Shown: positions 1 to 64,000 of the stretch, piece by piece | Position numbering within the stretch: the first letter of the stretch is position 1 | How the letters are laid out: each line of letters opens with the position of its first letter | Made by a program: the position numbers and the translations under genes | Origin: Magnetococcales bacterium WMHbinv6 | Lineage (GTDB): Bacteria; Pseudomonadota; Magnetococcia; Magnetococcales; Magnetaquicoccaceae | Direction: 5' to 3' | Length of the DNA stretch: 64,000 nt | NCBI GenBank assembly: GCA_002753135.1 | Contig: PDZV01000004.1 | Coordinates: 1-64,000 of the forward strand | Notes under the pieces: model-generated | What the model saw: only the letters and a program-made list of their open reading frames with translations | The model's database searches: none | Told to the model about the DNA's origin: nothing

Positions 1-1
1 A

Positions 2-48
2 CAGAGGCTCCGCCTCTGCACTCCGGCAGGGAGGATGATCCTCCCTGC
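2..48. repeat. Pair of adjacent palindromes, REP-like
   Basis: Two hairpin-forming sequences lie side by side downstream of ubiA. The first has 7-bp arms (CAGAGGC/GCCTCTG) at 2-18 with a 3-nt loop. The second has 11-bp arms (GCAGGGAGGAT and its complement) at 26-48 with a single central base. They contain no reading frame, and neither is followed by a T-run on either strand, so they look more like an extragenic palindromic repeat than an intrinsic terminator. The element may continue past the window edge. Confidence 0.5.
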
Positions 49-154
49 ACCCACCAGAACTTTGGCTTCAGTTTATTGCAAATGCAGCGATCCAGAGGAG
101 CTGAATAGTTACACCAAGAGATAAGGTGCCATCTTGGCCAATGCGACCAACATT

Positions 155-1018
155 CTAAGCCAACAAAAAACCAATCCAGATCCAGCCCCCAAGCCATTTA
201 TTGCTCACAAAGGCACGCAAATACTGACCGTTTGCACTGATGACTAACTGCCAGGCCATCTGTGCAGCTGCAAAAATCAGAACCAAATAATACAGCTGTG
301 AGGCTTGCAGCATCACGCCGGCGACAACCAGCAGCAGAAGAGTACAGAGATACAACAGAGCAACCATTGGTAATGCAAAGCTACCAAACAGTATGGCTGT
401 AGACTTAACCCCGATTCGCCTATCGTCTGCAATATCCATCATGGCATAAACGGTATCGTAGGCAGCCGCCCAGGTCAAAGTAGCCAAAAACAGCAGCCAA
501 GCAATCAGGCTTAATTGTTCGGTTTGTGCCCCCCAAGCAACCATACCCCCCCACCCAAAGGCTGCACCCAGATAGAATTGCGGCCAATGGACAAAACGCT
601 TGGTAAAAGGGTAGGAGACGGCCAAGAAAGCAGCAACAACACATAATTGCAAAGCAAACAGGTTCAGCTGCATGGCAAAAAACAAAGCAACAAGCATGAG
701 GCTCAACAACAACCTCTTTGCCATCAACACGGATATTCGACCTGCTGCAAGTGGACGATTTTTGGTACGCTTGACATGCGGATCAAAATCCCGATCGGCA
801 AGGTCGTTCATAACACAACCTGCAGAACGCATAATGAATGAGCCACAGCTGAAAATAAATACCATCATTAAACCAGGAAATTGTGGTTTTGCCGCCGCAA
901 AGAGTGACCACATTGCTGGCCACAGGACAAGCCATGTCCCAATTGGCTTGTCAACACGCATCAAGCGCAACATCTCCTGCACAATTGGCCAGGGTAAACG
1001 GTCAATCCAATGGGCCAT
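155..1018 (-). CDS. ubiA: 4-hydroxybenzoate polyprenyltransferase UbiA
   Basis: Membrane prenyltransferase that attaches the polyprenyl tail to 4-hydroxybenzoate in ubiquinone synthesis. The 287-residue protein is almost entirely hydrophobic helices and has the family's two Asp-rich, Mg-diphosphate-binding motifs: NDLADRDFD near residue 71 and DIADDRRIG near residue 195, followed by the usual KS. Length matches the family (about 290). Its ATG lies inside the 3' end of ubiC (17-nt overlap), so the two are probably translationally coupled and supply consecutive steps: UbiC makes the 4-hydroxybenzoate that UbiA prenylates. Confidence 0.95.
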   Translation of the reverse strand: MAHWIDRLPWPIVQEMLRLMRVDKPIGTWLVLWPAMWSLFAAAKPQFPGLMMVFIFSCGSFIMRSAGCVMNDLADRDFDPHVKRTKNRPLAAGRISVLMAKRLLLSLMLVALFFAMQLNLFALQLCVVAAFLAVSYPFTKRFVHWPQFYLGAAFGWGGMVAWGAQTEQLSLIAWLLFLATLTWAAAYDTVYAMMDIADDRRIGVKSTAILFGSFALPMVALLYLCTLLLLVVAGVMLQASQLYYLVLIFAAAQMAWQLVISANGQYLRAFVSNKWLGGWIWIGFLLA

Positions 1019-1601
1019 GACAACATTCCGGTAAAAAAATTTCTAAAATACGGGCTCGAATTTTCTGGTTGACCTGGAACAGGGATCGACGACACCAATA
1101 GGTCTGTTGCCCCTCGGTGGTAAAAGGCAATGCAGGGTGATCTATGCGGCACTCGGCAATCTGCACGTCACTCCTTTGCACCAATCCATCACGCTCAAGA
1201 AACAGGGAACCCAGGGGTTCGTCGCCCAATTCCAAAGCATTGCGGGCGGCCTCCGTCAACTGAGCCATGACAACTTCCGAGTAGGCAAACAGTTGCTCTC
1301 GCTCCTGTTGCAACAACCAGGCAGAACGAGAGAGAATAGTGGTACCAATCGGCAGAGTTTGTTGCGCTGCCCACATGAAGTTATCAGAGTCATCTATGGT
1401 ATGATAGGCCTGTTTTTGCACGCGAATACGCACTGGTTTTTGCCCACTTTGTTCCAAATAGCGCGTCAAGGAGTCGCGACAGCTTAGCGCAGCACACAAT
1501 TGTTTACGCACTGGTTTACCAAAAGCCGCAAAATACTCTTCCGGCACCAGCCAGCCATGCAGTGGTTGCATCACAAAGTGGGGTTCCATACCGCCTGTCA
1601 C
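1002..1601 (-). CDS. ubiC: Chorismate pyruvate-lyase UbiC
   Basis: Cytoplasmic enzyme removing pyruvate from chorismate to give 4-hydroxybenzoate, the first committed ubiquinone step. The 199-residue protein shows the UbiC pattern: a central LPIGTTILSRSAW segment, a LGDEPLGSLFLE segment like the family's LGxxPLGxxLF, then WCRRSLF and a final LEIFLPE. Overall similarity to the enteric enzyme is low but the motif order is preserved. GTG at 1601 is chosen because an AGGAGAGG Shine-Dalgarno sits about 7 nt upstream; ATG at 1589 is the alternative. Overlaps ubiA by 17 nt. Confidence 0.85.
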   Translation of the reverse strand: MTGGMEPHFVMQPLHGWLVPEEYFAAFGKPVRKQLCAALSCRDSLTRYLEQSGQKPVRIRVQKQAYHTIDDSDNFMWAAQQTLPIGTTILSRSAWLLQQEREQLFAYSEVVMAQLTEAARNALELGDEPLGSLFLERDGLVQRSDVQIAECRIDHPALPFTTEGQQTYWCRRSLFQVNQKIRARILEIFLPECCHGPLD

Positions 1602-1712
1602 GCCTTGTCCTCTCCTATAGCCATTCTAAGCATGCCATCACTCTCTGCACAGCGATTAAAGCATGGGGTGAATTTTGCAACCCTTGGTTTTGTTGCACTA
1701 TGCCATCTCCAA

Positions 1713-3581
1713 TTATTCTTGCCGACTCTCCAGATAGATCGACAGCAAAGTAATGGCAGAGGGCGTCATGCCGGAAATGCGACTCGCCTGACCTAAATTG
1801 GCTGGTTGTACGCGGGTCAGCTTTTGTTGCAACTCGATCGATAAACCAGGAATGCGATCCCAGACCATATCCTTGGGAATACGAACAGCCTCTGCCTTTT
1901 TCAGCCGCATGGCTTCACTCTCCTGCTTATGCAAATAGCCTTGATAACGAATATCGGTCAAGACCCGTTCCTGATGCTCTTCCGTTAAATCAGATAAGCC
2001 ACACTCATTGAAGATGGCCTGCTGATCAACATCCTCACGTTTTAGCCACTCCCAAGCAGTTCGCGTGTCTGCAAACAGGGCTGTCTGCTGCCCCTCTGCA
2101 TCCTCACCATCAACCAACCGTTTTGGTCGAATTTTTGTGCTTTGCAATTGCTCTCTGGCTTGATCGATACGGGCCATTTGTTCGGAAAAAAGCCGCCACC
2201 GTTGCTCATCAACCAACCCGACATGACGGCCAAGGGGGGTTAATCGTTCATCCGCATTGTCAATGCGCAGCAGTAAACGAAATTCTGCTCTGGAAGTAAA
2301 CATTCGATACGGTTCATCCACGCCCTGCGTAATCAGATCATCAATCATGACCCCCAAATAGGCCTGTGAGCGATCAATATGAACCGCAGCGTGCTGCAGA
2401 GAGTATCGACCAGCCTGCATCCCGGCAAAAAGACCTTGTGCGGCAGCCTCTTCATAGCCAGTTGTGCCATTAATCTGACCGGCACAATAGAGACCCTGCA
2501 CCCCCTTCACCGCCAAACTTTCATCCAACTGTCTGGGATCAACCATATCGTACTCGATTGCATATCCAGGTCGAAGAATTTCCACCTGCTCTAACCCGAC
2601 AATAGAACGTACCATTTGCCATTGCACATCGATGGGCAGGCTGGTTGAGATGCCATTGGGATATATTTCCCGTGTGTGATACCCCTCTGGTTCGAGAAAA
2701 ATTTGATGAGAATCACGCTCGGCAAAACGAACAACTTTATCTTCAATCGACGGACAATAGCGTGGACCTATGCCCTGAATCTGCCCTGAAAACAGTGGAG
2801 CCCGATGCAGATTGGCACGGATCAACTCCTGTGTCTGAGGGGTAGTGCGGGTTATATGACAGGGAATCTGCCGCCGTGTGATGGTTTTACTCAAAAAGGA
2901 AAATGGAACCGGCGGTTCATCGCCAGGCTGAACTTCACATCGGTTCCAGTCAATTGTATTGCCATCCAGGCGCGGTGGCGTACCTGTTTTTAAACGATAC
3001 ATTTGCAAACCCAACTCTTGCAAGCAAGGGGTAAGCGTTTGATTCGCCGCATCACCCAAACGGCCTGTTGCAAAAGTACGGGTACCAATATGGGCGAGTC
3101 CTCGTAAAAAGGTACCGGTTGTCAGAATAACAGCTTGGCAATCATACTTTTCCTGCCAATCGGTAACTATTCCCGTGATACGATTACCCTGCCACAACAA
3201 CTGCAACGCTTCTCCCTGACGCAGGGTCAAATTTGCCGTGGCGTCAAGAGCGGCACGCATTTCTCGCCGATAGTCGACCTTATCCATTTGCGCACGCGGT
3301 CCACGTACCGCTGGACCTTTGCGTCGATTCAACAAACGAAACTGAATACCAGCACGATCTGCAATCTGTCCCATCAATCCACCCAGGGCATCCACCTCTC
3401 GTACCAAATGCCCTTTGCCTAATCCGCCAATGGCTGGATTACAGGACATTTGACCAACAGTGTCCAAATTTTGCGTCAACAACAATGTTTTGACACCCAT
3501 CCTGGCCGCCGCCGCTGCTGCTTCACATCCGGCATGACCAGCACCAATAACAATTACAGCAAATGAACGATCACCCTTCAC
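1713..3581 (-). CDS. mnmG: tRNA uridine-5-carboxymethylaminomethyl modification enzyme MnmG (GidA)
   Basis: FAD protein that with MnmE installs the carboxymethylaminomethyl group at U34 of certain tRNAs. The 622-residue chain begins with the FAD-binding [10 protein letters not shown] motif (residues 13-22), followed by [17 protein letters not shown] (about 46-62) and the [10 protein letters not shown] signature near residue 375. Length is typical. The start codon is GTG (3581); a parS-like palindrome lies 18-33 nt upstream of it. mnmE is just upstream on the same strand, so the two partner subunits are likely co-transcribed. The rsmG-parA-parB genes that often follow mnmG are absent; ubiC follows instead. 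Confidence 0.97.
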
Positions 3582-3598
3582 ACTCGTTCCCTCATAGC

Positions 3599-3614
3599 GG
3601 TTTCACGTGAAACT
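3599..3614. promoter_or_regulatory. parS centromere-like site
   Basis: The 14-bp core GTTTCACGTGAAAC at 3600-3613 is a perfect palindrome identical to the core of the conserved chromosomal parS site (consensus TGTTTCACGTGAAACA); only the two outermost bases differ. It lies between mnmG and mnmE, genes that flank parAB and parS near many bacterial origins. ParB is expected to nucleate here. parA and parB are not in the window. Confidence 0.85.
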
Positions 3615-3640
3615 ACACATCAGATATTAATTGACTGCAA

Positions 3641-5044
3641 CTATTTTCCAATACAAAACTGGGAAAAAAGCTGATCTAAAAACGTTTCATAACGGGTTTC
3701 TCCAACCAGTTCTCCGACTACCTGTAACGCCTCACGTAAATGCAGCGCTATCAACTCACCAGATCGTTGCTGCTGCAGCAACTGGCGAGCCTGCTCAATG
3801 GTATAGGCACAACGATCTATCACTTCCCGTTGCCGAGCCAATAACAAAATTGACCCTTCTTCCGCGCCATCATGACGGGCAAAAAGTTTGACAATCTGCT
3901 GCTGAAGCTGCTGTATTCCCTCTCCTGTACGGCAGGAAAGGGGAAGAACCGTAAAACTTTCCCCCAATGGTAAAGAAAAAGGAGAAGGAGGATCTGTCAA
4001 CAAATCCATCTTATTAGCAACCAATAAAAGACGATCGGGTCCAATCTCTTCGGCCATCTGTCGCTCTGCAGGCGCTAATCCGTCGCGAACATCGTAGAGC
4101 AAAAGCACACCATCTGCCTGCGTAATCCGCTCTTTGGCGCGTCGAATTCCCTCCATTTCAACCCACTCGCTGCTATCCCGCAGACCAGCGGTATCGGCCA
4201 AGGTAAATGGCATGCCAGACCACTCAACACCATGTTCGTTGATGTCACGTGTCGTACCAGGAACAGCCGAAACAATCGCCTTTTCCCGGCCAATCAACTG
4301 GTTGAACAAACTGGACTTGCCAACATTGGGACGTCCTGCTATCACCAGATCCAGACCATTCTGCCATTGTCTGCCTGTGACTGCACTGGCTTGCAAAAGT
4401 CTTAATTGATCACTGATGTTGCTCAGAAGGCTGCATTGTCGCTGGCTGTCAAGTACATCAATCTCTTCGTCAGAAAAATCCAGACCAGCCTCTACCTGAA
4501 TCAACAGATCGAGAATGGCTTGCCGAAGCTTCTGCATAGAGAGAGACAACGAGCCTTGCATCTGGCGCGCAGCCTCGCGGGCAGCTTTGAGCGATTTGGC
4601 ATGTATTAAAGCCATCAACGCCTCAGCTTGTGTCAAGTCCAATTTTCCATTGGCAAACGCTCTGCGCGAAAACTCACCCGGCCTGGCTACCCGAACACCT
4701 TGTTGTGACATTAAATGGAAGAGTCGCTGTACGATAATCGGCGAGCCATGGCAGTGAATCTCCATTTGCGATTCACCGGTAAAGGAGTGCGGTGCTGGAA
4801 AGTAGACCACCAAACATTGATCCAATACTGTCAGATCTTCAGGTTCCACGACTTGAACAAGGACCATTTTACGCGGTTGTAACTGCTGCAAAGAGGGCAC
4901 GACGCCACTGGGCATGCGCAGCAAAGGCAAAAGCAGCTCCGGTAAGCCGTGCCCACTGAGTCGAATAACTGCAACACCAGAACTGCCGGTTGGTGTTGCC
5001 AAACCGGCAATCAATTCAGCAGATGAATCGTCTGTTCTACTCAT
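3641..5044 (-). CDS. mnmE: tRNA modification GTPase MnmE (TrmE)
   Basis: GTPase partner of MnmG in U34 tRNA modification, also using a formyl-tetrahydrofolate-type cofactor. From ATG 5044 the protein is 467 residues: an N-terminal folate-binding domain (ATPTGSSGVAVIRLSG), a helical domain, an inserted G domain with P-loop GRPNVGKSS, G2/G3 elements (PGTTRD, DTAG) and NKMD, and the family's terminal C-I-G-K. A TTG at 5071 is in frame but has no Shine-Dalgarno and adds residues outside the family pattern, so the ATG is preferred. Confidence 0.96.
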   Translation of the reverse strand: MSRTDDSSAELIAGLATPTGSSGVAVIRLSGHGLPELLLPLLRMPSGVVPSLQQLQPRKMVLVQVVEPEDLTVLDQCLVVYFPAPHSFTGESQMEIHCHGSPIIVQRLFHLMSQQGVRVARPGEFSRRAFANGKLDLTQAEALMALIHAKSLKAAREAARQMQGSLSLSMQKLRQAILDLLIQVEAGLDFSDEEIDVLDSQRQCSLLSNISDQLRLLQASAVTGRQWQNGLDLVIAGRPNVGKSSLFNQLIGREKAIVSAVPGTTRDINEHGVEWSGMPFTLADTAGLRDSSEWVEMEGIRRAKERITQADGVLLLYDVRDGLAPAERQMAEEIGPDRLLLVANKMDLLTDPPSPFSLPLGESFTVLPLSCRTGEGIQQLQQQIVKLFARHDGAEEGSILLLARQREVIDRCAYTIEQARQLLQQQRSGELIALHLREALQVVGELVGETRYETFLDQLFSQFCIGK

Positions 5045-5142
5045 TCTTAACCATTGCACCGTCAAAGCCAAGATCGAACGCGCCCATTCATAAATCGAAT
5101 TAACGTCTGTTTCTGAATTATAAAATACACATTTACAATGAA

Positions 5143-5174
5143 TAAATAAAATTTAGTATGCTAAATTTTATTTA
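5143..5174. terminator. AT-only perfect hairpin between tsaC and mnmE
   Basis: A 14-bp perfect stem with a TATG loop: left arm 5143-5156, right arm 5161-5174. Only the innermost pair is G-C. It lies 36 nt past the tsaC stop and about 100 nt before mnmE on the same strand. It may end tsaC transcripts or mark an AT-rich protein-binding site; the lack of GC pairs makes a standard intrinsic terminator doubtful. Confidence 0.4.
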
Positions 5175-5209
5175 ATAGATACAGTTTGCTGCTCCCAAAA
5201 AGCCGCAAC

Positions 5210-5857
5210 TCATGCACCACATTTATTACAGGAAACGCCCAATGCGGCAAGAAAGGATTCAATTGTCTGCCAAGCAACGGCACCATGGCGTATCAGAACA
5301 ACCTGCTGTTGATCAATTTTAACAATGGTCGAAGGGGTTACGTTATGCGCAACTTCCCCTGGAACAATGTATGCCAGTTGCCTGCCCCATCGTCGATGAA
5401 TCTCCGGTGCCGATTGCGCAGGAGGGTCTCCGGAACCATTGGCACTGGTTGAAATCAACGGACTTTGCCACTGGTTCATGATCTCCTGGACCACCGGGGA
5501 AGAGGAGTGGCGCAGCGCAAGCCATCCACTTCCTCCCGTCACTTCTGGCGGGATATGTTGTTGTGCTGGCAACAATAAAGTCAATGGACCAGGCCAAAAA
5601 TGATCCATGAAAAGAGAGGCCAACGGCGCAATGCCTGCGGTCAACCGAGGCACAAAAGAGCGATCCGGAATCAGCAAGAGCATGCCCTTCTCCTGCGCTC
5701 GCCCTTTTAATTGCAACAATTTTTCAATTGCGGCAGGTTGCCAGGGATCAACCGCAAAGCCATACACTGTCTCCGTGGGATGCGCCACCACCTGACCATC
5801 GCGCAGCGCCTGACAGACAGATCCCACCATCTCTTCATCCAGGTGAAATTTTTTCAT
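5210..5857 (-). CDS. tsaC: TsaC/Sua5 family L-threonylcarbamoyladenylate synthase
   Basis: Makes threonylcarbamoyl-AMP from threonine, bicarbonate and ATP for the t6A37 modification of ANN-decoding tRNAs. Seen in the 215-residue protein: the PTETVYG motif (about 27-33), the LKGR element, the FWPGPLTLLL stretch, STSAN (about 137-141) and PSTIV (about 178-182), all hallmarks of the YrdC fold. Its length fits the short TsaC form lacking the C-terminal Sua5 domain. YciO-type paralogs share much of this pattern, but the STSAN and PSTIV motifs favour TsaC. It starts at ATG 5857 and diverges from the atp operon. Confidence 0.88.
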   Translation of the reverse strand: MKKFHLDEEMVGSVCQALRDGQVVAHPTETVYGFAVDPWQPAAIEKLLQLKGRAQEKGMLLLIPDRSFVPRLTAGIAPLASLFMDHFWPGPLTLLLPAQQHIPPEVTGGSGWLALRHSSSPVVQEIMNQWQSPLISTSANGSGDPPAQSAPEIHRRWGRQLAYIVPGEVAHNVTPSTIVKIDQQQVVLIRHGAVAWQTIESFLAALGVSCNKCGA

Positions 5858-6074
5858 TTCTAGCCAGTTTCACGTACAAATTTTGACAAATCCCATCCTG
5901 AAAACGGCTTTATTACAGGAAGCTGCAGGAAGGGAAACATTTCGGTTGCAATTTTTGAAAAAAGGCGGTTGAACCTTTTCTGTAACTATGCTAAACCTCT
6001 CAGACGACCCGGGGAAACCTTATACGAGTTTTACTGCCGGGTAAACAGGCTTCCGTCGGGAGGAATCGTTCACC

Positions 6075-6614
6075 GTGCACGAAAGTACCTTAGCTAAACG
6101 ATACGCCAATGCTTTGGCTGAGCTGGCTATCGAAGATAAACAGCTGGAGACGGTTGGCAAGGATCTGAACCGCTTCCTGGAGCTTTTCACATCGCTTCCG
6201 GAGTTGCGCTTTTTGTTGACCAGCCCGACATCCGAAAGCAAAGAGCAGCATGCCATTTTGGCAACTTACTTGGGCAAGGCCAATCCGGCGGAGATCACGC
6301 GCAACTTTTTGCGCTTGCTGGTCGACAAACGCCGCATGTCACTGATCGAATCGATTGTCGTCGCGTACAATCTATTCATGGATCAACGGGCCGGCAAAAT
6401 GGCCGTCAAGGTGAAAGTATTAGTACCTTTAACCAATGCTCAGACCACACAGATGCAATCCACCCTCTCATCCATAACCGGCAAATCGGTTCGTCTGGAA
6501 GTGGATACCGATCCCGATATTTTGGGTGGCATGGTCATCACCATGGGCAGCATCATGGTCGATTATTCGGTTCGGAATCATTTAACTCGTTTAAAAGCCA
6601 GCATGAGAGGGTAA
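6075..6614 (+). CDS. atpH: ATP synthase F1 delta subunit
   Basis: Stator subunit linking F1 to the F0 b-subunits (OSCP family). The 179-residue protein has the typical N-terminal helical bundle ([11 protein letters not shown]) and the conserved C-terminal region ending [23 protein letters not shown]. It starts with GTG; a GGGAGG sequence lies about 11 nt upstream, a little far. First gene of atpHAGDC, all plus strand with short gaps. The F0 genes (a, c, b) are not adjacent, as in Alphaproteobacteria, where F0 and F1 genes form separate operons. The 217-nt region before it must hold the operon promoter, but no convincing sigma70 pair was found. Confidence 0.95.
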
Positions 6615-6619
6615 TCCCG

Positions 6620-8212
6620 ATGCAGATCAGCGTCGCCGAAATCAGCGCAATTATCAAAAAGCAGATCGCCGGCTATGGCCAGGAAGCTGAAATCTCCGAG
6701 GTCGGAGAAACCATCGCCGTTGGGGACGGTATTGCCCGCGCATACGGCCTGGACAAAGTGATGGCCGGCGAAATGGTGGAATTTGATGACGGAACCCAGG
6801 GTATGGCACTTAACCTGGAAGAAGATAATGTTGGTATCGTCATCTTTGGTTCCGATGTGGGCATCAAGGAGGGATCGCGGGTCAAACGGACCGGACGCAT
6901 TGTGGATGTGCCTGTCGGCAAGGCGCTGCTGGGCCGGGTTGTGGACGGGTTGGGAAACCCTATCGATGGCAAGGGTCCCGTGCAAAGCGAAGAACGGCAA
7001 GTGGTGGAGAAAATTGCACCCGGCATCATTACCCGCAAGTCGGTGCATGAACCTCTCTATACCGGCTTGAAAGCGCTGGATGCCCTGGTTCCCATCGGTC
7101 GCGGTCAGCGTGAATTGATTATTGGTGACCGGCAAACCGGCAAGACCGCCGTGGCCATCGATACCATCATCAACCAAAAGCGGACGCATGAGACCAATAA
7201 ACCGGTCTATTGCATCTATGTCGCCATCGGGCAAAAGCGGTCCACGGTGGCAAAAGTGGTAAAAACGTTGGAAAGCCATGGGGCAATGGCCTATACCACT
7301 GTGGTTGCCGCCACCGCCTCCGATCCGGCACCGATGCAGTTTTTGGCTCCGTACACCGGTTGCACCATGGGCGAATATTTCCGCGATAACGGTATGCATG
7401 CGCTGATTGTCTATGATGATTTGTCCAAGCAGGCAGTCGCCTACCGGCAAATGTCTTTGATTCTGCGCCGTCCGCCGGGTCGTGAAGCCTATCCGGGTGA
7501 CGTCTTCTATCTCCATTCGCGCTTGCTGGAACGTGCTGCCAAACTCAATGAAAATTATGGTAGTGGTTCATTGACTGCTCTGCCGATCATCGAAACGCAG
7601 GGAGGTGACGTTTCCGCCTACATTCCCACCAACGTGATTTCCATTACCGACGGTCAAATTTTCCTGGAATCGGATCTGTTCTATTCCGGTATGCGCCCTG
7701 CCATTTCGGTTGGTCTGTCGGTTTCGCGGGTGGGTGGTTCGGCCCAGGTAAAAGCAACCAAACAGGTTGCAGGCTCTCTGCGTCTTGACCTGGCACAATT
7801 CCGGGAAATGGCAGCATTTGCCCAGTTTGGTTCCGATCTGGATGCCTCAACCTTGAAATTGATCCATCGCGGTGAACGGTTGATGGAGTTGCTCAAACAA
7901 CCGCAATATCAACCGCTCTCCATGGAAGAGCAGGTGGTTGTGTTGTTCGCTGGTACCCGTGGTTTGCTGGATAATGTTGCTGTCAAACGGGTCAATCAGG
8001 TGGAAAAAGCCATTCTGGAATATTTCCGCACGCAGCAAAAAGATTTGCTGTCTACCATCCGCCAGGATGAAAAACTGACCGATGCCACGGAAAAGCGCCT
8101 GCAGGATGCCCTGCATCGCTTCATCAGCAAATACGAAGGTGGTGGAGAGGAGGACAACGTAACCAAAGCGCTGGCAGATCAGGTGGAACATTTGATGCAC
8201 ACCACGGCCTGA
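6620..8212 (+). CDS. atpA: ATP synthase F1 alpha subunit
   Basis: Noncatalytic nucleotide-binding subunit of F1. P-loop GDRQTGKT near residue 170, the alpha signature [14 protein letters not shown] near residue 364, and a conserved N-terminal beta-barrel. At 530 residues it is about 15-25 longer than most bacterial alphas (502-515); the surplus is at the C-terminus after the usual FISKYE-type end, as a polar tail with GGGEEDN. A GAGAGGG Shine-Dalgarno precedes the ATG, which lies 5 nt past the atpH stop. Confidence 0.98.
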
Positions 8213-8257
8213 TCCGGGGGTCTCAGTGACATCTTTCCAATGGGGAGTCGCTAAAAG

Positions 8258-10607
<2,350 letters not shown>

Positions 10608-10639
10608 TCTGGAAAAGCCCTTGGTTCAGGAGATATGGT

Positions 10640-11062
10640 GTGGCGGTTACCTTTCACTTTGATCTGGTTACTCCAGAAAAGCAGGTTCTTTCCCAGCAAG
10701 AGGTGATGTTGACCATCCCTGGTGCAGAAGGCTATTTCGGTGTTTTGCCTGGTCATACACCGTTGGTCACTTTGTTGGCAGCTGGAGTCTTGACGCTGGG
10801 AGAAGGGCGTGATGCTGTCCGTTACGCCATTGCTGGCGGCTATGCCGAGGTGTTACCAGATCGCACCACCATTCTCGCTGATCGGGTTCAATGTTGGAAC
10901 AGCGTCGATACGGCAGCTGTTGAAGCGGAACGAAGAGAAGCGGTTGAACGGGAGAGGGCCAGTCGTGACGAAGAGAAAACCAATCGCTATTGGCAAAGAC
11001 GTGTGGCTTTTGCCCAACTCTGCCTGGATGTACACAGGGATTATCTGAATCGTAACTCCTGA
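10640..11062 (+). CDS. atpC: ATP synthase F1 epsilon subunit
   Basis: Regulatory epsilon subunit at the F1-F0 interface. The 140-residue protein has the N-terminal beta-sandwich signature (LVTPEKQVLSQQEVMLTIPGAEGYFGVLPGHTP in outline, residues 8-40) and a C-terminal helical hairpin (ERREAVERERASRDEE). It starts with GTG after a CAGGAG Shine-Dalgarno and lies 32 nt after atpD. Last gene of the F1 cluster; about 100 nt separate it from glmU, with no clear terminator between, so read-through into glmU is possible. Confidence 0.95.
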   Translation: MAVTFHFDLVTPEKQVLSQQEVMLTIPGAEGYFGVLPGHTPLVTLLAAGVLTLGEGRDAVRYAIAGGYAEVLPDRTTILADRVQCWNSVDTAAVEAERREAVERERASRDEEKTNRYWQRRVAFAQLCLDVHRDYLNRNS

Positions 11063-11166
11063 TTAATAGAGTAGTTTTCTGTTGTTTCATCTGCTGCGGG
11101 ATTTTCAGGGATAGATTATCTTTGAGATCCTGCAGTTTTCTTTTTGTGCCAGTGGGTACGCCGCCT

Positions 11167-12534
11167 ATGGAACATTGTACCGTTTTGATTTTGGCAGCCG
11201 GACAAGGCACCCGGATGCGCTCATCCCTTCCTAAAGTCCTACATCCTTTAGCTGGCCGTCCGCTTCTTGGCCATATATTGACCACTGTTCGACAATTGCA
11301 TCCCACACGTTTGATCGTGGTGATCGGTCATCAGGCCGACCGCGTGCAGGCGGCCTTTGATGATGCTGACATTTTCTGGGTTTATCAAGCAGAACAATTA
11401 GGCACCGCCCATGCGGTACGGTGCGCCATGCCAGAGCTGACAGATCAGCAGGGAGAACTGTTGATTCTCAGTGGTGACACCCCGTTGATTGAACTGCAGC
11501 TGTTGCAGGCGCTGCTGCTGCTGCACCGGCAAGAAAACAATGGCGTAACCGTGGTCAGCATGACTCAGGAGAGGCCAACGGGATATGGCAGAATTGTGCG
11601 CGATGGCCAGGGACAGTTGCAGCGTATTGTCGAAGAGAAAGATGCCAGCTGTGAGGAGAGACTGATCACTGAAGTCAACAGTGGAGTCTATTGTGTCTCC
11701 TTGAGGGGTTTATTCGGCTGGTTGGAGCAGATTTCGGCAGAAAACGCACAACGGGAATATTATCTCCCGGATCTTCTCGCTTTGGCGGTGCGCGAAGGGT
11801 GCGCGGGGGTGTTGCATCACGCAGATGCACTCTCACTTGCCGGTGTCAACGATCGGCAACAACTCTCCATTCTTGAAAGAGCGTTGCGGGACAAACTGGT
11901 TGCTGATTGGCAGAGGAGGGGAGTGACCTTTACCGATCCTGCCTCCTGCTGGCTGGCAAGCGATGTGGTTATCGGTCCTGACAGTATCATCGAACCCAAC
12001 GTCATTCTGGGTGGTGCAACCATTATTGGTGAAGCCTGCCACATCGGCCCGTTTTGTGAGATTCAACACAGTCAAATCGGCGATGCCTGCCATATCAAAG
12101 GGTTCTGTCATCTGGAAGAGGCCATTCTGGATGGAAAAAATGAAGTCGGCCCTTATGCCCGTCTGCGTCCGGGAACGGTACTGGCGGAAGGGGCTCGCGT
12201 TGGCAATTTCTGCGAGTTGAAAAAGGCGCATATTGGCGAAAACTCTAAAATCAATCATTTGGCCTATATTGGTGATACGACCATGGGGCGAGGGGTCAAC
12301 GTGGGAGCTGGCACCATTACCTGCAATTATGATGGTCAAAAAAAACATCAAACCATCATCGAAGATGGCGTCTTTATCGGCTCGGACAGCCAGTTGGTTG
12401 CCCCGGTCCGCATTGGCGAACAGGCCGTGATTGGTGCGGGCACCACTGTCACCAAAGAGGTTCCTGCCGGAGCTTTGGCCGTTTCTCGGGTTACACAAAC
12501 CCATATTGCCAATTGGCATAAACGGAAAAACTAA
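11167..12534 (+). CDS. glmU: Bifunctional GlcNAc-1-P uridyltransferase / glucosamine-1-P acetyltransferase GlmU
   Basis: Makes UDP-GlcNAc in two steps: N-terminal pyrophosphorylase and C-terminal acetyltransferase. From ATG 11167 the protein is 455 residues, the family norm. The nucleotide-binding LAAGQGTRM follows the start almost directly, with the essential lysine in LPKVLHP; the second half is a left-handed beta-helix of hexapeptide repeats with GAGTITCNYDG. The reading frame is open back to 11122, but those 15 extra residues are not part of the family. Directly followed by glmS, giving the paired first and last steps of UDP-GlcNAc synthesis. Confidence 0.96.
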   Translation: MEHCTVLILAAGQGTRMRSSLPKVLHPLAGRPLLGHILTTVRQLHPTRLIVVIGHQADRVQAAFDDADIFWVYQAEQLGTAHAVRCAMPELTDQQGELLILSGDTPLIELQLLQALLLLHRQENNGVTVVSMTQERPTGYGRIVRDGQGQLQRIVEEKDASCEERLITEVNSGVYCVSLRGLFGWLEQISAENAQREYYLPDLLALAVREGCAGVLHHADALSLAGVNDRQQLSILERALRDKLVADWQRRGVTFTDPASCWLASDVVIGPDSIIEPNVILGGATIIGEACHIGPFCEIQHSQIGDACHIKGFCHLEEAILDGKNEVGPYARLRPGTVLAEGARVGNFCELKKAHIGENSKINHLAYIGDTTMGRGVNVGAGTITCNYDGQKKHQTIIEDGVFIGSDSQLVAPVRIGEQAVIGAGTTVTKEVPAGALAVSRVTQTHIANWHKRKN

Positions 12535-12561
12535 TCCATTCCAGCGACAGGTTATTTATCC

Positions 12562-14382
12562 ATGTGCGGCATTATCGGTGTAATCGGTGAGCGGAATGCT
12601 ACCTCTGTTCTGGTTGAGGGATTAAAACGCCTTGAATATCGGGGCTATGATTCTGCTGGCATCGCCGTGTTGCAGGCGGACAACCTGCAACTGGCGCGAG
12701 TCAAAGGCAAACTGATCCGGCTGGAGGAACATTTGGCCGTTTCACCCTGTACCGGGCGTATCGGTATTGGTCACACCCGCTGGGCAACCCATGGCCCTCC
12801 AACCCAGGAAAATGCCCATCCGCATACCTCAGCCCGGGTTGCCGTGGTGCATAACGGTATCATAGAAAATTATCAACATTTGCGTCTAAATCTGCAGGAA
12901 CAGGGGGTCATCTTTCAATCGGCCACCGATAGCGAAGTGGTACCGCACCTGATTGAACAGGCTCTGCAGCAAGGTTTGCCGGCTGCAGAAGCGGTGCGGC
13001 AGGCCGTGCGCCAGTTGGAGGGGGCTTTTGCCTTGGGCATACTGATTCGCGGCGAAAACGCCCTCTTTGCCGTGCGCCGTGGATCACCACTGTTGGTTGG
13101 CGTTGGCGAAGGGGAAAATTTTATTGCCTCGGATGCCTCTCCTCTGGTGCCGTATACGCGCAAAATGATCTTTTTGCAAGATAATGATGTGGTATTGCTG
13201 ACCCGAACTTCGGTCACCATCACCGATTTACACGGCAATCTGCAACACAGAGCCATCAAACATTCGCAAGTCAGTGCCGCTTTGACCGACAAATGGCCCT
13301 ATCGCCACTACATGCAGAAGGAGATTTTTGAACAACCAACTGTCTTGGGCGAGACCTTGAAAGGATTGATAGATGCCGTACAACGCAGTGTAGAGCTGCA
13401 AAGCAGCTTCGGCCAGATCGACCCGGCCACCGTGCAAGCCATCAATATTGTCGCCTGTGGCACCTCCTGGCATGCCGGTTTGGTAGCCCGCTACTGGTTG
13501 GAGCAGCTGGCTCGTCTGCCGGTCAATGTCGATATTGCCTCAGAATATCGCTACCGGGAACCTCCTTCCTTGCCAGGTTCACTGGTGATTGTCATTTCAC
13601 AAAGCGGTGAAACTGCCGATACGCTGGCTGCTTTGCGTTTTGCCCGTCAACAAGGTCAACAGGTATTGGCAGTGGTCAATGTGCCGGAATCGACCATTGC
13701 CCGCGAAGCCGATGGTGTGCTGTATACCCAGGCTGGCCCGGAAATTGGTGTTGCCTCAACCAAAGCCTTTACCACCCAATTGTTGGCCCTGGCCTGTCTC
13801 TCTTTGGCTTTTGCCAAGGCCCGAGGCCATGTCACAAGTGAACAGGAGGGACAACTGGTCGATGAACTGCTGCACATTCCGGCGATGATGGAGCAGGTTC
13901 TTTTACAGGATAATGCCATATTGGCCATCGCCCGGCGTTGGATGCACGCGCCTGGATTTCTTTTTCTCGGGCGTGGCACCACCTTTCCGGTTGCTTTGGA
14001 AGGGGCGCTGAAGCTCAAAGAGATCACCTATATCCATGCCGAAGGGTATGCCGCAGGCGAAATGAAACACGGGCCTATCGCCTTGATTGATGAAGATCTG
14101 CCGGTGGTGGTGTTGGCACCACGCGGTCCTTTGTTCGAGAAGGTGATCAGCAATCTGGAAGAGGCCAGGGCACGGGGAGGTCGTTTGCTGGTGATCACCA
14201 CAGCGGCCAATGGCGAAGCTCCGGATGCAGAATCGGTGCTGACCATTGCCCCCAGCGGGCTGTTTGCCACCCCATTGCTCTATGTGGCACCGCTGCAGTT
14301 GTTGGCCTATCACATAGCCGTTCTCAAAGGAACCGATGTCGATCAACCGAGAAATCTGGCCAAAAGCGTTACGGTGGAGTAG
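12562..14382 (+). CDS. glmS: Glutamine--fructose-6-phosphate aminotransferase GlmS
   Basis: Makes glucosamine-6-phosphate from fructose-6-phosphate and glutamine. N-terminal glutaminase domain with catalytic Cys2 in MCGIIGVIG, followed by RLEYRGYDSAG and GHTRWATHG; the C-terminal part has two SIS isomerase domains with the CGTSWHAG and SQSGETADT motifs, ending in the family signature PRNLAKSVTVE. The 606-residue length is standard. No glmS ribozyme-like leader is apparent; only 27 nt separate it from glmU, so the pair is likely one transcript. Confidence 0.98.
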   Translation: MCGIIGVIGERNATSVLVEGLKRLEYRGYDSAGIAVLQADNLQLARVKGKLIRLEEHLAVSPCTGRIGIGHTRWATHGPPTQENAHPHTSARVAVVHNGIIENYQHLRLNLQEQGVIFQSATDSEVVPHLIEQALQQGLPAAEAVRQAVRQLEGAFALGILIRGENALFAVRRGSPLLVGVGEGENFIASDASPLVPYTRKMIFLQDNDVVLLTRTSVTITDLHGNLQHRAIKHSQVSAALTDKWPYRHYMQKEIFEQPTVLGETLKGLIDAVQRSVELQSSFGQIDPATVQAINIVACGTSWHAGLVARYWLEQLARLPVNVDIASEYRYREPPSLPGSLVIVISQSGETADTLAALRFARQQGQQVLAVVNVPESTIAREADGVLYTQAGPEIGVASTKAFTTQLLALACLSLAFAKARGHVTSEQEGQLVDELLHIPAMMEQVLLQDNAILAIARRWMHAPGFLFLGRGTTFPVALEGALKLKEITYIHAEGYAAGEMKHGPIALIDEDLPVVVLAPRGPLFEKVISNLEEARARGGRLLVITTAANGEAPDAESVLTIAPSGLFATPLLYVAPLQLLAYHIAVLKGTDVDQPRNLAKSVTVE

Positions 14383-14445
14383 GGGAGTCATCTCCCTGAT
14401 CTACAAATCAATAGACCGATCAATAAGATCCAGGATAACTATACC

Positions 14446-15360
14446 ATGCTGAACAGAGGTTCTAATTCAAAAAAATGGATGGCTTTGATGGCTGTTGCCG
14501 CCTTGAGTCACGCCATGCTGCCCCTTCCTGCTGTTGCTGCGGATGATGAAAAAAGCATCGTGGCAGAAATGGGTGAGGTGCGCTTGAGCAAAGGGCAACT
14601 GCAGGCGTTACTGGCTGCCATGTCTGCTGAAAAAAGAGAGGCGCTGATGGCCAATCCCGCAGTGCTGGCGCGACTGGTACAGGAAGAGATCATCCGTCTG
14701 TATCTGGTGCAGGAGGCACGCAAAAGTGGTCTGGAGCGTAAAGCAGAGGTGGCTCTTGCCATGCGACAAGCCAGCGATCAGGTTTTGTTGAGCCAATATG
14801 TTGCGGATCAGGCTAAACTGGGCGCTGATTTTCCACCTGAATCCCTGCTGCGTGAGGCCTATGAGAAAAACAAGGCGCAGTTTCGGGCCCTGAAACGGGT
14901 GCATGTTGCCCAAATTTTTCTACCGGTAGCAGCCAACGTTGATGAGCAAAAAGGGCGTGCCGTGCAACAGGAGATCATCCGCATCTATGGTGAAGTGCTG
15001 CAAAAGAAAGTTAAATTTGCCGATCTGGCCAAAAAATATTCGCAACACAGCGAAAGCGCCGACAAAGGTGGAGACATGGGCTGGGTAAATGGCGACAAAT
15101 TGTTGCCAGAGTTGGCACCATTATTCATCAGCCTGGCAGCCAATGAAGTCTATCCACCGGTTCGTACCGGGATGGGCTGGCATATTTTCAAAATGTTGGA
15201 AAAAGAGATGGCCCCTGTGCCCACCTATGAGCAGGCAAAAGAGAGTCTGGCCAAAGCGTTACGGCGAGAAGCCATGGTGCGTAAAGAGCAGGATTTTATG
15301 ACAGGTTTGCTCAAACAAAATCCGGCCAAAGTCCATCAGGAGTTGCTGCCAGGAAAATAG
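14446..15360 (+). CDS. Periplasmic parvulin-type peptidyl-prolyl isomerase
   Basis: Predicted secreted folding catalyst. The 304-residue protein has a Sec signal peptide (basic start, hydrophobic WMALMAVAALSHAMLPL, cleavage near AVAA/DDE at about residue 32), a helical SurA/PrsA-like chaperone region (35-140), and a parvulin domain (about 145-255) with RVHVAQIFL, the SADKGGDMGWV motif and PPVRTGMGWHIF. It has one parvulin domain, unlike SurA. Family membership is clear; the client proteins cannot be inferred. A strong terminator follows at once. Confidence 0.88.
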   Translation: MLNRGSNSKKWMALMAVAALSHAMLPLPAVAADDEKSIVAEMGEVRLSKGQLQALLAAMSAEKREALMANPAVLARLVQEEIIRLYLVQEARKSGLERKAEVALAMRQASDQVLLSQYVADQAKLGADFPPESLLREAYEKNKAQFRALKRVHVAQIFLPVAANVDEQKGRAVQQEIIRIYGEVLQKKVKFADLAKKYSQHSESADKGGDMGWVNGDKLLPELAPLFISLAANEVYPPVRTGMGWHIFKMLEKEMAPVPTYEQAKESLAKALRREAMVRKEQDFMTGLLKQNPAKVHQELLPGK

Positions 15361-15377
15361 AAGAGAGAATTGCAAGC

Positions 15378-15424
15378 GAGCAACAAAAAAGGGGAGGTTT
15401 GACACCTCCCCTTTTTTGTTGCTC
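15378..15424. terminator. Strong bidirectional intrinsic terminator
   Basis: Perfect 21-bp stem (15378-15398 with 15404-15424) and a 5-nt loop. The core is GGGGAGGT/ACCTCCCC, flanked by A6 on the left and T6 on the right, so it can act in both directions. It lies between the stop codons of the convergent parvulin gene and yidC. Confidence 0.92.
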
Positions 15425-15435
15425 AATTGCTTCGA

Positions 15436-17133
15436 TCAGCCTGCCTTTTTCATAATGTAACCCTGCTGCAGAATGGACAGCACGTTGTTGACCAGCCAAT
15501 AGAGAACCAAACCCGCCGGGAAGGTCAGAAACATGAAGGTAAAAACGACCGGCAAAAAGAGCATCACTTTGGCTTGAATCGGATCGGCGGGGGCCGGATT
15601 CATCTTGGTCTGGATGAACATGGTGGCACCCATCAACAACGGCAGGACATAGAAAGGATCATGAATCGACAGATCATGGATCCAGAGGAAAAAGGGCGCA
15701 TGGCGCATTTCCACCGATAAATACAACACCTGGTACAGCGCAAAAAAGACCGGAATTTGTACCAGAATCGGCAAGCACCCACCCAGCGGGTTGACCTTGT
15801 TGGTTTGATAAAGCTGCATCATTTCCTGATTCAAGCGGGTTTTATCATCCCCATACAGCTTGCGCAGCTCCTCCATTTTTGGCTGCAGCTTTTTCATCTC
15901 ATTCATTGAGCGATAGCTTTTGTCAGCCAAGGGGAAGAACAATAATTTCACCAGAATGGTCAGGCAGATGATGGCAATGCCGTAATTGTGGAAGAAATCA
16001 TTGAAAAACAGAAGAACATCCACCAAGGGCACCGCCAGGAAGTGCAACCAGCCGTAATCGATGGCCCGCTCCAGGGACATTCCCTGTTTTTCCAGACTGC
16101 GAATCTCTTTGGGACCGATATACATCCAATGTTCCAGATCAATCGTCTGACCTGGTTCCACGGTATGGGGCTTGGAGACCGAACCGACCCGATAGACCGG
16201 AGCATCATGATCAAAATAGAACTTTTTCTGCGCATCCGATGCACCAGGCACCAGTGCTGCCAAAAAATATTTATCCGAGAAGCCCACCCAACCATTGACC
16301 GCATTTTTATGCTGATCATGCTTGCGTAAATCTTCATAGGGGTGCTGTACCCGCTCCTTGTCGAGATACCCCATAGGCCCTTGGAAATCGGAAGGGGCAG
16401 CCGCCTGTCCCTGCTCCTGGGGAGGTTCGGTGCGGACATACTGAGCAAAACCATAGACAACGATTGGCTTTTGCCCCTGGTTGACAATCCGGTCCTTGAC
16501 CGCCACCATATAGGAATCGGCGTTGATCAGAAAACTTTTTTCAAAACGCAAACCGTTGCCATTTTCCCAACAGAGTTCCATGGCACCGCTACCATGTACT
16601 CCCTCCTGATTTTTGGCCAGCCATACGGTTTTGCGACCCGGCATGGCTATGTCCGTGCTGGTTAAAAAGCCTGTTTCCCCAACAAACAGTTCAGCCCCTT
16701 TGCCACCACCGCGTTGTAAAAATTTGATCGGTTTGCCTTCTGGAGGCAATTGGTCTAAATATTTGAGAAACTGAATATCAACAACTTGTGCGCCGGTCAA
16801 TGAGAGTTGACCGCGAAAGAGACCGTTGACAAACGGCAGCAGCTTTTCTTCTTTCACCTCAGCAGTTGCCTCACGCTGGGCAGGAGGCATGGATGGCTGT
16901 ACCACCGCCAGTTGCGGTTCACTGCCTTTACCAACCTGGACATCTGCCGCTGCGGTTGGAACTTTGCTCTCTGGAGCCTTGACATCAACGGTTGGCGTTG
17001 CTGCGGGTGCTGCTGCATTGGCGGCTTGTTCCGTCTCTACGATTGGTTCAGGAAAGCGAATTGCCATATAGGTCTGGTAGACCATCAACAATAATAATGC
17101 AAGCGTAAGGGCCAAGGTGGTGCGCCGGTCCAT
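15436..17133 (-). CDS. yidC: Membrane protein insertase YidC
   Basis: Inner-membrane insertase acting with Sec or alone. The 565-residue protein has an N-terminal signal-anchor (LALTLALLLLMVYQTYMA), an Ala/Pro-rich linker (about 38-85), a large periplasmic beta domain (about 95-345) and the conserved C-terminal membrane core with LLFFPLADKSYRSMNEMKKLQPKM in outline, GGCLPILVQIPVFFALYQVL and a final helix. Length and layout are those of the Gram-negative form. It lies downstream of rpmH-rnpA-yidD, the classic order. Confidence 0.97.
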   Translation of the reverse strand: MDRRTTLALTLALLLLMVYQTYMAIRFPEPIVETEQAANAAAPAATPTVDVKAPESKVPTAAADVQVGKGSEPQLAVVQPSMPPAQREATAEVKEEKLLPFVNGLFRGQLSLTGAQVVDIQFLKYLDQLPPEGKPIKFLQRGGGKGAELFVGETGFLTSTDIAMPGRKTVWLAKNQEGVHGSGAMELCWENGNGLRFEKSFLINADSYMVAVKDRIVNQGQKPIVVYGFAQYVRTEPPQEQGQAAAPSDFQGPMGYLDKERVQHPYEDLRKHDQHKNAVNGWVGFSDKYFLAALVPGASDAQKKFYFDHDAPVYRVGSVSKPHTVEPGQTIDLEHWMYIGPKEIRSLEKQGMSLERAIDYGWLHFLAVPLVDVLLFFNDFFHNYGIAIICLTILVKLLFFPLADKSYRSMNEMKKLQPKMEELRKLYGDDKTRLNQEMMQLYQTNKVNPLGGCLPILVQIPVFFALYQVLYLSVEMRHAPFFLWIHDLSIHDPFYVLPLLMGATMFIQTKMNPAPADPIQAKVMLFLPVVFTFMFLTFPAGLVLYWLVNNVLSILQQGYIMKKAG

Positions 17134-17172
17134 AACTGTTTCCTCTAGAAAATGAATCAGGAAGTTCCTGCC

Positions 17173-17385
17173 TTACGGGATCGGATCAAATCCGCCGGGA
17201 TGATACGGGTGACAACGCAGCAGTCGCTTCAAAGCCAGCCAACCACCACGCCATCCCCCATAACGCTGAACCGCCTCCAGGGCATATTCGGAACAACTGG
17301 GAAAAAATCGACAACTTTGCGGTAATATCGGTGACAGCACATAGCGATAGATGCGTATCAATCCGATCAACAGATATTTGATCAC
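17173..17385 (-). CDS. yidD: Membrane protein insertion efficiency factor YidD
   Basis: Small inner-membrane-associated protein that assists YidC-dependent insertion. From GTG 17385 it has 70 residues: amphipathic start with [13 protein letters not shown], then the cysteine signature [14 protein letters not shown] and [16 protein letters not shown], as in the YidD/DUF37 family. A TTG at 17421 would add 12 residues; GTG gives the usual N-terminal length. Placed between rnpA (stop 17425) and yidC. Confidence 0.93.
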
Positions 17386-17424
17386 TCTCTTCGCCTCTGT
17401 GTTTCCGCACGTCTGCTGCAACCG

Positions 17425-17865
17425 TTACCGTATCTTTTTATCCGTATCGGAAGCATTTTGCCGGACAAACTCTGCAAACAATCTTCCCAAATCCAGCCGC
17501 AACATCTCCACGGATGCCTCACCGGCTTGTGCCCGGGCAATGACAACCCAATCACAGTTGGCGCGTAACAGCGGTCTCTGGCGACGAAAAAACTCCCGCA
17601 ACTGCCGCTTGACCCGATTGCGCACCACCGAGTTGCCCACTTTGCGGCTGACGGTGATACCCAATCGGGAGCTTTCCCGATCTGTTTTACGGGTAAAGAG
17701 CAAAAAAAAACGCCCTCCAAGCTTGCGCCCGGAGGAGGTCACCGTTTTAAACTCCATCCCGTCCAATAACCGTCGCGACTTGGCAAAGCCTTCATCCGCT
17801 TGCCTTGTTGCGCCGCTCTCCGAACAACAAGGTTCGGAGAGCGTTAAGCTCTCTTCGCTACGCAA
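17425..17865 (-). CDS. rnpA: Ribonuclease P protein component RnpA, start uncertain
   Basis: Protein subunit of RNase P, which matures tRNA 5' ends. The conserved core is clear: SRRLLDGMEFKTV, GRFFLLF, LGITVSRKVGNSVVRNRVKRQLREFFR (with RNR signature) and DWVVIAR. The first start codon after rpmH in this frame is TTG 17865 (146 residues); typical RnpA is 110-130. A perfect 12-bp stem (17814-17825 with 17832-17843) falls between that start and the conserved core. The frame is also open upstream through all of rpmH to ATG 18036 and on to ATG 18225, so a longer nested form as in Thermus cannot be excluded. Confidence 0.88.
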   Translation of the reverse strand: MRSEESLTLSEPCCSESGATRQADEGFAKSRRLLDGMEFKTVTSSGRKLGGRFFLLFTRKTDRESSRLGITVSRKVGNSVVRNRVKRQLREFFRRQRPLLRANCDWVVIARAQAGEASVEMLRLDLGRLFAEFVRQNASDTDKKIR

Positions 17866-17876
17866 GGGGCCTGTGA

Positions 17877-18014
17877 TCAGACGACAATCAGACGTTTGCG
17901 ACCTTTGGCCCGCCGCCGCGACAAAACTTGACGACCACCGGCTGTGGCCATGCGCGCCCGAAAACCGTGATTCCGACTGCGCCGAATTCTGCTGGGTTGA
18001 AACGTTCTTTGCAC
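17877..18014 (-). CDS. rpmH: 50S ribosomal protein L34
   Basis: Ribosomal protein of 45 residues matching L34 end to end: V(M)[20 protein letters not shown], then [20 protein letters not shown] and LIVV. It starts at GTG 18014, with an AAGGAG Shine-Dalgarno 7 nt upstream. It precedes rnpA-yidD-yidC in the near-universal order. Unusually, the rnpA frame stays open across the whole gene. dnaA, often the divergent neighbour of rpmH, is absent here. Confidence 0.96.
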
Positions 18015-18276
18015 CGCCTTGCTCCTTCTTTGCCATTCCGGGCCATACCGTGACATGGTCCCGATCAATAACCGCACGTTGATAACCAGTTCGGCCCTGT
18101 TGCTCACAGCGAACCGACCCGCCACTATAGCCTACTTGCACACCTTTTACCAGGCTTGTTTTATTTGTTCTAACATAACCGATTACGGATCGCGCTGGTC
18201 CTGCCCATACGGAGTGGTGTATCATCTTCAGAGGAGATCAAAAACCTGCCATCCTGCCACTCGGAAAGGTCGCACC

Positions 18277-18465
18277 ATGAGCAAAATCACCGTCCCCAGC
18301 ACCCCTGCTGCCGCACAAAATTCCCCGACCGTACAGCCAGAAAAACCGCTGGTCCCCCGTCTGCAACGACTCCTGGCTGGTCAACCGCAAGAGGATGTCA
18401 TACTCGATCCAGACAACCCGAATCTGATCCTGGAACGCAAAGAGCGCCAATCCCTCTCTTCGTGA
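18277..18465 (+). CDS. Small hypothetical protein, 62 residues
   Basis: Reading frame starting at ATG 18277 with a GGAAAGG Shine-Dalgarno about 8 nt upstream. The protein opens with a Pro/Ala/Ser/Thr-rich, probably disordered stretch (residues 5-24) and then has LVPRLQRLLAGQ and an acidic ILDPDNPNLILERKERQ segment. I do not recognise a family. It is transcribed divergently from the rpmH cluster, and a terminator-like hairpin lies directly downstream, which supports an expressed unit. Confidence 0.5.
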   Translation: MSKITVPSTPAAAQNSPTVQPEKPLVPRLQRLLAGQPQEDVILDPDNPNLILERKERQSLSS

Positions 18466-18469
18466 GCAA

Positions 18470-18493
18470 ACAGGCAAGCCGCGACTTGCCTGT
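18470..18493. terminator. Hairpin between convergent genes
   Basis: A 9-bp perfect stem (ACAGGCAAG with CTTGCCTGT) and 6-nt loop just after the stop of the 62-residue gene and 36 nt before the 3' end of the convergent fusion gene. A short T-rich stretch follows on the plus strand (CAATCATTTT), so it may end the small transcript. Confidence 0.5.
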
Positions 18494-18529
18494 CAATCAT
18501 TTTGCCGGGAGAGTCGCACGACAATTGCC

Positions 18530-21500
18530 TCAGGCTGCCGCCTGTTTTTGCCGTTTCTCAAACAGTTCCAGCATCTTCCAGTAGACAATGGGAACCTCCA
18601 ACAAACGTTCCCAGCGGACACAGTGCAAGACCACATCTTGATCGTGGCGGAACTGCCAACCGCTCTTTTGTGGATCCAGATAGCTCTGTTCACCGAAAAA
18701 GCCACCAGTATGCACCACCTCCAACTGCTGACCTTTGCTGTCGACAAAAAAGACTTCACCCTGTTCCACCAGCCACAAATACGGCCCCTCCTGCAGTGGC
18801 ACCACGCCAGAACCGTTCAAGGTGATCCGTTGCATGGAACCGGCAATACGTCCCAATGTCAACGGTGTGGTATGCTCACCGAACAGCCATGTCTTACGCA
18901 AAAAGGAGACCTTGGCCATACGGGCTTCCATCTGTTCCATCAAACCGTTGCGCTGCAAAAAGTCACGCATTTTTTCTGTGGAAAACTGAATGACGCTGCA
19001 GTGGGAGACCGTCCGGTAGGTCCACTGCCGACGGCACAGGGCACGGCGGTCGTTTTCATGGGAAGAAACTGCTTCGGTTTTTGCCTCGCCTTCTTTGCTG
19101 ACAGGCTGATCCTCTGCCCGTTCCGGCTGATCACCAAACAATGATTCACCGCCGATCAACGAACCGAATGCCAACAGATTCATCACATTGGCCGCAGCAT
19201 TTAAATAGGCCACCGTGCCGGAGATGATCATATCCAACCGTTCATGATCGTCATTATCACGACGGCCACGGCGAATGATCGTACCGGCATTGTGATCGAC
19301 CACGGGACTGGTCAACAATTCACGAATTTCTGCCAAAGGTGCGGTCGGGAAAATTTCCTGCAGGTATCTTTCCGCCCGATCCAGGCGATAGTCCCGATCA
19401 CCAGGAATCAGCACATCCTCTGCGCCGAAAGAAGATTCGGAACCGATCTCCATCTCCTGGGTGGTCAGGCTGCGGGCAATATGGGCCAGAATCAACCGGT
19501 TTGACTTGTCGTGACGGAAATCCTCTGCCACACCATGGATCATGCCACCGCCGATATCCAATTTTTTCAGGGTTGCCGGACGCAAATAGTCCTCTTTGAC
19601 TTTGTCCATAAAGGCAGCAGGCACCTGTCCTGGACCGTCACCGACCATGCCATCCAGCACCTTGAAGGCCGACAAATCGGCCCAGTGGGCATAGGTACGC
19701 GCGTTGCGCTCTTCATCCCAGGCGCGGAACAGGAAGAGGCTGGTCTCCAACGGATGCGGGGAGTAGATCGGCATCACTTCCAAACCGTCACAGTCATTCC
19801 ATTGGTCGAACACCAGATCACGAATCTGAAACAGATTGGCAAACTTCTCTTCACTCAACGACATCAAGGCGGCAAATTTTTTGCTCACCGAAGCCCGCAC
19901 CAACGGTGTGGCAAAATAGTGCAGACGCTGATCGGTCTGAATCAAGGCTGGCAAACCGCCAAAATGGTCATCGTGGGCATGGGTATGGAAAATACCCGCC
20001 ACATCGTTGATATCCAGACCCAAGGCCGACAACGACTGCAAAATGCCCGGACTGGCATCGATCAGGTAGATGCGGCCACGAAACATGATCATGCTGCCCA
20101 TGCTCGGACGATTCACATCCCAACCATCCCCCTCGCCGGTATGAATCACGGCAAAATGGTGCTGTTTGAGTTGATGACGACCTAACGGATAGGGCGATTC
20201 ATAACTCACTCCTGGTGGCAAATTCAGATCCACCTCGGTTGATTCGCCCCGAAAAGTGAATCGGTAGCGGTTGAAACCACACCGTTCCACAGTTACACCG
20301 TTGCGGATTTCCAGCGGCGTATCCTCTACCTCCAAGGTATCGATAAAATTGGCAGGGGAACGAATGGTACCGAAGGCAAATTTCAGCTTGATACGCATCA
20401 TGATATCGGCCAGCTCTTCATCGATGCCGCTGGCCAGAATCTCCTCTTTGGAAATCAGGCCGTAGTTGCCACGGTAGATATAATCCATTTGAGCCCGCAC
20501 CTGGGCCGAGGAGCCGATCAACATCGGTTTGATGCCGGTGTTGTTGGGATGCTTGGGGATAATAATCCCCTGGCGGTAGAGCATTTGCAGAACCGGAAAT
20601 TCGGCCAGGTTGGCAAAACCGCCGTTCTGCACCAGGACATCCGATAGCAGAATGATATTGGGCCCGGTCTCAAAGGGGACGCCATCCTTGCTGGTGTTGC
20701 TGATGAAACCGCGGCGCATCAAGTGTTTGACCACTTCGCTGGGACAACCGCACAAAATGTAGAGGCCCGCCTCCGGCACCTGCAACCAGTAGACCCCCGG
20801 GGCAACCTGCAAGGTGAGCAGATTGCGCATGGCCGCCCGCATGGCCACCTCGGCCTGCTGGCGAATGACAATCTCTTTTTCCAACTCAACGGTACGGGCC
20901 CGCACCTGACGGCGCAGCAACAGATTACCGACAAAAAGCAGGACCAACATGCCGGCAGCACTGGCGGCAACCGGCAAGACCCATTTGGGGAATGTCTTTT
21001 TGGAGCCTCCCTCATACCAGATATTGAATGAGGTGTAATAGAGCGACTCGCTGTCTGCTTTCATCTCGTGCAAATCGCCATCCAGTGCCTTCAACAGATC
21101 GGCGCTGCGCCCCTTGGGTGCGGCAAAACGAATTTCCATCGGACAGCAGACAATCGGACTTTTATGCGCAGCAAAGCCCTTGTCCAACATCATCCCCGCC
21201 GAACGGGAAATGATCCCGGCATCCGCATCATTATCGGCCACCGCCTGCAACACCGCTTCATAGTCTACCTGATCCAGCGGATAGATCTTGATGCCCAGTT
21301 GGGCCACCAACGCTTTGAAACGGGTGTAGTACACATCATCCTTCATCCCGGCGATAATTTTATCTTTCAGCTTGGGCAACGCATCCAGGTCCGGATTCCA
21401 GACATAAACCTGTCCCCAGTTGGAAAAGGCTGTCTCATCGGAAAAATCAAACTGTTCCGCCCGCTCCGGGGTATGGGCGATGGCAACCTGAAGATCGATC

Positions 21501-21775
21501 TCCCCATTCTGCAAACGTTGATAGCTCTCTGCCCAGCTGCCATAGACAAATTCCAGCTTCCAACCATGTTTGGCTGCCGAATGTTCCAGCAAGTCGATAT
21601 AAAAACCTTTTATAACCCCATTTTTATCGGCAAAGACCCCCGGTTCGTTCTGGTATACACCCACCTTGACCACACGTTCCGAACCGTTATTGCCAGCCTC
21701 AGCGCTGGGCACAAAGCATCCGTGCAGGGCCAATCCCAATAATGCAGCGACGGTTAATTGACGAATCCATGACAT
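18530..21775 (-). CDS. Solute-binding / metallo-beta-lactamase / cyclic-nucleotide-binding fusion protein
   Basis: A 1081-residue multidomain protein. Residues 1-28 are a signal sequence (a weak lipobox-like LHGC lies at 17-20). Residues 35-245 are a family 3 periplasmic solute-binding domain (VGVYQNEPGVFADKNG, GFYIDLLE, PERAEQFDFSD). A membrane helix at 264-286 and a short basic/coiled stretch lead to a cytoplasmic part: an uncharacterised region (320-540), a metallo-beta-lactamase fold with the metal motif HTHAHDDH at 597-604, then two cyclic-nucleotide-binding-like beta-barrels (about 825-945, interrupted by a charged insert at 878-912, and 965-1065). The layout suggests a transmembrane receptor that couples periplasmic ligand binding to a metal-dependent hydrolase or redox domain. 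Neither ligand nor reaction can be named. It stands alone between convergent and same-strand neighbours. Confidence 0.8.
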   Translation of the reverse strand: MSWIRQLTVAALLGLALHGCFVPSAEAGNNGSERVVKVGVYQNEPGVFADKNGVIKGFYIDLLEHSAAKHGWKLEFVYGSWAESYQRLQNGEIDLQVAIAHTPERAEQFDFSDETAFSNWGQVYVWNPDLDALPKLKDKIIAGMKDDVYYTRFKALVAQLGIKIYPLDQVDYEAVLQAVADNDADAGIISRSAGMMLDKGFAAHKSPIVCCPMEIRFAAPKGRSADLLKALDGDLHEMKADSESLYYTSFNIWYEGGSKKTFPKWVLPVAASAAGMLVLLFVGNLLLRRQVRARTVELEKEIVIRQQAEVAMRAAMRNLLTLQVAPGVYWLQVPEAGLYILCGCPSEVVKHLMRRGFISNTSKDGVPFETGPNIILLSDVLVQNGGFANLAEFPVLQMLYRQGIIIPKHPNNTGIKPMLIGSSAQVRAQMDYIYRGNYGLISKEEILASGIDEELADIMMRIKLKFAFGTIRSPANFIDTLEVEDTPLEIRNGVTVERCGFNRYRFTFRGESTEVDLNLPPGVSYESPYPLGRHQLKQHHFAVIHTGEGDGWDVNRPSMGSMIMFRGRIYLIDASPGILQSLSALGLDINDVAGIFHTHAHDDHFGGLPALIQTDQRLHYFATPLVRASVSKKFAALMSLSEEKFANLFQIRDLVFDQWNDCDGLEVMPIYSPHPLETSLFLFRAWDEERNARTYAHWADLSAFKVLDGMVGDGPGQVPAAFMDKVKEDYLRPATLKKLDIGGGMIHGVAEDFRHDKSNRLILAHIARSLTTQEMEIGSESSFGAEDVLIPGDRDYRLDRAERYLQEIFPTAPLAEIRELLTSPVVDHNAGTIIRRGRRDNDDHERLDMIISGTVAYLNAAANVMNLLAFGSLIGGESLFGDQPERAEDQPVSKEGEAKTEAVSSHENDRRALCRRQWTYRTVSHCSVIQFSTEKMRDFLQRNGLMEQMEARMAKVSFLRKTWLFGEHTTPLTLGRIAGSMQRITLNGSGVVPLQEGPYLWLVEQGEVFFVDSKGQQLEVVHTGGFFGEQSYLDPQKSGWQFRHDQDVVLHCVRWERLLEVPIVYWKMLELFEKRQKQAAA

Positions 21776-21973
21776 AGTTTGCAGCGCTCCTTCCGTCGTA
21801 GAGCGGCGGGAGAGGGGGAATGGGAGATCGTAATATCAATTTCGGGGATCAGCCGATGGAAGGTTTTTATAGCACAGCCAAGGAGTTGCCCGCTAGAAAA
21901 AAACAGTGCCAAATACGCTATAAACCTAATTGCCAGGGCAATCACCGCAATAATAACGACAATGTTTTGTTAT

Positions 21974-22984
21974 TCACACGCGATAGTATTGGGTATACCA
22001 GGCAACAAATTGCTCAATACCGGTGCGAACCGTGGTCGAGGGTCGAAAACCGACCAATTTTTCCAATTCTTCGATATCAGCATAGGTATCCGGCACATCT
22101 CCGGGTTGCAGTGGCAGCAGTTGCAATTCGGCTTTTTTGCCTAATACCTCTTCCAAGGTTTGGATATAGACCATTAATGAAACAGGTTGATTATTGCCGA
22201 TATTATATAACCGCCACGGAACCATCCCCGCCGGTGCCGTTGCCGAACCACTGGCCGATTGTGCACTGTGGTGCCGTGGTGGTTGCTCCAATACCCGCAC
22301 CACCCCTTCAATAATGTCATCGATATAGGTAAAATCCCGCTGGTGCTGGCCATAATTGAAAACCGGAATCGGTTCACCGGCCAAAATTTTGCGCGTAAAA
22401 AGAAACAACGCCATGTCGGGCCGTCCCCAGGGACCATAGACGGTAAAAAAGCGCAGACCGGTCGCTGGCAGGCCATACAGATGGCTGTAGGTATACGCCA
22501 TCAGCTCATTGGACCGTTTGCTGGCCGCATACAGGGAGAGCGGTTGATCCACCCGGTCTCCCACCGCAAACGGTAAACGATTGTTGGCACCATAGACCGA
22601 ACTGGAGGAGGCATAGAGAAAATGGTCCACCGGATGGTGACGGCATCCCTCCAGCATATTGGTGAAACCGACAATATTGGTCTCAATGTAGGCGTGGGGA
22701 TTCTGTATGGAGTAGCGGACCCCGGCTTGGGCCGCCAAATGGACAACCCGCTGGAAACGGCCTTCGGCAAACAGGCGGGCGATGGCATCCCGATCGGCAA
22801 TATCCTGGCGCACAAAATGAAAGTTTGCCTCCTGCCGCAAACGCTGCAAACGTGCCTCTTTCAGGGAAACATCATAGTAGTCGTTAAGATTGTCCAAACC
22901 GACCACCTCTTCACCCCGCGCCAGCAGGCGCTTTGCCAAGTGAAAGCCGATGAACCCAGCCGCACCAGTAACCAGAATAGTCAT
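21974..22984 (-). CDS. NAD-dependent epimerase, UDP-glucuronate 4-epimerase-like
   Basis: Extended short-chain dehydrogenase acting on a nucleotide sugar for surface polysaccharide. From ATG 22984 it has 336 residues: the TGAAGFIG dinucleotide motif at 6-13, DNLNDYYD, the catalytic Ser/Thr region YASSSSVYG, the YAASK catalytic Tyr-Lys pair, and FFTVYGPWGRPDMA. The combination DNLNDYYDVSLKEARL resembles UDP-glucuronate 4-epimerases (CapI/LspL group) more than GalE. Upstream residues open to 23158 are not part of the fold. The substrate is inferred from family resemblance only. Confidence 0.85.
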   Translation of the reverse strand: MTILVTGAAGFIGFHLAKRLLARGEEVVGLDNLNDYYDVSLKEARLQRLRQEANFHFVRQDIADRDAIARLFAEGRFQRVVHLAAQAGVRYSIQNPHAYIETNIVGFTNMLEGCRHHPVDHFLYASSSSVYGANNRLPFAVGDRVDQPLSLYAASKRSNELMAYTYSHLYGLPATGLRFFTVYGPWGRPDMALFLFTRKILAGEPIPVFNYGQHQRDFTYIDDIIEGVVRVLEQPPRHHSAQSASGSATAPAGMVPWRLYNIGNNQPVSLMVYIQTLEEVLGKKAELQLLPLQPGDVPDTYADIEELEKLVGFRPSTTVRTGIEQFVAWYTQYYRV

Positions 22985-23163
22985 GCCTGTTCCCGTCTTG
23001 TCGTTGACTTGCCGATTGCTTTGATCCGCTTGTGATCCTCTCCCTGCACCGCCGGGTTTACCCTTGGCAATGCCTACGGAGGGGGCTACACTGTAGCGCA
23101 GATGGACCGGAGCGGTAAAGGTTCCGTTATGGTGCCAAGTTGCAATAATCAGGATCATCCTTG

Positions 23164-24588
23164 ATGGCAGAACACGATCAATCGCTCAGTGAAGCTGAGC
23201 AGCTTATCGCCCCAGCGGTATCCTCTTCGACACCGGCTCCCCTCCATTCCATGCGCCGGCCGGCCTGGAGTAATGCTGCCGAACAGTCGGTCCTGGGAGC
23301 CATTCTGCTCGACAGTACCACCTATGATCAGGTTGCCGATATTCTCCAAGCGGATGATTTTTATGCCGGGGCACACCGGGTCATCTTTCAGGCCATCAGC
23401 CACCTGCTGGACCATGGCGAACCAGCCGACCCGGTGACCCTGCAACAGCATTTGCACAAACAGGATGAGCTGCAAGCGGTCGGCGGCAGTGGCTATCTGG
23501 CCGAATTGATCGACACGGTACCCAGCACGGCCAATGCTGCAGCCTACGCCCGCCTGGTACGCGACAAATCCCTGTTGCGCGAACTGGCCAAACAGGCAAC
23601 CGCCATCATCGAATCGGTCTACCAAGGCAAAAATCTGCCGCTGGATAAACTGCTCGATGAGGCTGAACAACGTATCTTTGCCGTGGGCGAAGGCCGCAAT
23701 TATCGGACCGCCAACTATTTTTCCCTGAAATCGGTCTTGATGCCGGTGCTGCACGGCATCGAACAACAGATGAAACATAAAGGGACCGTCACCGGCGTGC
23801 CGACCGGTTTTGTCGATCTGGATCGCATGCTCTCCGGGTTGCAAAACTCTGATCTGTTGATTCTGGCAGGTCGTCCCTCGATGGGTAAAACCTCCTTTGC
23901 CATGAACATTGCTGCCAACGCTGCCGTGGATCATCAGGTGCCGGTGGCCGTCTTTTCCCTGGAAATGTCCAAAGAACAGCTGGTCTCCCGCATGCTCTCC
24001 TCTGCCGCCCGCATCGATGCACAAAAGTTGCGTACCGGCTGGCTCGATGAGCGGGATTACGGCCAACTGATCTCCATGGCCACCCGGCTATCCGATGCCC
24101 CCCTCTATATCGACGATACCCCGGCCATCTCCATCTCGGCCTTGCGGGCCAGGGCCCGGCGCATGCGTCGGGAACAAAAAATTCAACTGATTCTCATCGA
24201 CTATCTGCAACTGATGCAGGGGGAGATGAAAACGGAAAATCGCGTCCAGGAAATTTCACAAATCAGCCGTGGCCTGAAAGCCTTGGCCAAAGAGTTGAGT
24301 ATTCCGGTCATCGCCCTGTCGCAGCTTTCGCGCAAGCTGGAGGATCGGCCCAATAAACGCCCCATCCTCTCCGATCTGCGTGAATCGGGAGCCATCGAAC
24401 AGGATGCCGACGTGGTGTTGTTTGTTTTTCGTGAAGAGGTCTACAAGGAGAATGATCCGGCACTGACCGGTCTGGCGGAAATCATCGTCGCCAAACAGCG
24501 CAACGGTCCAACCGGCAAGGTCAAATTGACCTTCCAAAAGCAGTTTACCCGTTTTGAAAACCATGCGGACGCCCGTTTCGGCGGTTGA
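23164..24588 (+). CDS. dnaB: Replicative DNA helicase DnaB
   Basis: Hexameric 5'-3' fork helicase. N-terminal domain from about residue 28 (NAAEQSVLGAILLD), linker, then the RecA-like domain with Walker A GRPSMGKT (about 235-242), Walker B LILIDYLQLM and the downstream LSQLSRKLEDRPNKRP and QDADVVLF segments. The length, about 474 residues, is typical. A TTG precedes the ATG directly; the ATG (23164) is taken as the start. alr overlaps or abuts its stop. Confidence 0.97.
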   Translation: MAEHDQSLSEAEQLIAPAVSSSTPAPLHSMRRPAWSNAAEQSVLGAILLDSTTYDQVADILQADDFYAGAHRVIFQAISHLLDHGEPADPVTLQQHLHKQDELQAVGGSGYLAELIDTVPSTANAAAYARLVRDKSLLRELAKQATAIIESVYQGKNLPLDKLLDEAEQRIFAVGEGRNYRTANYFSLKSVLMPVLHGIEQQMKHKGTVTGVPTGFVDLDRMLSGLQNSDLLILAGRPSMGKTSFAMNIAANAAVDHQVPVAVFSLEMSKEQLVSRMLSSAARIDAQKLRTGWLDERDYGQLISMATRLSDAPLYIDDTPAISISALRARARRMRREQKIQLILIDYLQLMQGEMKTENRVQEISQISRGLKALAKELSIPVIALSQLSRKLEDRPNKRPILSDLRESGAIEQDADVVLFVFREEVYKENDPALTGLAEIIVAKQRNGPTGKVKLTFQKQFTRFENHADARFGG

Positions 24589-24593
24589 TCATC

Positions 24594-25733
24594 ATGCCCT
24601 ACACACAGCACACCTCTGGACGTCCCACCTGGCTGGAAATTGACCTGGATGCCGTTGCACACAATTTTCAGCGCGCCCGCGCCGCCGTCGCTCCAGCTAC
24701 CGGCATCTATCCGGTGGTCAAGGGGGATGGCTACGGACTGGGGGTGTTGCCCATCGCACGGCGACTGCTTGCCGCCGGTGCCAACGGTCTGTGTGTCGCC
24801 ACGGTCGAAGAGGCCAGCGAATTGCGCAAAGAGGGGATCACCCATCCGTTGATTCTGCTCTCCGGCCTCTCCGCCGGGGTGGAAGAGTCTGTTGCCGCCC
24901 TGGGTCTGCAACCCTTCGTCTTTGACCCGGCACAATTGGCACCCTTGAGTCAGGCTGCCCGCTCGCGTCCGTTGACCCTGTTTCTGAAAGTGTATACCGG
25001 CATGGGCCGCCTGGGGCTGCTGCCGGAGCAGTTGCCCGAGGCGCTGCGACTGCTGCGTACCCTGCCCGGCATCCGACTGGCTGGTCTGGTATCCCACCTG
25101 GCCTGTGCCGACCAACCGGAACACCCGGATAACCAGCGCCAGATAGATACGCTGCGTTCTCTCCTGACACAATACGGTTTGAGCCAAGGACAAACCTCTC
25201 TGGCCAACAGCGGTGCCATCCTGGCACGCCCCGACAGCCATTTTTCCTGGGTACGCCCCGGTATTCTGTTGTATGGCGCTTCGCCCTTTTTTCCCGCCAA
25301 TCAGGCGCAACAGATCGGTCTGCAACCGGTGGTCAGCTGGTATACGCGCATTGTGCAGCTGCGTTCCCTGCCTGCTGGCACCGCCATTGGTTACGGACAA
25401 ACCTTTGTCACCCAACACCCCTCGCTTATCGCCATTCTGCCGGTAGGCTACGCCGACGGCTACAACCGCCTGTTGGGTAATCGGGCCCAGGTGCTGCTGC
25501 ATGGTTGCCGCGTGCCAGTCATCGGCAGAGTCTCCATGGACAGCATTGCCATCGATGTCACCGGGCTGCCCGCTGTTGAAACCGGCACGCTGGTTACCCT
25601 GCTCGGTCGCGACGGCAACGAGGCGATCACCCTGGAAGAGATGGCTGCCTGGCGGCAAACCATCCCCTATGAAGTCATCACCAATCTGGGCAAACGGGTA
25701 GCAAAATATCCCATCAGCGCGCAATCGCTCTGA
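24594..25733 (+). CDS. alr: Alanine racemase
   Basis: PLP enzyme interconverting L- and D-alanine for peptidoglycan. The N-terminal barrel carries the PLP lysine in YPVVKGDGYGLG (the usual motif is VVKADGYGHG, so two positions vary), and the C-terminal half has the catalytic tyrosine in AIGYGQTF and the RVSMD motif. About 379 residues, normal length. The ATG (24594) lies 5 nt past the dnaB stop; a TTG at 24585 would overlap it. The pairing dnaB-alr is common in proteobacteria. Confidence 0.95.
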   Translation: MPYTQHTSGRPTWLEIDLDAVAHNFQRARAAVAPATGIYPVVKGDGYGLGVLPIARRLLAAGANGLCVATVEEASELRKEGITHPLILLSGLSAGVEESVAALGLQPFVFDPAQLAPLSQAARSRPLTLFLKVYTGMGRLGLLPEQLPEALRLLRTLPGIRLAGLVSHLACADQPEHPDNQRQIDTLRSLLTQYGLSQGQTSLANSGAILARPDSHFSWVRPGILLYGASPFFPANQAQQIGLQPVVSWYTRIVQLRSLPAGTAIGYGQTFVTQHPSLIAILPVGYADGYNRLLGNRAQVLLHGCRVPVIGRVSMDSIAIDVTGLPAVETGTLVTLLGRDGNEAITLEEMAAWRQTIPYEVITNLGKRVAKYPISAQSL

Positions 25734-25746
25734 AGCGGCCTCTCCC

Positions 25747-27951
25747 GTGTTTGCCCAAGTCGCGCTGCCGATTCCTCTCCGCTCACTGTTGACCTACTCT
25801 TTGCCGGCACCGCTCACGGCCACCCCTGGCACCCTGGTCCTGGTGCCGCTTGGGCAAACCCGGCAGGTCGGTGTCCTGTGGCAACTGTGCGAACAGCCCG
25901 CCTGGGAGGGAAACATCCGCCCCATTCTCGATGTTCTGGAAGAGCGCCCCCTGCTCAACGATGAGTTGCGCTACCTGTTGGCGTGGATGGCCAACTATTA
26001 TCTCTGCCCCATCGGTTCGATCATCGCTGCGGCCATGCCGGGCCATCTGCGCTTTGCAAAACGGCGACGCCTTGTCTGGAATGCGCTGCCAATTCCGGAT
26101 ACCCTTCCCGCCGCTTTGCTGCCGCTGGCCCAACGTCTGCAACAAAAAGGGGGGTTGGCCGAAGAGACCCTGGCCAAGCAGTGGTCGCGCCACACCTTGA
26201 AACAACAATTGCAACAACTGCAACAACTGGGTCTGATCCAGGTACAGGAGAGCTGGCATGGCAGACAGGAGGTTGCCAGCGCTGCCGTTGCTGCAACACC
26301 CCCTGTTGTCAACACAACGCCGCCCACCCTGACCGCAGAGCAGGCCCGGCAAGCCGTGCTGATCGAAGAGGCGTTGCAACAGCGTCGCTTTCAACCGTTT
26401 CTGCTGCACGGTATCACCGGCAGCGGCAAAACCGAACTCTATCTGCGTGCCGTCGCCCAGTGTCTGGCTCAACAGCGGCAAGCGCTGCTGCTGGTCCCGG
26501 AAATTGCCTTGACCCCGCAACTGATCCAACGTTACCAGGAGCGCTTTCAGGGCGGATTGGCCGTGTTTCACTCCCGTCTGAGTGAAACGCAACGCTTTGC
26601 CTATTGGCAACAGATTCGCGACGGACGGGCACAGGTGGTGATCGGTGCCCGCAGCGCCATCTTTGCCCCTTTTGCCGATCTCGGTCTGCTGGTGGTCGAT
26701 GAGGAGCATGATGGCTCCTACAAACAAGAAGGCAGCGTGCCCTACCAGGGACGTGACATGGCGGTGGTGCGGGCCCGTCGGGCGCAAGCGGTGTTGATTC
26801 TCGGCAGCGCCACCCCATCGCTGGAATCGTTGGCCAACGCCCAGCAAGGTCGCTATACCCTGTTGAGCCTGACACAACGGGCAACCGGTGCCTCTCTGCC
26901 ATCGATTGAAATGATTCCGACCGCAGAGGCCATCCGGCAACAACAGATGCGCTTTACCGATCTGTTGACCCCTGCCTTGCGTCAGGCCCTGCAAGAGACC
27001 CTGGCTGCCGGACAGCAAGCCTTGCTTTTTCTCAACCGGCGCGGTTTTGCCCCCTCTTTGTTGTGTCGTCGCTGCGGCCATGCCATCTCCTGCCCGCATT
27101 GCTCGGTCTCTTTGACCATGCACAAAGCCAAGCGGTTGTTGATCTGCCACTACTGTGATTACCGCCGCACCGTTTGTGATGTCTGTCCGTCATGCGGCCA
27201 ATTGAGTCTCTTTGCCTTTGGTCCGGGCACCGAACGGTTGGAAGAGGAGTTGACCGCCTTTCTCCCGGAGGCACGCATCGCCCGTCTGGATCGAGATACG
27301 GTTGCTTCCGGTCAGGTCGATCCGGAGCAGATTTTGACCGCCTTTCGCGATGGCAAGCTGGATGTGCTGCTGGGAACGCAAATGATTGCCAAAGGACACC
27401 ATTTTCCCGGCTTGACCCTGGTGGGGGTGGTACAGGCGGAGACCACCCTTTGTCAACCGGATTTTCGCGCGGCGGAACGCACCTTTCAACTGCTGACCCA
27501 GGTGGCCGGACGGGCCGGGCGGGAGGAGGGGAGTCCGGGACGGGTGTTGGTGCAAAGTTTTGATCCGGGTCACTACGCCCTGCAGGCGGTGCTGAATCAG
27601 GATGTGACCGCTTTTCTCAACACCGAGATGAACTATCGGCAGGAGGTGGGCTATCCCCCTTTTCTGCGCCTGGCCCTGCTGCGCATCTCCTCCCCCTCAC
27701 AGCAGGCAGGAGAAATGTTCGTGCGCACACTCAAAGCACAACTGCCAACTGACCAGCGGATCCAGTTGCTCGGCCCGGCACCGGCACCGCTGTTTAAATT
27801 GCGTAACCGCTATCGCTGGCAGCTGCTGATCAAGGAGCAACAGGCCAAACAACTGCATCCTGCCCTGCACGATCTGCTCCCCCTGGTCCACTCACTGGCC
27901 AGCCACTCCTTGCGTCTGGATTGGGATGTGGATCCCTACTCCTTTGTTTGA
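25747..27951 (+). CDS. priA: Primosomal protein N' (replication restart helicase PriA)
   Basis: 3'-5' superfamily 2 helicase that reloads DnaB at stalled forks. The 734-residue chain has the 3'-DNA-binding domain at the start (AQVALPIPLRSLLTYSLP), Walker A GITGSGKTE (about 222-230), the DEEH box in VVDEEHDGSYKQ, GSATPSLES, and the zinc-binding cysteines in CRRCGHAISCPHCS and CHYCDY...CPSCG. GTG start. It ends 13 nt before the end of the convergent ccmE. With dnaB it forms a small replication cluster. Confidence 0.97.
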   Translation: MFAQVALPIPLRSLLTYSLPAPLTATPGTLVLVPLGQTRQVGVLWQLCEQPAWEGNIRPILDVLEERPLLNDELRYLLAWMANYYLCPIGSIIAAAMPGHLRFAKRRRLVWNALPIPDTLPAALLPLAQRLQQKGGLAEETLAKQWSRHTLKQQLQQLQQLGLIQVQESWHGRQEVASAAVAATPPVVNTTPPTLTAEQARQAVLIEEALQQRRFQPFLLHGITGSGKTELYLRAVAQCLAQQRQALLLVPEIALTPQLIQRYQERFQGGLAVFHSRLSETQRFAYWQQIRDGRAQVVIGARSAIFAPFADLGLLVVDEEHDGSYKQEGSVPYQGRDMAVVRARRAQAVLILGSATPSLESLANAQQGRYTLLSLTQRATGASLPSIEMIPTAEAIRQQQMRFTDLLTPALRQALQETLAAGQQALLFLNRRGFAPSLLCRRCGHAISCPHCSVSLTMHKAKRLLICHYCDYRRTVCDVCPSCGQLSLFAFGPGTERLEEELTAFLPEARIARLDRDTVASGQVDPEQILTAFRDGKLDVLLGTQMIAKGHHFPGLTLVGVVQAETTLCQPDFRAAERTFQLLTQVAGRAGREEGSPGRVLVQSFDPGHYALQAVLNQDVTAFLNTEMNYRQEVGYPPFLRLALLRISSPSQQAGEMFVRTLKAQLPTDQRIQLLGPAPAPLFKLRNRYRWQLLIKEQQAKQLHPALHDLLPLVHSLASHSLRLDWDVDPYSFV

Positions 27952-27964
27952 CCGCAATCGGCCA

Positions 27965-28417
27965 TCAACGCAAACTTTTCAACATCGACTCTTTCGACTT
28001 GGCGATCCCTTCCTCGGTCATGTCGACCGGCACATAATCTTCGGAATGTTTGGCCAGGATGGTCGCCGCCTGAAAGGTTGCACCGGCCCGCCAGGTACCT
28101 TCGACAATGACACCCTGACCTTCCCGGAACAGATCCGGGGTCATCCCTTCATATTGCACCGGCAGCCGTTCGTTGTTATCGGCGACCAAAAAACGAATCT
28201 TCAAAGTTCCAGGCTCACGCACCAGGGAGCCCTCCTGCACCATGCCGCCGATACGCACCTTGCGCCCGTTCAGCTCATTGCCCTTGGCCATTATTTCGCT
28301 CGGCGTATAAAAATAGACCAAGGCACCGGTAAAGGAGGTGAATACCAGCATCGCCAAGGCACCACCCACCACCAACACGCTGCCGATCAGCAGCCACCGT
28401 CTGTTTTGACTGGTCAT
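27965..28417 (-). CDS. ccmE: Cytochrome c maturation heme chaperone CcmE
   Basis: Periplasmic heme chaperone that holds heme covalently between CcmABCD and the CcmF ligase. From ATG 28417 it has 150 residues: one N-terminal anchor (WLLIGSVLVVGGALAMLVF), the OB-fold region with VRIGGMVQEGSLVRE and PVQYEGMTPDLFREGQG, and the heme-binding histidine in ILAKHSEDYVP. The ATG overlaps the ccmD stop (ATGA). The usual downstream genes ccmF, ccmG and ccmH are not here. Confidence 0.96.
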   Translation of the reverse strand: MTSQNRRWLLIGSVLVVGGALAMLVFTSFTGALVYFYTPSEIMAKGNELNGRKVRIGGMVQEGSLVREPGTLKIRFLVADNNERLPVQYEGMTPDLFREGQGVIVEGTWRAGATFQAATILAKHSEDYVPVDMTEEGIAKSKESMLKSLR

Positions 28418-28551
28418 AGCGGTTCCTTCCCTTCTGCTTGCAACATGCGGCGCAAACGGCGCAAACGCAACGACCATAACAGTGCCGGTCCGGCCAACAA
28501 CAGCAACGCCAGCAGATAGACACTCAACACATATTCACTGTAATCAGCCAT
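28414..28551 (-). CDS. ccmD: Heme exporter protein CcmD
   Basis: A 45-residue single-span protein (MADYSEYVLSVYLLALLLLA, then a basic RLRRLRRML tail) that helps release holo-CcmE from CcmABC. The Y-aromatic start followed by one helix and an Arg-rich cytoplasmic tail is the CcmD pattern. It overlaps the ends of both ccmC and ccmE, so the three are translationally coupled. Confidence 0.92.
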   Translation of the reverse strand: MADYSEYVLSVYLLALLLLAGPALLWSLRLRRLRRMLQAEGKEPL

Positions 28552-29260
28552 GGCTCTGCTCCAACCGTTCCGTCTCCAGTGTCTCCCAAGCCCTGCGGGC
28601 TGCCACTTCACGACTTTTGACCATCAACAACCACGCTCCCAACAGAATAAAGGCCACCGACATCACCAGCAATGGCGGTAACAGATCACCGGTAATGGTC
28701 TGTTTGGCCGGTCCGGCAAAGGAGGGGGGTTGATGCAAGGTGCGCCACCATACCACCGAATAATGGATGATCGGCAGATCCACCGCCCCGATAATGGCCA
28801 ACACAGCTGTGGCGCGTGCCGCTTTGTGCGGATCCTCCAAAGCGTTGCGCAGCGCCATCAGCCCCATGAACAGAATCAACAAGACCAGCATGGAGGTCAA
28901 GCGGGCATCCCATGCCCACCAGGCACCCCACATCGGCTTGCCCCAGATCGAGCCAGAGGCCAGGGTCAGTGCCGTAAAGGCAGCCCCGACCGATACCGAT
29001 GCTTCGGCCAGAATGTCCCATGGTTCCTGACGACGCCACAGATACATGCCGCTGGCTACGGTCAGGAACAGGTAACTGAGCAGCGACATTTTTGCTGCCG
29101 GTACATGGATATATAAAATACGCACCGCGTCACCCTGTTGGTAATCCGCCGGTGCCGACAACACCAACCACAGCCCGGTCAGCAGCGTGAGCAGTGTCGC
29201 CACGAATACCACTCCGTGCCATTTACTAAACCATTTTATCATCGTTTCATCCGTTCTCAT
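28544..29260 (-). CDS. ccmC: Heme exporter protein CcmC
   Basis: Six-helix membrane protein of the heme-handling family that loads heme on CcmE. The tryptophan-rich WWAWDARLTS motif lies in the middle, with a conserved His before it (ILYIHVPAA) and another after it (PIIHYSVVWWRTLHQ). From ATG 29260 it is 238 residues; ATG 29242 is an alternative start. Overlaps ccmD by 8 nt. Confidence 0.95.
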   Translation of the reverse strand: MRTDETMIKWFSKWHGVVFVATLLTLLTGLWLVLSAPADYQQGDAVRILYIHVPAAKMSLLSYLFLTVASGMYLWRRQEPWDILAEASVSVGAAFTALTLASGSIWGKPMWGAWWAWDARLTSMLVLLILFMGLMALRNALEDPHKAARATAVLAIIGAVDLPIIHYSVVWWRTLHQPPSFAGPAKQTITGDLLPPLLVMSVAFILLGAWLLMVKSREVAARRAWETLETERLEQSHG

Positions 29261-29298
29261 CTCGCCAGGGGCAGCGCTTCCGTCGAAGCAAGCAGCTG

Positions 29299-29973
29299 CT
29301 ATTCTGTCACCAACCAACCGAAAGCCCAAGGGGCCAACGCCAAATAGACCAGATCAAAGATCACCAACAGACGCAACCAGGGCTCCACCTCGCCACCTGG
29401 CTGCAACAGGGCTGCCAACGCCTGCACACCGGCAATCAACAGCGGAGCCGTCAAGGGCAGCAGCAGCAGGGCCAACAAGGTTTCCCGGGAACGGGCCGTT
29501 TGGGTCATGGCTGCCAACAATACCCCCAAACCGGTCAAACCCAAGGTACCCAGCAACAAGATGCCGACAATGGCTGGCAACTGCCCCCAGACATCGACGT
29601 TGAACAAAACCAGAGTCAGCGGCAACAGAGCCAGTTCGACCAACAAGGTCAGCAGCAGATTGCCGGACCATTTGCCCAAAAACAGCACACCCCGGGGTAC
29701 GGCAGAGAGCAACAACCCCTCGAGGGCACCATCCTCCTCTTCTGCCTGAAACACCCGTCCCAACCCCATCAAGCTGGTAAACAGGATGGTCACCCATAAC
29801 AATCCAGGCAACAAGCGGGTCGCTTCCAGACGGTCCGGGTCAAAAGCTACCTGGAATACCACCAGCACGGCAATGGCAAAAAACAACATGGAAGAGAGGG
29901 TTGCCCGACGACGCCAATCGCCGACCACATCTTTCCAGGCAATCCGATAGGCTGCCCGCAACAGCTTGCTCAT
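29299..29973 (-). CDS. ccmB: Heme exporter membrane subunit CcmB
   Basis: Permease partner of CcmA in the cytochrome c maturation ABC complex. The 224-residue protein has six predicted helices and the conserved AEEEDGALEGLLLSAVPR segment near residues 76-93. The ATG overlaps the ccmA stop by 4 nt. Length matches the family. Confidence 0.95.
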   Translation of the reverse strand: MSKLLRAAYRIAWKDVVGDWRRRATLSSMLFFAIAVLVVFQVAFDPDRLEATRLLPGLLWVTILFTSLMGLGRVFQAEEEDGALEGLLLSAVPRGVLFLGKWSGNLLLTLLVELALLPLTLVLFNVDVWGQLPAIVGILLLGTLGLTGLGVLLAAMTQTARSRETLLALLLLPLTAPLLIAGVQALAALLQPGGEVEPWLRLLVIFDLVYLALAPWAFGWLVTE

Positions 29974-30656
29974 GGCTCATCCTCCAGGGATTGCACCAGC
30001 CGACCGCGCCGCAGGTAGAGCTGGCGATGCGGCAAGGCGGCGATTCGTTCCGGATCGTGGCTGGCCATGAGCAACATTCCCCCAGCCGTCAGATAACTCT
30101 GCAACACCTGATTGAGCCAGATCACCCCTTGCCGGTCTAACGCCGAATAGGGTTCGTCGAGCAACAAAAGCTCCGGCTGGCGCAGCAACATTCTGCCCAA
30201 AGCCAACCGTTTTCGCATCCCGGCAGAAAACCAGCGCACCGGCTGTTCGGCAAACTTTTCCAAACCAACAGCCGCCACCACCGCACGCAGGCGCTCTTCA
30301 CTGGCGGTGATCAGTTGCAGATCGGCAAAAAAGAGCAAATTTTCCAACGGGGTCAAATGGCCGTATAAATGGGTATGATGGCCAACAAACAACAGCCGTC
30401 CGCGCATCTCTTCGGCGCTCTCCCGGACATCCAAACCCAACAGCTGATAACTTCCCTTCTGCACCCGCAGACGGGTTGCCAACACGGCCAGCAAGGTGGA
30501 TTTTCCCGAGCCGTTGGCCCCCAGCAACACGCCGCATTCACCGGCATGCAGCGACAGATCGATGCCCTGCAATACCCGATGCCGGGCAAAGGCATGGTGC
30601 AGATCGCGCACCTGTAAGCGGGCATCCGCTGGTGATGGTTGCATGCTATGGCTCAT
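29970..30656 (-). CDS. ccmA: Heme exporter ATP-binding protein CcmA
   Basis: ATPase of the CcmABCD complex; ATP use releases heme-loaded CcmE. From ATG 30656 it has 228 residues with Walker A GANGSGKST, the signature WFSAGMRKRLALGR (the CcmA variant of LSGGQ), Walker B LLLLDEPYSALD and the switch histidine in MASHDPE. The ATG overlaps the stop of the SPOR gene (ATGA), an unusual coupling for a ccm operon. Confidence 0.95.
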   Translation of the reverse strand: MSHSMQPSPADARLQVRDLHHAFARHRVLQGIDLSLHAGECGVLLGANGSGKSTLLAVLATRLRVQKGSYQLLGLDVRESAEEMRGRLLFVGHHTHLYGHLTPLENLLFFADLQLITASEERLRAVVAAVGLEKFAEQPVRWFSAGMRKRLALGRMLLRQPELLLLDEPYSALDRQGVIWLNQVLQSYLTAGGMLLMASHDPERIAALPHRQLYLRRGRLVQSLEDEP

Positions 30657-32155
30657 TTTTTTGCTGTCACCACGGTCCCGGTAATATTGACCTGGTGCTG
30701 TACCAGCTGCACGACCCGTTCCGCCCGGCTGCGCTCGGCAAAAGGACCGACCCGCACGCGATAATAGGGTTTGTTTTCGTTGGTAAAGCTGTTGCGCACC
30801 ACCGGTAAAAATTGACCATCCAACATCAAAGCCGCCACACTGTGCGACAAAGCCAGAGCATTGGCCTCGTTGGAAAAGGTTCCCAGTTTCACCCAATATT
30901 CCCGCTCTTTTTCCTCTTCTGCGGGAGAGGCTGCCGTTGCAGGTAGCGCCGGTACGGCGGTTACCGGGGCAATAGAGCCCACCGGCAAGGCACGCAACGG
31001 ATGACTGAATGACTGCACAGGCATGGCTTGCACGGTGGCAGCAGCTGCTTTTCCAGTATACCCGGCCACCACTGGCACGCTGGCTACTGGTGCCTTTTCA
31101 GTATACTCAGGCTTAACTTGCTGAGGAGCAACAGCAGGCCTGTTATTGAATTCAGGCATGGCCTGCACGGTGGCAACGGAAGCTGTTTCACCGCCGTAAG
31201 TCGGCTTGTTGAGTACCGGTTGTGTTGCGGCTTCTGGAAGTTCCGACAGACGGGAGGCGCGTTTCAAGCCCAGCAGTGGGGTTTGCCATGGTGCTTCCAC
31301 ACGATAGGCAGCCGAGGATAGGGCCATGTTGGCCGCCTGACCCAGTCCAGAGGTCAAAGCACGTGAAACCTCTCGGGCAGGGTAATGTTTTTCCGGCTCA
31401 CTGGCAGCCTCTTCCGCCATGGCAGGCAGATTGACTCGTTTTGTGCTGGCGGCTGTTTCGGCTGTCGATTGCCCTGTTTTGTCCAGGGCTGCCACACCCA
31501 CTTTGTTACCGGCAGGCTCCTCTTTTTCAATTTTGGCCGTATGGCGTGCCGCCTCCAAAGAGGCGGCATTGGGTGACCATGAGGCCAAGGAGTCTTGTCC
31601 AGAGAGTGCCATACCTGTCGCCGTCTCTTCTGGCAACGGTTCAGTCGACCGGGCTGCCGGTGGCACCTTACCCGGGACGGTCTCTGCATGGCTCACCGCT
31701 GCCTTGCCAGATGGCACATTGACCACCGCTGGTGGTATGACCGGTGCGGGAGGTGGTGACTCTTGCTCATCAGCAAGCGGAGGTACGACGACAGACGATA
31801 CGGCAGCCGATGGCGGGGAAGCGGTATTGGCTGCCGCTGCAGGAGAGTGTGCAGACGGTGATGCCTCCTTTTTGGCCGTCTCCATTTTGCCGGATGCGGC
31901 ACCACCTGCCGCCGCCTGAAACACCGGAGCCGGGGCCATGGCATCGACCCAATCCTGTTTTTTGCTCTCTTCGGGTTTGGCAACCGGTTGTTTGACCACC
32001 GGGCGCGGCTCATCGAAGGCAAAATCGCTACCACCCGATTTGCCGAATAGATCAAAAATGGCAACTCCGATGATCAGGGCCAAAATCACCCCACCCATGA
32101 TCAAAAAGAGCTGTTGCTCGCGCTGCGAAGTGCTATCCATGAAACGAAACGACAT
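30653..32155 (-). CDS. SPOR-domain membrane protein
   Basis: Predicted inner-membrane protein that binds denuded septal peptidoglycan. The 500-residue chain has a short cytoplasmic start, a single membrane helix at about 17-38 (LFLIMGGVILALIIGVAIF), a very long Ala/Pro/Val-rich, low-complexity periplasmic linker with loosely repeated YTxKAxVAxV and ATVQAMP units near residues 320-390, and a C-terminal SPOR domain (about 418-498: YWVKLGTFSNEANA, YYRVRVGPFAERSRAE). The domain assignment is firm; the cell-division role is inferred from the family. First gene before ccmABCDE and coupled to ccmA. Confidence 0.85.
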   Translation of the reverse strand: MSFRFMDSTSQREQQLFLIMGGVILALIIGVAIFDLFGKSGGSDFAFDEPRPVVKQPVAKPEESKKQDWVDAMAPAPVFQAAAGGAASGKMETAKKEASPSAHSPAAAANTASPPSAAVSSVVVPPLADEQESPPPAPVIPPAVVNVPSGKAAVSHAETVPGKVPPAARSTEPLPEETATGMALSGQDSLASWSPNAASLEAARHTAKIEKEEPAGNKVGVAALDKTGQSTAETAASTKRVNLPAMAEEAASEPEKHYPAREVSRALTSGLGQAANMALSSAAYRVEAPWQTPLLGLKRASRLSELPEAATQPVLNKPTYGGETASVATVQAMPEFNNRPAVAPQQVKPEYTEKAPVASVPVVAGYTGKAAAATVQAMPVQSFSHPLRALPVGSIAPVTAVPALPATAASPAEEEKEREYWVKLGTFSNEANALALSHSVAALMLDGQFLPVVRNSFTNENKPYYRVRVGPFAERSRAERVVQLVQHQVNITGTVVTAKK

Positions 32156-32208
32156 ATCCTGTTTTTTTTATCTTGACGAAACCACGGCAAAGCGTTCAAC
32201 CTTTACGC

Positions 32209-32763
32209 ATGGATAAATATGCTCTTCTGACCGTCACTGGCCGGGATCGGCCCGGCATGGTTGCCCGCACGACGCAAGTGCTGTTTGAGACGGGTTGCAA
32301 TATTGCTGACTCCAGTATGACCCGCCTGGGAGGAGAGTTTACGGTCATGCTGATCCTGCAGCTACCCCTCTCCCTCAATTCGGCAGCACTCGCCGAACGC
32401 TTTCAAGCTCTCGCCGAAAATATGGAGTTGACCATTCAGGTGCAACCCCTGTCGGCAGAGCAGGCGGCTGCCACATCGTCGGCAAACAGTTTGCAGTCGG
32501 CCACCCTCAGTGTGCTGGGTGCCGATCAGCCCGGCATTGTCTATCGGGTAACCCAGTTGCTCGCCGATCAGCAATGCAACATTATCGATCTGTACACGCG
32601 GGTACTCGGTCCCGCCCACCAACCCATCTACTCCATGGTGATCGAAGTGGAAGCACCGAGTGAAATCGACCTGCAGCAGCACCTACAACCCGGCTTGACT
32701 CAGTTGGAAGCTCTTCTGCATGTGGAAATTCATCTGCGTCTTGCCGACTCCTCCCTGATGTAG
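32209..32763 (+). CDS. GcvR-like protein with two ACT domains
   Basis: 184-residue cytoplasmic protein with two tandem ACT domains: LLTVTGRDRPGMVARTTQVLFETGCNIADS (outline, residues 5-34) and LSVLGADQPGIVYRVTQLLADQQCNIIDLYTR in outline (about 102-133). This is the architecture of the glycine cleavage repressor GcvR and its relatives; ACT domains bind amino acids. No DNA-binding domain is present. A direct role in glycine control cannot be shown from context. ATG 32209 is preferred over the upstream TTG. It diverges from the SPOR gene and lies 44 nt before def. Confidence 0.8.
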   Translation: MDKYALLTVTGRDRPGMVARTTQVLFETGCNIADSSMTRLGGEFTVMLILQLPLSLNSAALAERFQALAENMELTIQVQPLSAEQAAATSSANSLQSATLSVLGADQPGIVYRVTQLLADQQCNIIDLYTRVLGPAHQPIYSMVIEVEAPSEIDLQQHLQPGLTQLEALLHVEIHLRLADSSLM

Positions 32764-32807
32764 CGGCGAGTATAACCCTCTTTGCAGCGCCAGACCAAGT
32801 TTGTTCT

Positions 32808-33317
32808 ATGGCCATACTGGACATTCTTACCTATCCGGACAGCCGTTTGCGTGAATATGCCGAGGAAATTGACAATTTTTCCTCTCCCGAACTGCAGCAG
32901 CTGATTGACGACCTCCTGGAAACCATGGCGGCCTTGCCGGCCTGTGTCGGTGTTGCTGCCCCACAAGCCGGTTATTCCCTGCGCCTGCTGGTCATCGATT
33001 GTGGCAACGGACGCAAACCACCGGCGCAGCACCATGGACAACTGGTAGTGATCAACCCGGACATTCTGCACTGGTCCGGCACCGACATCGGACGCGAAGG
33101 ATGTCTCTCTCTACCGGACTACACCGGCAATGTGGTGCGTGCGCAAAGCATCCGCGTGCGTTTTCAGGATCGGCACGGCCAGGAACAAACTCTGGAGTTG
33201 GAGGGTTTTGAAGCCCGGGTGATGCAACACGAAATCGATCATCTGGATGGCCGTCTGTTCACCGATCGCATTGTCAGCCGCAAAACCGATCTGTTTCAGC
33301 GCAAAAATCGTCTTTGA
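32808..33317 (+). CDS. def: Peptide deformylase
   Basis: Metalloenzyme that removes the formyl group from nascent proteins. All three motifs are present: GVAAPQAG (motif 1, close to the usual GxGLAAPQ), EGCLSLP (metal-binding Cys) and HEIDHLDG (two His and catalytic Glu). The 169-residue length is standard. The YTG-N-V-V-R-A region after motif 2 is family-like. Confidence 0.96.
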   Translation: MAILDILTYPDSRLREYAEEIDNFSSPELQQLIDDLLETMAALPACVGVAAPQAGYSLRLLVIDCGNGRKPPAQHHGQLVVINPDILHWSGTDIGREGCLSLPDYTGNVVRAQSIRVRFQDRHGQEQTLELEGFEARVMQHEIDHLDGRLFTDRIVSRKTDLFQRKNRL

Positions 33318-33389
33318 CCGCTGGTTGACCCCTTATGGTGGCACTGATCGGGTCTGGTTACCAACCGTTCGCCTGCCGCAAAACAGGCC

Positions 33390-33572
33390 CTAGTACCGTT
33401 TACCTTTTTTGCCGTCTGGCAACTTTTTCTGATTGCCGTAACGATGTGCCAGTTGGCGAATGAATTGGCGGGAACTCTCCGCATCCAACAAATCTGCCGG
33501 AGGAATTTCGCCACAGGTGCGTTCATAAAGGCCCAGCAAACGCAATTTTTCATTGACTGATGTTTTACTCAT
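33390..33572 (-). CDS. Small hypothetical protein, 60 residues
   Basis: Starts at ATG 33572, inside the last codons of the upstream secreted-protein gene (8-nt overlap), so probably translationally coupled. The protein begins [21 protein letters not shown], has an acidic middle (PPADLLDAESSRQF) and a strongly basic end (KKLPDGKKGKR). No family recognised. Convergent with def. Confidence 0.55.
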   Translation of the reverse strand: MSKTSVNEKLRLLGLYERTCGEIPPADLLDAESSRQFIRQLAHRYGNQKKLPDGKKGKRY

Positions 33573-34098
33573 TTTCTCCACCTTGTTGCTGCCGTGGTTG
33601 CGCTCCGACGCGAGCGGCATCCTGCGCTGTTGCCGATACCAGGATTGCTAAGGTATCTAAAGCATACCACGTGCCATGATCGACTTGATCATAAATCTTG
33701 AAAAACCACACTCCTGCCGCAAACTGACCGCTGATCGGGACCGAGGCGGTATAGAGCGGCAGCTCTCCTCGTTGCAGCACCACCATCTCTGGAAAAGAGA
33801 ACTCCCCGGCTTTTTCGCCCTGCTGGTTCAACACATCCACCCGCAGATGGTGACGACCTGGCTTGACCGGAATCAGATCCAACACCAAATGGCCCAACGG
33901 CCCGGAAGAGGAGGCGCGCAAGGCGCGCAAGATGGCCCGTGGCTGCATTTGTCCGGCTGTACTCTCCCGCAGTTGATCGGCAAAATAGGCGTTGCTGATA
34001 TAGGCTGGCTGACGAAATTGCGGGACACTTTTTTCTGCCCAGGCTTGCGCCATGCACAGCCATGCCAGCAAAAAACAGACGATGCCGCTCCTGTTCAA
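33565..34098 (-). CDS. Secreted hypothetical protein, 177 residues
   Basis: The protein starts with a clear Sec signal peptide ([21 protein letters not shown], cleavage after residue 21). The mature part looks like a small beta-sandwich ([39 protein letters not shown]) with a Gln/Arg-rich tail. No family recognised. Its ATG overlaps the prfA stop and its own end overlaps the 60-residue gene, so prfA and the two unknown genes form a tightly coupled unit. Confidence 0.7.
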
Positions 34099-35207
34099 AG
34101 AGGCTCTCCCTCGCTTAAACGGGCCAAGGTTTCTGCCTGATGATGGGCTGCCAGCGATTCGACGATCTCCACCATATCCCCCTGCAGCACCTGATCAAGT
34201 TTGTGCAGCGTCAGATGAATGCGGTGGTCGGTAACCCGACCTTGGGGAAAATTATAGGTGCGAATCCGCTCGGAACGATCACCGCTGCCGACCTGATCGC
34301 GCCGGTCGCGTGACCGTTCATCGTGCGCCGCCCGCTGCTGTATATCAAACAGGCGGGCTTTGAGTACTTTGATCGCTTGCGCCTTGTTTTTGTGCTGCGA
34401 CTTTTCATCCTGACAGATGACCACCAGACCGGTGGGCAGATGGGTCACCCGGACGGCGGAATCGGTGGTGTTGACGCTTTGCCCCCCCGGACCGGAGGCA
34501 CGAAACACATCGATGCGCAACTCATCCTTTTCGTTAATCTGCACATCCACCTCATCGGCCTCCGGCAATATGGCCACCGTGCAGGCCGAGGTGTGAATCC
34601 GTCCTCCCGCCTCGGTAACCGGAACCCGCTGCACCCGATGGGCACCCGATTCAAATTTCAAGGTACTGTAGACGCCAGTGCCACTGATCGCCGCGATTAC
34701 CTCCTTGAAACCACCCAAAGCGGTGGAACTGCTGCTCAACGCCTCCACCCGCCAACCGCGCAACTCGGCATACCGGCAATACATGCGAAACAGATCGGCG
34801 GCAAAGAGTCCGGCCTCTTCACCGCCGGTTCCGGCACGAATTTCCAGCACAATATTTTTGTCGTCATTGGGATCTTTGGGCAACAGCAACAGCTGCACCG
34901 TTCGTTGCTGCTGTTCGATCTGCTCCTTGAGGCTCTCCCGCTCTTCCTGAGCCATCTCCTGCAACTCACGGTCGCCCTCCGGATCGTCGATCAGCTCAAG
35001 GGTCTCCTGTAACTGCTGCTGCAGGGAGAGCAAGACGCGCCGAGCCTCTACCACCGGATCCAGCTCTGCATACTCTTTGCTCATCCGGGCGAACAGGGTT
35101 GGATTGCTCGCTGTTTCCGCCTGGGCCAGCAAATCGCTCAGCTCTGCGTGACGACGAGCCATCACATCCAATTTTTGCGTAAGATCGTGGGAAAGTGCCA
35201 TAACCAT
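34095..35207 (-). CDS. prfA: Peptide chain release factor 1
   Basis: Recognises UAA and UAG and triggers peptide release. The 370-residue protein has the GGQ catalytic loop in [17 protein letters not shown] near residue 240 and the class I factor layout, including [15 protein letters not shown]. It starts ATG GTT ATG; the second ATG (35201) is also possible. Located 16 nt after hemA, a common proteobacterial pairing; prmC, the methyltransferase that often follows, is missing here. Confidence 0.96.
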
Positions 35208-35223
35208 TCAGACCGTCTTGCGG

Positions 35224-36483
35224 TCACTCCAGTTCAAAAAGTTTGCGTGTGGCATCCACATAACGACTGCCATCCGCTTCGGTAGCCAGTTGTCGCAACT
35301 GACTGAGGGGAGAATGCAGGATTTTATTGACCAAAAGACGGGCCATCGACTCCAGGCGTTTTTGCCCTTCCGGGTTCAGATCGCTCCAGCCAGCGATGGC
35401 TTTGGCAACCTCCTGATCGCGCAACTGCTCCATCTTTTGCCGCAAAGCGACCAGGGTTGGAACCACCTCCAGGGTCTCCAACCACTGGCTGAATGAAGGC
35501 ACCGCACCCAAAATCATCCCTTCGGCGGCAACCATTTCCCGGCTGCGATCTTTTTGGTTATCGGCGACGATTTTGGCCAAATCATCAATATCATACAAAA
35601 AAGCATTATCAACGTCACTGATCTTCGGATCCAGATCCCGAGGCACAGCAATATCGATATAAAACTGTGGCCGTTGGCGGCGCTGTTTGAGTGCGGCCCG
35701 TACCATGGCGGCACTGACCAGCGGCAAAGTCGATCCGGTCGAAGAGATGATAATGTCGGCCTGCGGCAAAATGGTGGCCAATTCGTCCAAGGCATAACCC
35801 TGCCCTTGAAAACTTTCTGCCAGTGCCTGGGCACGGGACAAAGTGCGATTGGCCACCCGAATGCGCACACCCTGCGCACTCAAATGGCGCGCTGCCAGTT
35901 CACACATCTCCCCGGCTCCCAGCAGCAGGCAGCTGTGGCCATCCAGTTCCCCGAATATTTTCCGCGCCAGGGTCACCGCCACCGAGGCGATGGAGACCGG
36001 ATGGCGGGCAATCTGTGTTTCGGTGCGAATCTGTTTGGCCACCTGAAAGGCCAGATGAAAATATCTGTTCAACACCGTCCGGGCGCTACCGATGGCCACC
36101 GCTTCCCGATAGGCCTGTTTCATCTGGCCGAGAATTTGTGCTTCACCAACCACCAGAGAGTCGAGACTGGCGGCAACACGCATGCCATGCTGCACGGCAT
36201 CGTTGCCGATATGGTGATACAAATGGGGCAACAGGGTATCGGTATCCACGGAACGGCTTTGCGCCAGCCACTGACTGACCGTGGCCACACCGCTGTCCGG
36301 GTCACCACACACGGCATAAATTTCCACCCGGTTGCAGGTCGACAACAGCAACCCCTCCTGCATCCCCTCCTGTTGCAGCAGGTTGCTCAAGGCCGCAGGG
36401 TACTCTTCGTTGGCAAAAGCCAACCGTTCGCGTAACGCCACCGGCGTCGTTTTATGGTTCAGTCCGACTACTATCAGTTTCAT
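35224..36483 (-). CDS. hemA: Glutamyl-tRNA reductase
   Basis: First enzyme of C5-pathway tetrapyrrole synthesis: reduces glutamyl-tRNA to glutamate-1-semialdehyde with NADPH. Seen are VGLNHKTTPVALRERLAF at the start, the catalytic cysteine in STCNRVEIYAV (about residue 49), LVVGEAQILGQMKQAY, and the NADPH-binding GAGEMCELAARHL. The 419-residue length is normal. The C5 route is notable because many Alphaproteobacteria use the Shemin pathway. hemE, hemN and hemY lie 14 kb away beside the origin. Confidence 0.96.
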   Translation of the reverse strand: MKLIVVGLNHKTTPVALRERLAFANEEYPAALSNLLQQEGMQEGLLLSTCNRVEIYAVCGDPDSGVATVSQWLAQSRSVDTDTLLPHLYHHIGNDAVQHGMRVAASLDSLVVGEAQILGQMKQAYREAVAIGSARTVLNRYFHLAFQVAKQIRTETQIARHPVSIASVAVTLARKIFGELDGHSCLLLGAGEMCELAARHLSAQGVRIRVANRTLSRAQALAESFQGQGYALDELATILPQADIIISSTGSTLPLVSAAMVRAALKQRRQRPQFYIDIAVPRDLDPKISDVDNAFLYDIDDLAKIVADNQKDRSREMVAAEGMILGAVPSFSQWLETLEVVPTLVALRQKMEQLRDQEVAKAIAGWSDLNPEGQKRLESMARLLVNKILHSPLSQLRQLATEADGSRYVDATRKLFELE

Positions 36484-36689
36484 GATCTGCGCTGTGCTAC
36501 CCGACCAACCCGCTGCGGGCCTCTTCCGTTACAGAGGCAAAAGCCCCATCATAGACCGGATGGTGCGTAAAGCGGAAGGGTTTCCCATAATCGGAACAGA
36601 AAGATGCCCGGCAGCCGACAGGTGTGAAATATATTAAGTTATTTTGTTGTCTCCGTCTCATCGATCAAAATTGTGGTCGGAAAATGATC

Positions 36690-36718
36690 TTGACAATAAA
36701 TTAGCCTTCTTCAATAAT
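36690..36718 (+). promoter_or_regulatory. Sigma70-type promoter before the NYN gene
   Basis: Perfect -35 TTGACA (36690-36695), a 17-nt spacer and AATAAT as -10 (36713-36718; 5 of 6 consensus bases). It is the clearest consensus promoter in the window. The predicted start near 36725 leaves a leader of about 100 nt with two hairpins before the NYN ATG. Confidence 0.65.
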
Positions 36719-36760
36719 GGAACATCGCTATCTGGCTGTTTTATGCAGGCGGGTAGTTCT

Positions 36761-36818
36761 GCCCTCACTGGGTGAGGGCTTATACCTCTGCCCCCACTGA
36801 GTGGGGGCTTAATTTTTT
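36761..36818 (+). repeat. Two related hairpins in the NYN leader
   Basis: Two 8-bp hairpins with 3-nt loops: GCCCTCAC/GTGAGGGC at 36761-36779 and GCCCCCAC/GTGGGGGC at 36790-36808. They share the pattern GCCCnCACTGxGTGnGGGCTT, so one looks like a diverged copy of the other. The second is followed by TTAATTTTTT, the form of an intrinsic terminator, yet it stands 20 nt before a start codon and downstream of a strong promoter. It could attenuate the NYN gene or be a repeat. Confidence 0.6.
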
Positions 36819-36828
36819 GGGGTTTGCC

Positions 36829-37350
36829 ATGGATCGATATGTCATTATGGTTGACGCAGGCTACTTGCTGCGCCAATCCATTGAGATCATCAGCCAGCGA
36901 ACCTCTACCGCACGAGGCGATCTAACCGTTACAAACCCTGCAGGATTGATTGATCTGCTGCTTGAAAAAAGTAAAAACACCCTTTGTTTGTCTTCCAAAG
37001 AGCTGTTGCGGATCTATTGGTACGATGGCGTTATGGCTACCGGCCTTACAGGGCAACAGAGATCAATCATGAAACTACCAGATCTCCATTTTCGGGCAGG
37101 CACTGTCAACAAGGCAGGCGCACAAAAGGGCGTTGATTCTCTGATTACCACAGATCTTATTGAACTGGCCACCAATCATGCCATTTGTGATGCTCTCCTT
37201 GTAACCGGTGATGGTGATTTGGCAATTGCCATCGAAGGTTCATCGCAACGTCATCGGCGAACTGTATTGAAAAATATAGCAACATGCGCATTGAGAACCC
37301 GTTCTCTGCTTTCCATGGAAAATTTTTCTGCACATAAACCTGCACATTGA
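36829..37350 (+). CDS. NYN-domain (LabA/PIN-like) protein
   Basis: Predicted metal-dependent RNase of the NYN/LabA family. 173 residues from ATG 36829, which follows a GGGG Shine-Dalgarno-like stretch. Conserved acidic positions appear in YVIMVDAGYLL (residues 4-14), WYDGV, KGVDSLITTDLIELA and LLVTGDGDL, the expected order for this PIN-like fold. The last 35 residues match the family less well, so a late frameshift is possible. The gene is isolated, with its own promoter and hairpin leader, next to a tRNA cluster. Target RNA unknown. Confidence 0.75.
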   Translation: MDRYVIMVDAGYLLRQSIEIISQRTSTARGDLTVTNPAGLIDLLLEKSKNTLCLSSKELLRIYWYDGVMATGLTGQQRSIMKLPDLHFRAGTVNKAGAQKGVDSLITTDLIELATNHAICDALLVTGDGDLAIAIEGSSQRHRRTVLKNIATCALRTRSLLSMENFSAHKPAH

Positions 37351-37428
37351 CGCAACCTGTCGGTGCAGCACAAACAGATGTCGGCTGCTCTGCCGCCAAC
37401 CCTTTCAGAAAATCGTCTTGCCGATCTC

Positions 37429-37457
37429 TTGCCAACTTATGGTAAACAGGGTAGTAT
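37429..37457 (+). promoter_or_regulatory. Probable promoter of the tRNA cluster
   Basis: TTGCCA (37429-37434), a 17-nt spacer and TAGTAT (37452-37457), about 25 nt before the first tRNA. Both hexamers differ from consensus by one or two bases and spacing is ideal. Confidence 0.5.
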
Positions 37458-37482
37458 GGCGAGTTGAGTGAGATCAATCATT

Positions 37483-37559
37483 CGGGGTGTAGCGCAGCCT
37501 GGTAGCGCATCGGCTTTGGGAGCCGAGTGTCGGAGGTTCAAATCCTCTCACCCCGACCA
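37483..37559 (+). tRNA. tRNA-Pro (TGG)
   Basis: 77 nt with encoded CCA. Acceptor arms CGGGGTG/CACCCCG, anticodon loop TTTGGGA closed by TCGGC/GCCGA, and a standard TTCAAATC T-loop. First of four tRNA genes in a row. Confidence 0.97.
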
Positions 37560-37594
37560 ACTCCTGTGCTTTCATCAATCGTGGTCCGTCTGCC

Positions 37595-37671
37595 GCGCTC
37601 GTAGCTCAATAGGATAGAGCAACTGCCTTCTAAGCCGTAGGTTACAGGTTCGATCCCTGTCGGGCGCACCA
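37595..37671 (+). tRNA. tRNA-Arg (TCT)
   Basis: 77 nt with encoded CCA. Acceptor arms GCGCTCG/CGGGCGC (one G-U pair) and anticodon loop CTTCTAA reading AGA. The anticodon stem ACTGC/GCCGT has one T-C mismatch, which is unusual but compatible with folding. Confidence 0.95.
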
Positions 37672-37767
37672 CTATCTCCTGCGACAAAAAAACAGCTTGC
37701 CAAGGCGCGCAACAAAACCATTGCATGGTGATAACGCTTGTGCCATACTTGTCGTTTCTGGACGAAT

Positions 37768-37844
37768 GGCGAATGTAGCTCAGTTGGCAGAGCCCTGGAT
37801 TGTGGATCCAGTGGTCGTGGGTTCGAGTCCCATCGTTCGCCCCA
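37768..37844 (+). tRNA. tRNA-His (GTG)
   Basis: 77 nt with encoded CCA. Acceptor arms GCGAATG/CGTTCGC plus the extra 5' G (position -1) facing C73, the identity element of tRNA-His. Anticodon loop TTGTGGA closed by CTGGA and its complement TCCAG. Confidence 0.97.
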
Positions 37845-37935
37845 GATTATTACCCCGCCTGTCTCTCTTCGGATCCACTCTTCCGAATCGCTTTTTTAAC
37901 TCTCCCGCAAGCAGCCGAATGAGGCGAATCACTGC

Positions 37936-38020
37936 GCGAAAGTGGCGAAACTGGTAGACGCCCTGGACTTAGGATCCAGTGCCTTCGGGCGTGGGGGTTC
38001 AACTCCCCCCTTTCGCACCA
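37936..38020 (+). tRNA. tRNA-Leu (TAG)
   Basis: 85 nt with encoded CCA and a long variable arm (TGCCTTCGGGCGT), as expected for leucine. Acceptor arms GCGAAAG/CTTTCGC; anticodon TAG in loop CTTAGGA. Last of the Pro-Arg-His-Leu cluster, the same four specificities as the argX-hisR-leuT-proM operon of enterics. Confidence 0.97.
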
Positions 38021-38065
38021 ATACCACCCCTCTTCTGAACATTGCCAAGCGTATGGCCTGTTCTG

Positions 38066-38140
38066 CCAGGTTGCCAGCGCACGGGTTGCGTCGTCGGTCA
38101 GCACGTTGCCACCCTGCTTGCCGCGCGCTGGCAAACCTGG
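38066..38140. repeat. Inverted repeat after the tRNA cluster
   Basis: CCAGGTTGCCAGCGC (38066-38080) and GCGCTGGCAAACCTGG (38125-38140) pair over 15 bases with one bulged base, around a 44-nt loop. It lies between the tRNA-Leu end and the 3' end of the convergent lysine-rich gene. No T-run follows, so a rho-independent role is doubtful. Confidence 0.4.
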
Positions 38141-38146
38141 TATGGG

Positions 38147-38545
38147 TTACCGTTTGGCCCGTTTACCGGAAGAGTTGTTGGCTTTTTTGCTTTTCTTTTT
38201 GCTGCTCTTGGATACCGCTTTGCCGGATTTTTTACCCGCTTTTTTCTTGATGACCTTTTTCTGCACCGACTGGCTGCCCTTGTTGGCCCAAGCAGACTGT
38301 GTCTCTTTTTGCCCACTCTTGACTGTCGGCTGCCCGTCATGATTGCCCAGAGGCTGCAGGGTGTTACTCCTTTGATTGGCAGCAGCCGGTTTTTTCGCGT
38401 TACGGTTTGCCGGTTCATCCGGTTCCAGTGGTGCCAGTTGATCACTCCCGGGCGGCAAGGGAATCTGCTCCAATGCCGCCAGCGCCATGCCCGGTACACT
38501 CCAACCGGCCAGAACAAAACAGATCGCAATCCATACTCTTTTCAT
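38147..38545 (-). CDS. Secreted lysine-rich hypothetical protein
   Basis: From ATG 38545 (GGAGAG Shine-Dalgarno 7-8 nt upstream) the protein has 132 residues. A Sec signal peptide (MKRVWIAICFVLAGWSVPGM, cleavage after ALA near residue 23) is followed by a Pro/Asn/Gln-rich linker and a C-terminal third that is nearly half lysine with Ser/Ala (VIKKKAGKKSGKAVSKSSKK). This resembles low-complexity histone H1-like tails, but the signal peptide places it in the periplasm or outside. It lies 23 nt after the hybrid kinase gene and may be co-transcribed with it. No family recognised. Confidence 0.65.
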   Translation of the reverse strand: MKRVWIAICFVLAGWSVPGMALAALEQIPLPPGSDQLAPLEPDEPANRNAKKPAAANQRSNTLQPLGNHDGQPTVKSGQKETQSAWANKGSQSVQKKVIKKKAGKKSGKAVSKSSKKKSKKANNSSGKRAKR

Positions 38546-38568
38546 GCTGCTATACTCTCCCGACAGGG

Positions 38569-41526
38569 TTACTCTGCACGCTCCGCTGCACGGGATGGCC
38601 GTGCCCAACGGGCCAACATCGCTTGAAAATCTTTGCCGCGTACCGGTTTGGTCATGTAATCATCCATCCCGGCCTGCAGACACCGTTCCCGGTCTCCCTG
38701 CATGGCAAAGGCGGTCAAAGCAATAATCGGTACCCGGCGACGATCAGAAAATCTGGCTTCATGCAACCGCCAGGCATGCGACGCCGCATAGCCATCCATC
38801 TGTGGCATCTGGCAATCCATAAAAACCAAATCGTACTCTTTGGCCCGCAATTTTTCCAACGCTTCGACACCATTTTCGGCCACATCCGCCTGTACTCCCA
38901 GACGGCGTAACATGCCCAACTCCACCACCCGATTGACCGGATCATCCTCCACCACCAGAATCCGGCAGCTTGCCATATCCCCTTCCACCGGCGCAACGGT
39001 CGGTATTACCAAATCCGGCAACGCCTCCTGCTGCGGATAGGCCAGCGGCAGTGTCACCCGAAACAGACTGCCGACACCAACGGTACTTTCCACCTCAATC
39101 TCACCGGCCATCAGATGGACCAGCATTTTGGTAATCGCCAAGCCCAATCCGGTACCACCGTAGCGCCGGGCAATCGCCTTGTCACCCTGCTCGAACAGCT
39201 TGAACAGACGCACAAAAAATTCCGGGGCAATACCAATGCCGCTGTCGCGTACCTGAAAACACAGCAAATACATCCCCTCTGGACTCTCTTGCTGCAACAC
39301 CACCCGTTCGGCACTTAACACCACCTCACCCTGGTGGGTAAATTTGATGCCGTTGGAGAGCAGATTGACCAAAATCTGCCAAACCCGCACCGAATCCCCC
39401 TGGACAAAGCGGGGCACATCCGGGGCAATTTGAATGGTAAACTGTAAGCCCTTCTCCTTGATCAACCCCTCAAACAGTTTATTCAAACCCTGCAGCAGTT
39501 GGTGCAGATCAAAATCTTTCTTCTCCAGCGTCAGCTTGCCAGCAGAAATTTTGGAATAATCCAAAATGTCATTCACCAAGGTCAACAAGGCCTCTCCGGC
39601 CTGCATCATGCTGTCGGCATAATGGCGTGCCTTCGGGGAGATCTCTTCGGCACACAGCAACTCCGCCATGCCGACGATGGCATTCATCGGCGTACGAATT
39701 TCATGGCTCATGGTCGCCAAAAACTCACTTTTGGCACGATTTTCGGCATCCGCCCGCAACTTGGCATCTTTCAACTGCGCAATCTGCGCATGCTCGATCA
39801 AAACGGCCAAAGCGTTGGTCGCCGTGTGCAAAAACTCCTCTTCAAAGGCATTGTTGTCTCGATGTGCATCGAGATAAAGATGCAACACCCCCAGGATGCG
39901 ATCACCCGATTGAATGGGTAAACAATAGTGGCCATGCGCCTCATCTTCCTGGGCATGGGAGTAGAGCGGTTTTTCACAGCGGATCGACTGGCCGGCTTCG
40001 GCAACACGTCCGCACAGGCAACGCCCATAGGGTACCCAGGCACAATTGTTGCGCACGCCTGCCGGCAACGCCTCTTCAGCCACCAATTGCAGCTGTTTGG
40101 CGGCACGATCGGCCAGAAAAATTGCCCCCTTTTTCTGCATGGTCAGCCAGGGAACGGCCAAAATGGCCCGCAAAGCCCGCTGCAACTGATCTGCCAACGG
40201 GGCATCCTCCAGGGCAATGCGCAATAAGTCGCTGACCACACCTTGCGCCTGGTTGGCTCGCCGCTCCAAAAATTCGGCCTGGCGACGCTCCTGAACCTCA
40301 TGTTGCAACTCGGAAGTGCGCAATTGCACCTGCTGTTCCAGCGAATAGTTGACCTGATTCATCCGCCCTTCCAGCAGCTTGCGCTCCGTAATATCGACAC
40401 AGCTCCCGGAAAAACCCATGAAAAAACCATTGCCGGCAAAACGTGGCAAAGCCGTTTCATAAAACCAGCGGTACTCCCCATGACTGTTGCGCAAACGAAA
40501 TTCCAACGAATAGGGATGCAAATGAACAAATGCCTCGTTGGAAAAAAAGCGGTAGCGCTCCAGATCATCTGGATGGACCCCTTGCTGCCAACCCCCTTCC
40601 AGTTCCTGCTCCAGAATGACACCACGAAAATGCAACCAGGTTTTATTGAAAAACATCCGCTTATTGTCTGGATTGGAAAGCCAGAGCAACCCTGGCACCG
40701 AATCGGCAATAAAGCGAAATTCATTCTTGAGAATTTCAAAATAATCCAGATTGAGCCGATCCAGATTGAGAAAGGTAAAAGAGGAGACAATCTCCCGACC
40801 CAGGGTGTGATGGGTGGTGGTAACGCAGAAGCGGGTATAGAGCTGCTGACTGGTCAAAGTGCTGAGATAAATTTCGTGAATGCGCTTGTCGGTGCGTGGA
40901 ATCCAACACAGTGCTTTCTGCATGGCCGCCCGATTGTCGTTATTGACAAAATCCAGCGGTGTCTTGCCGATAAAACTTTCACGGGAATAGCCCAGCATGG
41001 CACACAAGGCATCATTGACCTCGATAATCTGATGGGTGCGGGCATCAATCAGCCAAAACCCCTTCAGATCGGAGTGAATAATGTCGGAACAGAGTTCGCT
41101 GTTGGTGTTGCGTCGACTGCTGTGCAGAAAGCTGCGGGCATGGTGGCGCAAGCGGGCGATCATTTCGACTTTGTTTGGCAGCTTGACCAGATAGTCGTTG
41201 GCCCCGGCAGCAAAAGCCTGCGCTTTGATGTAGGGATCCTCTTCCGAGGAGAGCATCAGAATTGGCAACTGACTGAAGCTGCGCCGGTTGCGCAGACGGC
41301 GAATCAAGGTAATCCCATCGATATCCGGCATCAACAGATCGACCAGCATCAATACAGGCCGAATGGATTCGGCCATCTGTATCGCCTGGTTGGGATCCGG
41401 GCAAAAATGCAGTTCAAAATCGGTTTCGTGTTTGATGATCTGGTGCAGCAGCCGTTCGGTAATCTCTTCGTCATCGACTAGCAGAATGCGTACCAACGGC
41501 TCTCCTGGCTTGGCGGAATCACTCAC
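38569..41526 (-). CDS. Hybrid sensor histidine kinase (REC-PAS-PAS-GAF-HisKA-HATPase-REC)
   Basis: A 985-residue cytoplasmic kinase with no membrane helix. An N-terminal receiver (about 12-130, phospho-acceptor D63 in LVDLLMPDIDG) is followed by two PAS domains (about 150-255 and 265-385, the second ending GSCVDITERK), a coiled coil, a GAF domain (about 435-585) with several Cys/His residues, the dimerisation domain with H608 in ATMSHEIRTP, the ATP-binding domain (DSGIGI, GGTGLGLAI) and a C-terminal receiver (about 855-975, D904 in FMDCQMPQMDG). An N-terminal receiver suggests it takes its input from another kinase. An HPt gene lies just upstream on the same strand, giving the parts of a multistep phosphorelay. 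Confidence 0.92.
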   Translation of the reverse strand: MSDSAKPGEPLVRILLVDDEEITERLLHQIIKHETDFELHFCPDPNQAIQMAESIRPVLMLVDLLMPDIDGITLIRRLRNRRSFSQLPILMLSSEEDPYIKAQAFAAGANDYLVKLPNKVEMIARLRHHARSFLHSSRRNTNSELCSDIIHSDLKGFWLIDARTHQIIEVNDALCAMLGYSRESFIGKTPLDFVNNDNRAAMQKALCWIPRTDKRIHEIYLSTLTSQQLYTRFCVTTTHHTLGREIVSSFTFLNLDRLNLDYFEILKNEFRFIADSVPGLLWLSNPDNKRMFFNKTWLHFRGVILEQELEGGWQQGVHPDDLERYRFFSNEAFVHLHPYSLEFRLRNSHGEYRWFYETALPRFAGNGFFMGFSGSCVDITERKLLEGRMNQVNYSLEQQVQLRTSELQHEVQERRQAEFLERRANQAQGVVSDLLRIALEDAPLADQLQRALRAILAVPWLTMQKKGAIFLADRAAKQLQLVAEEALPAGVRNNCAWVPYGRCLCGRVAEAGQSIRCEKPLYSHAQEDEAHGHYCLPIQSGDRILGVLHLYLDAHRDNNAFEEEFLHTATNALAVLIEHAQIAQLKDAKLRADAENRAKSEFLATMSHEIRTPMNAIVGMAELLCAEEISPKARHYADSMMQAGEALLTLVNDILDYSKISAGKLTLEKKDFDLHQLLQGLNKLFEGLIKEKGLQFTIQIAPDVPRFVQGDSVRVWQILVNLLSNGIKFTHQGEVVLSAERVVLQQESPEGMYLLCFQVRDSGIGIAPEFFVRLFKLFEQGDKAIARRYGGTGLGLAITKMLVHLMAGEIEVESTVGVGSLFRVTLPLAYPQQEALPDLVIPTVAPVEGDMASCRILVVEDDPVNRVVELGMLRRLGVQADVAENGVEALEKLRAKEYDLVFMDCQMPQMDGYAASHAWRLHEARFSDRRRVPIIALTAFAMQGDRERCLQAGMDDYMTKPVRGKDFQAMLARWARPSRAAERAE

Positions 41527-41619
41527 CTGGTATCCTCGTGTAACTTCCTCCGCGTAACAAGACGAGGAGCATGAAAGAGCAGAATAGGGATGGGAGAGTT
41601 ATGCCACTCCTCTTGATCT

Positions 41620-42009
41620 TCAGCAAACCGTATGATCGATCAACCAGCGCAAAGCAACCTGAACCACCGCCACCTCCTGTTGCAGGGCAGGTAACTGTTC
41701 GATGACCGTGGCAACCTGTTGATCGCGACCGGCATATTCCAGACGTTCACACAGACCACCCAGCAACAGTGCGCCCAACTGGCGGCTGGAACTTTTCATC
41801 GGGTGGGCAATATGGGCCAGCGCGGCACCGTCCTGCTGCTCACAAGCTGCCAGAATGCCAGCCACACGTCCGGGTAATTTTTCCAGATAGAGAGAGACCA
41901 CGCGGATCAAATCTTCCGGATCCAGATCTTCGCGCAAAAGCTCCAACGCTTCGGGATCAATGGCCGGTTGAGAGGGTTCAAGAGTGGAAAGATGCGAGGG
42001 TATTGACAT
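41620..42009 (-). CDS. HPt phosphotransfer protein
   Basis: 129-residue helical protein with one histidine phosphotransfer domain. The phospho-accepting histidine is H69 in AHPMKSSSRQLGA, matching the AHxLKGSSxxLGA motif apart from M and S substitutions. It probably shuttles phosphate between the hybrid kinase 93 nt downstream and another receiver. Pairing is inferred from adjacency and orientation. Confidence 0.85.
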   Translation of the reverse strand: MSIPSHLSTLEPSQPAIDPEALELLREDLDPEDLIRVVSLYLEKLPGRVAGILAACEQQDGAALAHIAHPMKSSSRQLGALLLGGLCERLEYAGRDQQVATVIEQLPALQQEVAVVQVALRWLIDHTVC

Positions 42010-42072
42010 GTTCCGACCTCAATTGATCTTGTGGTCATCATCCGACCACTTTCCAGGCCGGATCGTAAACAA

Positions 42073-42110
42073 GTGCCGCCCGCTTAAACCCATCCATCGC
42101 CGGGCGGCAC
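42073..42110. terminator. GC-rich hairpin before the HPt gene
   Basis: GTGCCGCCCG (42073-42082) and CGGGCGGCAC (42101-42110) form a perfect 10-bp stem with an 18-nt loop, next to the larger palindrome. It may help end the cold-shock transcript; no T-run is present. Confidence 0.4.
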
Positions 42111-42115
42111 TCCCA

Positions 42116-42257
42116 AGGGCCTGTTCTCATTCGGTCCAAAACCCCTTGAACTGCGTTGCCGGGCCGCTCTGCTGCTCACATACAAATCGTATGCTGCGCT
42201 GCTCGCGGCCCAGCGTCTTGTCTGAAGGGCTTTTGGCCTCGAATGAGAACAGGCCCT
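42116..42257. repeat. 142-bp imperfect palindromic element
   Basis: The ends are perfect 18-bp inverted repeats (AGGGCCTGTTCTCATTCG and its complement). Inside, the arms continue to pair with mismatches: CCAAAACCCCTT with AAGGGCTTTTGG, GGGCCG with CGGCCC, and a central CACATACAAATCGTATGCTG region. There is no reading frame. It begins 7 nt past the cspA stop. The size, terminal repeats and near-full self-complementarity fit a MITE- or REP-type element. Confidence 0.75.
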
Positions 42258-42263
42258 AACATC

Positions 42264-42476
42264 TTATAAAGGTGTTACGTTTTCTGCTTTCGGTCCTTTT
42301 TCTCCCTGGGTGACGCTGAACTCAACCCGTTGTCCTTCTGCCAGGGTTTTAAACCCCTCGCCGCTGATGCAGCTGTGATGCACAAAGGCATCTCCTTTGC
42401 CGCCACTCCGTTCAATAAAGCCGAATCCTTTGCTGTCGTTGAACCATTTTACTGTTCCGGTTTCGCGCGTTGCCAT
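42264..42476 (-). CDS. Cold-shock domain protein (CspA family)
   Basis: 70-residue single-stranded nucleic-acid-binding protein with the Csp fold: [16 protein letters not shown] (RNP1 KGFGFI), DAFVHHS (RNP2 variant of VFVHxS) and the [19 protein letters not shown] end. Several Csp paralogs per genome are usual, so no specific symbol is given. It has a long untranslated upstream region (42477 to about 42690), typical of Csp genes whose mRNA leader controls expression. Confidence 0.95.
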
Positions 42477-42698
42477 GTGTTATGCTCCTGCTGGAATCAA
42501 AGAGGGATAGGTGGTACGTGTTCATGGCTGGACTAAGACCGAACGAAAGGTAAGCCGGAACTGTACGAAGAAGTCGAACCGTGTGGGAAATATTCTATTT
42601 CCGATAGGATGAGGCATGGATTCAGGCTCTGGCTAGCTGTCGGATAACGACCACCAACTGGAAACTGCGACCGTACATCGAAAACCCCGCCTTGTCAA
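42477..42698 (-). promoter_or_regulatory. Long leader and probable promoter of the cold-shock gene
   Basis: No gene fits this 220-nt gap. On the minus strand a perfect TTGACA (42698-42693) is followed at 17-nt spacing by a weak TACGGT. Transcription from there would give a leader of roughly 190 nt before the csp ATG, the size expected for a cold-responsive 5' UTR. Confidence 0.4.
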
Positions 42699-42699
42699 T

Positions 42700-43953
42700 T
42701 CATTTTTCCGGATTATCCTGTACCACTTTGCAAAATGGTTCTGTTTCCTCAGCGGTTAAGGTTTGTGCCGAATGGGCTTGTAAATATTCGGCCAATGTCC
42801 CATCCAAGCTTTGCCAGGAGATGGTTGGGGCAATGCGTCCATAGAGCCAATGCAGCAGGGGATGACGATGCAAAGCGTAATTGGTCAATGGTACCAACTG
42901 GTGTCCAACGGCAATTTTTGCGGCATAGACCGTTTGCCCGCTTTGAATGCAGGTGGCACCAATGGCCAGCGACCAATCCAACACCGCTTCCCATAAACGA
43001 AAATAGAGCAACCATTGCCGAGGACGATGGTAATCAAAACCGACAAACTTGTTGATGACATAACCGGGAAACTGGAAACAGAGCATAAAGGCGAGCAGCT
43101 GCTGAGTTGATTTTTCTCGCAGCAAAATAAATCGGGCAGGATCCGCCAGGGCAATCTGTTGAAAAAAGGTTTCGTTCAACTCTTCAAAACGGGTTGCAGC
43201 CCGTTGATAGGTCTGCCAGAACAGGGCAAATATCTCTCGCAAGGTCTCCTGATCCGGTTGGCGCACAATGGAGAGTTCTACCGCCACCGCCGCCGCACTG
43301 AGACGGAGCTTTTTTTTGAGTTGATGGCGTCGGTTGGCGGATAACGCCGCAAAATAGGCCTCTTTCGTGGCGGGTAGCGGACAGACGGTTCCCGGATAGC
43401 TCACCATGGCAAACATCCGGTCCAGCAGTTTGGCAAAGAGTGGACCATCCTGACGGGCAAAATCCTTCCAGACGACCATCACTGCCCGCAGCAGACGAGC
43501 CCGCTCCAGCAGACTCTCCTGAATCGCCACCATCACCCGCTCCCGATCAACGCCGGGTAACATCCCCACGCTGCCCTGTTCCGAACAGGGCGAACCGATA
43601 AACAAGGTTCGTTGTCGCACCCAAGAGGGGGCAACCCGCTCCAGCAAGCGCAGCATGGGTAACGTCCAAGGGGGAGCAACGATTGCCAGCGGTACATCCA
43701 TGACAAAAGCAGGCGCAATGGCAACCGCTTGTCCATTGTGGCTGACCACGGCATAACAAAAACGAAATTGATCCTGCAATCCACTGTGCTGCAACGCCCG
43801 ATACCACCATAACCCCTCCAGAGGAGGGGGAAAACAGCTCTCCCATAACGATTCGGCAATGGCCTCCACCGTATCAACCCAGGTAACCTGCCACTCTGGT
43901 AATGGTTGTGTCTGGATAATGCCCGGCATGGCAGCAATCCACTCCTGCGCCAT
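42700..43953 (-). CDS. GNAT/FemAB-type acyltransferase-like protein
   Basis: 417 residues from ATG 43953, which overlaps the stop of the upstream kinase (TGATG). The second half has features of a BioF2/GNAT-6-type domain: KEAYFAALSANRRHQLKKKLR near residue 200, FWQTYQRAA, RFILLREKSTQQLLAFMLCFQF and LYFRLWEAVLDWSLAIGATCIQSG. Such domains transfer acyl or aminoacyl groups, often in lipid, exopolysaccharide or peptidoglycan modification. The substrate cannot be told. Last gene of the run hemE-hemN-hemY-dnaQ-kinase-acyltransferase. Confidence 0.7.
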   Translation of the reverse strand: MAQEWIAAMPGIIQTQPLPEWQVTWVDTVEAIAESLWESCFPPPLEGLWWYRALQHSGLQDQFRFCYAVVSHNGQAVAIAPAFVMDVPLAIVAPPWTLPMLRLLERVAPSWVRQRTLFIGSPCSEQGSVGMLPGVDRERVMVAIQESLLERARLLRAVMVVWKDFARQDGPLFAKLLDRMFAMVSYPGTVCPLPATKEAYFAALSANRRHQLKKKLRLSAAAVAVELSIVRQPDQETLREIFALFWQTYQRAATRFEELNETFFQQIALADPARFILLREKSTQQLLAFMLCFQFPGYVINKFVGFDYHRPRQWLLYFRLWEAVLDWSLAIGATCIQSGQTVYAAKIAVGHQLVPLTNYALHRHPLLHWLYGRIAPTISWQSLDGTLAEYLQAHSAQTLTAEETEPFCKVVQDNPEK

Positions 43954-46900
43954 CACGAATCAGCAACAATCAAATGCTGCAAATGTTTCTCCAGCATTTG
44001 ACGCAACGGTGCCATAAAGACCGGCTTGCTGAGAAAATCGCTCATTCCTGACTCGATACCGTTACGACGGCTCTCCTCTGTCACATCCGCCGTGAAAGCA
44101 ATGATCGGAATCGGATTTTTACCTCGTTCCTGCTCCCATTGCCGAATGGCGCGGCTGGCCTGATAACCATCCATGACCGGCATCTGGCAATCCATCAGTA
44201 TCAAGTCAAAACGACCCGTTTGATACCGTTCCACAGCCTGTTGCCCATCGCTGACACAGACAATCCGATCCCGCTGATAACCCAAACGGTTCAACATGCC
44301 CTGGGTGATTTTGAGATTGGTCGGTTGATCGTCAACAACCAGAATGGCGGTTGTGCCCAACGCTGTGGCACTGCTGTCCGGCTCTTTTGTTGTTGCTGCC
44401 GGAACGGATAAAACAGCATGCACCTCTTTGCTGCTCATCGGCAGCGGTTTGACCCGAATGGTAAAATAAAAACGACTGCCAACCGGGGCCGAGGGATTTG
44501 GTTCCACGGCAATCTGCCCGCCCATCATGGTCACCAAATCCCGGCTGATCGCCAACCCCAAGCCGGTTCCGCCAAAGCGACGGGTAATACTCTCATCGGC
44601 CTGGGTAAACCGATCAAAGATGCGCTGCCGTTTCTCCTCTGGAATACCGACCCCGGTATCTCGTACATCAAACAGCAGTTCCACCTCCCCGTCATGTTCG
44701 GCAACCCGTTCACCCTGCAGAGTGACCGATCCCTCTTCCGGGGTAAACTTGATGGCATTACCCAGCAGATTGAGCAATACCTGTTTAAGCCGGTTGGCAT
44801 CTCCCTCCACCAACACCGGCCACTGCTCCGGCAGAACACAGTTTAAATGAATCCGCTTTTTGCGCGCCGCAATCGCCATGGTGGCGGCCAGTTCCCGGAT
44901 CAACTCCGGCAGATGGAAGGGAGCCTGCTCCAAACGCAACTGACCGGCCTCAATTTTGGCATAATCCAACAGATCGTTGATCAACACCAACAAGGCACGC
45001 GCCGAACCATAGGCCAGTTGCAACTGCTCTTTCAGCTCTTCGGCCAGCCGGCTGTCCTGCACCATCTCCAACGCACCGATAATGGCATGCAACGGGGTGC
45101 GGATCTCATGGCTCATGTTGGCCAAAAAGGCACTTTTTGACCGATTGGCGGCATCGGCTTTCGTGGCAGCTTCTCGTAACGCCTCTTCCCGGTGTTGGCG
45201 GTTGATGGCAATGCCAACCAGTTGCAGCAACGGCTGCAACCGATCACTGACAAACCCTTCCGCCAGACGCAGTTGCTGATCATAACCACCGAAAGTCCCC
45301 AATACTTCTCCCCCTTCGCCGATGATCGGCTGCGACCAGCAGCTTTGCAGACCAAGTTCACAGAAACTGTTTTCATGCTCCTGCCAAGGTGCCTGACCGA
45401 AAATATTTTCCATACTGACCCACTGTTTGCGATGGGCGGCAACGGCGCAGGGCATCGTTTCGTTCTGCACCGCAATCCCCTGTTCCGCCGGACAATGAAA
45501 CGCTGCCAAGCCGGAAACCCGCAGGCGGGGTGCCGTCAGACAACGCAGCCGCTTTTCCTCCCGATCCATGATGGAAAAGCAGGAGACCATGCCCGGAAAC
45601 AGCTCTTCGACATACTGCATGACCAGGCCGTATATCTCGGCAAGAGTCGCCCCGGACGCCACCATTTCCAGCAGGTGCCGGCGGTAATTGTTCTCTTTTT
45701 CCTGAAATTTTTTGGCCGTAATATCCTCTTTGATGGCCAGAAAATGGCGAATTTTACCTTCCGGATCGCGCACCGGAGAGATGGAGGCGCTCTCCCAATA
45801 GCAGCTGTTGTCTTTGCGTCGATTGTAAAATTCGCCTCGCCACACCTCGCCGGTCAGAATGGTACGCCACATGGAAGCATACCCTGCCTGATCGGTGTAA
45901 TCGGTTTTCAACAGCCGTGGATTTTGCCCAAGCAACTCCGAACGACTGTAACCGGTCGATTGCGTGCAGGTCTGGTTGACATATTCAATATTGCCTTCAA
46001 TATCGGTAATCACCACCGTTATTGGTGTCTGATCGAGTGCATGGTGCAGCTTGCTCAACTCTGCTTCGTGCCGCCTTCGTTCCGCCACTTCGCGCATCAA
46101 CAGGCGGCTGCGACTGGCCAAGATAGCCAACATGGCCAAGGCAACGACAGCCAACAATAAAATGGTACTCGCTGCCATTTGTTGCCAAAATTTCCAGGCC
46201 GCCGCATGAATCCGTTGTGCCGCCAACTTCTGCGTATCCTGTTGAATGGTAGCTCCCAAATCGCGCAATAGATCTATCATTCGGGTTGAAGCCATAAACC
46301 ACTCCTGGGGATCGACGGCAAATCCCCCTTCGGCATGGTGGTTGACAACCCTGGTACGAAAACGAGTCAACTGATCCTGAGTGGCTTCATTGTCTATCGC
46401 CTGGAAGACATCCCGGTAACGATCGGAGGATAAAGCCAACAAAGTTTGAATATGGGCCTTCCGTTCACCTTGCAGCACATTCCACTGTTCATACATGCCC
46501 GGCAACAGGCGATCGGCAGTAAACACATCGGTCAACAACGCCCGCTCTTGTCCCAATGTTTCACCGATGCGCAACAGGGAGGGCAGCACAAAAAAACGGT
46601 TGACCAGCTCGATATCGGCAATCTGTACCACCAGTTTGCTGACGACTTTGAGGATGATGTCGACAAAATCGGTATAATCTTCCACCGCGTCATGGGCATC
46701 CACCGCCTGTTTATCTACCTGTTCACGCACCGCTTGCAGCCTGGACAACTCTTGCAACATCTCTGCAAGCAAGGCATGGAAAGCGGCATCTTCATTGTTG
46801 ACAGGTATATGGGTGGTGATATAGCCAACCTGTTTCTGGATCTCCCGATCGGTATTGACTCGATGTTCCTGCAGTTGGGTATGGAATTGCTGCCCATTGC

Positions 46901-47120
46901 TGGCCAGAAAACCGGATGAATAACCCCGTTCTTTCTGCAGTTCATAGACCAAATTGGTCAGGGCACTGACGTTATTGGTCCAGTGTTGTTGCAGTTCGGA
47001 ACGGTTCCAGCCTTGCCAGTCATCGCTGACATGCCACCAGATATAACCGATCACCACCATCAACGGTAATAACCAGCGCGGCCAGCGCCCGAAGGCGTGT
47101 GACAATTGTTCTTTGAACAT
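43953..47120 (-). CDS. Membrane hybrid histidine kinase with NIT sensor domain
   Basis: A 1055-residue sensor kinase. Membrane helices at about 14-32 and 316-336 enclose an all-helical periplasmic domain with the NIT signature YELQKERGYSSGFLAS (residues 59-74), a domain known from nitrate- and nitrite-sensing receptors. Then come PAS (355-470, with YWESASISPVRDPEGKI), GAF (490-640), dimerisation domain with H671 in ANMSHEIRTP, ATPase (DTGVGI, GGTGLGLAI) and a receiver (925-1045, D977 in LMDCQMPVMDG). It starts 1 nt after the dnaQ stop and its stop overlaps the acyltransferase start, so it is embedded in the heme/dnaQ run. Nitrate or nitrite as ligand is a family-based guess. Confidence 0.9.
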   Translation of the reverse strand: MFKEQLSHAFGRWPRWLLPLMVVIGYIWWHVSDDWQGWNRSELQQHWTNNVSALTNLVYELQKERGYSSGFLASNGQQFHTQLQEHRVNTDREIQKQVGYITTHIPVNNEDAAFHALLAEMLQELSRLQAVREQVDKQAVDAHDAVEDYTDFVDIILKVVSKLVVQIADIELVNRFFVLPSLLRIGETLGQERALLTDVFTADRLLPGMYEQWNVLQGERKAHIQTLLALSSDRYRDVFQAIDNEATQDQLTRFRTRVVNHHAEGGFAVDPQEWFMASTRMIDLLRDLGATIQQDTQKLAAQRIHAAAWKFWQQMAASTILLLAVVALAMLAILASRSRLLMREVAERRRHEAELSKLHHALDQTPITVVITDIEGNIEYVNQTCTQSTGYSRSELLGQNPRLLKTDYTDQAGYASMWRTILTGEVWRGEFYNRRKDNSCYWESASISPVRDPEGKIRHFLAIKEDITAKKFQEKENNYRRHLLEMVASGATLAEIYGLVMQYVEELFPGMVSCFSIMDREEKRLRCLTAPRLRVSGLAAFHCPAEQGIAVQNETMPCAVAAHRKQWVSMENIFGQAPWQEHENSFCELGLQSCWSQPIIGEGGEVLGTFGGYDQQLRLAEGFVSDRLQPLLQLVGIAINRQHREEALREAATKADAANRSKSAFLANMSHEIRTPLHAIIGALEMVQDSRLAEELKEQLQLAYGSARALLVLINDLLDYAKIEAGQLRLEQAPFHLPELIRELAATMAIAARKKRIHLNCVLPEQWPVLVEGDANRLKQVLLNLLGNAIKFTPEEGSVTLQGERVAEHDGEVELLFDVRDTGVGIPEEKRQRIFDRFTQADESITRRFGGTGLGLAISRDLVTMMGGQIAVEPNPSAPVGSRFYFTIRVKPLPMSSKEVHAVLSVPAATTKEPDSSATALGTTAILVVDDQPTNLKITQGMLNRLGYQRDRIVCVSDGQQAVERYQTGRFDLILMDCQMPVMDGYQASRAIRQWEQERGKNPIPIIAFTADVTEESRRNGIESGMSDFLSKPVFMAPLRQMLEKHLQHLIVADS

Positions 47121-47855
47121 TTATTTCTCCTGCGTCGCCACAGCCGGGCCGTTTTGCAACCAGATACAGGCTCCAGAATCACGTTGTATACGCTGTAAAA
47201 ACAGCTTATGCGCCTCTTGCTCCTGCTCTGATACAGGCCAATGGCGTATGGGCAGGGCCGTTGCGGCCGGCATCGGCACGATGCTCTCGTTGCTTGCCCC
47301 TTCGTTGCCAGCTGATGGGGATGTGGTTAATTGCAGTGTGAGTTGACCCCCACCGGTCAGCTCCAGGTATACCGAAGCCAACAAATCGGCATCCAACAGG
47401 GCCCCATGCAAGGTGCGATGGCTGTTGTCAATTTTCAGCCGTCGGCACAAGGCATCCAGGGAGGCGGAAAGTCCTGGAAATTTACGGCGTGCCATGCCGA
47501 TGGTATCGATCACCCGGCTCATGGCCAACGGAGGACGTTGTAATCGTTCCAGTTCAGCATTGATAAAACCGATGTCGAAGGAGGCGTTGTGAATCACCAG
47601 GGTATCGTCACCGATAAACGCCAAAAAAGAGTCGACCAGATCGGCAAAACGGGGCGCGTTGGCCACTTTTTCTTGTGTAATACCGTGAATGCGCGTCGCT
47701 TCGGCGGGAATATCCCGCTCTGGATTGACCAGGGTATGAAACTGTTTGCCCCGACGGCTCTGCCATAATTCAATGCAACCGATTTCGACAATCCGATCCC
47801 CCGTCGCAGGATTGAGTCCGGTGGTTTCTGTATCGAGAACAATAAGGCGCTTCAT
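47121..47855 (-). CDS. dnaQ: DNA polymerase III epsilon subunit (3'-5' proofreading exonuclease)
   Basis: DEDDh exonuclease that proofreads replication. From ATG 47855 it has 244 residues: Exo I LDTETTG (about 6-12), Exo II VIHNASFDIGFINAEL (about 95-110), and Exo III HGALLDADLLA (about 150-160). The C-terminal 60 residues form a Gly/Ser/Ala linker and a final helix that would bind the polymerase alpha subunit. Its ATG overlaps the hemY stop (ATGA). The reading frame open upstream to 47990 lies inside hemY and is not used. Confidence 0.95.
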   Translation of the reverse strand: MKRLIVLDTETTGLNPATGDRIVEIGCIELWQSRRGKQFHTLVNPERDIPAEATRIHGITQEKVANAPRFADLVDSFLAFIGDDTLVIHNASFDIGFINAELERLQRPPLAMSRVIDTIGMARRKFPGLSASLDALCRRLKIDNSHRTLHGALLDADLLASVYLELTGGGQLTLQLTTSPSAGNEGASNESIVPMPAATALPIRHWPVSEQEQEAHKLFLQRIQRDSGACIWLQNGPAVATQEK

Positions 47856-49327
47856 GATGCTGGCTCGGCAGGATGGGAAATTGGCTGAGAGGAGGAGGGC
47901 AACACAGGACCAGAGGATTGTTTGCCGGAGGGAAGTGTCTGCCAGGTAGCGGCAATCCGTTCGGCAAGCTCTTCTCCGTTGCGCACGCAATCGGCCACCG
48001 AAATACCATCACGCCAATTGGCGCGCAGATACAGACCGGCAAAGCGTGCCAAATCGTTATCCACCTGTTCCACCCGTTGCAGGTGACCCATGGTGTATTG
48101 GGGAATGGCGGCATTGTAGCGGGTCAAATAGACAAAATCGGCTGGCGGCGAAACCCCCAGTGCGGATGCCACATCCTTTTCCACTTGTTGGATCAGGGTT
48201 GCATCTTGTTGTTGCACCAGATCGGGACGGGTGGCACCACCGATGAAGGAGGTCAACAACACCTGCCCTTCCGGGGCACGATCGCCGAACAGCGTGCTGG
48301 AAAAAAGGGTACCCAACAAGGGAACCTGTTCCCGTCGTGGAATGAGAAAGCCGAAGCCGTCCAAGGGGTGATGCACTTGCCCGCGGGCATAACCCAATGC
48401 CACGCTGGCAATCGGTGCATAGGGAATGGTGCGCAGAGCGGCAACCGCCCCCTTGGCAAAGGGAGCAATCAGCTGTGCCGCAGCAGCAGCCGGTACGGCC
48501 AAGACCACTGCTTTGGCCAACATTTTTTCTGTTTTTCCAGCCACCCGGCCATCCGGCAGGACGTTGACACCATAAACCTGCCAACCGCTGCCTTGGCGGT
48601 TAGGTACCAGACTCAATACCTTGAAACGGGTGCGCACAATGTTGGCTGTCAACTGCTGCGCAATCTGGGCGGGAAGGGTTCCCATCCCTTCTGCAAAAGA
48701 GATCATCCGCCCTTTCGGCATGCCGGCCCCTTTGCTCAAGCGTCCCTGCTGCAACGCCCCCCGTATCAACGAGCCATGATCCCGTTCCAAGGCATAAATT
48801 TTGGCCACCGCTGCCCGTACCGAAAGCTGTTCCGGATCGCCGGCATAGACACCGGAAATAAAAGGGTCGATCACATACTGCAGAAACTCTTCGCCCAAGC
48901 GGCGGCGGACAAATTGGGCGATGCTCTCTTCCTGGTCGGCAGGGGAGAGAAAGGGTTCCATGAACAGCCGCAGTTTGGCCCGCCAACTAAAAAAAGGAGA
49001 GAGAAAAAAGGCGGGAGGTGAAGCGGGTAAAGGTTTGAGTTGCCCATCACGCAAAATGTAGCGGCGGGCGGCAGCAGGATTGGCGACTCGTACCTGATCA
49101 TCCAGCTGCAGCTGCCCGATCAAGCGCCCCAGGGCGTCGTCAGGATGACCCGGCTTTTGCAAGGTGGAGTTGGGGCCATGTTCCACCCGGTAGCCCTGCT
49201 GGAAGGAAGTTGCGATGGCACCACCCGGTTGAGTGCGCGCCTCCAACACGCGCACCGGAATGTTGCGGGCATGCAGAAACCATGCAACTGACAGCCCGGA
49301 AATACCGCCGCCAATGACAATGACCAC
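47852..49327 (-). CDS. hemY: Protoporphyrinogen oxidase, HemY type
   Basis: FAD enzyme oxidising protoporphyrinogen IX (or coproporphyrinogen III in some lineages) to the porphyrin. The 491-residue protein opens with the dinucleotide motif VIVIGGGISGLSVAWFL and GGAIATSFQQGYRVEHGPNS in outline, and has the PPOX-like VIDPFISGVYAGDPEQLSVRAA segment and a C-terminal FAD-contact region (GLYLRANWRDGISVADCVRNGEELAE). This oxygen-dependent type is less usual in proteobacteria than HemG or HemJ. Placed between hemN and dnaQ. Confidence 0.92.
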   Translation of the reverse strand: MVIVIGGGISGLSVAWFLHARNIPVRVLEARTQPGGAIATSFQQGYRVEHGPNSTLQKPGHPDDALGRLIGQLQLDDQVRVANPAAARRYILRDGQLKPLPASPPAFFLSPFFSWRAKLRLFMEPFLSPADQEESIAQFVRRRLGEEFLQYVIDPFISGVYAGDPEQLSVRAAVAKIYALERDHGSLIRGALQQGRLSKGAGMPKGRMISFAEGMGTLPAQIAQQLTANIVRTRFKVLSLVPNRQGSGWQVYGVNVLPDGRVAGKTEKMLAKAVVLAVPAAAAAQLIAPFAKGAVAALRTIPYAPIASVALGYARGQVHHPLDGFGFLIPRREQVPLLGTLFSSTLFGDRAPEGQVLLTSFIGGATRPDLVQQQDATLIQQVEKDVASALGVSPPADFVYLTRYNAAIPQYTMGHLQRVEQVDNDLARFAGLYLRANWRDGISVADCVRNGEELAERIAATWQTLPSGKQSSGPVLPSSSQPISHPAEPAS

Positions 49328-49420
49328 TCTCTCTTTCCTTTGTCAATAGTAGAGAAACACTGCCTTGCATCAATCGGCTACCACGCTTGCAACCGATTGG
49401 TCACAAGCAGATGAGCATAT

Positions 49421-50830
49421 TCAAATCGTTTTGGAAAAACTCTTTTTCTGTTGAGCGTTGCGCAAATACCAATCAAATACCATGCAAATATTGCGAATCA
49501 GCAAGCGGCCTGCCGGTTTTACCCGCAAAATTTCTCCTTCTTCTTCCAATAATCCCTCTTCGATCATTCGTTGCATGTCGGACATTTCCGACTGAAAAGT
49601 GTCAGCAAAAGACAAATGGAAACGCCGTTCTATTGCCGCCCGATCCAACTGGAAATCACAGATCAGGCGCATGATCACCTCCCGACGGATCAGATCATCC
49701 TCATTGAGAAGCAGGCCACGAAAAACTGCCAACTCGCCTTGGTCAACCCGTTGATAATAGGGTTCCACCTCTTTTTCGTTCTGGGCATAGATGCGACCGA
49801 TTTGACTGATCGAGCTGCTGCCCATGCCGATCAGATCGCAATCGCCATGGGTGGTATATCCTTGAAAATTGCGGTGCAGTATCCCCTGGCGTATCGCAAC
49901 GGCCAACTCATCATTCGGTTTGGCGAAATGATCCATGCCAATATACAGATAACCGGCATCGGTCAAAAAGCGGATCGTGCTTTCCAGAATGCGCAGTTTT
50001 TCTTCCGGTGCTGGCAGTTGTTGCGGATCAACCCGACGTTGTGGCATGAAATATTGCGGCAGATGGGCATAATTGAACACTGCCAGACGATCCGGATCCA
50101 AGGTTTCCACCACCTGTTGCAAAGTTTGCAGAAAGGAACGTTCACTCTGCAAGGGCAAACCGTAGATCAAATCCAGATTGATGGAGGGAAAACCGGCTGC
50201 CCGTGCTTCCTCCACCACCCGACGATTCAATGCCAGCGGCTGCACACGATTGACCGCCTTTTGTACCGCCGGGTCCAGATCCTGTACCCCGATGGAAAGA
50301 CGATTGAAGCCCAGTTGACGCAAACGGCTGATTGAACCGACCGGCATTTCTCGTGGATCCACTTCGATGCCATACTCTCCCTCCTGGTCATCGACCAGAC
50401 GGAAATGGTGGTGCAAGGCATCCATCAGTTGGTGCAATTGGTCGCTTTCCAGATAGGTTGGGGTGCCTCCACCCAGATGCAGCTGCAATACCGGTCGCTG
50501 CCGACCAAACAATTCACCCTGTAACGCCACCTCCCGGAGCAAGGATTGCAGATAACGGGCGGCCCGACTGCGATCAGGAGTGACAATTTTGTTGCAGGCA
50601 CAGTAGTAACATACGGTGTCACAAAAAGGAATATGCACATACAGCGAAAGAGGACGTTGTGGCTCTTCTGCGGCTGTGCGCAACACTTCATCACGAAATT
50701 CCCGTACTCCGAACGCTTCATGCAGATGGGGGGCCGTCGGATAGGAGGTATAACGTGGACCGGACTGATTATAACGCTCGATCAACTGCCGATCGAACAA
50801 TACCTGCTGTGTTGCCTGCTGCGCGTTCAT
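49421..50830 (-). CDS. hemN: Oxygen-independent coproporphyrinogen III oxidase
   Basis: Radical SAM enzyme that decarboxylates two propionates of coproporphyrinogen III. The [4Fe-4S] cysteines appear in PFCDTVCYYCACN (CxxxCxxC) after the YVHIPF lead, followed by GGGTPTYLE and, further on, a HemN-type C-terminal domain (IGMGSSSISQIG, MRLICDFQLD). 469 residues, the length of true HemN rather than HemW. Starts 1 nt past the hemE stop. Confidence 0.96.
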   Translation of the reverse strand: MNAQQATQQVLFDRQLIERYNQSGPRYTSYPTAPHLHEAFGVREFRDEVLRTAAEEPQRPLSLYVHIPFCDTVCYYCACNKIVTPDRSRAARYLQSLLREVALQGELFGRQRPVLQLHLGGGTPTYLESDQLHQLMDALHHHFRLVDDQEGEYGIEVDPREMPVGSISRLRQLGFNRLSIGVQDLDPAVQKAVNRVQPLALNRRVVEEARAAGFPSINLDLIYGLPLQSERSFLQTLQQVVETLDPDRLAVFNYAHLPQYFMPQRRVDPQQLPAPEEKLRILESTIRFLTDAGYLYIGMDHFAKPNDELAVAIRQGILHRNFQGYTTHGDCDLIGMGSSSISQIGRIYAQNEKEVEPYYQRVDQGELAVFRGLLLNEDDLIRREVIMRLICDFQLDRAAIERRFHLSFADTFQSEMSDMQRMIEEGLLEEEGEILRVKPAGRLLIRNICMVFDWYLRNAQQKKSFSKTI

Positions 50831-50831
50831 C

Positions 50832-51920
50832 TTATTCCTCTCCTGCCTGGCGGTACCGAAGCAACAAACGGCTCTCTTCCTGTACCGCTGTTACCAAATC
50901 GGCAATGCGGCTTGGATCCATATCCTGAGCCACCCCATGGCCCAGGTTGAAAATATGACCTGGCTCTGTACCAAAATCCCGCAACAAGCGGCCAACCTGC
51001 ATGCGGATAATTTCCGGCGATGCATACAAAACCGCCGGATCCAAATTGCCTTGCAAAGCAACCCGCCCGGCGGCCCGGTGCCGGGCCGATGCCGCATCGG
51101 TTGTCCAATCCAGACCGATCACATCACATCCCGTACCAATCATCTCCTCCAACAAACTGCCGCACCCTTTGGCAAACAAAATGATGGGAACCTTTTGACC
51201 ATCTGGTCCAACCCGATGCAAGCGGTCAACAATCCTTTGAATGCTGCGCAGAGAAAAAGCGACAAATTCCCGTGGTCCCAACACCCCTCCCCAGGTGTCA
51301 AAAATTTGAACAGCTTGTACGCCATGGGCAATCTGGGCGTTGAGATAATCGACCACTACGTCGCTGATTTGATCGAGCAACTGCTGCAACAAGGCGGGCT
51401 GATCAAAAAGCATCCCTTTGATATAGCGAAATGTTTTGCTTGATCCTCCTTCGATCATATAGGTTGCCAGAGTCCAGGGCGAGCCAGAAAAACCAATCAA
51501 AGGTATTTTGCCATTCAGAGCCTGACGAATTTGGACAACCGTTTGCAACACATAGCCTAACCGTTCTTCTGGATCAACCGGACGCAGGCAGCGCAAATCG
51601 GCTGGAGTACGTAAAACAGGTTCCAAAACGGGACCTTCTCCTGTCTCAAAGAAGAGGGTCATACCCATCGCTTCCGGGACAACCAAAATGTCGGAAAATA
51701 AAATGGCCGCATCCATGTTGAATCGGTACACCGGTTGCAGGGTAACTTCCGTGGCCAGGTCAGGATTTTTGCACAGGGTCAAAAAATCACCGGCTTGTTG
51801 GCGGACACGCATATATTCTGGCAAATAACGGCCTGCCTGGCGCATCAACCAGACAGGGGTCTGATCGACCGGTAGGGAGTGACAGGCACGCAAAAAGCGG
51901 TGAGTGGGTTCAATTGGCAT
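50832..51920 (-). CDS. hemE: Uroporphyrinogen decarboxylase
   Basis: Decarboxylates uroporphyrinogen III to coproporphyrinogen III. The 362-residue barrel protein has both PROSITE-type signatures: PVWLMRQAGRYLPEYM at the N-terminus and IGFSGSPWTLATYMIEGG near residues 140-158. It is the first gene of a heme run leading leftwards, and its upstream region is the proposed origin, the same neighbour relation as in Caulobacter, where hemE promoters border the chromosomal origin. Confidence 0.97.
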   Translation of the reverse strand: MPIEPTHRFLRACHSLPVDQTPVWLMRQAGRYLPEYMRVRQQAGDFLTLCKNPDLATEVTLQPVYRFNMDAAILFSDILVVPEAMGMTLFFETGEGPVLEPVLRTPADLRCLRPVDPEERLGYVLQTVVQIRQALNGKIPLIGFSGSPWTLATYMIEGGSSKTFRYIKGMLFDQPALLQQLLDQISDVVVDYLNAQIAHGVQAVQIFDTWGGVLGPREFVAFSLRSIQRIVDRLHRVGPDGQKVPIILFAKGCGSLLEEMIGTGCDVIGLDWTTDAASARHRAAGRVALQGNLDPAVLYASPEIIRMQVGRLLRDFGTEPGHIFNLGHGVAQDMDPSRIADLVTAVQEESRLLLRYRQAGEE

Positions 51921-51934
51921 GGGTGAGTTCCTGT

Positions 51935-52237
51935 TGATGGAACGATCGCCTGTGGTCAGGGGTCGTGCCGGTTGCTGTTTTTGTTGCTGTTTCTGTTTTA
52001 TTGTAAAATATAAAAATCTGTAATCGTTGCAGCCTGTGGAAAAGTGGATAACCTGCCCTAACGATAAGGTTATCGATACGTTTTTTCGTCGCTGGCCGCT
52101 GTGGAAAAGTTGTGGTTATTTCGTGCATGAAAAGCGCGGGCAGCTCTGTTGCCTGGCGCAGCACTCTTTTTTCCACAATTCATCAACGATTCGTCAACAC
52201 CTTATCCACAGCAGCCTGTGGATAAAGTTGGGTCGGC
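51935..52237. other. Probable chromosomal replication origin (oriC)
   Basis: Noncoding stretch of about 300 bp between hemE and an unknown gene. Two perfect DnaA boxes form an inverted pair: TTATCCACA at 52202-52210 and TGTGGATAA at 52217-52225. Four boxes with one mismatch follow consensus TTATNCACA in either orientation: 52035-52043, 52043-52051, 52100-52108 and 52169-52177; a weaker one is at 52111-52119. An AT-rich tract (about 51980-52025, with TTTTATTGTAAAATATAAAA) could be the unwinding element. CGATAA-GG-TTATCG at 52062-52075 is an additional palindrome. Genes on both sides point away from it. Confidence 0.88.
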
Positions 52238-53380
52238 TTAAAGTTCAGATTTAACCTCTCCCAGTGGCTTTGTTTCTATCTCCAAAACCGGACGACGATA
52301 GACCAGCGAACATCCGATTCGAGCTGTTTGTCCATGATGGACAGGAACCAACACTTCATCCTTGAGACGAATCCATTTTTCTCTGGGGTTGAGCGTGCGA
52401 ACCGGTTGATCGGCAGGAGTCGGACGGCTGGCTTCCGTATGTTCAAAGCGGGCCCGCAGGATGGCAACCGTTGTGCCATCTGGACCATAAAATAAAAAAT
52501 CCTTGAGAATATCAACCGGCCAGTTTTTGCTGGCAGTGGTCAGTTGCTCCATCAATTCGGCATCCACTTTCAGCAATAAATATTGTTCGATCTGAATCTC
52601 TTCGCTGCTGTCAGAGGTGGTGAGAAAAGTCAGACGACGGGTCTGCTGTGAAGAGATGAAGACCGTTGCCGGAATTTTTTTCCAGGCCAACAACTGCGCC
52701 GCCAGGGCAGCCGCACAACGACGACCGGAAGCGTTGTGGTAGAAATTGAAATATTCAAAAAATTTTTTTTCCAATACATCAACATACTCTTCACCACGTT
52801 CGTAGAGAGAGTGTTCGATATAGTTGAGATACACAGCCAATCCACGAATGGCATTATCCAGCAGTCGTTCCACTTTGACATGAAAGTGGGTCATTTCAAA
52901 CGGCCAGGATTCATCATCTTCAATGCGCTGTACCAGCAGGGCATAATCAAGCGGCAACAACATTTTCAGCAGCGAACTGAATTTTTCGTGATTGGTATGG
53001 CGCATGGACCATTTGTATTGGTTCATCTCGGCCAGATCCGGTGCCACTTCCAGGAGATTTTCCTTGTACAAACGGTTACCTTCGCGAAAACGAAAATTTT
53101 TGCGCATCTTTTCCGGAATGGTGCCGTTGACCAAAATGACCAGGGCGCTGTTTTGCAGTTCAAACTCTTTGGCGTTGGTCGGCGTACCAGGGCGCAATTT
53201 GCTGGGCGAAACAAAAGGGTAGGGGACACCGCGCGCGTTGAAATTGCGATAAGAATCGAGCAAAGTATATTCAAGCAGGGTCCGGGCTATTTTTTCCCGG
53301 GAAAACAGATACGGATCCTGCCGATTCTGCAGCAGAATTTTTTGATCCGGCATGATGAGAGAACAGGAATCCTTGGTCAT
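52238..53380 (-). CDS. Hypothetical protein next to oriC
   Basis: 380 residues from ATG 53380 (an AAAGG stretch lies about 11 nt upstream); a TTG at 53425 is the alternative. Soluble, mixed alpha/beta by eye, no signal peptide after the ATG start and no membrane helix. Notable pieces: FSREKIARTLLEYTLLDSYR, RNFRFREGNRLYKENLL-like basic segment, a helical middle with NAIRGLAVYLNYIEHSLYERG, and a C-terminal part ending RPVLEIETKPLGE. It may carry a PilZ-like strand region near the end (EKWIRLKDEVLVPVHHGQTARIG), but this is weak. I do not recognise the family. Its stop lies within 15 nt of the DnaA boxes, so its 3' end borders the origin. Confidence 0.7.
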   Translation of the reverse strand: MTKDSCSLIMPDQKILLQNRQDPYLFSREKIARTLLEYTLLDSYRNFNARGVPYPFVSPSKLRPGTPTNAKEFELQNSALVILVNGTIPEKMRKNFRFREGNRLYKENLLEVAPDLAEMNQYKWSMRHTNHEKFSSLLKMLLPLDYALLVQRIEDDESWPFEMTHFHVKVERLLDNAIRGLAVYLNYIEHSLYERGEEYVDVLEKKFFEYFNFYHNASGRRCAAALAAQLLAWKKIPATVFISSQQTRRLTFLTTSDSSEEIQIEQYLLLKVDAELMEQLTTASKNWPVDILKDFLFYGPDGTTVAILRARFEHTEASRPTPADQPVRTLNPREKWIRLKDEVLVPVHHGQTARIGCSLVYRRPVLEIETKPLGEVKSEL

Positions 53381-53598
53381 GGGCGGATTCGACCTTTCGA
53401 CTTCAACTGCATTGGCGACAAGCAAAAAAACAGCACCGCAAACCGACGGACCAATTGCTTATTGCAGCAGGTCTCAAGGTCACTGAACCATATTTCCTCT
53501 GATTGTTGCAAGGTTTTTTAACAATCTGTCGCTGTATCGGCCAGCAAAAAAAGGATGGGGATACCGCATTGTCAAAGGATGTATGATGATTGCGTCTG

Positions 53599-53607
53599 TG
53601 GTATACT
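53599..53607 (+). promoter_or_regulatory. Extended -10 promoter before folD
   Basis: TGGTATACT matches the extended -10 pattern TGnTATAAT with one mismatch and no good -35 at 17 nt. It lies about 80 nt before the folD ATG in a 308-nt intergenic stretch that otherwise holds nothing I can name. Confidence 0.4.
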
Positions 53608-53688
53608 AAGCAATTTTACGACAGGGTTTCCAGCGAAAAATGGGCATGACACCCTTAACATTGATTCAAATGACAACGGAGTCGACAA

Positions 53689-54549
53689 ATGGCCACGGGA
53701 AAAATTATTGACGGTAAAGAGATTGCCGGACAGTTGCGCAGACAACTGCAGGAAGAGGTTCAATCTCTGATAACGGAACATGGTGTTACCCCTGGTTTGG
53801 CAGTTGTCCTGGTGGGCAACAACCCTGCCTCTCATATGTATGTCAAAATGAAAAAACAGGCTTGTGCCGACGTGGGCATCACCTCTTTTGCCCACGAACT
53901 GCCGGAAGAGACCACGGAAGAGGCTCTGTTATCCTTGATCCATACCTTGAACGGGCATCCGGCGGTCCATGGCATTTTGGTGCAAATGCCTTTGCCGGCT
54001 CATATTCGCAGTCAGCGGATTTTGGAAGCCATCTCTCCCGACAAGGATGCCGACGGTTTTCATCCGCGCAATGTGGGATTGTTGGCTGTCGGAGCCCCCC
54101 TGTTTCGCCCATGCACCCCCTGGGGCTGTATGGAGCTGTTGCGCATCATCGGTGTCAAACCGGCGGGTCAATCGGCAGTGGTGCTGGGGCGTTCCAACAT
54201 TGTCGGTAAACCAGTGGCCTTGATGCTGTTGGCGGAAAATGCCACCGTTACCCTCTGTCACTCGCAAACCCGCAATTTGCCGGAAATTATCCATACTGCC
54301 GATATTCTGATTTCCGCCGTCGGGCAAGCGGAACTGGTACGCGGCGATTGGCTTAAACCGGGTGTCGTGGTAATCGATGTCGGGATGAACCGCCGGGCCT
54401 CCGATGGCAAATTGTGTGGTGATGTGGCCTTCCAGGAGGCTTTGCCGAAAGTGGCTGCCATTACGCCGGTTCCCGGCGGTGTCGGACCGATGACCATTAC
54501 CATGTTATTAAAAAATACCGTGTTCAGCGCCAGCCGCTGCGTTGCCTGA
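53689..54549 (+). CDS. folD: Methylenetetrahydrofolate dehydrogenase / cyclohydrolase FolD
   Basis: Bifunctional one-carbon enzyme interconverting 5,10-methylene-, methenyl- and 10-formyl-THF. Catalytic YVKMKKQA (Tyr and Lys), VHGILVQMPLP, PDKDADGFHP, PCTPWGCMELL (first signature), VVLGRSNIVGKP (NADP site) and the closing PVPGGVGPMTITML are all present. 286 residues, normal length. First of a plus-strand run leading away from the origin. Confidence 0.97.
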   Translation: MATGKIIDGKEIAGQLRRQLQEEVQSLITEHGVTPGLAVVLVGNNPASHMYVKMKKQACADVGITSFAHELPEETTEEALLSLIHTLNGHPAVHGILVQMPLPAHIRSQRILEAISPDKDADGFHPRNVGLLAVGAPLFRPCTPWGCMELLRIIGVKPAGQSAVVLGRSNIVGKPVALMLLAENATVTLCHSQTRNLPEIIHTADILISAVGQAELVRGDWLKPGVVVIDVGMNRRASDGKLCGDVAFQEALPKVAAITPVPGGVGPMTITMLLKNTVFSASRCVA

Positions 54550-54583
54550 ACGGCGCGTTACAACAGGCTTTGAAGAAGAGACT

Positions 54584-55477
54584 ATGGGACGGATCGCGCA
54601 GAAAATATTGCAGGGTTTGGAAAAGGCACGATCCATGGATGTCGTGGATTTTGAAGCCCATCTGGCTGCCAAAAAACGATCGGATGAATATCAGGGACAA
54701 CTGCATATCGTCGAAAGATTATTACGACGCGGTTTTGATCCGCTGCATGCCCATTATATCGCTGCGCAAAATTTTGTCTCTCTGCTCTGCGAAGAGTTGA
54801 CCCTGCTGCCGGTGATGAAACCCTTTGTGCGCATGGTTTCGCAGGCGGAAAACGATTATATGCCGGATGGTCCCCCTTTCAGTGCCTTGACCCGCAGTTA
54901 TTTTGTCTGCTGGGCCTTTTTTGATCTTTATTTCGGCAAAGACAAAGAGACAATCGGTACCTGTATTCAGGAGTTAAGCGCCGATTTGGCCATCGATGCC
55001 CACATTCTGGATACCATCCAGGCGATGCAACAATCACGAATGAGCATTTATGAACATTGTGGCGTGGTCGAATCGGAAATCATCCTGCGCGATTTGACCG
55101 ATGATCGAATCTGTTACTGTTACGTGCCGACCGGTTACCAAGGCAAAACCGGGCAGTTATGGTATGTTCGTCTGCTGCCTCCCCTGCCGGGCTTCCAATA
55201 CCATATTGCCTTTACCACGCCTTACATTTTGATGAACACCCGTGAAGAGTGGCTGGCCTTCCTGCACCGGATGGTTCCGTTGACCAAAGGACCAAAACGG
55301 CCCTGTTCGGTTACCGAAATCATCCAATATTTTTTGAAACATGGTCTGCAGGCCGATTATTGGCTTGAATATATTGTTGCCAGTTTTGTCGGTGCCCAGG
55401 ACAATGCCATTTTCCTGGCCGGTATACCGGATCAAATGGAAGCCGTGGACGAAGAGATGCCCGAAGAACTGCTCTGA
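54584..55477 (+). CDS. Hypothetical protein, 297 residues
   Basis: Soluble protein from ATG 54584 with a GAAGAGA Shine-Dalgarno-like stretch; the frame is open back into folD at 54542. No signal peptide. Aromatic-rich segments (RSYFVCWAFFDLYFGK, QADYWLEYIVASFVGAQ), several cysteines (CEEL, CWAF, CIQE, CYCYVP) and an acidic end. No family recognised. It lies between folD and lysS with gaps of 34 and 41 nt, so the three may form one transcript. Confidence 0.7.
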   Translation: MGRIAQKILQGLEKARSMDVVDFEAHLAAKKRSDEYQGQLHIVERLLRRGFDPLHAHYIAAQNFVSLLCEELTLLPVMKPFVRMVSQAENDYMPDGPPFSALTRSYFVCWAFFDLYFGKDKETIGTCIQELSADLAIDAHILDTIQAMQQSRMSIYEHCGVVESEIILRDLTDDRICYCYVPTGYQGKTGQLWYVRLLPPLPGFQYHIAFTTPYILMNTREEWLAFLHRMVPLTKGPKRPCSVTEIIQYFLKHGLQADYWLEYIVASFVGAQDNAIFLAGIPDQMEAVDEEMPEELL

Positions 55478-55518
55478 CAAGTAACACCGTATTTAACTGT
55501 TGCAAGGAACCGATTATC

Positions 55519-57102
55519 ATGTGGCTTGACAAAATCATCGACCCGTTACATCAACCGCAAATCATCAATGATTCCAAAACCCCGTCCGGTCGCGTGCATG
55601 TCGGCTCCTTGCGGGGGGTGTTGATCCATGACGCCATTTTACGCGGCTTGCTCGCCAAAGGAACGCAAGCCACCTTTCTTTATGGCATCGATGATTATGA
55701 TCCCATGGATGGCATGCCAGCAGAAGCGCCTGAAGAGATGCGCCGCTATATGGGGCTGCCGCTCTGTCAGGTGCCTGCTCCGTCGGGATCAACCGCCTCC
55801 GATATGGCCGAACACTATATCAGTGAATTTTTGGCTATTTTTCAGGAATTGCATGTGCAGGCTCAGGTCTATCGTATGCGGGATATCTATCGATCAGGCC
55901 GCTTCAACACCGCCATCGATACCATTTTACGGCAAGCGGCACTGGTACGGCAGATCTACCTGGAGGTAAGCGGTGCCCAACGTCCCGCTGATTGGCATCC
56001 CTTTCAGGTGATTTGCCAGCAGTGCGGTAAAATCGGAACCACCGTCGTCACCGCCTATGATGGTCAAGAGGTGGCCTACCATTGTCGGCCCCATTTGGTC
56101 AAATGGGCACAAGGGTGCGATTATCGCGGCAAAACATCACCCTTTGACGGGGCAGGCAAATTGCCCTGGAAATTGGAATGGGCGGCCAAATGGCATACCT
56201 TCGGCATTACCATCGAAGGGGCTGGCAAGGATCACTGCACCAAGGGCGGTTCACGCGATATTGCCACCGCTGTGCTGCAAAAACTGTTCGGAAAACAGGC
56301 ACCGTTAAATGTTCCTTATGAATTTTTTCTGGTCAGCGGTGCCAAAATGAGTTCCTCCAAAGGAATCGGCAGCGCCGCGCGCGAGATGGCCGACTTTTTG
56401 CCGCCAGAAATTCTCCGTTATCTGATGATTGGTTCCGATCCGAAAAAAGCGGTCAATTTCAATACCGGTCTGCCCTACATGCTCAAGCTGTTCAATGAAT
56501 ACGACCGGCTTTTGCAACAGCGCCGCGCCGGCACTGCCGACGCGCAAACGGCGCAGCTGTTGGCCTTGGCCGCAACCACCGCCGAGGCCAGCGACTATCA
56601 ACCGGTCAATTTTCAGTTGATCAGTACCCTGGTGCAACTGCCGCACATCGATTTGCAGCAGGAAGTGGAACGACAGGCCCCTGCCGATTGGTCGGAGAAG
56701 GATCGCCAACACCTGGCCCGTCGCACGCAGGCGGCCCGTTACTGGTTGGACCATTTTGCTGACCCGGAGGATACCTTTACGATACAGTCACAGTTGCCGG
56801 AGAGTGCCCACGCCTTGACGACCACGCAACGGGCTTTCCTGCACCAATTGGCTGCCGCATTGGTTGAGTTGGAAGAGAATGCCGATGGTGAACAGATACA
56901 GGCCGTGATCTTTGCAACGGCACGCCTGACACCCATTCCCCAGGCCGAAGCCTTTCAAGCACTGTATCAGGTTTTGCTGGGCAAGGATCGCGGCCCAAAA
57001 GCCGGCAATCTTATTCCTTTTCTGGAACGTGCTTTTGTCGTACAACGTTGCCGGGTTCTGACGTTTGACCACGATCAATTGTTGGGCGAAAAAAACCAAT
57101 GA
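55519..57102 (+). CDS. lysS: Lysyl-tRNA synthetase, class I
   Basis: Charges tRNA-Lys; belongs to the class I (archaeal-type) enzyme, unrelated to the class II LysRS of most bacteria but normal in many Alphaproteobacteria and spirochetes. The 527-residue protein has the HIGH-type motif in TPSGRVHVGSLRG (about 21-33), a CxxC-type zinc-like segment near residue 160, and KMSSSKG (about 276-282). The helical C-terminal half (residues 360-510) is the anticodon-binding cage. Confidence 0.96.
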   Translation: MWLDKIIDPLHQPQIINDSKTPSGRVHVGSLRGVLIHDAILRGLLAKGTQATFLYGIDDYDPMDGMPAEAPEEMRRYMGLPLCQVPAPSGSTASDMAEHYISEFLAIFQELHVQAQVYRMRDIYRSGRFNTAIDTILRQAALVRQIYLEVSGAQRPADWHPFQVICQQCGKIGTTVVTAYDGQEVAYHCRPHLVKWAQGCDYRGKTSPFDGAGKLPWKLEWAAKWHTFGITIEGAGKDHCTKGGSRDIATAVLQKLFGKQAPLNVPYEFFLVSGAKMSSSKGIGSAAREMADFLPPEILRYLMIGSDPKKAVNFNTGLPYMLKLFNEYDRLLQQRRAGTADAQTAQLLALAATTAEASDYQPVNFQLISTLVQLPHIDLQQEVERQAPADWSEKDRQHLARRTQAARYWLDHFADPEDTFTIQSQLPESAHALTTTQRAFLHQLAAALVELEENADGEQIQAVIFATARLTPIPQAEAFQALYQVLLGKDRGPKAGNLIPFLERAFVVQRCRVLTFDHDQLLGEKNQ

Positions 57103-57176
57103 TCTGCTCTTGAATCGATCGGAAAAACGGCTGATCGCTGGCAATCAAGCAACTTGACAGAGTGCGAAAATGGTGC

Positions 57177-57185
57177 TGTTATAGA
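57177..57185 (+). promoter_or_regulatory. Extended -10 promoter before the third hybrid kinase
   Basis: TGTTATAGA matches TGnTATAAT in most positions. A perfect TTGACA lies at 57154-57159, though the spacer of 20 nt is long. The predicted start near 57192 would exclude the TTG at 57154 as a translation start and fits the TTG at 57223. Confidence 0.4.
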
Positions 57186-57222
57186 CGCAAAGCAAGAAAA
57201 TAAAGAAAATAGGGAGATCGCA

Positions 57223-59898
57223 TTGCCCGACCAGCCGACACAACAGATTCGCAAGCCTATCTTGGCGACATTCAGTGGAGCGCTCCTGATTCTGTTGTTT
57301 GTATTCTTCTATTCCGTCCACAGTTTGCATGAACTGCACGAAGAGGTGACCATTGCCCAGCTCCGGCATGCCATTGATCGGATTTTAGCCTATTTCATGC
57401 AATCGCATATTGACGAAATGAGTGGCCATATGAATGGCCTGGCACGGGATCGTACCCTGCTCAAAGCGATGCAACAGCAAGATCGCAAAACACTGCAAAA
57501 ACTTCTGCAAGAGTATTATCAATCTTATACTGCTCGAGGCATCAGCCACTTGTATCTGCATGATCTGCAACGGCACGTTGTATTACGCATGCATCAACCG
57601 GGCCGTTACGGTGATCGCATTGATCGTCAAACCTTAATGCAAGCAGAAACGAATAATCAATTGCAAGCCGGTCTGGAGCTGGGACCGATGGGTACGGTTA
57701 CCCTCCGGGCGGTTTTGCCGTGGGAGATGGACGGCAAACGGTGGGGTTATTGGGAGCTTGGCGTTGAGATTGACCACTTTTTACAGTTGATCCGCAGCTC
57801 GTTGGGTATCGAGGCCCATCTGTTTGTAGAAAAACGATTGTTGCAGCGGGAACAATGGCAAGCAGGCATGGCCATGCTGGATCGACCCGGCCATTGGGAT
57901 CAATTTGCCGATGTGGTGTGGATCAACAGTGGTTCCCAGGGGCTTTCCAATGAGCTGCATCGCTACCTGCAGCTTAAGGTATTATATGGTACGCAACAGA
58001 ATCAACAAAAAAGCGAACATATGTGGAATGATCACCATCTCTACCTGTTGTTACCGGTTCCATCGGTTACAGGCGAAACGGTGGCGTGGTTGGGTATCAG
58101 CAAAAATGATGCCCAGGAAGATAGTGCCAAGCGCAAACATTTATTGATTATTATCGGCAGCAGCTTGTTGGTGGCACTGCTGGTTGGCCTGTTTTTATAC
58201 CGTTTGTTGCGTGGCATGGAATGGCGCCTGGCGCATGCGCAACAGGCGTTACAACAAAGTGAAAAACGCACTCGCGCCATTCTGGATACGGCAATGGATG
58301 CCATTATTTCCATTGACGAAGAGAGCCGGATTTTGGAGTTCAATCCGGCAGCCGAACGTATTTTTGGTTTTACCCGCCGTGAAGTATTGGGCAAAGATGT
58401 AACCGATACCATCATTCCGCTGGAACTGCGCGACAGACACCGTCAGGGTATGGCCCGCTATCTGGCCACCGGAGAAAAAAAGGTCATCAATAGAGCCATT
58501 GAGCAGATCGCCATTGACGCCAAAGGCAACCGTTTGCCGGTAGATCTGTCTATTACGGTGGTTTCCGATCAAAGCGCTACTTTTTTTACCGCGTTTCTAC
58601 GGGATATTACCGAACGCCGCCGCATGCTGGAGTCGTTACGGGATTCCTATACGGTTCTGGAACGGACCAATCACAAACTGATCACCGAAGTGGCCGAGCA
58701 TCGCCAGACGATGACGCAATTGGAAACGGCGGTGCAGCGGGCCGAGGCGGCCAATTTGGCCAAAAGCCAATTTTTAGCCACCATGAGCCATGAAATTCGC
58801 ACACCGATGAATGCCATTGTCGGTATGTGCGACCTGTTGTACGACAGCAAGCACCTCAAACAGGAAGAACATGATTATGTACGGGTGATGCGTCAGGCTG
58901 GAGAGACCTTGCTGGCTTTGATCAACGATATTTTGGATCTATCCAAAATTGAGGCCGGGCAAATGGTGTTGGAGCAAGTGCCATTTGATCTGCAACAGTT
59001 GGTGGTCAACGCAGCGGAACTGGTGCGCGTGCGGGCGATTGATAAAGGGTTGTTGATCCTGATCGAACAGGGGGTGGAGCTGCCGAAACCGTTGCTGGGT
59101 GATCCGCAACGTTTGCAACAGGTGGTGCTGAATTTGCTCAGCAATGCCATCAAATTTACCGTACAAGGTATGATTACGGTACGGATGGGCATGATCGCCC
59201 AAAAAGGGTGCTGGATAGAGGTACAGGATACAGGCATCGGTATCGACCCGGAGATGCAGGAGGCCATTTTTCAGCCGTTTACCCAAGCGGAAATGTCCAC
59301 CAGTCGTCGTTTTGGCGGGACTGGGTTGGGATTGACCATTTGCCGTCGGTTGGTCAAGCAGATGGGTGGAGAGATTACCGTCAGCAGTGAATTGGGCAAG
59401 GGAAGTCTGTTTCGTTTTTGGATACCCTTGACGCTTGCGACGGAGGTGGACGTACCACCGTCGCAACCAGCGCTACCCGGCACAGAGGCTGCCCCGGCCA
59501 AGACAACACCTGAACGGATGGCAACCCTGTTGCTGGTCGATGATGCCGATGATAACCGACTGTTGATCAGGGCCTTTTTGAAACGCACGCCCTACCGTTT
59601 GATCGAAGCGGTCAATGGTGAAGAGTCGTTGCACCATTTCCGGGAGCAGCCGGTCGATCTGGTCTTGATGGATATGCAGATGCCGGTAATGGACGGATTT
59701 GCTGCAACCAGGCACATGCGCGCCTGGGAGCAGGCACAGCAGCGACCTGCCGTACCCATTATTGCCCTGACGGCTCATGCCATGAAGGAGGATGTTGCCC
59801 GGACGATTGAGGCGGGTTGTACGCTGCATCTGACCAAACCGATCACCAAGGCGATACTCTTGACAACCATCGCCCAATATTTGAAAAAATCGGTATAG
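57223..59898 (+). CDS. Membrane hybrid histidine kinase with Cache-like sensor
   Basis: An 891-residue sensor kinase starting at TTG 57223, which follows AGGGAG at good spacing. Membrane helices at about 13-33 and 307-326 enclose a large periplasmic region (about 34-305) resembling a double-Cache domain, with YLHDLQRHVVLRMHQPGRYGD around residues 111-131. The cytoplasmic part has PAS (346-465, ending FLRDITERRR), dimerisation domain with H523 in ATMSHEIRTP, ATPase (DTGIGI, GGTGLGLTI) and a receiver (765-885, D817 in LMDMQMPVMDG). Cache domains commonly bind small organic molecules; the ligand is unknown. No partner regulator is adjacent. Confidence 0.9.
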   Translation: MPDQPTQQIRKPILATFSGALLILLFVFFYSVHSLHELHEEVTIAQLRHAIDRILAYFMQSHIDEMSGHMNGLARDRTLLKAMQQQDRKTLQKLLQEYYQSYTARGISHLYLHDLQRHVVLRMHQPGRYGDRIDRQTLMQAETNNQLQAGLELGPMGTVTLRAVLPWEMDGKRWGYWELGVEIDHFLQLIRSSLGIEAHLFVEKRLLQREQWQAGMAMLDRPGHWDQFADVVWINSGSQGLSNELHRYLQLKVLYGTQQNQQKSEHMWNDHHLYLLLPVPSVTGETVAWLGISKNDAQEDSAKRKHLLIIIGSSLLVALLVGLFLYRLLRGMEWRLAHAQQALQQSEKRTRAILDTAMDAIISIDEESRILEFNPAAERIFGFTRREVLGKDVTDTIIPLELRDRHRQGMARYLATGEKKVINRAIEQIAIDAKGNRLPVDLSITVVSDQSATFFTAFLRDITERRRMLESLRDSYTVLERTNHKLITEVAEHRQTMTQLETAVQRAEAANLAKSQFLATMSHEIRTPMNAIVGMCDLLYDSKHLKQEEHDYVRVMRQAGETLLALINDILDLSKIEAGQMVLEQVPFDLQQLVVNAAELVRVRAIDKGLLILIEQGVELPKPLLGDPQRLQQVVLNLLSNAIKFTVQGMITVRMGMIAQKGCWIEVQDTGIGIDPEMQEAIFQPFTQAEMSTSRRFGGTGLGLTICRRLVKQMGGEITVSSELGKGSLFRFWIPLTLATEVDVPPSQPALPGTEAAPAKTTPERMATLLLVDDADDNRLLIRAFLKRTPYRLIEAVNGEESLHHFREQPVDLVLMDMQMPVMDGFAATRHMRAWEQAQQRPAVPIIALTAHAMKEDVARTIEAGCTLHLTKPITKAILLTTIAQYLKKSV

Positions 59899-59943
59899 GG
59901 AGCAATGCCGATCCCGTTATGGTGTTGCCGTCGCGACAGGCGG

Positions 59944-60087
59944 CTATCCTCTTTTTTGTGGTCTGGAAACCGGTTTTGGTGGAATGGCGGTGTTTTTGGG
60001 TAACGGGTGGCTCTTTTGCGGGCCGGGAGCGGGCTTATTGGTGGCGGGCTTGCCACCGCTTGCGGCGGATTTGCTATTGGCGGCCAT
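59944..60087 (-). CDS. Small basic Pro/Lys/Ala-rich peptide, 47 residues
   Basis: ATG 60087 follows an AGGAGAG Shine-Dalgarno at 9-10 nt. The peptide starts MAANSKSAASGGKPATNKPA and ends VSRPQKRG: no acidic residues, no cysteines, many Pro, Lys, Ala and Ser, presumably disordered. Its make-up resembles the tail of the HU protein encoded divergently 280 nt away. It could be a small nucleoid- or ribosome-associated peptide, or a chance frame; the good ribosome site favours a gene. Confidence 0.45.
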   Translation of the reverse strand: MAANSKSAASGGKPATNKPAPGPQKSHPLPKNTAIPPKPVSRPQKRG

Positions 60088-60263
60088 GGTTTAACTCTCC
60101 TGTTTATAGAAGAAAATTAATAGGTTGGACTGTGCGCATTGTATGCAAAACCGCTTGTTAACTCAAGGGAATTTTTAATGGAAGCCAGAATGTCCTGTTG
60201 TCGGCTGGCGAACAGAAGAGAATAGAGTGATTAAAAAAAGCTGGAACTCGGTAACGTCGCGAC

Positions 60264-60290
60264 TTGACAGCAGAGATTGCCCCTTATAAA
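60264..60290 (+). promoter_or_regulatory. Possible promoter of the HU gene
   Basis: Perfect TTGACA (60264-60269) and TATAAA (60285-60290) with a short 15-nt spacer, about 80 nt before the HU start. The rest of the 470-nt gap from 59899 holds only the 47-residue frame on the opposite strand. Confidence 0.4.
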
Positions 60291-60368
60291 AGGAATGCGG
60301 GCAGTTGACTGCGCACGACAATCAGCCACCCAATCAAGTGACTATCCAGGGGAAGGGGAGGAATACCA

Positions 60369-60767
60369 TTGAACAAATCTGAGTTGGTGGATGCTGTAGC
60401 AGCCAAAACCGGCCTGACCAAAGCCCATTCGGCGGATGCCATCGATGCGGTGATCAGTTCGATTCAAGAGGCTTTGAAAGCAGGTGGACAAGTCAGCTTG
60501 ATTGGATTTGGCGTGTTTGCAACCGGTGAGCGTCCAGCCAGAACTGGCCGCAATCCGCGTACCGGTGAAGAGATCCAAATTCCCGCATGCCGTTTGCCCA
60601 AATTCAAACCAGGTAAAGGGCTGCGCGATGCTGTCGCCTTGCCAAAACCGGTTGCACCGGTAAAAAGCAAAGTCAAAGCAGAGAGCAAAGTTGAAAAACC
60701 GGCCGCAGCCAAAGCGGAAAAGAGCGCTGCCAAAACAGAAAAAGCAGCCAAAAAGAGCAGCAAATAA
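60369..60767 (+). CDS. HU-family DNA-binding protein with histone H1-like tail
   Basis: Nucleoid protein of 132 residues. Residues 1-90 are a standard HU/IHF fold: MNKSELVDAVAAKTGLTKA, GFGVFATGERPARTGRNPRTG (DNA-contacting arm) and IPACRLPKFKPGKGLRDAV. The last 40 residues form a Lys/Ala repeat tail (KAESKVEKPAAAKAEKSAAK) like eukaryotic H1 or bacterial HU-tail fusions. It starts with TTG after a very strong AAGGGGAGG Shine-Dalgarno, which may offset the weak start codon. Confidence 0.93.
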   Translation: MNKSELVDAVAAKTGLTKAHSADAIDAVISSIQEALKAGGQVSLIGFGVFATGERPARTGRNPRTGEEIQIPACRLPKFKPGKGLRDAVALPKPVAPVKSKVKAESKVEKPAAAKAEKSAAKTEKAAKKSSK

Positions 60768-60839
60768 CCTGTTGCCACTGTTGACCTGGTCCAACACCAG
60801 ACAAAGTTTATTGGCTTTGCAGATTCATGACGAAAAAAT

Positions 60840-60915
60840 GGGCGGGTAGCTCAGTCGGGAGAGCGTCGGCCTTACAAGCCGAATGTCGCAGGTTCGAACC
60901 CTGTCCCGCCCACCA
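60840..60915 (+). tRNA. tRNA-Val (TAC)
   Basis: 76 nt with encoded CCA. Acceptor arms GGGCGGG/CCCGCCC, anticodon loop CTTACAA closed by TCGGC and GCCGA, and T-loop GTTCGAAC. It lies 72 nt after the HU gene. Confidence 0.97.
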
Positions 60916-61124
60916 TGTGCTTGATTTGTTAGGTTGAGATCATTTAGACTGGGAAAGTTTTGCAGCAGATCGTGTCCAATCGCCACAACGACCGTTGACA
61001 GTCGCCACTGTTTCGGTTAGAAATAGTGCAACGAAGCGGCGGGAGGCAGTATATTGCGAGGTGATGGCCTGCATGAGTTTCTGCCTTTCGCCGAGCTTTC
61101 GGGTTCATCAGTACGCCACGTTTT

Positions 61125-61201
61125 GGGGGTGTAGTTCAGTCGGTTAGAACGCCGGCCTGTCAAGCCGGAGGTCGCGGGTTCGAGCCCCGTCGCTCCCGCC
61201 A
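61125..61201 (+). tRNA. tRNA-Asp (GTC)
   Basis: 77 nt with encoded CCA. Acceptor arms GGGGGTG/CGCTCCC include G-U pairs; anticodon loop CTGTCAA closed by CCGGC/GCCGG. Separated from tRNA-Val by 209 nt in which I see no gene; followed by a terminator. Confidence 0.96.
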
Positions 61202-61222
61202 TTATCCTTCCCAGTTTTCTTC

Positions 61223-61261
61223 AAAACGGGTAAGCTCAACCGAGGGCTTGCCCGTTTTTTT
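61223..61261 (+). terminator. Intrinsic terminator after tRNA-Asp
   Basis: A 12-bp stem, AAACGGGTAAGC with GCTTGCCCGTTT (one G-U pair) and a loop of about 11 nt, running into seven T residues. It ends the tRNA transcript and separates it from the citrate lyase genes. Confidence 0.9.
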
Positions 61262-61335
61262 ACCGGGCGCGTCCGGTTCTCATCGTTCGGACCGTCCTTA
61301 TCACGCAACTGACTAAAGAGTGAGGAACCACACCA

Positions 61336-62610
61336 ATGCAGATTACCGGCATGAAATGGGGAGCCAAACTGCTCAAGTATGTCGACTTTCCCACTGCAGA
61401 AGTATTGGGAGCCGAGGCCCAGCCAGAAGAAATTCAGGCCCTGATCGATAAATACGGCGGCGTTTTGGTGAAACCTGTTTTTAAGGGGGGTATCGGTAAG
61501 AAGGGTAAAGCCGGCTTGGTAGGCAAAGCAACCGACGTTCGCACGGCACTCAAAGAGAAGGAACGCCTCTATTTCGCCGAACACCGACACGGCAACTCAG
61601 TTGCCAAATCGGAAGGTGTTACCTACGAAAGTTTCATCAAAGCCGATTATGAGGTCTATGTTTCGATCACTGACAGCACGCTTTACCGTGCGCCAACTCT
61701 GACCATTACCCATCACGGGGGCGTGGACATCGAAGAGTTGCCGCCAGAAAAAATTGCTTCCGTTCCCTTCGATCCGCTGACCGGTTTGAAAGGTTTCGTG
61801 ATTTCCAATGCCCTGCAGAAATTGGGCGCACCCAACGAAATCGTCAGCCCTCTGGTACAAAATTTGACCAAATTATGGGATCTGTTCCATAACTATGGCA
61901 TGACCACCCTGGAATTGAATCCCATTCGCGTTACCCGTGACGCCAATGGACGGCTGACGCCCATTGCCTGCGATTTCAAGTGTGCATTTGACGGCGATGA
62001 TCGCAACTCAAAACGGTTGTTTCTTCCGGAAGATCTGGAAAATACCGATCTGTCGGATTATGAATTGGAAGTCAACCAGTTGCGTACCTATCAAGGTCAA
62101 TCCGACGTTTTTGTCATCAATCCGGCTGGTTCGGTAACCGCCATGACCTTTGGTGGTGGTGCCAACGCCCTGGTGACCGAATTGCTTGGCGACCGGGCAA
62201 CCATCTCCTCCGACTTCGGTGGCAACCCGCCCTACGCCAAAATGAAAGAGATCAGCCGGATCACCTACAAACATTGGCTGCCGCAAACCAACGTGCTGTT
62301 TATCATCGGTGGCAAGGCCAACAACACGGATATCTACGAAACCTTCCGTGCCATGGGTGATGCCCTGCGCGAATATTTTTCCGAGCATGGTCCAACACCG
62401 TTGTATGTGGTGGTGGGACGCGGTGGCCCGAATCTGATTCGTGGTATGGGTTATCTGCGTGATGTGATGGATGCGTTGGGGTTGCCCTATGCCATGTTCG
62501 GCTTCGACTCCGCCATGAGTGAGGTGATTAACTACGCCATGGCCGCCGATGAATGGATGGTAAATGGTGGTGGACGTCAAATCATTGCCCAAAAACTCGG
62601 TATCCGTTAA
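61336..62610 (+). CDS. aclB: ATP-citrate lyase, small (SCS-beta-like) subunit, divergent type
   Basis: ATP-grasp subunit of a citrate-cleaving enzyme. The 424-residue protein resembles succinyl-CoA synthetase beta and the N-terminal part of ATP-citrate lyase: VLVKPVFKGGIGKKGKAGLVG (outline, residues 33-55), KADYEVYVSITDSTLYRAP, HHGGVDIEELPPEK, TLELNPIRV and a C-terminal CoA-ligase part (GGGANALVTELLGDRATISSDFGGNPPYAKM in outline, FIIGGKANNTDIYETFRAMGDAL). Gene order small-then-large matches green sulfur bacteria. A divergent (type II) ACL is known from Magnetococcus, which fixes CO2 by the reverse TCA cycle. Succinyl-CoA or malyl-CoA synthetase is less likely given the next gene's length. Confidence 0.82.
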   Translation: MQITGMKWGAKLLKYVDFPTAEVLGAEAQPEEIQALIDKYGGVLVKPVFKGGIGKKGKAGLVGKATDVRTALKEKERLYFAEHRHGNSVAKSEGVTYESFIKADYEVYVSITDSTLYRAPTLTITHHGGVDIEELPPEKIASVPFDPLTGLKGFVISNALQKLGAPNEIVSPLVQNLTKLWDLFHNYGMTTLELNPIRVTRDANGRLTPIACDFKCAFDGDDRNSKRLFLPEDLENTDLSDYELEVNQLRTYQGQSDVFVINPAGSVTAMTFGGGANALVTELLGDRATISSDFGGNPPYAKMKEISRITYKHWLPQTNVLFIIGGKANNTDIYETFRAMGDALREYFSEHGPTPLYVVVGRGGPNLIRGMGYLRDVMDALGLPYAMFGFDSAMSEVINYAMAADEWMVNGGGRQIIAQKLGIR

Positions 62611-62741
62611 CGGCATGCCACCCCCGGTCACCTGCATCGACAGGGCCACATACAAGAGGGGGAGAGTGGGAGAATTGACGGGTCGTGCCGGGCTTTCTGG
62701 ATGACGGCGCACTTTTCCAAAGAGAGAGATCGAGGGATGCT

Positions 62742-64000
62742 ATGGTCAAGCAAGTAGACTTGGGACTCAACGAAGGTTACAATTTCATGCACGCCCGCGG
62801 TGAAGATGAATTTCCCTATTTTGTGGGAATTCGTTCGCTGGCCGATATTGCCACCAAGCAGGATCGGGTGTGTGTTTTAAATATTCTGGGTGGTGAAAGT
62901 TCAACGGTTACCCCTGTCAGCCATGTCTATTCAGGCGGTAACATTGTCTGTGGCACCATGCCGGGCCGTAGTGGTTCGGTGATGAAAACCACAGCCGGAG
63001 ACATTCCGGTCTATAACAATGTGCTGGAAGCTTTGAAAGCGGGTCACAAATTCAATGTGGCCGTGGTTTATGTACCACCTTCCGGGGTGAAGGATGCGGT
63101 CATCGAAGCGGTGCGGGTCAATCCCGATCTGCGCAAGGTGATCATTCTCACCGAAAAAGTGAAGGTGAAACACGCACGTATCATCCGTCAATACTGCCAG
63201 TGGCGGGGTGTGGATGTTTTTGGTGCCAACTGCCTGGGTGTGGCCGATGCCCACAATCACGTTCGTTTGGGTGGTGCTTTGGGTGGCAGTGCGCCGGAAG
63301 AGTCATTGGTGCCGGGTTCCGTCGCCATCTTTTCCAACTCTGGCAACTTTACCACCACCATCGCCACCTATCTGTTGACGGCAGGGTGGGGAACCACTGT
63401 TTCGCTGTCGTCGGGCAAGGATGTTTACATCCATTTTGCCGCTCCGGAATTCACCCATGCCATGCACAATGATCCCCGCACCAAAGCTTCGGTGATGTAC
63501 ATTGAGCCGGGTGGCTATTATGAGCATAATCTGGAATTCAAAAAGCCGGTGGTTGCCTGTGTGGTGGGACGTTGGAAAGCCCGTTTGACCCGTGCCTGTG
63601 GCCATGCCGGTGCCATCGCCGGTTCCGGTGATGATGCGGCGGCCAAAGAGAGATGGTTCCAGGAAAAATTTGAAGTCAAAGGCATTTTCACCCCGGATAC
63701 GCCTATCTGCTCCGCCAAAGGGGCTGTGGTGACCAACATCGCCCATATTCCCATGGCGGTGACGGCGGTGATGATGATGAACGGAATCAAGCCGGACTTT
63801 GCCCCGCGGGGTAACCTGGCACCCAAATGCTGGTTCCACAATAACCAAGGATTGGCTCTGCCCGCAGAGTTGGCCGTGCCTGTGGTTGAGGCGATGGAGC
63901 CCTACAACCAGCAGATTGCCGATCTGTCCAAGCAGGTAGGTACCACCTTCCCGCGCCAGAGTATGAAGGATTGTTCCGGTGCATCGCGGATGGATGCCAA
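62742..64000 (+). CDS. aclA: ATP-citrate lyase, large (SCS-alpha/citrate synthase-like) subunit, 3' truncated
   Basis: Open from ATG 62742 to the window edge (419 residues seen). Residues 40-340 resemble succinyl-CoA synthetase alpha: VPPSGVKDAVIEAVRVNPDL in outline, IFSNSGNFTTTIATYL, and the phospho-histidine H288 in ACGHAGAIAGSGDDAA. The chain continues past residue 340 with no stop (ALPAELAVPVVEAMEPYNQQ, FPRQSMKDCSGASRM), so it is longer than a plain alpha subunit (about 290-340) or the citryl-CoA synthetase small subunit. A citrate synthase-like domain is expected beyond the edge. Starts 131 nt after aclB. Confidence 0.82.
   Translation, partial: MVKQVDLGLNEGYNFMHARGEDEFPYFVGIRSLADIATKQDRVCVLNILGGESSTVTPVSHVYSGGNIVCGTMPGRSGSVMKTTAGDIPVYNNVLEALKAGHKFNVAVVYVPPSGVKDAVIEAVRVNPDLRKVIILTEKVKVKHARIIRQYCQWRGVDVFGANCLGVADAHNHVRLGGALGGSAPEESLVPGSVAIFSNSGNFTTTIATYLLTAGWGTTVSLSSGKDVYIHFAAPEFTHAMHNDPRTKASVMYIEPGGYYEHNLEFKKPVVACVVGRWKARLTRACGHAGAIAGSGDDAAAKERWFQEKFEVKGIFTPDTPICSAKGAVVTNIAHIPMAVTAVMMMNGIKPDFAPRGNLAPKCWFHNNQGLALPAELAVPVVEAMEPYNQQIADLSKQVGTTFPRQSMKDCSGASRMDA

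Follow-up and report, generated by a model that had tools for sequence, protein, structure and literature searches.

A putative chromosomal origin beside hemE in the Magnetococcales

The hemE locus and its DnaA boxes

In this work we looked at a window of 64,000 nucleotides (G000:C11:1-64000) from the Magnetococcales bacterium WMHbinv6, whose nearest named relative is Candidatus Magnetaquicoccus inordinatus. The window lies within a 133,630-bp contig, C11, of a 3.84-Mb assembly in 80 contigs. In it, a noncoding gap of 317 bp (51921-52237) separates hemE from an ORF of no recognised family. hemE (50832-51920, minus strand) encodes uroporphyrinogen decarboxylase and matches TIGR01464 with 429 bits as well as PF01208; beyond it lie hemN (49421-50830, minus strand; TIGR00538) and dnaQ, for the DNA polymerase III epsilon subunit (47121-47990, minus strand; TIGR01406). 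The coding strand switches within 1.5 kb of the locus. The order hemE, hemN, hemG-like gene and dnaQ, heading away from the putative origin, is common to the window genome and to G037, a Magnetococcales genome in a single 4,719,581-bp contig that we take to be the closed chromosome of Magnetococcus marinus MC-1. In MC-1 the dnaQ homologue stands on the hemE side as well, and the far side from hemE holds Nif3-, aroE-, prepilin peptidase- and coaE-like ORFs, which were identified by reading their translations; aroE and coaE are presumably found near the Caulobacter origin too. In one relative hemE is split into two overlapping frames (G039:C21:611797-612842), by a sequencing error or by a real frameshift.

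The family-less gene on the other side (52238-53425, minus strand) encodes a 395 aa protein without a match in Pfam, NCBIfam or PDB profiles, and a fold search with its low-confidence AlphaFold model (pLDDT 62) gave no confident match. In the scan done, all of its relatives came from Magnetococcales; those in Candidatus Magnetaquicoccus inordinatus UR-1 (88%) and in MAG YD0425bin7 (83%), both of which belong to the class Magnetococcia in the NCBI taxonomy, were closest. Its homologue is a conserved neighbour that adjoins hemE in most families (f1, f2, f6, f7, f9, f11 and f13; in f6 in one member and inverted). COG1806 (PF03618) was absent from all 48 genomes of the order in a profile search that detected its three controls.

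The gap contains six DnaA boxes and an AT-rich tract. Two perfect boxes (TTATCCACA) form an inverted pair with 6 bp between the arms, the outer, first arm at 52217-52225 on the minus strand and the second at 52202-52210 on the plus strand. A third box, with one mismatch (TTTTCCACA), is located 48 bases from the first arm (52169-52177, plus strand), and the same variant recurs at 52100-52108 on the minus strand. Towards hemE, two further one-mismatch boxes on the minus strand, which start at 52035 and 52043, are offset by 8 bases (TTATCCACTTTTCCACA, 52035-52051) and adjoin the AT-rich tract (51971-52034), a likely duplex-unwinding element between these tandem boxes and hemE. Here, 50-bp windows with starts between 51971 and 52001 have 68-74% AT. 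A sequence-only reading of this DNA had described the inverted pair, the four one-mismatch boxes and an AT-rich tract in about 300 noncoding bases, with hemE as one neighbour as in Caulobacter and Rickettsia, a gene other than the Caulobacter neighbour on the opposite side, and dnaA at a distance. All of these are borne out by our analysis, dnaA being found on a separate contig of the same assembly (C24:11752-13068).

Such a cluster is far above chance. Its weighted box-cluster score is 8 within 200 bp. By comparison, 60 Markov-shuffled versions of the 64-kb window and 5000 shuffled versions of the local sequence all scored 3 or less, and no other cluster on C11 scores above 2. The 24-bp inverted pair is found nowhere else in the 3.84-Mb assembly. 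Among the 40 perfect boxes of the assembly just three pairs are no more than 150 bp apart, the other two being C46:147840/147955 and C66:50651/50663.

Conservation and GC skew

The inverted pair and the third box align in six members of the genus, and the 8-bp-offset tandem boxes beside the T-rich run of the tract in five of these six. Besides the window genome, G020, G021, G022 and G023 have the tandem offset boxes, and G038 and G004 have similar ones. The spacing of the array, with one box in plus orientation at 0 and two in minus orientation at 15 and at 48 or 49, is kept in the six genus members, in G001 (f2), in G013 (f7) and in G038 and MC-1 (f13); it was found in none of 158 control segments. 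Over the order, boxes lie upstream of hemE at 21 of 30 hemE loci; the cluster is missing there in f14 (six loci read, L029-L034), f5 (G007), f10 (G016), f6 and f11. At the dnaA loci of the window genome and 29 relatives no box cluster was found (0/30). The sequence-only reading had named a richer cluster beside dnaA as a sign against its origin. None was found at these 30 loci; a richer cluster does exist in relatives, 3' of mtaB, and no skew minimum accompanies it.

The cumulative GC skew on C11, read over 124 kb, falls before and rises after a minimum at 51,675, inside hemE, and the keto-skew minimum over the same stretch is at 51,715. The DnaA boxes are at most 0.6 kb from either minimum, and the GC-skew minimum is 0.25-0.55 kb off the putative origin. 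In MC-1 the skew was sampled as 54 stretches of 20 kb and shows two arms: 29 of the 30 samples from 20 kb to 2.35 Mb are positive and 22 of the 23 beyond are negative, with a maximum near 2.36 Mb. Over a contiguous 180 kb around zero, the local minimum of MC-1 is at 25,761, about 1 kb from the boxes on its hemE side (26,711-26,892). At dnaA (~0 kb) the cumulative skew exceeds that at hemE by just ~160 counts. The MC-1 skew alone therefore cannot separate dnaA from hemE; it points to the region of 0-26 kb, and it is the boxes that single out hemE. From the keto skew, the MC-1 origin could not be resolved over the stretch covered. The minimum predicted by the sequence-only reading for the whole chromosome is thus seen on the C11 stretch and in closed MC-1, the skew of the window genome itself resting on 124 kb of a draft genome and not on the full chromosome. 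Near hemE the skew also switches sign in G030, which belongs to the same family and another genus; its minimum is at 56.2 kb and its boxes are at 62.1-62.2 kb. In G008 (L194-L201) and G018 (L217-L221) the skew minima are nearer to dnaA than to hemE.

A parS-like site (GGTTTCACGTGAAACT, 3599-3614) lies in the gap between mnmG and mnmE, 48 kb from the hemE boxes. In MC-1, parS (TGTTTCACGTGAAACA) and a second copy are both located in the mnmG-mnmE gap, ~31 kb from the hemE boxes. Another contig of the window genome, C46, carries parB and a parS match better than the one in the window, and is expected to be origin-proximal.

The origin reading and its alternatives

The boxes are far above chance, the skew minimum is at the locus, the box geometry is kept, the dnaA loci lack a box cluster and a parS-like site is found; the best explanation is that the 317-bp gap which separates hemE from the family-less gene is very probably the chromosomal oriC. 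A chromosomal origin beside hemE, as the sequence-only reading had proposed, is supported in particular by the skew minima of C11 and MC-1 together with the lack of a box cluster at the dnaA loci. In a mechanism that fits these data, DnaA would first occupy an anchor, the fixed +0/-15/-48 array made up of the inverted high-affinity pair and the third box. The anchor would nucleate a DnaA oligomer that grows toward hemE, across the box at 52100, to the tandem boxes at 52035-52051. From these, the presumed unwinding end, the oligomer would open the AT-rich tract at about 51971-52034; the helicase would then be loaded at the opened tract and two forks would leave, so that the site would fire in vivo.

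One other option is that the cluster is a DnaA-controlled hemE promoter or a DnaA titration site, with the origin at another place such as the vicinity of dnaA on C24 or of parB on C46. DnaA boxes just upstream of ndk in the genus speak for it, since they indicate that non-origin box clusters exist in Magnetococcales, and so does the presence of parB on C46. Yet the skew minimum of C11 is at hemE, C24 is one-signed over the 40 kb around a box-free dnaA, and the pair on C46 shows no minus-to-plus change of skew in the surrounding 20 kb. Moreover, a promoter gives no reason why an AT-rich tract is present, why the box geometry is fixed or why the coding strand switches, and we regard this option as unlikely. 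Even less probable is a bipartite origin, or one lying a few kb off, of which the hemE cluster would be just the high-affinity part. The 6 kb between skew minimum and boxes in G030 would fit such an arrangement, as would a perfect box pair that MC-1 has at 23.6-23.8 kb too, but on C11 the boxes and both skew minima are no more than 0.6 kb apart, and no other cluster on this contig scores above 2. Four candidates for the origin were rejected: a site beside dnaA because no boxes are there, the C46 pair because the surrounding skew runs from plus to minus, the ndk cluster on C66, which has one-signed skew and a promoter position, and the mtaB cluster because the skew is one-signed on both of its sides in MC-1, G030, G040 and G039.

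The mtaB cluster is best seen in MC-1, where 10 DnaA boxes, six of them perfect, occupy ~300 bp directly 3' of mtaB (G037:C1, 1,197,362-1,197,654; L124:17362-17654), face a convergent gene and are located at 50% of the right arm. Boxes lie 3' of mtaB at 23 of 30 mtaB loci (L144-L173), with a varying and mostly convergent downstream gene; they are missing in the four members of the window genus that were read. The one-signed skew and the mid-arm, convergent position argue against an origin and a promoter and for a role like that of datA or DARS, and we propose the cluster as a candidate locus of this kind. It resembles datA/DARS of E. coli (PMC4585315) as a noncoding DnaA-box cluster off the origin, mid-arm in MC-1, while no sequence relation is claimed.

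The ndk boxes are found just before the gene in all seven genus members, as a tandem perfect pair in six of them. In the window genome they lie at G000:C66:50560-50671 (L211:10560-10671). Boxes upstream of ndk, mostly as a tandem pair 12 bp apart, were also observed in f6, f8 and f10; the ndk loci with boxes are L231-L237, L245, L252, L253, L255, L256 and L260. Through such boxes DnaA could possibly control nucleotide supply. In G007 (f5; L257, ~977-1388 in ndk orientation) eight or nine boxes, including an 8-bp-offset pair, lie upstream of ndk, and hemE is box-free; this cluster is possibly a candidate for a relocated origin. In a tentative picture, which we take to be somewhat less likely than not, Magnetococcales may combine the hemE origin with a dedicated non-origin locus at mtaB, which would set DnaA activity as datA/DARS do; the window genus would have lost the mtaB locus and would carry tandem boxes before ndk instead.

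Relation to known origins

The Cori of Caulobacter crescentus and the oriC of Rickettsia prowazekii are flanked by hemE and COG1806/DUF299 (PMC1914354). The window locus is like them in the adjacent hemE, the DnaA boxes, the AT-rich region and the location of dnaA elsewhere, and unlike them in its other flank, a family-less gene seen only in Magnetococcales, an order in which all 48 genomes searched lack COG1806. It also differs from them in having no CtrA site by the full consensus TTAA-N7-TTAA, and a strict IHF scan (WATCAANNNNTTR) of the hemE-side origin region gave no match. The region has one GANTC site, and Magnetococcales are reported to be without a CcrM homologue (PMC3973325); therefore a control by CtrA and CcrM in the style of Caulobacter is not supported. 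In Wolbachia, Ehrlichia and Anaplasma the origins are flanked by COG1253 and hemE, the Wolbachia type being without COG1806 (PMC1914354). The COG1806 flank thus varies within hemE-type origins and we do not treat it as defining. As in these bacteria, the window locus has retained hemE and exchanged the other neighbour, whereas profile searches give no relation between its replacement gene and COG1253, a CBS-domain family.

The basal unwinding system consists of DnaA boxes, a spacer and DnaA-trios (PMC8287927). The Magnetococcales loci resemble it in the tandem boxes beside the AT-rich tract and in trio runs after the unwinding-end box, found in G023 (GAT-GAT-AAA-GAT) and G004 and in shorter form in MC-1 and G038. 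The window origin differs from it, having no clear trio run at spacers of 0-13 bp with at least three trios required within 16 bp of a box.

Our search of an open-access library, with subscription papers and DoriC outside it, gave no published origin for MC-1, and as far as the searched papers show a hemE-type origin is new for the Magnetococcales lineage. By our reading a hemE-side origin is present in the Magnetococcia, the lineage that branches deepest near the Alphaproteobacteria. The linkage of hemE and origin would then predate the alphaproteobacterial split, and CtrA sites and the COG1806 flank would not be universal to such origins. For magnetotactic cocci, this gives an anchor for the origin and a candidate replicating fragment, together with a conserved second DnaA-box locus.
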